Origin: Candidatus Solibacter usitatus
GTDB lineage: Bacteria; Acidobacteriota; Terriglobia; Bryobacterales; Bryobacteraceae
DNA: 34,437 nt
Assembly: GCA_016191645.1 (NCBI GenBank)
Contig: JACPVQ010000097.1
Coordinates: 1 to 34,437, forward strand
Direction: 5' to 3'
Below the pieces are notes generated by a model. The model was not told the origin of the DNA and did not search any database. It was given only the letters and a program-made list of their open reading frames with translations. Shown here piece after piece: positions 1 through 34,437 of this stretch. Position numbers and translations under genes: made by a program. How positions within the stretch are numbered: position 1 is the first letter of the stretch; each line of letters opens with the position of its first letter.

Positions 1-2
1 AT

Positions 3-1490
3 ATGATGAATATCATGAGGCTGATTGCGGTTCTCCTGTTTGTTGCGGCGCTGCTGCCGGCGCAACAGTACAACGCATTTTGGGCCGACGCGTTTCACAG
101 CGGTTACAAGAGCCCTTCGGAAGTGGAGCAACTTCTGGAAAACGCCGCTGCCGCAAAGGCCAACGCAATCTTCGTGCAGGTCCGCCGCAGGGGCGACACC
201 TACTATCTGCGCGGTGTTGAGCCGCAGGTGAAGGAACAGGACTACAATCCGAATTTCGATGCGCTCGATTATCTGATCGACCGCGCGCACGCCAAAGGCA
301 TCGAGGTCCACGCGTGGTTCGTCGTCTCACGTCTGTGGGCGTCCACTACTCCCCCGCCCGATCCAAAGCATCTTTGGTACACCCATGGCCCCAACGCCAA
401 AGGCGACGATATGTGGATTACGCTGACCGCTTTGGGCCAGTACAACACAGGCAGCCTGTCGCTGGATCCAGGCAATCCCGCTGCTTCGCAATATCTTTCT
501 GACTTGATCGTGGCGGTGGCGCGCGACTATCCTGCCGTCGATGGCCTTCATCTGGACTACATCCGCTATCCCGAGGATGCCGACTATGGTTGGAATCCTA
601 AGGCCGTCGAGCGCTTTAACCGGCTGGAGAAATCCGAGGGACTTCCATTGCGTACCGATGCGAGGTGGGCGGAGTTTCGCAGACGGCAAGTGACGGAACT
701 GGTGCGTCAGATCTATCTTCGCGCGAATGAAATCAAACCTTCCATCAAGCTCTCCGCCGCGCTCATCACCTGGGGCGGTGGTCCCTCTGGAAATGATCTC
801 GATGCAGCCTATCGCCGCCTGGACGCTTATTCGCGCGTTTTTCAGGATTGGCGCGGCTGGATGGAGGAGGGGATTCTCGATCTTGGAATCCCTATGAACT
901 ATTTCAACGACACGCGCAATGGAGCATTTCTAGACCGCTGGAGCGCCTATGAGAAGGATCGCCAGTACAAACGCGCGTTGGTCGTTGGTTTGGCAAACTA
1001 CCTCAACCCAATTAACGCCACCCTCGATCAACTGAAGCGAGTTTTCACTCCGACGGCGAATGGAAACTCTCCCGCTGGGATTTGTTTCTACTCCTACGCT
1101 TCCACAAACGAGGACCAGAAAAGCCAGAACAGTGAGTTTTACTCGGCTGTCGGCAACTATTTTTCCAACGCTCCGCGTGTACCCGATCTTCTCTGGAAGT
1201 CCAGCCCGTCAGCAGGTCATCTTTACGGATGGCTGAAGGTGGACGATGGCCCCGATTGGCTCAAGGACAATGTCACCGTGATTGTAGAATCGGACACCGG
1301 CGCGGATTTCAAGCGGCGTCTCGCAACGGATGGCAGCGGATTTTTTGGTAGCGTCGATCTCCCTCCAGACCGTTATTTTGTTCGTCTGGAACGCGAGGGC
1401 CGCGAGTTGTTCCGCACAGTAGCCAAAGATGTTGCCGCAGGCTCAACCATCCCCTTCGAAATTTTCCTCAAAGCCGCCGATTTCCAATAG
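3..1490 (+). CDS. Secreted GHL10-type putative glycoside hydrolase
   Basis: The N-terminus is a signal peptide (MRLIAVLLFVAALLPAQQ), so the protein is exported. Residues ~25-390 look like the glycosyl-hydrolase-like 10 family (pfam02638, a TIM barrel related to GH13/GH10). The family hallmark VDGLHLDYIRYP is visible near residue 180, and a second barrel motif, LDLGIPMNYFND, near 300. The last ~100 residues read as a beta-sandwich of the carboxypeptidase-regulatory type (YGWLKVDD...GFFGSVDLPP). Three in-frame ATGs lie at positions 3, 6 and 15; the one at 15 gives the most typical signal peptide, and the window edge hides any ribosome site. The substrate is unknown; family members act on bacterial or plant glycans. 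The gene converges on the NagB-like gene, with repeat cluster A between the two stops. Family assignment is fairly sure; activity is inferred. Confidence 0.83.
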   Translation: MMNIMRLIAVLLFVAALLPAQQYNAFWADAFHSGYKSPSEVEQLLENAAAAKANAIFVQVRRRGDTYYLRGVEPQVKEQDYNPNFDALDYLIDRAHAKGIEVHAWFVVSRLWASTTPPPDPKHLWYTHGPNAKGDDMWITLTALGQYNTGSLSLDPGNPAASQYLSDLIVAVARDYPAVDGLHLDYIRYPEDADYGWNPKAVERFNRLEKSEGLPLRTDARWAEFRRRQVTELVRQIYLRANEIKPSIKLSAALITWGGGPSGNDLDAAYRRLDAYSRVFQDWRGWMEEGILDLGIPMNYFNDTRNGAFLDRWSAYEKDRQYKRALVVGLANYLNPINATLDQLKRVFTPTANGNSPAGICFYSYASTNEDQKSQNSEFYSAVGNYFSNAPRVPDLLWKSSPSAGHLYGWLKVDDGPDWLKDNVTVIVESDTGADFKRRLATDGSGFFGSVDLPPDRYFVRLEREGRELFRTVAKDVAAGSTIPFEIFLKAADFQ

Positions 1491-1498
1491 CGATCATT

Positions 1499-1564
1499 GT
1501 GGGGTCAGGTCTCCAGACCTGTCCCTATGGGCCTCGGGGCCCACGAATCGTGATGAAAACCGAT
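1499..1564 (-). repeat. Repeat cluster A, outer flank with GTGGGGTC end
   Basis: This stretch begins eight bases after the stop of the hydrolase gene. It starts with GTGGGGTC and a hairpin with arms CAGGTCT / AGACCTG around CC, identical to the end of the adjacent core at 1565. It then has a second hairpin, GGGCC-TCGG-GGCCC (1529-1542), and a run ending GAAAACCGAT. Read on the minus strand, the 43 bases from 1564 down match the right flank of copy C (6594 onward): both begin ATCGGTTTTC and end in GGCCC. The flank is therefore a mobile part of the repeat, not local sequence. Confidence 0.8.
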
Positions 1565-1718
1565 GTGGGGTCAGGTCTCCAGACCTGCCGCGGGATCTCC
1601 AGATCCCGCATGGCCTCGCAAGAGGCCATCGGCTGCTTTGCAGCCGCCCGGGAGATTGCGATTACTTCCGGCAGAGCCGGTCTGGAGACCGGCTCGCAGA
1701 TCTGGAGATCTGCCCCAC
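1565..1718 (-). repeat. Palindromic repeat element, copy A (complete core, 154 bp)
   Basis: A complete core in the opposite orientation to copies B, C and D. Read on the plus strand it holds, in order: CAGGTCT/AGACCTG (1572-1587), GCGGGATCT/AGATCCCGC (1590-1609), ATGGCCTC-GCAA-GAGGCCAT (1610-1629), GGCTGC-TTT-GCAGCC (1631-1645), GAGCCGGTCT/AGACCGGCTC (1674-1695), GCAGATCT/AGATCTGC (1696-1713), then GCCCCAC. The outer ends are inverted (GTGGGGTC and CTGCCCCAC). The internal stretch GGAGATTGCGATTACTTCC is the reverse complement of the matching stretch in copy B, with a few changes. There is no protein-coding signal: the ORFs drawn here are open only because the palindromes avoid stops. Confidence 0.9.
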
Positions 1719-1744
1719 ACAAACTCGGGGAATGTCCAAACTCG

Positions 1745-1830
1745 AGCCGCGGGATCTCCAGATCCCGCATGGCCTCGTCAGAGGACATCGGCTGCGTAGC
1801 CGTTTCTGAACCGCAGACCTGGAGTGACTG
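1745..1830 (-). repeat. Repeat cluster A, partial third copy
   Basis: The run starting GCCGCGGGATCTCCAGATCC repeats the inner part of copy A almost exactly. It has hairpin GCGGGATCT/AGATCCCGC (1749-1768), then ATGGCCTC-GTCA-GAGGACAT (one arm mismatch), then a shortened GGCT..AGCC stem. A decayed half-site, GCAGACCTGGAG, follows at about 1813. The copy breaks off 12 bases before the stop codon of the NagB-like gene at 1843. The remainder of the 352-base gap holds nothing else I can recognise. Confidence 0.75.
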
Positions 1831-1842
1831 ACTGGGGAATGC

Positions 1843-2697
1843 TTACCGTAGCCCTACTTCAATTGGCTCAGCCGTAGCCGCATCCGTACGAACCTCGGCA
1901 TCGGCGTGTCCTTGCACCAGCGTCACCGGATAACCGGCGGAGACCTCGCCCGCCACGGCGACCCGGAAGACTGCCTGATGCCGTGTTCCTCCGGCACAGT
2001 AGAGACGGATTTTTCGCGCCGCCAGGATGTCCCTCATTCCGCATGTTACCGCCATGGGCGGAATGGCCTGCGAATCGCCGCCCGCCGAATGGATGCTCTG
2101 CACAACGATGGAGTCGTCGCCCAGAGGCAGCACGCGCGTCAGAGATTGCCGCATCTCCTCGACGCTGACCCGGTTCCACCGTGAAATCACCGGCTCATTG
2201 AAAGCGACGTGGCCGTGATAGCCGATGCCGCCGAAGCAGCAGTCAGCGCCTCCCACGCGCTCCAGTTTCTCGCTGAATTCGTCGATGCGAAAGGGATGCG
2301 GAGCCACGTGTTGTTCAGGCGGCATCGCCAGCAACGGATCAATCTTCGCAAACAACTCGCTCTTGAGAAAACCGGTGAAACTCAGCGCATGATCTTCCGG
2401 AATCAAGCGCCCCTGCCAGTCCAGAAACTCGTCCATTTGAAATACCCAGACATTGCGCCAGGAAAGTCTCTCGCGATTTGTGATCTCCACCAGCAGAGGA
2501 TATTGCTTCACCGGGCCCACGGGGAGAATCAATCGCGCCGCGCGGTCCTCTTCATTCGCTCTCCGGATCTCATCCGCAATCGTTCGCGCGAAGTCCGCGA
2601 GCAATGCGGGGATGTCCGCGAACAACCGGAAAGGGATGCGCGCACGGCGCTGCAATTCCTCCACGGGAAGGCTCATCAGCACGGCGTGGTCCATCAT
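1843..2697 (-). CDS. NagB-like glucosamine-6-phosphate deaminase/isomerase family protein
   Basis: A 284-residue protein with the NagB/RpiA/SoL fold. The phosphate-binding segment LPVGPVKQYP (~60) is followed by VFQMDEFLDW (~90), where D and E match the catalytic Asp72-Glu73 region of E. coli NagB. The signature FGGIGYHGHVAFNEP (~155-170) corresponds to the E. coli run GVGNDGHIAFNEP. His143 and Glu148 equivalents are present, but the Asp141 position is His. True deaminases turn glucosamine-6-P into fructose-6-P and ammonia; with this change the reaction is uncertain. The track start is ATG 2697, only six bases from the divergent MFS start; ATG 2676 (MSLPVEE) is a good alternative. Family is confident, exact substrate is not. 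Confidence 0.82.
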   Translation of the reverse strand: MMDHAVLMSLPVEELQRRARIPFRLFADIPALLADFARTIADEIRRANEEDRAARLILPVGPVKQYPLLVEITNRERLSWRNVWVFQMDEFLDWQGRLIPEDHALSFTGFLKSELFAKIDPLLAMPPEQHVAPHPFRIDEFSEKLERVGGADCCFGGIGYHGHVAFNEPVISRWNRVSVEEMRQSLTRVLPLGDDSIVVQSIHSAGGDSQAIPPMAVTCGMRDILAARKIRLYCAGGTRHQAVFRVAVAGEVSAGYPVTLVQGHADAEVRTDAATAEPIEVGLR

Positions 2698-2703
2698 CGT
2701 CCT

Positions 2704-3918
2704 ATGCTAAACAAAATGGACCCGCAATACACCAAGACTCGTTGGGGCGTTCTTGCGCTCCTGTTTCTTTCCATCCTGGTCAACCTTTTGGATCGCCAGG
2801 TCTTGGCGGTGGTCGCGCCGGTCCTGCGCGATGAACTCCATCTTTCCAACACCCAATACTCCTACATCGTGACCGCGTTCATGCTGGGGCTGGCGTTGAT
2901 GCAGGTTCCCTCCGGCATGTTGATCGACAAGATCGGTCCTCGCATCGGCCTCTCCATCCTCATGATTTGGTGGTCCGCTGCAAATGCCCTGCACGCACTG
3001 GCGCGAACCCTGGGGCATTTCATCGGCCTTCGATTTCTTTTGGGAGCGGGTGAATGCGGCAACTATTCGGCCGGAGTGAAAGTAATCTCACAGCGCTTCC
3101 CGCAGAACGAACGCGCGCTCGCCGGAGGAATCTTCAACAGCGGTACGGTGATTGGATCTTTTCTTGCTCCCTACTTCATCGTCAGCATCATGAACGCGTA
3201 CGGATGGCGATGGGCGTTTGTGCTTCCCAGCGTTTTGGGATTGACGTGGCTGGTGCCGTGGCTGCTGTTTTACCGCGATCGCGAATCGGCTTCGCAATCC
3301 GCCTCCGAACCGGCCGTTCCGCTGCTGCCGTTATTGTCGATGCGCCAGGTTTGGGGCGCGATGTTCATCCGCGCATTCATGGGCCCGGCGCAGCATTTCT
3401 ACTGGAACTGGTTGCCGGAGTATCTGAAACGCGAACGTCACTTCTCCATGGATATGATCGGCAAGTATGCGGGCATTCCGTTCCTTTTTGCCGGTTTGGG
3501 CAACCTCGCGGGCGGACTGTTCGCAGGCTATCTCATGCGGAAGGGTCTTAGCGCCGATGCCACGCGCAAGATCATTTTCGGGTTTTGCTGCACGCTCTGT
3601 TTGATCAGCAGCGCCGTGCCCGCCGCGCCGGGAGAGATCTCCGCCATGGCCATGATCTGCACGGCGACATTCGCGCTGGGGGCGGGCGTATCGAATCACA
3701 TCGCACTGCTCACCGATCTGTTTTCTCCACGAGTGATGGCGCGCATGACGGGGCTTGCGGGGATGTGCGAAGGGGTTGTGAACATCGCCGTGACTTTGGC
3801 AACGGGCCGAGTGGTGGATAGCTTCGGATACGTTCCTGTCTTCGCCGCGGCGGGTGTGATGCCGATGATCGCTCTTGCATCGTTGTTCTTTCTCATCCGG
3901 CGCGTGGAGCGCTTGTAG
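2704..3918 (+). CDS. MFS transporter, ACS (hexuronate transporter-like) family
   Basis: A ~404-residue inner-membrane protein with about 12 hydrophobic helices. The first helix ends in NLLDRQVLAVVAP, followed by the loop MLIDKIGPRIG, which is the MFS motif-A type loop seen in ExuT/ACS-family anion:cation symporters. Further family-like segments are FLLGAGECGNYSAGVKVI and GWRWAFVLPS. It is likely to import a sugar acid or similar anion, which would suit the NagB-like neighbour. The ORF in the track starts at 2209, but those extra ~165 residues are antisense to the NagB-like gene. The real start is ATG 2704 or 2716 (MDPQYTKTRW); neither has a clear Shine-Dalgarno. The stop codon TAG lies inside the first bases of repeat B. 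Confidence 0.85.
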   Translation: MLNKMDPQYTKTRWGVLALLFLSILVNLLDRQVLAVVAPVLRDELHLSNTQYSYIVTAFMLGLALMQVPSGMLIDKIGPRIGLSILMIWWSAANALHALARTLGHFIGLRFLLGAGECGNYSAGVKVISQRFPQNERALAGGIFNSGTVIGSFLAPYFIVSIMNAYGWRWAFVLPSVLGLTWLVPWLLFYRDRESASQSASEPAVPLLPLLSMRQVWGAMFIRAFMGPAQHFYWNWLPEYLKRERHFSMDMIGKYAGIPFLFAGLGNLAGGLFAGYLMRKGLSADATRKIIFGFCCTLCLISSAVPAAPGEISAMAMICTATFALGAGVSNHIALLTDLFSPRVMARMTGLAGMCEGVVNIAVTLATGRVVDSFGYVPVFAAAGVMPMIALASLFFLIRRVERL

Positions 3919-4060
3919 GGCAGAGCTCCAGCTCTGCGAGACGGTCTCCAGACCGTCTCTGCCGGCAGTGATCGCAATCTCCGATGACGGCTGCGTCGCA
4001 ACAGAAACGGCTGCGTTGCAGCCGATGGCCTCTGATGAGGCCATGCGGGGTCTGGAGATT
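3915..4060 (+). repeat. Palindromic repeat element, copy B (right end lost)
   Basis: It begins GTAGGGCAG, a variant of the GTGGGGC end, and supplies the TAG stop of the MFS gene (3916-3918). Hairpins in order: GCAGAGCT/AGCTCTGC (3920-3937), GAGACGGTCT/AGACCGTCTC (3938-3959), the linker TGCCGGCAGTGATCGCAATC, GGCTGC-GTT-GCAGCC (4009-4023), ATGGCCTC-TGAT-GAGGCCAT (4025-4044), then a decayed GGGTCTGGAGAT. It ends exactly where the stop codon (TTA on this strand) of the next gene begins, at 4061. The last two hairpins of the consensus are missing. Confidence 0.85.
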
Positions 4061-4903
4061 TTAGTTCTGGCTCTTGTCGCCCGCCGCGACGGTTCTCAAA
4101 CGGGAACTCGGCGGTCCAATGTGAATGTGCGGAGCGGAAGCCTGTCCGCGCACTGCCGTCGAGAATGCAATGTAGTGGATCCCGCCATGATCCAGCCAGT
4201 TGCTAAGCCACTGGCCTTCCGCCGAAGAAGGATTGACGCCTACATCCATGCGTCCGGTGTGGTCAAACCCCAGCGCACGATGAAATGCGGTGTCGCCGCG
4301 CGCCGTCACGGGCAGATCGCGATGAAACACTTTTTCAAAGTCCGCTTCCAGTTGGCGCGCTTTCGACGGCGAGAAAATGCCCGCGCCGGCAGCGTCTTCG
4401 CTCTGTAACGCCGCGGCCCGCTCCGCTTCCAGACTTGCGAAGCGCGCTTGTTCGGCGCGCGCCATCGCCGTCAAATCGCCCCACAGTTTTACCCGTTCTT
4501 CCGCCACGGCGAGTGTCTTCCGCCGGTTGTCGAGTTCTTCCTGTAACGGCTCCAGTGAAGTCCGCGCCGCAACACCTTGATCGACCAGGGCGCGGGCGTG
4601 CTCCAGGCGCGATTGCTGGCCCGCAACGAGTTTGTGCGCGCTCGCCAACATTTGATTTGCCAACTCTTCCGTCAGATCTTCCATGCGCAGGCTGCCGTAC
4701 AAAGTCCTCCGCAGGACGTCCTGGTTCCCGGCTTCAGCCAAAGCCTCACGCGCTTGCTGGAGACGTGAAGGAGGTACTGCGCCTGCTTCCACCAGCTTCT
4801 CGATTCGCGCAATCTCGGCCTTGGCGGCGGTTAGCTCCTGGGTGTTCTGTTGCGCGTCTGCGACAAACGAAGACAGCACTGCAACAATCGCAAACAACCG
4901 CAT
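4061..4903 (-). CDS. Exported coiled-coil protein with possible M15-like metallopeptidase C-terminus
   Basis: I place the start at ATG 4903, giving 280 residues beginning MRLFAIVAVLSSFVADAQQ, a clear signal peptide. The ORF drawn to 5344 is antisense to rsfS. Residues ~20-185 are charged, Leu/Ala-rich and heptad-like (LVEAGAVPPSRLQQA, LVDQGVAARTSLEPLQEEL), so probably a coiled-coil hairpin like those of membrane-fusion proteins. The C-terminal ~75 residues contain GFDHTGRMDVG and APHIHIGPPS. These resemble the H-x(2)-G-x-A-x-D and HxH zinc ligands of M15-type DD-peptidases, with different spacing. A cell-wall hydrolase activated by its coiled coil is one reading; a non-enzymatic exported scaffold is another. 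It diverges from rsfS across 45 bp. Confidence 0.65.
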   Translation of the reverse strand: MRLFAIVAVLSSFVADAQQNTQELTAAKAEIARIEKLVEAGAVPPSRLQQAREALAEAGNQDVLRRTLYGSLRMEDLTEELANQMLASAHKLVAGQQSRLEHARALVDQGVAARTSLEPLQEELDNRRKTLAVAEERVKLWGDLTAMARAEQARFASLEAERAAALQSEDAAGAGIFSPSKARQLEADFEKVFHRDLPVTARGDTAFHRALGFDHTGRMDVGVNPSSAEGQWLSNWLDHGGIHYIAFSTAVRGQASAPHIHIGPPSSRLRTVAAGDKSQN

Positions 4904-4948
4904 TCCTTCATTGTAGTACGATGAAGTAAGGAGCCTCTCCGACACAGT

Positions 4949-5389
4949 TTGCCTGTTAAGAAACCCACCACCAAGCGGACACGCAAGTCCACAACCCGCC
5001 CCGCAGCAACAGTTCGAGCCCGCAAGACATCCACGGCCACAGGGCCTTGGCTGGTTGCAGTCAACGCCGGGCTGGAGAAAAAAGCGTCTGATGTCAGGGT
5101 ATTGGATCTGCGCCCCGTCACAACCTTTGCCGACTACATGATCGTTTGCTCCGGTTCGAACCCGCGCCAGATTCAGACGATCGCCGATGAAGTGGAACTG
5201 AAACTGAAGGCGGTTGGCGAGCGGCCCAAGAGCGTGGAAGGCTATCAGAACGCCGAATGGATCCTCATGGATTACGGCGATTATGTGGTCAACATCTTCT
5301 CGCAGAAGGCGCGCGCCTACTACGATCTGGAGCGGCTCTGGCAAGACGCCCCGGTCGTCGCGCTGCCGGAGTCCACACTCGCTCTATAA
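4949..5389 (+). CDS. rsfS: Ribosomal silencing factor RsfS
   Basis: The RsfS/Iojap (DUF143) fold is clear from about residue 34: DLRPVTTFADYMIVCSGSNP, then GYQNAEWILMDYGDYVVNIF and YYDLERLW near the end. RsfS binds ribosomal protein L14 (uL14) and blocks joining of the 50S and 30S subunits when nutrients are low. The start codon is TTG 4949. No ATG, GTG or other TTG lies in frame before the conserved core, and AAGGAG sits about 15 bases upstream. This gives an unusual Lys/Arg/Thr-rich N-terminal extension of ~32 residues (VKKPTTKRTRKSTTRPA), which could contact rRNA. The 3' end overlaps that of hemQ by six bases in convergent orientation. Confidence 0.92.
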   Translation: MPVKKPTTKRTRKSTTRPAATVRARKTSTATGPWLVAVNAGLEKKASDVRVLDLRPVTTFADYMIVCSGSNPRQIQTIADEVELKLKAVGERPKSVEGYQNAEWILMDYGDYVVNIFSQKARAYYDLERLWQDAPVVALPESTLAL

Positions 5390-6202
5390 CGCTGGAAGAC
5401 GGCCGGAAAGAAACTCCGATAGATCGGTTGCCACGAAGCGCAGACCCACAAAAAACGAACCGAAGAGCGCGTACACGGCGCTGACTTCGTCAAAGCGCAT
5501 CTCATAAATGAGGTGCTTAAATACCAGAGGATCGTCGGCAAACAGATCGACTCCCCATTCCCAATCGTCGAAACCAATGGAACCGGAAATGATCTGCCGC
5601 ACTTTTCCCGCGTAACGCCGCCCGATCATGCCGTGCTCTTTCATCATGCGGCCGCGCTGCGCCATCGATTCTTCGTACCAGTTTTTAGTTTCGCCCCGTT
5701 TCCGGTCCATCGGGTAGAAACAGACATAGCGCGAAGAAGGAATATCGGGAAGCAGGCGCGGAAGCATTGCCTCCCGCTGCCGCTGCAGGACTTCCTCGAT
5801 TTTCTTGTCCCATTCTTCGGAGTGCGGTTGAATGCCCTGCTCCATCAGCTGGTCGTATGTTTTTGCAGTCGAATCGTACAGGCCGAGTTCCACCACGGAA
5901 AGATACGAATTCACCGGCTCCAGATAATCGCCGATCGCGAGCCGCGAAAGACTAAGCTGCACTTGCGCCAGTTCCTCGAAGGAAGGACGGAAATGGATCA
6001 GCATCAAATCGGACTTGTGGCCCAACAGCGCGAAGGGCGCGCTGTGTCTGCCGTCTCCCAGAAACGACGCAGTTTCCTCGGCGATTTCTTTTTGGCTGTT
6101 TTCCGGAAGCGCGCGCCAGGCCGCCCACTTCACGCGCATCATCTGATGCAGGACGGCGGACCCGTCGAGCGTCAACGGCATCGCCGGAGCGGACGTGGTC
6201 AT
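5384..6202 (-). CDS. hemQ: Coproheme decarboxylase HemQ (chlorite dismutase family)
   Basis: A 272-residue protein of the chlorite-dismutase-like family, HemQ branch. The segment CFYPMDRKRGETKNWY carries the tyrosine and YPM-x-K-x-R region typical of coproheme decarboxylases. MMKEHGMIGRRYAGKV carries the expected proximal heme histidine, followed by QIISGSIGFDDWEWGVDLF. HemQ removes two propionate carboxylates from coproheme with peroxide, the last step of the coproporphyrin-dependent heme route. ATG 6202 (MTTSAPAMPLTL) is the likely start. The ORF is open a further 56 codons upstream, but these are encoded by the tandem repeats of cluster C. The gene is last in a long minus-strand run, separated from it by 436 bases of repeat. 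Confidence 0.92.
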   Translation of the reverse strand: MTTSAPAMPLTLDGSAVLHQMMRVKWAAWRALPENSQKEIAEETASFLGDGRHSAPFALLGHKSDLMLIHFRPSFEELAQVQLSLSRLAIGDYLEPVNSYLSVVELGLYDSTAKTYDQLMEQGIQPHSEEWDKKIEEVLQRQREAMLPRLLPDIPSSRYVCFYPMDRKRGETKNWYEESMAQRGRMMKEHGMIGRRYAGKVRQIISGSIGFDDWEWGVDLFADDPLVFKHLIYEMRFDEVSAVYALFGSFFVGLRFVATDLSEFLSGRLPAL

Positions 6203-6210
6203 TGTGCCAC

Positions 6211-6401
6211 TACTCTCTGAAATCTTTCCAAGCCGCGAAGATTTCCTTGGGTTGCGGTTCCGCTGCCATGTACTACTACTCTGTAGAATCTTCCCAATTT
6301 GCGAAGATTCCCTTTGGTTGCGGCTGCGCTGCTCCGTACTACTAGACTTTGAAATCTTCCTAGGCTGCAAAGATTCTCTTTGGTTGCGGCTGTGCTGCCA
6401 T
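6211..6401 (+). repeat. Tandem array of cluster C (three 66-bp units)
   Basis: Three units start at about 6218, 6284 and 6350, exactly 66 bases apart. Each has TGAAATCTT(or TAGAATCTT)...GCGAAGATT...TTTGGTTGCGGCTG..GCTGC, and the first two are joined to the next by GTACTACTA. Inside each unit is an inverted repeat: GAAATCTT/AAGATTTC in unit 1 (6219-6226, 6238-6245) and GAATCTT/AAGATTC in unit 2 (6286-6292, 6304-6310), another paired change. The array lies just before the hemQ start on the opposite strand and runs into the palindromic core at 6402. It is related to the 30-36-bp array of cluster D. Confidence 0.88.
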
Positions 6402-6632
6402 GTGGGGCAGGCCTCCAGGCCTGCGAGGCGGTCTCCAGACCGCCTCTGTTCCAGCCCATAAGGTTAAGCTGGGTCTGGAGAACCTGATGCACGGTCGACA
6501 ACCCACCCACGGCAACTCCTGCGCGGCCGATGGCCTCTGGCGAGGCCATGCGGGATCTGGAGATCCCGCCGCAGATCTGGAGATCTGCCCCACATCGGTT
6601 TTCGTTATGACTCGTGAGACCCGGGGCCCATG
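6402..6632 (+). repeat. Palindromic repeat element, copy C (core 6402-6593 plus right flank)
   Basis: The core is 192 bp from GTGGGGCAG to TGCCCCAC. Hairpins: GCAGGCCT/AGGCCTGC (6407-6424), GAGGCGGTCT/AGACCGCCTC (6425-6446), ATGGCCTC-TGGC-GAGGCCAT (6530-6549), GCGGGATCT/AGATCCCGC (6550-6569), GCAGATCT/AGATCTGC (6571-6588). The middle (GCACGGTCGA, CCCACCCACGG) is shared with copy D, while A and B have a different middle. The right flank ATCGGTTTTC...GGGGCCCATGG is shared, inverted, with cluster A. It stops about seven bases from the stop codon of the oxidoreductase gene at 6639. Confidence 0.9.
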
Positions 6633-6638
6633 GTATTT

Positions 6639-7919
6639 TCATACCGTCAGTTTCCACGGGCTGCGGTAGTTATACTCCATCATCTTGCGTCCTTCCGGTT
6701 GCTTGATGGTTTCGCCGTCCCAATCGAGGCGCATTCTGGTGCGCAGCGCGATGTTTGCCAGCAGACAAGTCGCCGTGGAGCGGTAACATTTCTCGATGTC
6801 GGAGATAGGTCTCTGGCGCGTGCGCACACATTCCAGAAAATTTTTCCAATGCGCATCGTTCATCTGGTTGGAGGATTTCACTTCCACTTCCACCAAATCG
6901 GATCCGCGCTCCGGCACTACTTTATACAAGCTGCGATCCACATACAACGTTCCTTGATCGCCATGGAACAGGATGCCGCCGCCTTTGCCGAACATCGACT
7001 GCGCATTACCGTAGCGATTTTCGTAGGTGCAGATGAAGCCGGGATACTCATACGAAGCGTGGATCGTATCCGGTGTTTCGCGATTATCCTTCAACCGGTA
7101 TTTGCCGCCCACGCAGGCGATGCCGGATGGCATAGCCTCGTTGAACGCCATCTGCACAATGTCCAACCAGTGCACGCCCCAATCGGTCATCATGCCGCCG
7201 GCATAATCCCAAAACCAGCGGAAATGGCTGAACGCCTTCGGATCGACGCCAAAACGATTCTTGTTGTACTCGCGCTTCTGCGCCGGTCCCAGCCACATAT
7301 CCCAATCGAGATTCGAAGGCGGCGCTTCATCGGGAGGATTTCCGATGCCTGCCGCTTCGCTCAAGCCGTAGTTCCAAGTGTGCACAGCGGTGACTTGGCC
7401 CAGTTTTCCGCTGCTCACCATCTCCGTTGCTTTTTGAAAATGCGTTCCGGAGCGCTGCATCGTGCCCGCCTGAACCACGCGGTTGTACTTGCGCGCGGCC
7501 TCCACCATCTTCTTGCCTTCATCGATGTAAACGCAGATGGGCTTTTCCACGTAAACATCCTTACCCGCCTTGCAGGCTTCCACCATCATGTAGGGATGCC
7601 AGTGATCGGGCGTCGCGATGCAAACGACATCGACGGACTTGTCCGCCAGAATCTCGCGGAAATCGCGGACGGCTTTCGCTTGCCGCTTCGTCGTCTGATG
7701 TGCCAGTTCCAAATTTGGTTGATAGACGTCGCACACATGCGTGACCGCAACGCTATCCTGCTTCATGGCGAAACCCAGGTTGCTGCGCCCCATGCGTCCC
7801 ATGCCGATAAACGCGGCGTTGTATTTATCGTTGGCGCCCTTCAGGTTGCCGGTGAAGATCTGAGTGGTGAAGGCGGCCGCGCCGGCCTTCAAAAAATCGC
7901 GGCGGTCGTTTTGATTCAT
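6639..7919 (-). CDS. Gfo/Idh/MocA family oxidoreductase, Tat-exported
   Basis: A ~426-residue NAD(P)-dependent dehydrogenase-like protein. A twin-arginine leader (NDRRDFLKAGAAAF) is followed by the Rossmann motif FIGMGRMGRSNLGFA and DVVCIATPDHWH. Next come the family catalytic signature VEKPI (the Lys of EKP) and LDWDMWLGPA, common in the secreted Acidobacteria/Planctomycetes subgroup. Family members oxidise or reduce sugar-like cyclic alcohols using tightly bound NAD(P); the substrate here is not known. I chose ATG 7919 over the track start at 7979 because it has GGGAG eight bases upstream and gives a standard Tat leader. It lies 31 bases after the EndoIII-like gene, so probably in the same transcript. 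Repeat C begins just past its stop. Confidence 0.9.
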   Translation of the reverse strand: MNQNDRRDFLKAGAAAFTTQIFTGNLKGANDKYNAAFIGMGRMGRSNLGFAMKQDSVAVTHVCDVYQPNLELAHQTTKRQAKAVRDFREILADKSVDVVCIATPDHWHPYMMVEACKAGKDVYVEKPICVYIDEGKKMVEAARKYNRVVQAGTMQRSGTHFQKATEMVSSGKLGQVTAVHTWNYGLSEAAGIGNPPDEAPPSNLDWDMWLGPAQKREYNKNRFGVDPKAFSHFRWFWDYAGGMMTDWGVHWLDIVQMAFNEAMPSGIACVGGKYRLKDNRETPDTIHASYEYPGFICTYENRYGNAQSMFGKGGGILFHGDQGTLYVDRSLYKVVPERGSDLVEVEVKSSNQMNDAHWKNFLECVRTRQRPISDIEKCYRSTATCLLANIALRTRMRLDWDGETIKQPEGRKMMEYNYRSPWKLTV

Positions 7920-7950
7920 CTGCTGCTCCCTGGAATTCGGAATTTTAGCA

Positions 7951-8640
7951 TTACGGCCGTTGAGCCGTAAAAAAGGCACAGCCGCCGCTGACGGGACAAT
8001 CCGCGCATTTTGGTTTTGCGCGTTTACAAATCTCCTGCCCGTGCCGCTTCAACAGAAGATACGCGCGGCAACGGGCGTCGAACTTTTCTGGAACTTCCGC
8101 CTCGATCGCCGCTTGGGCTTCGCGGTATTGTACGCCATAGTTCTCGCGTTCCCGCGCGTGATGGATACGTTCCAGCACATGCGTACCGTTGGATGGAACG
8201 GCTGCGACCGGCACGATGCTGCCGAAAAGCAAAATGCGATCCGCCCCGGGATCGGCGATGCCGGGAAATGTCTTCAGCGCCTTGCGCACTTTGGCAATGG
8301 GTCCTGATAGGCCTGAGCGCAAGTCGCCGCCAAACTCGTCTTTGACACGGGCCGCGATTTCCTGGAGTCGCATCGCTCTTAGTTCAGGGATCATACCACC
8401 GGGCTTCAGGACATCGGCTAATCGTGAATGCGATGCATCGAGAATGTGCCGCGGCGCGGTTCCTATCTCCCGATTGAGTGACTCCCAACCCTTCGTGCAT
8501 GCGAAGTCACTGGCCGGATAACCACAATGCCACCAGATCAGAAACTCGTATGGATCTGTAGGCCAGCAAGGGTCTTGCGCACCGTAGCGGGACTCCAACT
8601 TATCCAGAAGCTTGAGAAGAGTGAACGCCCGCTTGCGCAT
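7951..8640 (-). CDS. EndoIII-like HhH-GPD protein with 4Fe-4S loop, catalytic residues not found
   Basis: A 229-residue relative of endonuclease III/MutY. The C-terminus has a perfect iron-sulfur loop, C-x6-C-x2-C-x5-C (Cys205, 212, 215, 221; CKRAKPKCADCPVSGGC). The helix-hairpin-helix region is LKTFPGIADPGADRILLFG (~122-140). Aligned with E. coli Nth (GVGRKTANVVL, VDTHIFRV), the catalytic Lys120 position is Pro and the catalytic Asp138 position is Gly (VPSNGTHVLERI). It may bind DNA without glycosylase/lyase activity, or use other residues. Its start ATG 8640 lies 41 bases inside rdgB, so the two are translationally linked. Family is confident, function is not. Confidence 0.8.
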   Translation of the reverse strand: MRKRAFTLLKLLDKLESRYGAQDPCWPTDPYEFLIWWHCGYPASDFACTKGWESLNREIGTAPRHILDASHSRLADVLKPGGMIPELRAMRLQEIAARVKDEFGGDLRSGLSGPIAKVRKALKTFPGIADPGADRILLFGSIVPVAAVPSNGTHVLERIHHARERENYGVQYREAQAAIEAEVPEKFDARCRAYLLLKRHGQEICKRAKPKCADCPVSGGCAFFTAQRP

Positions 8641-9232
8641 GTTTTGTGGCTTTCAGAAACTCAAGCATAGCCCGCAACGCATGGCCGCGATGACTTACGC
8701 GAAGCTTTTGCTCCTTCGTGGCTTCTCCGAATGTCAGGCCGAAGGGCGGATACAAGAAATACGGGTCATAGCCAAAACCTCCGTCGCCGCGCGCCTCCCG
8801 CAGGATCTCGCCTTCCACATGGCCTTCAAACGTTCCCAGCAGGCGGCCTTCTGTTGCCAGCGCAATCACGCAAACATATCGCGCGTTGCGGTTGTCCTCG
8901 TCCTCGAGTTTTTCCAGCAGCATCCTGTTGTTCGATTCATCCGTCGCGCCGTCCCCTGAAAAGCGCGCGGAATGAACGCCGGGCTCTCCGCCCAACGCAT
9001 CCACCGCCAGGCCGGAATCGTCCGCGAAAACGAGGCCAGCCACATGACGCGAATAGTAGGCAGCCTTCAACGCGGCGTTCTCCGCGAATGTCCCACCCGT
9101 CTCCCGCGGGGGATGGATGCGGCGGAAGTCCGGAAGAAGAGCGAATTCGAATTCACCGGGAAACAATTCTCCAGCGGCGTGTTCAAACTCGCGCACCTTT
9201 CCGGGGTTGGTGGTGGCGCAATACAACTTCAT
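8600..9232 (-). CDS. rdgB: Non-canonical purine NTP pyrophosphatase RdgB/HAM1
   Basis: A 210-residue protein that cleaves dITP, XTP and related damaged purine triphosphates to monophosphate and pyrophosphate, keeping them out of DNA. Visible family motifs: the N-terminal nucleotide-binding [10 protein letters not shown] (S/T-x-N-x-x-K), the metal site [23 protein letters not shown], and the C-terminal [11 protein letters not shown] and [13 protein letters not shown] 9232 overlaps the rph stop by four bases (ATGA), which fixes the start; the track ORF to 9601 is an antisense-frame extension. rph-rdgB is a widespread gene pair. The C-terminus is ~17 residues longer than usual, and the EndoIII-like start lies within it. 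Confidence 0.94.
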
Positions 9233-9945
9233 CCCGTAAGCGCTTTTTCCTGCAATGCCACCAGTTCCAAAATGCCTTTCCTGGCGAGGGCAATCATCTG
9301 CGCCATTTGCGCGTCGTCGAATGGATTTCGCTCCGCCGTTGCCTGGAACTCGACGAACTTGCCGCTCCAAGTGAGAACGACATTCGCGTCCACCTCCGCC
9401 TTCGAGTCCTCCTCGTAGCAGAGATCGAGGACGGCTTCTCCATCGACGATTCCAACACTCACGGCCGCCACATGATCGGTAACCGGATTCGTCTTCACCT
9501 GCCCGAAGTCCATTAATTGCTTGATGGCCAATACCGCCGCAACGTAGGCACCCGTAATTGCAGCCGTGCGCGTGCCGCCGTCGGCCTGAATGACGTCGCA
9601 ATCGACAATGATAGATCGCTCACCCAACGCCTCCAGGTTTATCACCGTGCGCAGCGCGCGTCCAATCAGGCGCTGGATTTCCATGGTGCGCCCGGATTGA
9701 CGGCCCTTGGACACTTCGCGAGGCGTGCGAGTAACGGTGGCGCGAGGCAACATGGAGTACTCGGCCGTCACCCAGCCTTTTCCGCTTCCGCGCAGGAATG
9801 ACGGAATGGTGTCTTCGATAGTGGCGGCGCACAGCACTTTCGTGTTTCCAAAACTGATCAGCGCCGAGCCTTCCGCCGTCGCCAGATAGCCCGTTTCGAT
9901 GGTCACCGGACGCAACTGGTCCGCTTCTCTTTGATCCACTCGCAT
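9229..9945 (-). CDS. rph: Ribonuclease PH
   Basis: A 238-residue phosphorolytic 3'-to-5' exoribonuclease that trims tRNA precursors and rRNA ends using phosphate. The family sequence is recognisable throughout: [94 protein letters not shown] and AEVDANVVL. Length is as usual. It starts seven bases after the stop of a 48-residue membrane protein and ends overlapping rdgB, so it sits mid-operon. No change in key residues was noticed. Confidence 0.96.
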
Positions 9946-9952
9946 GAAGAAC

Positions 9953-10099
9953 CTATTTCCGTGCGGAGCCCAGAATGGCGTAGAACAACAAAGTCACCAG
10001 AATGATTCCGCCGACAATTAATATGACGCAGGGAACCGCGCCCGGGCCGGTTGCACCGCTGCCGCCTTTTTTCTTTCCGGCGGGCTTGAATTTGGCCAT
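9953..10099 (-). CDS. 48-aa single-pass membrane protein (not in ORF track)
   Basis: A short gene below the ORF-track cutoff. It begins [15 protein letters not shown], has a Gly/Pro linker, then one hydrophobic helix ([20 protein letters not shown], residues ~24-43) and a short SARK tail. The basic N-terminus suggests N-in topology. It has a strong ribosome site (GATGAGGAG, five to six bases before ATG 10099), sits 17 bases after the stop of the YdjM-like gene and ends seven bases before rph, so it is very likely translated. The translation was done by hand. No known family was recognised; possible roles include membrane tethering of the RNase PH operon products or a Sec-accessory-like function, both speculation. 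Confidence 0.82.
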
Positions 10100-10116
10100 A
10101 ACTCCTCATCGTACCG

Positions 10117-11090
10117 CTACCGCGGGCGCAGCGGTCCAAACGAATATTTCTCGCCGGCAACTTTCAGCGCGCGGTCCAACACTGCGGACGCGATGAACCG
10201 CGGCGCATCGGGATCGCCAAACCGCAGGTCGCAGGCTTCCACGCGCACGCCGCCCTCGGGCTTATCCACGGGAGTCGATCGCCAATAGACCGTTTGCGCA
10301 AAATTGAGATAGCGCCGGAACGTTGCGGTTGCGCGCGCTTTTTCGATGGCAGGGTGAGGCTCCGGCTGATACCACGTCTTCCCTCCAGTGGGATCGTACG
10401 CATTCAGCAACGATGTGCGTTGCAGGATGACAGCTTCGCCTGTGTCCACCATGGCGGTCCAGGTGAGCGGATTCGCGAAGTGCGGATATGCCTCCACTTT
10501 CCTCGGCGCGTGTCCCTGGTACAGATGCGCGTCGATGGATGCGACAGCCCTCGCATGCAATGTGAATCGCCCGGCTTCATAAACGAAGAGAAGAACTAAC
10601 GCCGTGATCGCCGCGCCGCGCCCCGTCCCCGATTTCGCCCCCATCTCGCTGCTGACCAATTTGGAGAGCATGGGTCCAGCTACGGCCATCGCGAGAATCG
10701 CCCAGATCCAGATGTCGACGACGTTGGTGATGTCCAGACGAAGCCAGCGATCGGAGAACGGCAGCAGAAGCCGGATGCCGTAGGTGTTCGTCCAATCGAG
10801 TAGAAGGTGCGAAAGAACACCGATGCATCCCGCGGCGATCCCTTTTATCCAAGGCACCGGTTTGCGTCCGGCCAGGCGCACTACTAAAACAACCAACGCC
10901 GCCATAAGAGGAGCGGCGATCAAGGCGTGCGTGTAACCGCGATGGTGATCGAGATAAGTGAGCGAATCCTTCCAGCCCGCAACGACATCGATGTCGGGCG
11001 CATTCGCCGACAGAAGAAGTATCGCCGTGCCGCCGGGGCACCATCGATTCAGGCCCGTGCGCGCCAGCATCAACCCGGTTAGCGTGTGTG

Positions 11091-11103
<13 letters not shown>
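10117..11103 (-). CDS. YdjM-like membrane-bound metal-dependent hydrolase
   Basis: A 328-residue membrane protein of the YdjM/YbcI (DUF457, pfam04307) family. Family residues are visible: MDNLTHTLTGLMLAR at the N-terminus, NAPDIDVV, HHRGYTHAL and GVLSHLLLDWTNTYG. These His/Asp residues are thought to bind a metal. Four or five hydrophobic helices lie in the first ~190 residues; the last ~150 form a soluble domain. Substrate is unknown. The start at ATG 11103 lies 13 bases inside the upstream lipid-kinase-like gene, so the two are coupled; the small membrane protein and rph follow. Confidence 0.85.
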
Positions 11104-14052
<2,949 letters not shown>

Positions 14053-14059
14053 TGCCTGC

Positions 14060-14893
14060 ATGGCACTTTCCCGCAGATCTCTTTTTGCCCTTGGCGGCGC
14101 TACTCTCACCTCCGCCTCCCAAAGTTTCGCCCAACCCGTCGATGCTCCATCCGGGTCCTTCGTGCTTGGCGTAGCCAGCTACTCTCTGCGTGAGTTCGGC
14201 CGCGCACTCGCCATCAAGTCGGTCAGGCAGATGGGCGTCTCCAACATCAATATCAAAGAATTCCATCTGCCATACACTTCTTCCAAGGAAGAGCTGGCAA
14301 GGGGTCGACAGGCATTCGAAAGAGCCGGACTAAAAATTCTCGGCGGCGGTACGATCACGCTGACGAAAAATGACGAAGCGGACGTACAGCGGTACTTCGA
14401 ATACGCGAAGAACGCGGGAATGCCATTGATTGTCGCCGCACCCAGCGCGGAGACTCTCGGATTGGTGGAGAAAGCCGCCATCAAATATAACGTCAAGGTC
14501 GCGATTCACAACCACGGCCCGGAAGACAAACACTTCCCCACTCCGCAGAGCGTGCTCAAGCAGGTCAAGAACATGAGTCCTCTGATGGGTCTTTGCATCG
14601 ACATTGGCCACACTGCGCGCACGGGCGTCGATGTGGTGGAAGCCATTGCCGAGGCGGGGCCGCGCCTGCTCGATATGCATGTGAAAGATCTCAAGGACCT
14701 GATGGGCAAGGATTCTCAGTGCGTGGTGGGCGAAGGCAAGATGCCCATCGTCGCCATCTTCAAGCAGCTGAAGAAAATGAATTACGCCGGCGGCGTGATG
14801 CTGGAATACGAAATCGAGGCCGATAATCCGGTCCCCGGCATGATGCGCTCATTCGCGTACATGCGCGGCGTGTTGGCCGGACTAAAGGGCTGA
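14060..14893 (+). CDS. Secreted sugar phosphate isomerase/epimerase-like TIM barrel
   Basis: A 277-residue protein with a Tat-like leader (SRRSLFALGGATL) and the xylose-isomerase-like TIM barrel (AP_endonuc_2, pfam01261). Metal/active-site-like segments: VAIHNHGPEDKHF (~145), GLCIDIGHTARTGVD (~175), DMHVKDLKD (~205) and GVMLEYEIE near the end. These match the His/Asp/Glu ligands of the family. Substrate is unknown; exported members in Acidobacteria often sit beside carbohydrate genes, but here the neighbour is ligA, seven bases upstream. The start is ATG 14060; the extension to 13949 is out-of-frame ligA sequence. Confidence 0.87.
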   Translation: MALSRRSLFALGGATLTSASQSFAQPVDAPSGSFVLGVASYSLREFGRALAIKSVRQMGVSNINIKEFHLPYTSSKEELARGRQAFERAGLKILGGGTITLTKNDEADVQRYFEYAKNAGMPLIVAAPSAETLGLVEKAAIKYNVKVAIHNHGPEDKHFPTPQSVLKQVKNMSPLMGLCIDIGHTARTGVDVVEAIAEAGPRLLDMHVKDLKDLMGKDSQCVVGEGKMPIVAIFKQLKKMNYAGGVMLEYEIEADNPVPGMMRSFAYMRGVLAGLKG

Positions 14894-14919
14894 TCCCGCA
14901 CCGCGCTACGCTGGAGGGA

Positions 14920-17376
14920 GTGCACCGGCAGAAGCCCGAAGTAATGAGCCCCGCAGGCTACTGGCCGCAACTGCGCGCGGCTATTGAGGCAGGCGCGGAT
15001 GCTGTCTACCTCGGATTGCAACACTTCACCGCGAGGGCGAAGGTTGGCTTCACAGAGGAAGAACTTCCGGATGTGATGCGCGCGCTGCATGAGCGCGGAG
15101 TGCGCGGGTACGTCACCTTCAACACGCTGGTCTTCGATTCCGAATGGAAAGAAGCTGAGCTTGCGTTGACGGCAATTGCGAATGCGGGCGCCGACGCCAT
15201 CATCGTGCAGGATTTGGGTGCGGCCACGTTAGCTCGCGAAATTGCGCCGGACCTGGAAGTCCACGGCAGCACGCAGATGAGCATCACAAGCGCGGAAGGC
15301 GTGGAACATGCGGCCGGACTCGGCGTGAAGCGCGTTGTGTTGGCGCGCGAGTTGTCGCTGCCGGAGATTCGCGCCATTCGCGCAAGCACCAACATTGGCC
15401 TGGAAATGTTTGTCCACGGAGCATTGTGCGTATCCTATTCCGGGCAGTGCCTTTCTTCGGAAGCGTGGGGTGGACGCAGTGCGAATCGCGGGCAGTGCGC
15501 CCAGGCCTGCCGCTTGCCCTATGCGCTGCTGGTGGACGGAGAAGAAAAGCCCTTGGGTGATGCACGCTACCTTCTTTCGCCGGGCGATTTGTACACACTG
15601 CGGCAGATTCCGGAAATCGTGCGCGTGGGTGTGAGCTCGCTCAAGATCGAAGGCCGTTACAAAGATGCCGAATACGTTGCGTTGACCACCGGCGCTTACC
15701 GCAAAGCTGTCGATGAAGCTTGCGCCGGATCCGGATCCACGCTCTCGGATGTTGAGGAACTGCGGTTGGAGCAGGTTTATTCCCGCGGACTCGGTCCGTA
15801 CTTCGTCAGCGGAACCAATCATCAGGAAGTTGTAAAGGGACGCGCTCCCAGGCACCGCGGAGTCCTGATGGGACGCGTCGCGAATCTTGTGCGCGGCGGC
15901 GTCATCCTTGCGCCGTCCGGCGCTCATTCGTTGGCTCCCCTGAAACCGGGCGACGGCGTTGTATTTGATGCCGCCGATTGGCGCAGCCCGCAGGAGAAGG
16001 AAGAGGGCGGAGCTGTCTATGTGGTGATCGCGGCGGGAAATGGGCAACTGGAGCTTCGATTCGCCAATGACGCTATCGATTGGCAGCGCGTGCGCCTCGG
16101 CGACCAATTGTGGCGTACGCATGACGCCGATATCGACAAAGCGGCGCGCGTTTTTCTGGACCCCGCCGCGCCTGTGCACCGGCAACCCGTCGCCGTTCGC
16201 GTACGGGCATGCGCCGGGGAGCCGTTGCGAGCAATCTGGAAACTTCCGTATTTGCAAGTGAATGTCGAAGGCCCTGTCGTGGAGGTTGCGAAGCATCGAG
16301 CGTCCGATGAGGAATGGTTCCGGCTGCATCTGGGCAAACTCGGCAACACGCCTTATACATTGACGGACCTGCATGCGGAAATCGAAGGCAGCGTCTTTGC
16401 GCCGGCATCCATGCTGAACCAACTGCGGCGCGATGCCGTAGCACTGCTGCAATCGAAGCAAAGGACAGGACGCAAGATTGCGGTCCACGAATCGCATTTG
16501 CAAATCCCCGTTGCGAAAGCGGAACCGGCAAGTTTGCCGAGCCTGCACTTGCTGGTCCGAACCGCGGAACAGTTGGAAGCCGCGATAAACACAAGGCCCA
16601 GCAGCATTACGCTGGACTATCTGGACCTCTACGGATTGCAGCCCGCCGTGGATTGCGTGCGCGAGGCGGGCATCGCCGTTCGCGTGGCCGGCCCGCGCGT
16701 GCTGAAGCCGGGAGAAGAACGCATCGTTCAGTTTCTGCGAAAGCTGGGATGCGGAATTCTTGTGCGCTCCACGGGGTTGCTGCATACCTTGCGCGAAGAC
16801 CGGCAGGCTCCGCTCACCGGCGATTTCAGCCTCAACGCCGCCAACGCATTTTCCACTACGCTGTTACTTTCCATGGGACTCGATCGCATCACTCCCGCGC
16901 ACGATCTGAACGCCGCTCAAGTGACGGAGCTCGCATCCAAAGCCGGCGGAGGACGATTGGAGGTGGTCGTCTACCATCATCTGCCCGTGTTCCATACCGA
17001 GCATTGCGTCTTCTGCCGGTTTCTATCGAGTGGAACCAGTTATCTCGATTGCGGCCGTCCTTGCGAGAAACATCGCGTGGAGCTGCGCGATGAAAACGGG
17101 CGCGCGCATCCTGTGATGGCCGATGTGGGCTGCCGCAATACCGTATTTGGAGCGGAGGCACAACAAGCATCGGCGCATCTGAAACGCTGGCGCGAAGCGG
17201 GCATCGCACACTACCGCCTGGAATTTGTGCACGAATCCGCGCGTCAGGTGGAATCCATTACGACCGCATTTACAGACGCTCTGGCGGGACTCGTTGATAG
17301 GCGTGCTTTGGAGGCCCGGTTGCGAAAACACGCGCCCGGCGGGTTGACCGAGGGCAGCCTACGCATTCTGAACTGA
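14920..17376 (+). CDS. U32 family protein, RlhA (YdcP)-like rRNA hydroxylation enzyme
   Basis: An 818-residue member of the large U32 "peptidase" family with a DUF3656-type middle. The opening KPEVMSPAGYWPQLRAAIEA and GADAVYLGLQ are family hallmarks. Four conserved cysteines for an iron-sulfur cluster are Cys170, 177, 193 and 197 (FVHGALCVSYSGQC; RGQCAQACR). A second Cys-rich set lies near 690 (HTEHCVFCRF). In E. coli the homologue RlhA hydroxylates C2501 of 23S rRNA with prephenate-derived chemistry; I infer that role, and the U32 name does not prove protease activity. GTG 14920 is preferred because KPEV is part of the conserved start; the next ATG (14944) would cut it off. It overlaps the convergent AroE-like gene by 18 bases. 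Confidence 0.88.
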   Translation: MHRQKPEVMSPAGYWPQLRAAIEAGADAVYLGLQHFTARAKVGFTEEELPDVMRALHERGVRGYVTFNTLVFDSEWKEAELALTAIANAGADAIIVQDLGAATLAREIAPDLEVHGSTQMSITSAEGVEHAAGLGVKRVVLARELSLPEIRAIRASTNIGLEMFVHGALCVSYSGQCLSSEAWGGRSANRGQCAQACRLPYALLVDGEEKPLGDARYLLSPGDLYTLRQIPEIVRVGVSSLKIEGRYKDAEYVALTTGAYRKAVDEACAGSGSTLSDVEELRLEQVYSRGLGPYFVSGTNHQEVVKGRAPRHRGVLMGRVANLVRGGVILAPSGAHSLAPLKPGDGVVFDAADWRSPQEKEEGGAVYVVIAAGNGQLELRFANDAIDWQRVRLGDQLWRTHDADIDKAARVFLDPAAPVHRQPVAVRVRACAGEPLRAIWKLPYLQVNVEGPVVEVAKHRASDEEWFRLHLGKLGNTPYTLTDLHAEIEGSVFAPASMLNQLRRDAVALLQSKQRTGRKIAVHESHLQIPVAKAEPASLPSLHLLVRTAEQLEAAINTRPSSITLDYLDLYGLQPAVDCVREAGIAVRVAGPRVLKPGEERIVQFLRKLGCGILVRSTGLLHTLREDRQAPLTGDFSLNAANAFSTTLLLSMGLDRITPAHDLNAAQVTELASKAGGGRLEVVVYHHLPVFHTEHCVFCRFLSSGTSYLDCGRPCEKHRVELRDENGRAHPVMADVGCRNTVFGAEAQQASAHLKRWREAGIAHYRLEFVHESARQVESITTAFTDALAGLVDRRALEARLRKHAPGGLTEGSLRILN

Positions 17377-18225
17377 TTCGGCGAGTTTCCGCAGCCGCGC
17401 AAAGAGAGCGGCATCGATGGGTTGACGAAGGACCTCCGCAATCACCTCGGTCCAGCCATACAGAAAGCACATCCACCCGTCGTGCACCGACAAATCGCGC
17501 GATGTTTGTTGCGCCAACGCCTGGTGCAGAAACTTTCTTTCGCCGCGATAATTCAGTTCCCAGACGCACGCCCGTTCCGGAAAGAGGACCGCGTTTGTGA
17601 GAGGCGACCCAGGCAAGTCCTTCCCCATGCCGGTCGCGTTCACGATGAGGGAACCGGGCTGCGCTTCGCCCACCAGTTCGTCATTCCTCTCCGCCTCCTG
17701 GTGGCAGTGGAAGCGCGCGCCCAGAGCTTCTACGGCGGACATCCGCATTGGGTTGCGATCAACAATGTGGATCACTTCGGGGCGATCCTCCCGCTCCCTC
17801 AAGTGCGCGGCGAGGGCGATTGCTGCTCCGCCCGCACCCAGACAAACAACCTCCGGTGGAGCTGTGCTGAGCATTCCATCCAAACTCTTTCCGCAACTGA
17901 TGGGATCTTTGGCGTGTCCCAACAACAAGCCTTCCCGCTTGGAGATGCAGGAAATCTCGTTGCAGGTGGTAGCGTACGAATCCAGCCGCTGGAACCGGTC
18001 GCGCGCGGCTTCGAGCAAACGAATCTTGTGTGTCGTGATCAGCGCGCCCAGAATACCTTCGCCGCCTTTGATTTCGTCGACGACGCGGCGATAGTCGTCC
18101 GGTTCGGCGTTCAAGGGAAGATCGACGCCGCGAAGTTCCACGTCGGGACGGCCGAGTTCACGCATCCAAAGAGGAAAGATGCGCATCATGGCCGATTGCG
18201 CCGTCGTCACGCCGATGAAGTGCAT
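17359..18225 (-). CDS. Shikimate dehydrogenase (AroE)-like protein
   Basis: A 288-residue protein from ATG 18225 (MHFIGVTTAQSAMM). GTG 18243 is the track start, but a candidate -10 box (TAGAAT) lies so near that the transcript probably starts after it. The substrate domain keeps the catalytic Lys (GALITTHK) and an Asp at the usual second position (GHAKDPISCGKSL). The NADP domain has CLGAGGAAIALAAHL, then IVNATGMGKDLPGSPL and ELNYRGERKFLHQA. The usual shikimate-binding SxS near the N-terminus is replaced by TAQSA, and overall it diverges from housekeeping AroE. It could reduce a shikimate/quinate-like compound. No other aromatic pathway gene is nearby. Confidence 0.78.
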   Translation of the reverse strand: MHFIGVTTAQSAMMRIFPLWMRELGRPDVELRGVDLPLNAEPDDYRRVVDEIKGGEGILGALITTHKIRLLEAARDRFQRLDSYATTCNEISCISKREGLLLGHAKDPISCGKSLDGMLSTAPPEVVCLGAGGAAIALAAHLREREDRPEVIHIVDRNPMRMSAVEALGARFHCHQEAERNDELVGEAQPGSLIVNATGMGKDLPGSPLTNAVLFPERACVWELNYRGERKFLHQALAQQTSRDLSVHDGWMCFLYGWTEVIAEVLRQPIDAALFARLRKLAESVQNA

Positions 18226-18246
18226 CCACTGCCGCCGCACCACAAC

Positions 18247-18280
18247 ATTCTACGGAATCGTGCTGCAAACCTGCTACGAT
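18247..18280. promoter_or_regulatory. Candidate divergent -10 elements between AroE-like gene and lipoprotein
   Basis: The 63-base gap between ATG 18225 (minus) and ATG 18289 (plus) has a TAGAAT box on the minus strand (18252-18247) and an extended -10, TGCTACGAT, on the plus strand (18272-18280). The plus-strand box ends eight bases before ATG, which would give a near-leaderless mRNA. No convincing -35 hexamer is seen. Assignment is by eye only. Confidence 0.3.
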
Positions 18281-18288
18281 CTTGGAAA

Positions 18289-18744
18289 ATGAGAATCGCA
18301 CTCGCCATTCTGACTATCTCTCTTGCCGCTTGCGGTGAGAAAGAAGCGCCAAAGAAGGCAGTGCAGAAAAAGACGCCGGTCACAGATGAATCGCAGCGCT
18401 TCCCGAAGAAGGATCTGGTGGATGTGAAAATTGTGGAGGGCGCGATCCTGGGCAAGGAGTTTCTTGGCGGCGGCAACCTGGCGAAATATCGCAAGGGCAA
18501 GACGGAGTTCGAACTGTTTCTGGTGAAGGCGGCAGGCCCGGAAGCGTCCTCCATCCTCATGTTCGATTATAAGAAGCAGCTTGCGAACGCAAAGTTCATC
18601 GCGCATTTTGGGGGCTACTTCGGAAAAGACGGCGACAGGAATGTTTTCCTCTTCGCCAAGGGGCCGTGGCTTGCCGGAATTGCCGGGTTGGCTGAGCAGG
18701 AGGCGGACGCCGTGGCGCGCGAATTTGCCGCGCGTCTGAACTGA
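18289..18744 (+). CDS. Small lipoprotein of unknown function
   Basis: A 151-residue protein starting MRIALAILTISLAACGEKEA, with a clear type II signal peptide and lipobox LAAC, so it is lipid-anchored. A Lys-rich linker (APKKAVQKKTPV) is followed by a compact alpha/beta region (FLGGGNLAKYRKGKTEFELF, HFGGYFGKDGDRNVFLFAKG). I do not recognise a named family. Its stop lies three bases from the TTG start of the heme/PHM-like gene, so the two are co-translated. It probably works at the outer or inner membrane with the following exported proteins. The track ORF from 17422 is antisense to the AroE-like gene upstream of ATG 18289. Confidence 0.8.
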   Translation: MRIALAILTISLAACGEKEAPKKAVQKKTPVTDESQRFPKKDLVDVKIVEGAILGKEFLGGGNLAKYRKGKTEFELFLVKAAGPEASSILMFDYKKQLANAKFIAHFGGYFGKDGDRNVFLFAKGPWLAGIAGLAEQEADAVAREFAARLN

Positions 18745-18747
18745 GCA

Positions 18748-19941
18748 TTGCTCTGGCCCGCGGCATTTCTGTTTTGGGCGGTTACTTACAGCGAGGTGGG
18801 GCCCATCCTGCAACGCCGCTGCGTTTCCTGTCATCAGCAAAATGGCATCGCGCCGATGCCGCTGACGAATTACAAAGAGGCGCGCCCCTGGGCGAAGGCG
18901 ATTCAGCAAATGGTGTCCTCGCGGAAAATGCCGCCCTGGTTCGCCGAGACGGCTGCGGTGAGTTTTTCCAATGATCCTCGTCTCAGTTCCGCCGAAGTGG
19001 ATGCGATTGCTAATTGGGTGAAGCAAGGCGCACCGGAAGGACCACGGCTTTCGACCGTTGCCTCTAAGGCTACGCCACCGAGCCCATTCGATCTCACTCT
19101 GCGCATGCCAACGCCGGTGCGCGTGCCCGCCCGGGGCGAAATCCCCTACCAGTTTGTGATTCTTCCGCAACGGTTCGACAAAGACACGTGGGTACGGCGG
19201 GTCGAGGTGTCGCCGGGAGTACGAGGAGTGGTGCATCACGTTGTCGTCTACGTTCGCGAGCGCGGCGGCGCATGGCTCGATGGAAAGCCTGAGGGCGTTC
19301 CTTTCTCCTCGCCGGGCGCGACGAAGAGCGACATCCTCGCCGTCTATGCGCCCGGCCAACCCGCGGCAGAGTTTCCGGAATCGATGGCGAAACTGATTCC
19401 CGCGGGCGCGCAAATCGTTTTGCAGATTCACTACACGCCAAATGGCAAAGCTGTCGAAGACCGCACCGTCGTGCATCTGAGTTACAGCAAATCCACTCCG
19501 TCCAAACGTGTTCTTACGCTGCAGATCGCAACGACGGATTTTCTGATTCCGGCGGGAGAGAGCAACCACCGTGTTACGGCGTTCGGCACGCTGCCCAACG
19601 ACGCGCTCCTGCTGGGACTTTTTCCGCATATGCATTTGCGCGGCAAGGCGTTCGAATATGCGGTTGCGCAAACAGGCGGCCGCATCGAGGTTCTGCTGCG
19701 GGTCAAGCCTTACGATTTTCATTGGCAGTTGTACTATCGATTGGCTGAGCCGCGCCCGCTTCCCAAGGGGACGCGACTGGTTTGCACCGCGTGGTACGAC
19801 AACTCACGCAATAATCCGCGCAACCCGGATCCCGAAGCGGATGTTCGCTACGGTGAGCCGAGCACGGACGAAATGATGGTCGGTTTTTTCGACATCGCCG
19901 TTCCGGCCGCAATGGACAAAAACTCTTTCTTCCAGCGGTGA
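18748..19941 (+). CDS. Exported c-type heme protein with PHM-like copper monooxygenase fold
   Basis: A ~397-residue protein starting at TTG 18748, giving a short signal sequence (LWPAAFLFWAVTYS). A heme-c site CVSCH (Cys25, Cys28, His29) in a compact N-terminal cytochrome domain carries the axial-type KMPPWF motif. Residues ~120-395 resemble the two-domain copper type II, ascorbate-dependent monooxygenase fold (PHM/DBH): VVHHVVVYVRE (His163-164), LQIHYTP (His228), and LFPHMHLRG (His294, His296). These are candidate CuA and CuB ligands. Such heme-PHM fusions are common in Acidobacteria, with unknown substrates. The heme could pass electrons to the copper sites. It follows the lipoprotein by three bases and precedes the propeller/PHP protein by 12. 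Confidence 0.82.
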   Translation: MLWPAAFLFWAVTYSEVGPILQRRCVSCHQQNGIAPMPLTNYKEARPWAKAIQQMVSSRKMPPWFAETAAVSFSNDPRLSSAEVDAIANWVKQGAPEGPRLSTVASKATPPSPFDLTLRMPTPVRVPARGEIPYQFVILPQRFDKDTWVRRVEVSPGVRGVVHHVVVYVRERGGAWLDGKPEGVPFSSPGATKSDILAVYAPGQPAAEFPESMAKLIPAGAQIVLQIHYTPNGKAVEDRTVVHLSYSKSTPSKRVLTLQIATTDFLIPAGESNHRVTAFGTLPNDALLLGLFPHMHLRGKAFEYAVAQTGGRIEVLLRVKPYDFHWQLYYRLAEPRPLPKGTRLVCTAWYDNSRNNPRNPDPEADVRYGEPSTDEMMVGFFDIAVPAAMDKNSFFQR

Positions 19942-19953
19942 TAGAGTATCCGC

Positions 19954-22900
19954 ATGAAGCGTTTCTCCTTGATCGCAGTCATCCTGTTGGTCGCGGCAGC
20001 CGCGGTCGTGACCCTCTATCCACAACGCCAGGCCGGCAATGTTGCCCCGCCTGCGCCAGCCAATGGCCCTTCGTTTCGCGTTTTACTCGGCGTGGGAGAT
20101 CGCGAGGCCACCAAGTGGGACGGGAGTGTCGCCTCCACCGGGCGTGTGGCCACGATAAGAGGCTGGCGCTTCGCCGATGGCGATCGGATTCAGGGAAACA
20201 ATTGGCAGGCTTCGACGCGCGTGTCCCTGGGGCGGAAGAAAAAGGTAGAGGGAATTTTCCCGAATGGCGTTGTGATCTCGCTCGCCGCGGACGACCCCGG
20301 GGCGAAGTTCGAAGTGAAAACGGCGCAAGGCAATTTCAGCTTCACCGCGAAGGAGATCGGATTTGGCGTGGAAAAGCCGTTTCTGAACGGCAAGGCAGCC
20401 GTCGATCGCGTGCCCACCACCACGCGCCTCACGCAATCGGGCGATGAACAGGACTTCCCGTCCATTGCCAACAGCGCGGACGCCGTCTACGTCAGCTACG
20501 TCGAGTTTCTGCAAGGCGATCGAAGCAACGACGGCAGACAGCAACTGGATGCGCCGCCCGCCAATTTCGATTCGCTGGCGCGGCCCGCCGGCGGCGATCA
20601 GGTGATGCTGCTGCGTTACTCCAAACAACAGAGCACTTGGAGCGCGCCCATTCCGGTGTCCGCCGCAAAGCAGGACGTGATGCGAACAGCCGTGGCGGTA
20701 GATGGTAAGAAACGCGCCTGGGTTTTCTGGTCGGCGAATCAAAACGGCAACTTCGATATTTACGCGAAGCCCTACGCCGATGGCAAGTGGGGCAACGAAG
20801 TGCGCATCACAAACAACGCCGGCACCGATGTGAATCCGGTTGCGGCGGTGGATTCTCAAGGCCGCGTTTGGGTGGCATGGCAAGGTTTCCGCGGCAACAG
20901 CCTGGACATTTTGGTGGCTGCGCAAAACGGCGACACATTCACCGCCGAATCAGTGGTGTCTGCCTCGCGAAGCGAAAGCGATTGGGATCCGTCCATCGCC
21001 GCGGCATCGAACGGAGAAGTTGCGGTCGCCTGGGATACCTACGATAAAGGCAACTACGATGTCTATTTCCGCCGCATGAAGTGGGATGGCAGCGTGAAGA
21101 TGGAAGCGCCTGTGGCGGCGGCGGCATCACCGAATTTCGAAGCGCGCGCCTCGGTTGCCTATGACGGTCAGAACCGCCTGTGGGTTGCGTATGAAGCGTC
21201 GGGAGCGAAGTGGGGCAAGGATTTTGGCGCCTACGAAACCACCGGCGTTGCACTGTACCAGGATCATGATATCCGCGTGAAATGTTTCCAGGGTTCACAG
21301 GCGATGGTCACCAGCGCTGAGCTGAAGGACGCATTGCCCGGCGCGGCCGCCATTCGTAGAGCGCGCCGCGCGGCTCAAGAGTCGCCCGTTCGTCTGCCCG
21401 ATGCCTCGCTCGCCAGCAAGCGTCCCGCCAGTGGGACGCCGCAGCCAGGCCCGACTCCGTTGAACAGCTTTCCGAGAATCGCCGCCGATGGAAACGGCGG
21501 AATCTATCTTGCATTCCGCAGCCCTTCCGCGGGGTTCACGGCTTTAGGCAGCGGATGGACGCAGCAATTGGTCTTCCTGGATGGCAACGAATGGAAGGGG
21601 CCCGTGCCCGTTCCGAACTCCGATTATTGGATGGACATGCGCGCGGCGATGGCTTCCACAGGCCCCGGCCAGCTGATGATGGTAGCAGCTTCCGATCACA
21701 GGCAGACGGCCGGAGTTGCAGATCCCGCAAATGCCGCCACGAAGGGCAAGAAGAAAGGGAAGGCTGGCGACGGACTGGCACTCGCCGCGCTGCAATCGGA
21801 CCTCTTTGCATCGGTGCTGTCGATTGGCGGCGAAACGCGCACGGCGGCATTGAAGGCCGCGCCCGCCGAGAGAACCGGTAGCGTCGATCCGGAAGTATCC
21901 GCGGAGCGCGCACAAGTCGCTCTGATGCGGAACTATCGCGCGCAGGTGGGCTCGGAGAAATTGCAAATGATGCGCGGCGAGTTCCACCGCCATACGGAAG
22001 TTTCCGGCGACGGCGGACGCGACGGTCCGCTCATCGACGCCTACCGCTACATGATCGACGCCGCTTACATGGATTGGGGCGGCTGTTGCGATCACAACAA
22101 CGGCAATGGACGCGAGTACTCCTGGTGGATCCAGCAAAAGCTGACCGACGCCTACAAACTGGGCACGCGATACGTGCCGATGTTCTCTTACGAGCGCAGC
22201 ATCGTCTACCCCGAAGGGCATCGCAACACAGTGATGGCGCGGCGTGGAGTCCGCCCGCTGCCGCGGCTTGCGCTGTCTCCCGAAACGCCGTCCCAACCGG
22301 CGCCCGATACGCAGATGCTTTACCGCTATCTGAAACATTTCGGCGGCATCGTTGCGTCGCACACCTCCGGAACCAACATGGGAACCGACTGGCGCGATAA
22401 CGATCCGCTGGTGGAACCCGTCGTCGAAATCTATCAAGGCGACCGTCAGAATTACGAAATGCCCGGCGCTCCTCGCTCCAATAACGCTGACGATTCCATC
22501 GGCGGCTGGCGTCCATTGGGGTTCGTTTCGCTGGCGTTGGAGAAGGGTTACCGGCTGGCGTTCCAAGCTTCCAGCGATCACATCTCGACGCACATGTCCT
22601 ACTGCAATCTATGGGTCGCTGCGCCGACTCGGGAGGCGATCATGGAATCGTTCCGCAAACGCCGCGTCTACGGAGCCACGGAAAACATTCTCGCCGACGT
22701 GCGCTGTTCCGGACATTTCATGGGAGAAGAGTTTAGCCTCTCCGAACCGCCGTCAATTTCCGTGAAGCTGTGGGGTACGGCGAACTTCGCGAAAGTGCAT
22801 ATCGTCAAAGATGGCAAGTACGCCTACTCCGTGTCGCCGAACACGAAGACCGTTGACTTCGCGTGGCGCGATGCCAACGCTACGAAAGGTAAGACCAGCT

Positions 22901-22974
22901 ACTACTATGTGCGCGGCGAACAGGCGGACGGCGAATTGGTGTGGGTGAGCCCGATGTGGATCACCTACAAGTAG
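19954..22974 (+). CDS. Exported beta-propeller plus PHP-like (DUF3604-type) protein
   Basis: A 1006-residue protein with an N-terminal signal anchor (FSLIAVILLVAAAAVVTLY). Residues ~160-440 hold propeller-like repeats of the form VDSQGRVWVAWQG, NGEVAVAWDTYDKGNYDVYF and YDGQNRLWVAYEASG. From ~670 a metal-binding region begins RGEFHRHTEVSGDGG and continues DWGGCCDHNNG, IVASHTSG and QASSDHISTHMSY. These match the spread of His/Asp ligands in PHP/DUF3604-type phosphoesterase-like domains. A hydrolase tethered outside the membrane is likely; the substrate is unknown. A Pro/Ser-rich linker (~480-500) and a Gly/Lys stretch (~590-600) separate the parts. Third gene of the lipoprotein/PHM set. Confidence 0.78.
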   Translation: MKRFSLIAVILLVAAAAVVTLYPQRQAGNVAPPAPANGPSFRVLLGVGDREATKWDGSVASTGRVATIRGWRFADGDRIQGNNWQASTRVSLGRKKKVEGIFPNGVVISLAADDPGAKFEVKTAQGNFSFTAKEIGFGVEKPFLNGKAAVDRVPTTTRLTQSGDEQDFPSIANSADAVYVSYVEFLQGDRSNDGRQQLDAPPANFDSLARPAGGDQVMLLRYSKQQSTWSAPIPVSAAKQDVMRTAVAVDGKKRAWVFWSANQNGNFDIYAKPYADGKWGNEVRITNNAGTDVNPVAAVDSQGRVWVAWQGFRGNSLDILVAAQNGDTFTAESVVSASRSESDWDPSIAAASNGEVAVAWDTYDKGNYDVYFRRMKWDGSVKMEAPVAAAASPNFEARASVAYDGQNRLWVAYEASGAKWGKDFGAYETTGVALYQDHDIRVKCFQGSQAMVTSAELKDALPGAAAIRRARRAAQESPVRLPDASLASKRPASGTPQPGPTPLNSFPRIAADGNGGIYLAFRSPSAGFTALGSGWTQQLVFLDGNEWKGPVPVPNSDYWMDMRAAMASTGPGQLMMVAASDHRQTAGVADPANAATKGKKKGKAGDGLALAALQSDLFASVLSIGGETRTAALKAAPAERTGSVDPEVSAERAQVALMRNYRAQVGSEKLQMMRGEFHRHTEVSGDGGRDGPLIDAYRYMIDAAYMDWGGCCDHNNGNGREYSWWIQQKLTDAYKLGTRYVPMFSYERSIVYPEGHRNTVMARRGVRPLPRLALSPETPSQPAPDTQMLYRYLKHFGGIVASHTSGTNMGTDWRDNDPLVEPVVEIYQGDRQNYEMPGAPRSNNADDSIGGWRPLGFVSLALEKGYRLAFQASSDHISTHMSYCNLWVAAPTREAIMESFRKRRVYGATENILADVRCSGHFMGEEFSLSEPPSISVKLWGTANFAKVHIVKDGKYAYSVSPNTKTVDFAWRDANATKGKTSYYYVRGEQADGELVWVSPMWITYK

Positions 22975-22976
22975 AA

Positions 22977-23042
22977 GGTACTTTAGTACCGCTTCCGGAG
23001 TACTAGAGTCCTGTTCGAATTCACAACCAGCGCACTTATACT
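22977..23042 (+). promoter_or_regulatory. Inverted repeats and candidate -10 box before the DUF5107 gene
   Basis: Three bases after the upstream stop lies hairpin GGTAC-TTTA-GTACC (22977-22990). It overlaps a second inverted repeat, TAGTAC...GTACTA (22984-22989, 23000-23005). There is no T-run, so this is not a textbook terminator. A -10-like TATACT occupies 23037-23042, with a weak TTCGAA 17 bases before it. ATG 23053 follows 11 bases later, again suggesting a near-leaderless transcript. Confidence 0.35.
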
Positions 23043-23052
23043 GTGGCTATCT

Positions 23053-25521
23053 ATGCCATTTGTGCGCGCGCTTGTCATTCTTATTCTCACAGCCGTGCTG
23101 CCCTGCGCGGCGCAATCGCTGGTCGCCGTTGGTCAGGACACTCTGACGCTTCCATCCGATGTGGACGGCGCTCCGGATTTCAATCCGCCTTTCGACCAGT
23201 TTCAGGCCGTCAACTATTATGCGTACGTCTATCCGTACACCATGCGCACGAACTTCACGAATGCCACGCGAAATCAGTCGTGGCGATCCCTCTACTTGGA
23301 GAATGAGTATCTGCGCTGTACGATTCTGCCGGACCTCGGCGGTCATGTCTATAACTGCTTCGACAAAGTGGCAAAGCGCGACATATTCTATGCCAACACG
23401 GCGATCAAGAAAGGTTGGGTCGGGCTGCGCGGCGCCTGGGCCGCGTTCGGTCTGGAATTGAATTTTCCAAACGCGCACAGCTGGGTTTCCATTTCTCCTG
23501 TCGATTTTGCGTTCAAGCAGAACCCCGACGGCAGCGGATCTGTCTGGGTAGGAAACGTCGATCGTGTCACCGGCATGCAGTGGCGAAGTGAATTCGTACT
23601 GCGGCCGGGAGTTGCCGCTTTGGAGCAGCGAGTCACGCTGGAGAACCGTTCCAATTTCCGGCGTCGATATTATTGGTGGGCGAATGCAGCCGTGCGGCTC
23701 GGCGAACGCGACCGCTTTGTCGTTCCGGCGAACATCACTTCCGGACACGGAACGGGCGTTCTCGATTCCTGGCCGGTGAATACTTCCGGCCGCGATCTGA
23801 GTTCCGTGGCGGCATACACGGGCGGCGAAGGCTATTTCGCGGTCGGATCGAACGAAGAGTTTCTGGGGGTCTATCAGGCGGCGACGCGAACCGGTTTGGC
23901 GCACGTCGCCGATGCGAAAGATGTTCCCGGCAAGAAGACCTGGACGTGGGGAACCGATTCGTGGCCGCGCCAGAATCTGAGCATCGACAATTCGAGTTAT
24001 ACCGAGATTCAAGCGGGCACGACGCCCAGCCAGGAGGTCTACGAATTCCTGGAGCCGCAGCAGATCAAATCGTTCACTGAATACTGGCTGCCCCTGCGCA
24101 ACATGGGCGGCGTAACGAAAGTGAGCCGCAACGGAGCCTTGTACCTAACACGCACAGGCGAGAATGTCGCGGCGGAATTTATGGCCGCAGGCGTCTGGTC
24201 CGGTGCGCTGATGCAACTCACCGATGGTTCGTCAAGTTTGGCGGAAAAGCGCATGGACATCGCTCCCGATACAACGCCTCAGATCGCAAGCACAAGTCCC
24301 GCGTCCAAACCGGTTACCTTCCGCGTGTTGGACAATGCGGGCGCGATTCTCTTCGAGCACACCGAAGGAGCGATGGACGCGCGCGGCACGAAAGAGGTAA
24401 CGCTCGGCAAGCAGCCAAGTCCGCCGTGGATGACCAAACAATCCAGTGAGCCGGACTTTCTCGCAATGGCCGATTACAATGAACGAAACGCGAACTACGA
24501 CGCTGCTCTCCTCAATTACGAAAAAGGCCGCGTGGCGTTTGCCGCATCGCAGGCTCTTGCCGCCGCGCAAGCCAGGTTGCTGGCTGGTCTGGAAAATCCG
24601 GCCGCGGTAAAAGGCGTGGGCGACGATGTTGAAAGTGGTTACTATCGCGCGATCGCGGCGTCCGACGCGAAAGCGCTGGAAGCGTTGCAGAGCGATTCCA
24701 ACTACGGAGTCGCCGCAAGCATTCGACTGGCGGAGTTGCAGGCGGCTTCCGGAGATACCGCCGCAATCGAGGTGTTGCGCCGCGCAGCCGGAGCGAAGAA
24801 TGTTCGCGCCGGAGCGATGGAAGTGACGCTCCTGCGAGCCGCGGGCAATTGGGAAGAAGCGGCATCGCGCGCCGCGCATTGGACGGCACTCGACCCGACC
24901 GATCTCGTTCTGCGCTACGAACTCTTTCGTCTCGGAACCGATGACCCATCCTATTGGCGTCACATGGGGGCGGACATCGAGCGGGTTCTCTTTGTTGCAG
25001 GGCATTTCATCCGCCTTGGACAATTCGCCGATGCCCTGCAAGTTCTGGAGTGGGATTATGCGGCTGTAAATGAGATAGAGCGCGAACCCGGCATCCCGGC
25101 GCCCGCCCGCCACGCCATGCTCTGGTACTACCGCGCCTATTGCAAACAGAAGCTTGGCGAATCCGGCGCGGAGGAATTGCGCAACGCCGCGGCGCAGGAT
25201 GTACGATACGTGTTTCCCAACGGATCCCTTGCGGCGGAAGTCTTGCAGGCGGCGGTGAAGACCAACGCTGCGGATGCGAACGCGCAATGGCTGCTCGGAT
25301 GTGTGTATTTTTCCAGCCGCCGGACGGACGAGGCGATCACGGCATGGGAGCGTGCCCGCACGTTGAAACCGCAGATTCCGTCACTGCATCGTACACTGGG
25401 TCGCGCCTACCTGGAAGTCAAGAGCGACAAGACGAAGGCACTGACGGTCTTGCAGGAAGGGCTCAAGTACGAAGCCGGCAACGCCGATCTTCAGCAGGCG
25501 CTCGCCCGCGCACAGCGTTAA
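23053..25521 (+). CDS. Exported DUF5107 domain protein with TPR repeats
   Basis: An 822-residue protein with a signal peptide (LVILILTAVLPCAAQS). Residues ~45-370 look like DUF5107 (pfam17128), an aldose-epimerase/galactose-mutarotase-like beta-sandwich: LENEYLRCTILPDLGGHVYN, FYANTAIKKGWVGLRG, LELNFPNAHSWVSISPV and RYYWWANAAV. The C-terminal ~340 residues are Ala-rich helices with TPR-like repeats (YDAALLNYEKGRVAF, WLLGCVYFSSRRTDEAITAW, LGRAYLEVKSDKTKAL). Relatives are secreted and probably bind or process carbohydrates. The gene likely has its own promoter and converges on the Spy-like gene, with 37 bases between stops. Confidence 0.87.
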   Translation: MPFVRALVILILTAVLPCAAQSLVAVGQDTLTLPSDVDGAPDFNPPFDQFQAVNYYAYVYPYTMRTNFTNATRNQSWRSLYLENEYLRCTILPDLGGHVYNCFDKVAKRDIFYANTAIKKGWVGLRGAWAAFGLELNFPNAHSWVSISPVDFAFKQNPDGSGSVWVGNVDRVTGMQWRSEFVLRPGVAALEQRVTLENRSNFRRRYYWWANAAVRLGERDRFVVPANITSGHGTGVLDSWPVNTSGRDLSSVAAYTGGEGYFAVGSNEEFLGVYQAATRTGLAHVADAKDVPGKKTWTWGTDSWPRQNLSIDNSSYTEIQAGTTPSQEVYEFLEPQQIKSFTEYWLPLRNMGGVTKVSRNGALYLTRTGENVAAEFMAAGVWSGALMQLTDGSSSLAEKRMDIAPDTTPQIASTSPASKPVTFRVLDNAGAILFEHTEGAMDARGTKEVTLGKQPSPPWMTKQSSEPDFLAMADYNERNANYDAALLNYEKGRVAFAASQALAAAQARLLAGLENPAAVKGVGDDVESGYYRAIAASDAKALEALQSDSNYGVAASIRLAELQAASGDTAAIEVLRRAAGAKNVRAGAMEVTLLRAAGNWEEAASRAAHWTALDPTDLVLRYELFRLGTDDPSYWRHMGADIERVLFVAGHFIRLGQFADALQVLEWDYAAVNEIEREPGIPAPARHAMLWYYRAYCKQKLGESGAEELRNAAAQDVRYVFPNGSLAAEVLQAAVKTNAADANAQWLLGCVYFSSRRTDEAITAWERARTLKPQIPSLHRTLGRAYLEVKSDKTKALTVLQEGLKYEAGNADLQQALARAQR

Positions 25522-25558
25522 TTAAGCAAGCGTCGCGCAACCCGCAATCAGAGTCTAG

Positions 25559-26101
25559 TTACTCTTCCCTCGGAGGAGGAGGAGGTTGCCCGTCGCGTGG
25601 AGGACCCTTCTTCCCACCGGGACCACCAAACCCCGGCCCGCCCGGTCTTCCTGGCCCACCGGGTCCACCCGGTCCACCGGGACCACGGCCTGCCGGAGGG
25701 CCGACTCCCATGCCAGGCTCGCGATGCATGCGCTTCTGCAATTCTCTCCATTGCTGCGTCGCCAGCAGCAGGCGCATTTTGAAGCCCATTTGCGAGAATG
25801 TCCGGTTGAGATCGGCGCGAGCCATGACCTGCCGCTCCAGCGCGGAGTTGAACTTGCCCATGTCAGGCTTTTCTTCGTTCATGAGGTCGTTCATGGCATT
25901 CTCGGCTTTTTCCAGGGCGGCGCGCTGGTCCACCAGTTTGTCGCGAAACTCACGAGTGATGGCTGGTATCTGACGCCGCTGCTCTTCGGTAAGATTCAGA
26001 TCGCGCGCAAGCGGACTTTCCCACCACGGGAAGAATTCTCGAGGCTGTTGGGCGAAGGCCGTCGTCAAAAAAATGAGAGAGACAAACAGGACGCGTATCA
26101 T
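25559..26101 (-). CDS. Periplasmic Spy/CpxP-like protein with Gly-Pro-rich tail
   Basis: A 180-residue exported protein with signal peptide MIRVLFVSLIFLTTAFAQQ. Residues ~30-125 are helical and follow the Spy/CpxP/ZraP/CnrX pattern. The LTEEQRRQIPAITREF segment resembles the LTxxQ motif, followed by a charged helical hairpin (LVDQRAALEKAENAMNDLM). Such proteins are periplasmic chaperones or metal sensors. The tail has ~45 residues of GPGGPGGPGGPG-type repeats, then PPPPPREE, which is unusual for the family. It is the third gene after an ECF sigma factor and a zinc anti-sigma factor (11-base gap), which suggests it senses envelope or metal stress for them. Confidence 0.82.
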   Translation of the reverse strand: MIRVLFVSLIFLTTAFAQQPREFFPWWESPLARDLNLTEEQRRQIPAITREFRDKLVDQRAALEKAENAMNDLMNEEKPDMGKFNSALERQVMARADLNRTFSQMGFKMRLLLATQQWRELQKRMHREPGMGVGPPAGRGPGGPGGPGGPGRPGGPGFGGPGGKKGPPRDGQPPPPPREE

Positions 26102-26112
26102 GATGGCAACTC

Positions 26113-26556
26113 CTATTGCTTGCTTTCCGTTTTGGTCTGGAACAATCCGTGCAACGGTTCCATTGCGTCAGGCTCTGAGTCATAGACCGTCTTGTAGATC
26201 TCCGTCATCAATTGCGCATCCGACAAGCCGGCGTACGCATTTTGAAGCGGCGCGCTCCTTCGCACAGGCATCTGCCAGAGAACAACGAACAGAGCCACTC
26301 CGGCCACTGCGATGGCGGGACTCCAACGCATGAAGTAAGGCGCTACGGGACGCTTGGCCATACGCGCGTACAGGCATTCCCGCTGTGCGGCGAGCATACC
26401 CGCCGGCAAATCGGGTTCCCTCGTAATGTTCTTGCGGGCCGCAAGCCACTCTTCGCGCCGGCGGCGGCATTCCGGGCATTCGTTGACGTGGTTGTCCTCG
26501 GGACCAATCTCATAAAGATGGTTGAGGAAGTCGGATTCGGTCCAGTGTTTACTCAT
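26113..26556 (-). CDS. Zinc-finger anti-sigma factor
   Basis: A 147-residue protein with an H-x3-C-x2-C zinc anti-sigma (ZAS) motif, HVNECPEC (His23, Cys27, Cys30), in the cytoplasmic N-terminus. One membrane helix follows (WSPAIAVAGVALFVVLWQMP, ~77-96), then a ~50-residue periplasmic tail. It should bind and hold the ECF sigma factor encoded 26 bases upstream, releasing it on a signal from the periplasm. The Spy-like protein downstream is a plausible partner for the periplasmic tail. The cognate target is inferred from gene order. Confidence 0.88.
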   Translation of the reverse strand: MSKHWTESDFLNHLYEIGPEDNHVNECPECRRRREEWLAARKNITREPDLPAGMLAAQRECLYARMAKRPVAPYFMRWSPAIAVAGVALFVVLWQMPVRRSAPLQNAYAGLSDAQLMTEIYKTVYDSEPDAMEPLHGLFQTKTESKQ

Positions 26557-26582
26557 TGTGGTTCCTTCCGTCCATAGGTGGT

Positions 26583-27176
26583 CTACTCTGTTGTTCGGCC
26601 CTTCGCCGACCGGTAGACATCCTCCAACTCCCCGCGCAGTTTCGTGACCGCGCGTGACATGTGAGCCTTAACCGTGCCCACTTCCAATCCCAGAATCTCC
26701 CCAATTTCTTCCAGGCTCTTATCTTCAAAATGCTTCAGCGCAAATACGGCACGCTGGCGCGCGCTCAGGGTTTGCATTGCCATAACCAGTCTGCGCTGGA
26801 TCTCTACCCCGAACATGCGGTCTTCGGCGTTTGGCCCACGGTCTTGCGCCATGGTTAGTATGATCTCTTCGTCCTGCGGGGCAGGGCGTTTCCGCCAAAA
26901 CTGCCAGCGTTTGGAACGCAAACGGTCCAAACAGGTGTTGACGGCGATTCGTGTCAACCATTTCGCAGGCTCGGATACATCCAAGGCCTGACTCTGCAGG
27001 GCCTTATGCGCCTTCAGAAAAACATCCTGCGCCGCCGATTCGGCCTCCTCCCGATCCTGCAGCATTCGCTGACAGAGCAGAAAAATTCGCCTCTGTTCGC
27101 TTATCACCAAGGATGAGAAATCCCGTGCCGCCAATACGGGAGCAACGGCGAGCGGTTGAGCCACGACACCCATCAT
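26583..27176 (-). CDS. ECF-type RNA polymerase sigma factor
   Basis: I place the start at ATG 27176 (ATG 27173 is equally possible), giving ~198 residues. The track ORF to 27446 extends into the end of the flippase gene. Sigma region 2 is CQRMLQDREEAESAAQDVFL and AKWLTRIAVNTCLDRLRSK. Region 4 is LSARQRAVFALKHFEDKSLE, then EIGEILGLEVGTVKAHMSRA, the -35-binding helix-turn-helix. It directs transcription in response to envelope or metal stress, controlled by the downstream anti-sigma factor. It often activates its own operon; I could not identify a matching promoter with confidence. Confidence 0.9.
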   Translation of the reverse strand: MMGVVAQPLAVAPVLAARDFSSLVISEQRRIFLLCQRMLQDREEAESAAQDVFLKAHKALQSQALDVSEPAKWLTRIAVNTCLDRLRSKRWQFWRKRPAPQDEEIILTMAQDRGPNAEDRMFGVEIQRRLVMAMQTLSARQRAVFALKHFEDKSLEEIGEILGLEVGTVKAHMSRAVTKLRGELEDVYRSAKGRTTE

Positions 27177-27191
27177 ACTCTGTACAACGTA

Positions 27192-27209
27192 AATCCCCTC
27201 TGTGGGATT
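27192..27209. promoter_or_regulatory. Inverted repeat upstream of the sigma operon
   Basis: AATCCC-CTCTGT-GGGATT, a perfect 6-bp inverted repeat with a 6-base loop. It lies between the flippase stop (27233) and the sigma start (27176), 16 bases before the start. There is no T-run, so it could be an operator or attenuator rather than a terminator. Confidence 0.3.
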
Positions 27210-27232
27210 ACAGGCAAAACAGAATCTTCGGA

Positions 27233-28738
27233 TTACACGTACTTTCGGACAAACTGCCGCACCAATCGCCGGTGGTCCGGATGCAGAATCAGGAAGAACG
27301 CGGCCAGAACGTAGAGGGTAACGTAGATGCTGCCCACCACCAGTAGTTGACTCCAAGTAGCTCCTGGAATCAACAACTTGCGCGTCAAGTACAGACACAA
27401 AACACCGGTGGAAGCAAGCGTAACCGGCCAGGCGTAGACGCGCCAAAGGAAGGAAACCGGCCGCAGTTGGAACTCACGGCAATACAAGCGGGCGAGGTTC
27501 AGGCAACGGTTCAATGTCAACAACACCCCCACCAATGCGGCTACATATGGCAGTCCCAAGTTCGGCAAAACCAGCGCCGCACCGGTCAGCGTAAGCACCG
27601 CCTCCAGCAGAATGTAGTTGGAAAAAACGCCGAACTTGCCGATGCCGGTCAGAATCGCCGTGCAAATGGTGAGGCCGGGCCAAAGGGCTTGCCCGGCAGC
27701 CATCACGATCACGAGAGTTTCCGTGTGCGTGGCGAAATCGTCGTTCACCCACAGCCGGAAAAACGAGGTCCCATACACCGCAAGAAAGCTGCACATCGCC
27801 AGCCACGCAACGGCCGCGTAGGAGTTGGCGTAGTAGCCCAGATAAACGATGGCATCCCTCTTGCCGCGAGCCAGCCAATCCGATGTGCGCGGGACGATGA
27901 TGAGGGAAACGCGGCCAATGCCCTCCATGCCGTATTCGAACAGCTTCTGCGTGGCGGTGTAGTAGGTGACAAATCGCACCGGCAGAAAGTAAGCGATCAG
28001 CGCCGGCATACCGGCTGACAAAAGGCGCAACGATACGATGCTGGAGGTCATCTGGCGCGCATACTGGAAGATGTTCAGCGCGGTTTCCTTCGTAACCAGT
28101 GCGAGGCCGATACGCATTCGCGGATACACCAGAATGGCGGCCGTTAGAAAGGCCGCATACGTGGCGATTTGCAGGATGAGCACCGCGTATCCCATTTCGC
28201 GCAGGCCGTATCCCAGATAAATGGTCACCGGCAGCGCGATGCTTCGCAACAAGGAATAGAGCACGAAGACGTGATTCGACAGATCGAAGCGCTGAAAACC
28301 TTCAAGCATGGCGGAGAACGTGTTGAACACCAAACCCATTCCCCAAATGAGGCTAACCACCCTGAGGAGAAACGGAAAATTTGGATCCTGTATGTGAAGA
28401 AAGTCAGCGATGATGTGAGCCGATGACCAGAACCCCAACAGAATCAACCCGCCCATCACCAAGGAATAGGCCGCGGCCGTGCTGAGCAGACTGTTCAAAC
28501 GGTCCCATTGCTCCAATGCGCGATACTCGGCGGTGAGTTTCACGGTTGCGGGGCGCACGCCGAAATCGATGAGCCAGAAATAATCGACCAGGGACAGCGC
28601 AAGAGTCCACACCCCGTAGCGTTCCGCGCCCAGTTGTCGTATAAGAAATGGCGCAACGATGAGTCCGGACAGAATCAGCGCAACCGCACCCACTGAACTC
28701 CAGGCGATGTTCAACAGATACTGGCGGCGCGGCGTCAA
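27233..28738 (-). CDS. Polysaccharide/oligosaccharide flippase (MOP superfamily, Wzx-like)
   Basis: A 501-residue integral membrane protein with about 12-14 hydrophobic helices. The N-terminus is family-like (APFLIRQLGAERYGVWTLAL, then FWLIDFGVRPATVKLTAEY), as in Wzx/RfbX transporters that move lipid-linked glycans across the inner membrane. GFQRFDLSNHVFVLYSLLRS is also typical. The start is TTG 28738, overlapping the stop of the DUF1801 gene (TTGA), which fixes it. No glycosyltransferase or polymerase gene is adjacent, so it is an orphan flippase here; the substrate cannot be told. Confidence 0.88.
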   Translation of the reverse strand: MTPRRQYLLNIAWSSVGAVALILSGLIVAPFLIRQLGAERYGVWTLALSLVDYFWLIDFGVRPATVKLTAEYRALEQWDRLNSLLSTAAAYSLVMGGLILLGFWSSAHIIADFLHIQDPNFPFLLRVVSLIWGMGLVFNTFSAMLEGFQRFDLSNHVFVLYSLLRSIALPVTIYLGYGLREMGYAVLILQIATYAAFLTAAILVYPRMRIGLALVTKETALNIFQYARQMTSSIVSLRLLSAGMPALIAYFLPVRFVTYYTATQKLFEYGMEGIGRVSLIIVPRTSDWLARGKRDAIVYLGYYANSYAAVAWLAMCSFLAVYGTSFFRLWVNDDFATHTETLVIVMAAGQALWPGLTICTAILTGIGKFGVFSNYILLEAVLTLTGAALVLPNLGLPYVAALVGVLLTLNRCLNLARLYCREFQLRPVSFLWRVYAWPVTLASTGVLCLYLTRKLLIPGATWSQLLVVGSIYVTLYVLAAFFLILHPDHRRLVRQFVRKYV

Positions 28739-29217
28739 TGTTGCGATTGTAGCGTTTTCCGCGCCGGCCGCTTGAGATTCGCTTCGTAACGACGCACATA
28801 TTCTTTCAGCGGCACGCGAGCCACGGCTTGGCCAATGACGTCGAGGGCAAGGTCTTCGACTTTCTTAAAGCGAACGCAACACTTCCCCATGTCGAGCTTT
28901 TTGCCGTTCAACAGGGACTGCACTTTGAGCCACCGGGCCTCGCCGGGATCCTGATAGATTCCCATCATGTAGAGCGACACGTAATTCTTCTGCGAACCAA
29001 GGCAAATGAATGGCAGCGGTTGCTTGGGATCGCAGTGGTAGCCGGCGGGGTAAATGCTGTGCGGAACGACGTAGCCGATCATGCCAATATGCATCTGTTC
29101 CTTGAACCCTTTGGGGAGATTCTTCCGGATCACAGCGCGAACCGTGGCAACCGCTTTGCGCCGGTCTTCGGGGAGCTCTGCCAAATAATCGGCAACGGAC
29201 TTGGCTTTGCTCTGCAT
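28735..29217 (-). CDS. DUF1801 (YdhG-like) domain protein
   Basis: A 160-residue soluble protein of the DUF1801/YdhG family: SVADYLAELPEDRRKAVATV at the start, FKEQMHIGMIGYVVPHSIYP, PFICLGSQKNYVSLYMMG and KCCVRFKKVEDLALDVIGQA. Some relatives are described as frataxin-like iron-binding chaperones; that role is not shown here. A basic tail (KRPARKTLQSQH) follows the domain. It overlaps the nucleoside-hydrolase-like stop by one base and the flippase start by four, so it is tightly coupled in a run of four genes. The functional link to either neighbour is unclear. Confidence 0.85.
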   Translation of the reverse strand: MQSKAKSVADYLAELPEDRRKAVATVRAVIRKNLPKGFKEQMHIGMIGYVVPHSIYPAGYHCDPKQPLPFICLGSQKNYVSLYMMGIYQDPGEARWLKVQSLLNGKKLDMGKCCVRFKKVEDLALDVIGQAVARVPLKEYVRRYEANLKRPARKTLQSQH

Positions 29218-30131
29218 TATTTCTTCACCTCTGCCTTAGCGTTTTGTGGTGGCCGGAAGCCGAATTGACGAGGCACAGGCTTTGCGCTGACCGTCTCAGT
29301 GAATGCCTTGAGAACCGCGGCCTTCCCTGATTCGCTCACTCCGATGGAATTGCCGGTAAGCTCGAACAACTTCGGATCGATGGCGTAAAGCATCGCCGCC
29401 ATATCGGAAGCTGGGGCGTCGTAGGGCATCTTCTGGAAAGCAGTGTATATATCAACCAGCGGATGCGTTTGGGCCCAGGCGAAATCCTTTTCGATGCTCG
29501 ATGCCGGAAACTTCAGCGACTCGCCCAAGGCGCGGCTACAGTGGACGATCGGAGTCGGCCATCCAGCAAGAACGCGTTTCAAGGATTCGGGATCTTTTGC
29601 CGTGCCTTCTTCGCAGACGATGAGCGACTTAACCTTGACGGCAATGGACTCTCTGGTCGAAGGAAGATCGAGCGCGCGGACCAGATCTTTCGCCGGAGCG
29701 CTGAGGACAATGGACACGGTGCCATTAGGCATTCCCGTGAGCGAATTGCGGATCATCGCCGCAACTTCCGACGTATCGGCGATGCGCTTCACCGCGCGAT
29801 TATAGACGAACGCGCCTTTCTCATCGCGGCGTTCCACGGCCTTTTGAAGCATCGGCGGATTCGCGGGCATCGGGTTGGCAGCCACCAGCCCGACGGGCAG
29901 CAGGCGATTGGAGTTCGCGGCGGGCGCTCCCGCGGCGTAATAGTGGATCAGCAGATCGCAAAAGACGGCGGCGTCCAACCCGGCATCGTTTACGGCGATG
30001 GCGGCGACTCGCGCCTGCCGCTTCGCTTCGTAGGCAAGCAGTAAGGCCAGCGCCAACGCCGCGTCCGGACGGCTCATCGTCGTGAGATAGATGACGGCTG
30101 GAGGCGGCGGCCCTTGCGATCGAAACTGCAT
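29217..30131 (-). CDS. Nucleoside-hydrolase-like protein with degenerate metal site; possibly 5'-disrupted
   Basis: A 304-residue protein recognisable as an inosine/uridine-preferring nucleoside hydrolase relative: VIYLTTMSRPDAALALALL, VAAIAVNDAGLDAAVFCDLL, and HPLVDIYTAFQKMPYDAPA...AMLYAIDPKLF. The family metal site DxDxxxDD at the start is reduced to LTTMSRPD, so most of the calcium ligands are missing; one late Asp (PYDAP) remains. Close relatives in this phylum are usually exported, but this one has no signal peptide and begins MQFRSQGPPPP directly after repeat cluster D. A signal-peptide-like frame (MRRFSLVAAVLLCG) lies on the same strand beyond the repeat at 30538. The gene may be a decaying or interrupted one. 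Overlaps DUF1801 by one base. Confidence 0.7.
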   Translation of the reverse strand: MQFRSQGPPPPAVIYLTTMSRPDAALALALLLAYEAKRQARVAAIAVNDAGLDAAVFCDLLIHYYAAGAPAANSNRLLPVGLVAANPMPANPPMLQKAVERRDEKGAFVYNRAVKRIADTSEVAAMIRNSLTGMPNGTVSIVLSAPAKDLVRALDLPSTRESIAVKVKSLIVCEEGTAKDPESLKRVLAGWPTPIVHCSRALGESLKFPASSIEKDFAWAQTHPLVDIYTAFQKMPYDAPASDMAAMLYAIDPKLFELTGNSIGVSESGKAAVLKAFTETVSAKPVPRQFGFRPPQNAKAEVKK

Positions 30132-30157
30132 GCTAAAAGCTTCCCTGTACTGCTCTT

Positions 30158-30305
30158 TGAAATCTTCTGCTGCTGAGTACCACTGCCCCTTGAAATCTTC
30201 TGATTCTTTGTACTACTGTCTGAAATCCTCTGCTGCTTTGTACTACTGCCTGAAATCTCTTGCTGCTTTGTACTACTGCTACTCTATGAAATCTTCTGCT
30301 GCTTT
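30158..30305 (+). repeat. Tandem array of cluster D (five units, 30-36 bp)
   Basis: Five copies begin at 30158, 30191, 30221, 30251 and 30287, spaced 33, 30, 30 and 36 bases. The unit is TGAAATCTTCTGCTGCTTTG then TACTACTG(C/T)C. The fifth runs straight into the GTGGGGCAG end of the core. The unit looks like a shortened form of the 66-bp unit of cluster C: same TGAAATCTTC start and TACTACT joint, with the middle deleted. It lies 5' of the nucleoside-hydrolase-like gene, just as array C lies 5' of hemQ. Confidence 0.88.
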
Positions 30306-30501
30306 GTGGGGCAGATCTCCAGATCTGCGAGACGGTCTCCAGACCGTCTCTGCCGGCAGCACGAAAATGCCCGATGCGTGATCTGCAGATCCTTCGGCAC
30401 GGTCGAAAGCCCACCCACGGCGGCCACTTCACGGCCGATGGCCTCTGACGAGGCCATGCGGGATCTGGAGATCCCGCTGCAGATCTGGAGATCTGCCCCA
30501 C
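30306..30501 (+). repeat. Palindromic repeat element, copy D (complete core, 196 bp)
   Basis: This is the best-preserved copy. The two outer ends, GTGGGGCAGATCT... and ...AGATCTGCCCCAC, form a perfect 23-bp terminal inverted repeat. Hairpins: GCAGATCT/AGATCTGC (30311-30328), GAGACGGTCT/AGACCGTCTC (30329-30350), ATGGCCTC-TGAC-GAGGCCAT (30438-30457), GCGGGATCT/AGATCCCGC (30458-30477), GCAGATCT/AGATCTGC (30479-30496). The middle (GGCACGGTCGA, CCCACCCACGG) is shared with copy C. It lies between DUF1552 and the nucleoside-hydrolase-like gene, same strand. No protein-coding signal. Confidence 0.92.
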
Positions 30502-30540
30502 AGAGCAGCACGGCCGCAACCAAAGAAAATCTTCGCATCC
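30502..30540 (-). repeat. Right flank of copy D, reverse copy of the cluster C unit with leader-peptide frame
   Basis: Read on the minus strand, CCTAGGATGCGAAGATTTTC and TTTGGTTGCGGCCGTGCTGC match unit 3 of array C (CCTAGGCTGCAAAGATTCTC...) with few changes, so copy D is flanked by inverted versions of this module. From 30538 it also reads MRRFSLVAAVLLCG, a convincing signal-peptide start that runs into the palindromic core. It sits 37 bases after the DUF1552 stop. No other gene signal lies in the rest of the 444-base gap. Confidence 0.7.
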
Positions 30541-30575
30541 TAGGACTTCGGAATGGCGAGGGAGCAGCATGGAGG

Positions 30576-31916
30576 CTAGCTCAGCGACAAGCCGGCCAAG
30601 CGGCCTGTGGAATCGCCGACGTGTTTGGGATGCACATCCAGGTATTCCAGCATCGTGGCAAACAGATTCGCCACGGGCGTTTCCCGCTGGTACGTAATGT
30701 GGCGGCCGGTGTCGATTCGTTTTCCCGCGCGGCCCGCGAGCAATGTAGGCAGTTGGTCGTGGGTGTGCACGTTGCCATCGGATAGTCCGCTGCCGTACAC
30801 GATGATGGATTGATCCAGCAGGTTCGAATCGCCCTCTTTAGTTTCTTTCAACTTTTGGAGAAACGCCGCGAACAGCCGCGCATGATAGCAATTGATGTTC
30901 GCGACTTTCTCGAGCATCTCGCGATTGCCCATGTGATGCGTAAGCGGATGGTGGCCGTCGGAAATTCCAATCTCGCGGTAGCTTCGCGTGGACCCTTCGC
31001 GCCCCATCATAAACGTTGCGATGCGCGTCAGATCCGCCTTGAAGGCGATGAGCATCATATCCGTCATGAGGCCGAAGTAATCGTTGAACTCCGGTGGGAC
31101 TCCGAAAGGTTTTTCAATCCCCGGATCGATGGTGAGTCCTTCCTTTTCGGCGCGCTGCACCTGCTGCTCAATCTCGCGAACGGAGGTGAGGTACTCGTCC
31201 AGTTTGCGGCGATCCACCGCGCCGACATTCGACTGTAAGCGGCGCGTGTCATCACCCACTTGATCGAGAATGCTGCGCCTCATGGCAAGACGCCGTAAGT
31301 GATCGGCGGGCGATTCCGCAATGTCCGACCCGAACAACCGTTCAAACAATCCACGCGGATCGGAGATGGGCGGCAGCGGCTGCGATTCCGTCTTCCACGA
31401 GAGATTGTAGGTGTATGCGCAAGAGTAGCCGTTATCGCAATTCCCCGATTGGCGGGCCTCTTCCAACCCGACCTCGAGGGACGGAAGCTTCGTGTTGCCG
31501 CCAATGGCTTTGGCGGCGATCTGATCGGCGGATGTCGTCAACTTCAAATCCGCGCCAGCCGTCCGGTAAACTTCCACGCCGGTCATGTAAGCGGCGGCGG
31601 CGCGTCCGTGATCGCCCGCGCCAACCAACAGCGGCCGTCCCCAATTTGCCGTCAGGTTGGAAAGCAGCAGAATATCTTTTTTGACAGGCTCGAAGGGTTC
31701 CAACATCCGCGGCAGCTTGCCTAGAGGACCGTCGTTTTCCGGCGTCCAATGCCGCATGTCGACGCCATTCGGCACATAGAACCACGCCGCGCGCAGCGGA
31801 GATTTGGTGGCGGCGGAGAGCGCCGGAGTCATCGCGTCGAGAAAGGGCAATCCGATGGCCGCGCCGATCCCGCGCAAAAACGTACGCCTGGGGAGCGCTT
31901 TCCGCGTGATGATCAT
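30576..31916 (-). CDS. DUF1552 domain protein, Tat-exported
   Basis: A 446-residue protein with a twin-arginine leader (LPRRTFLRGIGAAIGLPFLD) and the DUF1552 (pfam07586) core: RAAWFYVPNGVDMRHW, LSNLTANWG, AGDHGRAAAAYMTGVE, LPSLEVGLEE, and near the end SIIVYGSGLSDGNVHTHDQL. The last part resembles alkaline-phosphatase-superfamily (DUF1501-like) proteins. Function is unproven; the gene almost always follows a DUF1592 gene in Planctomycetes and Acidobacteria and is thought to act with it in the periplasm. Its ATG overlaps the DUF1592 stop (ATGA), fixing the start and showing co-translation. Confidence 0.93.
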   Translation of the reverse strand: MIITRKALPRRTFLRGIGAAIGLPFLDAMTPALSAATKSPLRAAWFYVPNGVDMRHWTPENDGPLGKLPRMLEPFEPVKKDILLLSNLTANWGRPLLVGAGDHGRAAAAYMTGVEVYRTAGADLKLTTSADQIAAKAIGGNTKLPSLEVGLEEARQSGNCDNGYSCAYTYNLSWKTESQPLPPISDPRGLFERLFGSDIAESPADHLRRLAMRRSILDQVGDDTRRLQSNVGAVDRRKLDEYLTSVREIEQQVQRAEKEGLTIDPGIEKPFGVPPEFNDYFGLMTDMMLIAFKADLTRIATFMMGREGSTRSYREIGISDGHHPLTHHMGNREMLEKVANINCYHARLFAAFLQKLKETKEGDSNLLDQSIIVYGSGLSDGNVHTHDQLPTLLAGRAGKRIDTGRHITYQRETPVANLFATMLEYLDVHPKHVGDSTGRLAGLSLS

Positions 31917-34192
31917 TTCCTAGCCGTCTCCTTGTTAACTCTATTATTGTCTATTTTCGTTGGCGGAACCGGACCAGCCTCACCGCGCCGCGCCTGGAAG
32001 GGCAGGCTGCGCACGATGCCCGCAATCATTGGCTGAAGGCGGTATTCCTTAGCCGCCATCTGGCGTACGATATCGCGAACGGCCGCGCGGTCAAAGCGTT
32101 CCACGCCACGGCCCAGAGCATATGTGAGCATTTTTTCCGTGAGGCAAGACGCGAACTCCGGCAGATTCGCCGTTAAGAGTTTCTTCATCTCAGCGGGAGT
32201 GGCAAACGATTTGCCGTTAGGAAAAGTCCCGCTGCTATCGACGGGAAACTTTCCGTCCATTGTGCGCCAGCGGCCGATGGCATCGTAGTTTTCCAGCCCG
32301 AAGCCCAGGACGTCCATGCGCGCGTGGCAGGAAGCGCAGACGGGATTCGTGCGATGCTGCTCCATCTGTTGCCGCAGCGATTTCGCCGTTCCCACCTCTG
32401 CCTCATCGAGTGCCGGAACTTCCGGAGGAGCGGCCGGTGGGGGAGCGCCGAAAATATTTTCCAGCAGATACTTACCGCGAAGCACCACCGATGTACGCGA
32501 TGGATAACTGGAGACCGTGAGTACGCTGGCATGAGTCAGAATACCTCCACGCTGATCGGTGGCGAGATCGACACGCCGGAATTCCGGACCCTTCACGCTG
32601 TCAATTCCGTAATGCTTCGCCAGCGGCTCGTTCAGGAACGTGTATCTCGCATCGATGAAATCGGAGATGGGCCGGTTTTCGCGAAGCATATGATCGAAGA
32701 ACAACTGCGTCTCAGACCGCATGGCTTCGCGCAGATCCGTAGTGTATGCCGGAAACTTTGCTGGATCGGGCTTGACGGCGTCGAGGCTGCGCGTTTCCAA
32801 CCACTGGCTGGCGAAGTTCTCCGCCAATGCGATCGCCTTCGGCGACAACAGCATGCGGCGCAATTGCGCATCGAAAACAGTGGGTTGGCGGAGCATGCCT
32901 TTTTCGGCGGCTGTCAGCAATTCATCGTCGGGCATCGAGCTCCAAAGGAAGTAGCTCATGCGCGTCGCAAGCTCAAGATCCGATATGCGCGCGTAAGTGC
33001 CCGGCAGCGGGCTTCGTTCGATGCGGAAAAGAAATTGCGGCGAGACCAGCATCGCGGCAATAGCGAATTGCAGGCTCTGCCCCGGCGTGTATCCCGCCTT
33101 CAAAGCGCGCTGATGCACCGCAACCAACTTATTGACCTCCGAAAACGTCGCCGGTCTTCGATACGCGCGCCGCGTGAGCGGACTGAGAATACGAGTGACG
33201 CAAGCAACGCCGCTCGCCGGATCGCATGTCAAGATCTTCTTGCGCACGGGCGGCAATTCCGTCGAAGGGAACGGTCCGGCGATTTCAAAGGTCTCGGGGT
33301 AGATATTCTGGCTTGGATTAAACCGTGCCTGGCCTTGCAGTTTCCTGCCGATCTCGTCATTGAGAAATTCCGCTTTGTACGTGTGGCGGCCCTGCGGCAG
33401 GAACATGCGGTGCGATTCGTAGACGCGCTGCGTCGCCCCGCCTTGCTTGTTCACCAAAGTGATCGCCGATTCCACAGGCACGGTCTTGAGCGGCTTGCCA
33501 TCCACGGAGATCTGCAAAGTTACCGGCTTGCCCTCACTGCCGCGATGGCCGGTGATCAGCACGCGAATATCGTATTCGGCGTCGTAAAGCACTTCATCGT
33601 TGACCTCGATGCCTTCCCCCAGGCGTTTCACTTTGCCACGTTTATTAAACAGCCCCGGCTTCGGGAGCGGATCGGCGCCAATGGCTCGCGCGGCGATTTG
33701 CTCGCCGGCGGAAAGATATTTCTGCATCAACGTTGGTGAGACGGTGAGCACTTCGCTGATGTTGTCAAATCCATAGCTCGCGTCATCCGCGGGGAACTCG
33801 CTGGTCGCGCTGAAATCGACTCCCAAGAGGTCGCGAACCGTCGCTGCGTACTCGACACGATTCAAGCGGCGCGCAGTTACGCGGCCGGGGTCGGGCTTGA
33901 CGGCGCGGTCGGCTCGGTCGAACTCTTTCTCGACAAAATTCACCAGCGCCTCGCGATTGGCGTCCGTCAATGCCGGAGCGCCTTGCGGAGGCATTTCGCC
34001 GCCACGCAACTTGGATACAACTTTTTCCCACACCTCGCGGCCTTTCGAAAGCGAAGAAGAATCGAAGAGCGGTTGAACATTAAGGTTGCCTGATGCGAGT
34101 TGCTGGTTATGGCAAGCAAAACAGTTCTGGCGCAGCACCGGCTTCACAGTGGTGTCAAACGTTTGGCTCCAAACGGGTGTCCAAAGAAGCAC
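31913..34192 (-). CDS. DUF1592-family (planctomycete-type) c-type cytochrome protein, 5' end probably lost
   Basis: About 759 residues. An N-terminal heme-c site CFACH (~24-28) with EMPPQG as axial Met is followed by the DUF1587/1595/1592/1588/1585 series: RLNRVEYAATVRDLLGVDFS, then LATRMSYFLWSSMPDDEL, PISDFIDARYTFLNEPLAKH, RGGILTHASVLTVSSYPSRT, and a second heme-c site CASCHARMD in DPLGFGLENYD-like context. These exported multi-domain proteins are probably redox enzymes of polysaccharide or alcohol breakdown, unproven. The track start is GTG 34192, which leaves only ten residues before the mature part. In frame upstream, RRNTWLAAIVLLWTPVWSQ reads as a signal peptide but no start codon exists before a stop at 34223, so the true start seems missing. 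Confidence 0.88.
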   Translation of the reverse strand: MLLWTPVWSQTFDTTVKPVLRQNCFACHNQQLASGNLNVQPLFDSSSLSKGREVWEKVVSKLRGGEMPPQGAPALTDANREALVNFVEKEFDRADRAVKPDPGRVTARRLNRVEYAATVRDLLGVDFSATSEFPADDASYGFDNISEVLTVSPTLMQKYLSAGEQIAARAIGADPLPKPGLFNKRGKVKRLGEGIEVNDEVLYDAEYDIRVLITGHRGSEGKPVTLQISVDGKPLKTVPVESAITLVNKQGGATQRVYESHRMFLPQGRHTYKAEFLNDEIGRKLQGQARFNPSQNIYPETFEIAGPFPSTELPPVRKKILTCDPASGVACVTRILSPLTRRAYRRPATFSEVNKLVAVHQRALKAGYTPGQSLQFAIAAMLVSPQFLFRIERSPLPGTYARISDLELATRMSYFLWSSMPDDELLTAAEKGMLRQPTVFDAQLRRMLLSPKAIALAENFASQWLETRSLDAVKPDPAKFPAYTTDLREAMRSETQLFFDHMLRENRPISDFIDARYTFLNEPLAKHYGIDSVKGPEFRRVDLATDQRGGILTHASVLTVSSYPSRTSVVLRGKYLLENIFGAPPPAAPPEVPALDEAEVGTAKSLRQQMEQHRTNPVCASCHARMDVLGFGLENYDAIGRWRTMDGKFPVDSSGTFPNGKSFATPAEMKKLLTANLPEFASCLTEKMLTYALGRGVERFDRAAVRDIVRQMAAKEYRLQPMIAGIVRSLPFQARRGEAGPVPPTKIDNNRVNKETARK

Positions 34193-34197
34193 AATGG

Positions 34198-34437
34198 CAG
34201 CAAGCCAAGTATTCCGACGGGTCTACACGCGTGGTCAACCAGCTTGCGCTGTACATGACCAACAACAAAAATACGGCGGACATTGACGACAACGGCGTAG
34301 TGACCGCCGGCAAGCGCGGCGACACGTTTGTCTTCGCTCGCTTCGCCAAGTTCACCACCGGAGCGGAAGTCATCGTACTTCCGAACGACAAGAATTTCAA
34401 GTGGCCGAAACTCGCCGCGAACAACTACATCGACGAC
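34198..34437 (+). CDS. Partial Ig-like (BIG2) / DUF1549-type protein, 5'-truncated, runs off window
   Basis: The plus frame from about 34198 reads QAKYSDGSTRVVNQLALYMT, then DIDDNGVVTAGKRGDTFVFA, AKFTTGAEVIVLP and ends WPKLAANNYIDD. This is the typical bacterial Ig-like domain 2 followed by the start of a DUF1549 cytochrome-associated protein (usually continuing to DUF1553). There is no stop to the window end, but the first part of the domain, the signal peptide and a start codon are absent. ATG 34255 is the first in-frame ATG and lies inside the conserved domain. The fragment overlaps the 5' end of the opposite DUF1592 gene. It is truncated by a rearrangement or an assembly join. Confidence 0.72.

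Follow-up and report, generated by a model that had tools for sequence, protein, structure and literature searches.

Gene Organisation at the Contig End

The window analysed here, 34,437 bp in length, is the entire contig C100, and its position 34437 is the contig end. The source draft genome, which has affinities to the Bryobacterales/Solibacter group (Acidobacteriota), comprises 4.47 Mb in 267 contigs and is 79% complete. In the terminal part of the window, frame reading, comparison with relatives and Pfam searches identified a DUF1587/DUF1592/DUF1588/DUF1585 cytochrome-type gene without a natural start on the minus strand (31913..34222). The Pfam domains of the encoded protein were arranged in the order DUF1587–DUF1595–DUF1592–DUF1588–DUF1585 together with a c-type cytochrome domain, and PF07631 and the associated PSD/PSCyt domains were present in this DUF1592 (PSD4) protein. 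An intact DUF1552 (HXXSHH) gene assigned by Pfam (30576..31916, minus strand) is its downstream partner. This domain set and order, with DUF1552 next, is the same as in the DUF1592 + DUF1552 pair (PSD4/PSCyt3 and HXXSHH) of Acidobacteriota and Planctomycetota, from which the copy in the window differs only in its missing 5′ end.

The DUF1592 frame was open over 31913–34222 and was bounded by an in-frame TAG at 34223–34225. Its reading on the minus strand begins TRRNTWLAAIVLLWTPVWSQTFDTTV, and the first residues, TRRNTWLAAIVLLWTPVWSQ, form a basic n-region and a hydrophobic core with a mean hydropathy of about 2.4. No ATG was found in the 5′ region up to this TAG. The nearest in-frame start was a GTG at 34192–34190, which gives a 759-aa ORF and lies inside the hydrophobic core of the signal peptide, thus cutting into the core. 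A preliminary description of this DNA had reported a hydrophobic core but no start codon before the stop at 34223; the core, the stop and the lack of ATG were all recovered, whereas the statement on start codons does not hold for GTG. In relatives, the open DUF1592 frame generally contains an ATG about 22–45 codons ahead of the equivalent of residue 12 of the 759-aa ORF, and the N-termini available there are longer and include signal peptides. The frame in the window is shut at codon 22, where sequence resembling another contig of the same draft, C123, takes over. A comparison within the own draft genome, which took in stretches of about 120 contigs, revealed no contig with the expected region upstream of DUF1592. 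In the copy of the assembly used, ten short contigs (1.1–1.9 kb; C22, C30, C56, C58, C79, C97, C107, C109, C113 and C114) consisted mostly or wholly of N.

Elsewhere in the window, a 160-base interspersed repeat was located at 1563–1722, with related shorter pieces at 1746–1795, 6523–6631 and 30434–30537. At least about 40 near-full copies with 88%–97% identity occurred in the own genome (40 candidates scored). The predicted fold consisted of a long closing stem and five inner hairpins (−112.5 kcal/mol, z = −11.6). The repeat had no match in Rfam and was essentially absent from 11 congeners, apart from two short partial matches, both in one of them. These properties suggest a REP/MITE-like element specific to the species.

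Partial DUF1549/DUF1553 Gene and Its Intact Copy

On the plus strand, an open frame of 78 codons (34204..34437) reached the last base of the contig. The match to C123 and the Pfam assignment of the homologue identified it as a fragment of a DUF1549/DUF1553 gene, corresponding to codons 173–250 of 742 and lying just ahead of DUF1549. The fragment was identical to C123:21498–21731 (minus strand) at 229 of 234 positions (98%), far above chance expectation (E = 4.7e-112), and its last 108 bases were identical to C123. This homology broke off sharply at 34203/34204. Taken together with the DUF1592 gene, these observations bear out the earlier view that two genes lack their 5′ ends at one point.

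C123 carries the complete gene (742 aa) in the contig interior, with both DUF1549 and DUF1553 (PF07583 and PF07587 were matched). It is flanked upstream by a gene for a secreted-type protein of ca. 804 aa and downstream by a WD40-type gene with a cytochrome-like N-terminus, and a congener (G002) keeps this three-gene order with identities of 61/74/59%. The intact protein has both domains, like the known DUF1549/DUF1553 (PSCyt2/PSD1) family described from Rhodopirellula (PMC2754498), whereas the window retains just the 78 codons ahead of DUF1549. The 78-aa fragment, which precedes DUF1549, had no Pfam match at E ≤ 0.01, including PF07583 and PF07587. The preliminary description had placed the beginning of this frame in the middle of a BIG2 domain. 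The position within the protein, just before DUF1549, was correct, but no Pfam Ig or BIG2 domain was detected at E ≤ 0.01 in either the fragment or the intact protein.

The next-best full-length paralog of the C123 gene in the own genome was only 38% identical; the fragment is therefore an allele of the C123 gene, or a near-copy of it, rather than another member of the family. The five differences between them (34209, 34224, 34227, 34275 and 34329) were all silent third-position transitions, an outcome with P ≈ 0.004 for randomly placed transitions. Such a pattern indicates that the sequence was under selection within a working gene until very recently, and gives the fragment the appearance of a barely diverged allele of a functional gene. 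An old pseudogene was accordingly rejected as a description of the fragment.

Junction Zone and Comparison With Relatives

According to the sequence and the C123 match, the junction zone at 34204..34222 is plausible on the minus strand as the 5′ end of DUF1592 and on the plus strand as sequence from within the DUF1549 gene, with ca. 19–20 bases making sense in both reading frames and genes. The overlap between the two frames had previously been put at about 34198–34222; it exists, but the DNA evidence gives 34204–34222. The exact 21-base junction word (34203–34223) occurred solely at the junction. The C123 version differed at 2 of 21 bases, so a word common to both parents requires a variant allele. 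Besides C123, the own genome contained one further close relative of the word, on C221, with three mismatches and in an unrelated frame. Sites with unlike flanks frequently have words of 21 bases in common in this genome, 106 in 1.5 Mb by a rough count, which is a maximum as it takes in diverged repeats. No unusual structure stood out at the junction. An invertible or shuffled switch was rejected in view of the single close relative of the word beyond C123, in its unrelated frame, and the lack of unusual structure. Bases with a dual sense are expected from a join at a shared k-mer, and microhomology recombination would leave the same trace.

The preliminary description had also proposed a comparison of the locus with related genomes. 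In 69 distinct relatives, of which 64 had at least 1.2 kb and 36 at least 3 kb of upstream sequence, a DUF1549 gene facing a DUF1592 gene head-to-head was never found. In one relative, a weak paralog lay 2 kb from the DUF1592 gene, in the same orientation. A conserved head-to-head gene pair was thus rejected.

Other Contig Ends of the Assembly

A few other contig ends nearly duplicated sequences on other contigs, namely the end of C103 (98% over 312 bp), the end of C31 (96% over 158 bp) and the start of C86 (96% over 390 bp). These ends may represent either repeats or further chimeras of this kind. Exact terminal overlaps included one end-to-end pair of 141 bases and two of 119 bases, further overlaps of 125, 114 and 101 bases, and that of the window with C123 (108 bases). 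Standard k values of MEGAHIT include 119 and 141. The overlaps of these two lengths point to a MEGAHIT-type k, although only suggestively, because other ends have 125, 114 and 101 bases and the 108 bases of the window match no standard k. Since the overlap of the window with C123 is 108 and not 99, 119 or 141 bases, C123 by itself does not fully account for the point at which the contig stops.

Origin of the Junction

Judging from the sequence, the end of C100 is very probably a chimeric contig end, at which two unrelated ordinary genes were misjoined in metagenome assembly. This explanation is favoured because the second gene occurs whole elsewhere in the same draft, on a contig where its neighbours are conserved, the fragment departs from that gene by silent changes only, the foreign piece is just the last ca. 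234 bases of the contig and its arrangement has no parallel among relatives. The few other ends in the draft that run into near-duplicates and the exact overlaps of 119 and 141 bases also favour it. The earlier suggestion of either a recombination breakpoint or a chimeric join near 34.2 kb can thus be narrowed to about 34204–34222, and the intact copy on C123 favours the latter of its two halves.

In such a misjoin, the assembler would have walked out of the 5′ end of DUF1592 through the ca. 20-base word (34204–34222), which would also occur in the DUF1549/DUF1553 gene or in the allele of a co-occurring strain. It may then have gone about 230 bases into the DUF1549 gene, reached sequence identical to the main allele (C123) and halted; as the window and contig C100 coincide, the contig ends 234 bases past the junction. 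The actual genome would contain a DUF1592 gene with its start and with its own upstream sequence, which is missing from the draft, and a whole DUF1549 gene, as on C123. Three elements of this account are inferred, namely that both parents carry the word, that a strain allele was the source and that the assembler took this path. Chimeric contigs are known to arise from highly similar co-existing sequences or genomes, as in viromes (PMC5610896). As in chimeric contigs from de Bruijn graph metagenome assemblies, two unrelated loci meet here at a k-mer-sized word, and the foreign part is a short terminal piece that another contig carries in near-identical form; the difference is that the present join is deduced from sequence alone.

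A real rearrangement, in which a partial second DUF1549 copy was inserted or recombined by microhomology before DUF1592 and removed its start, would also fit the sequence facts of the junction. The ca. 19–20 bases of microhomology also suit illegitimate recombination, and the genome is rich in repeats. However, the differences from the intact gene are all silent, unlike those of a free-drifting fragment, the foreign piece falls precisely at the contig end and the arrangement occurs in 0 of 69 relatives, making such an event improbable. A similarly low probability is assigned to a recent microhomology-mediated recombination that fused part of DUF1549 to the DUF1592 locus and removed its export signal. 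If the rearrangement were real, translation of DUF1592 would begin at the GTG at 34192 and yield a protein that lacks a complete signal peptide, or the gene would be dead.

The ca. 2% silent divergence from C123 would fit a second strain, and the junction might exist in a minor co-occurring strain while the population represented by C123 lacks it, both having been mixed by binning. This proposal requires a second strain plus a rearrangement, and no relative has such a junction; it therefore appears very improbable. Taken jointly, a real rearrangement in the source genome or in a minor strain is still unlikely. The in-frame GTG at 34192 would be compatible with a genuine, unbroken head-to-head gene pair whose starts are short or unusual, but the DUF1549 frame begins at codon 173 of the 742 codons of a gene complete elsewhere, identity stops abruptly at 34204, and the N-termini of DUF1592 in relatives are longer and carry signal peptides. 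The intact C123 gene already contradicts this last alternative, which can practically be dismissed.

The junction holds nothing biologically new and is very probably not a real feature. The gene calls at this position, a DUF1592 protein without its signal peptide and a partial DUF1549 protein, are unfit for conclusions on the loss or order of genes or on divergent promoters. The finding matters solely as quality control, and the last ca. 234 bases of the contig deserve a flag.
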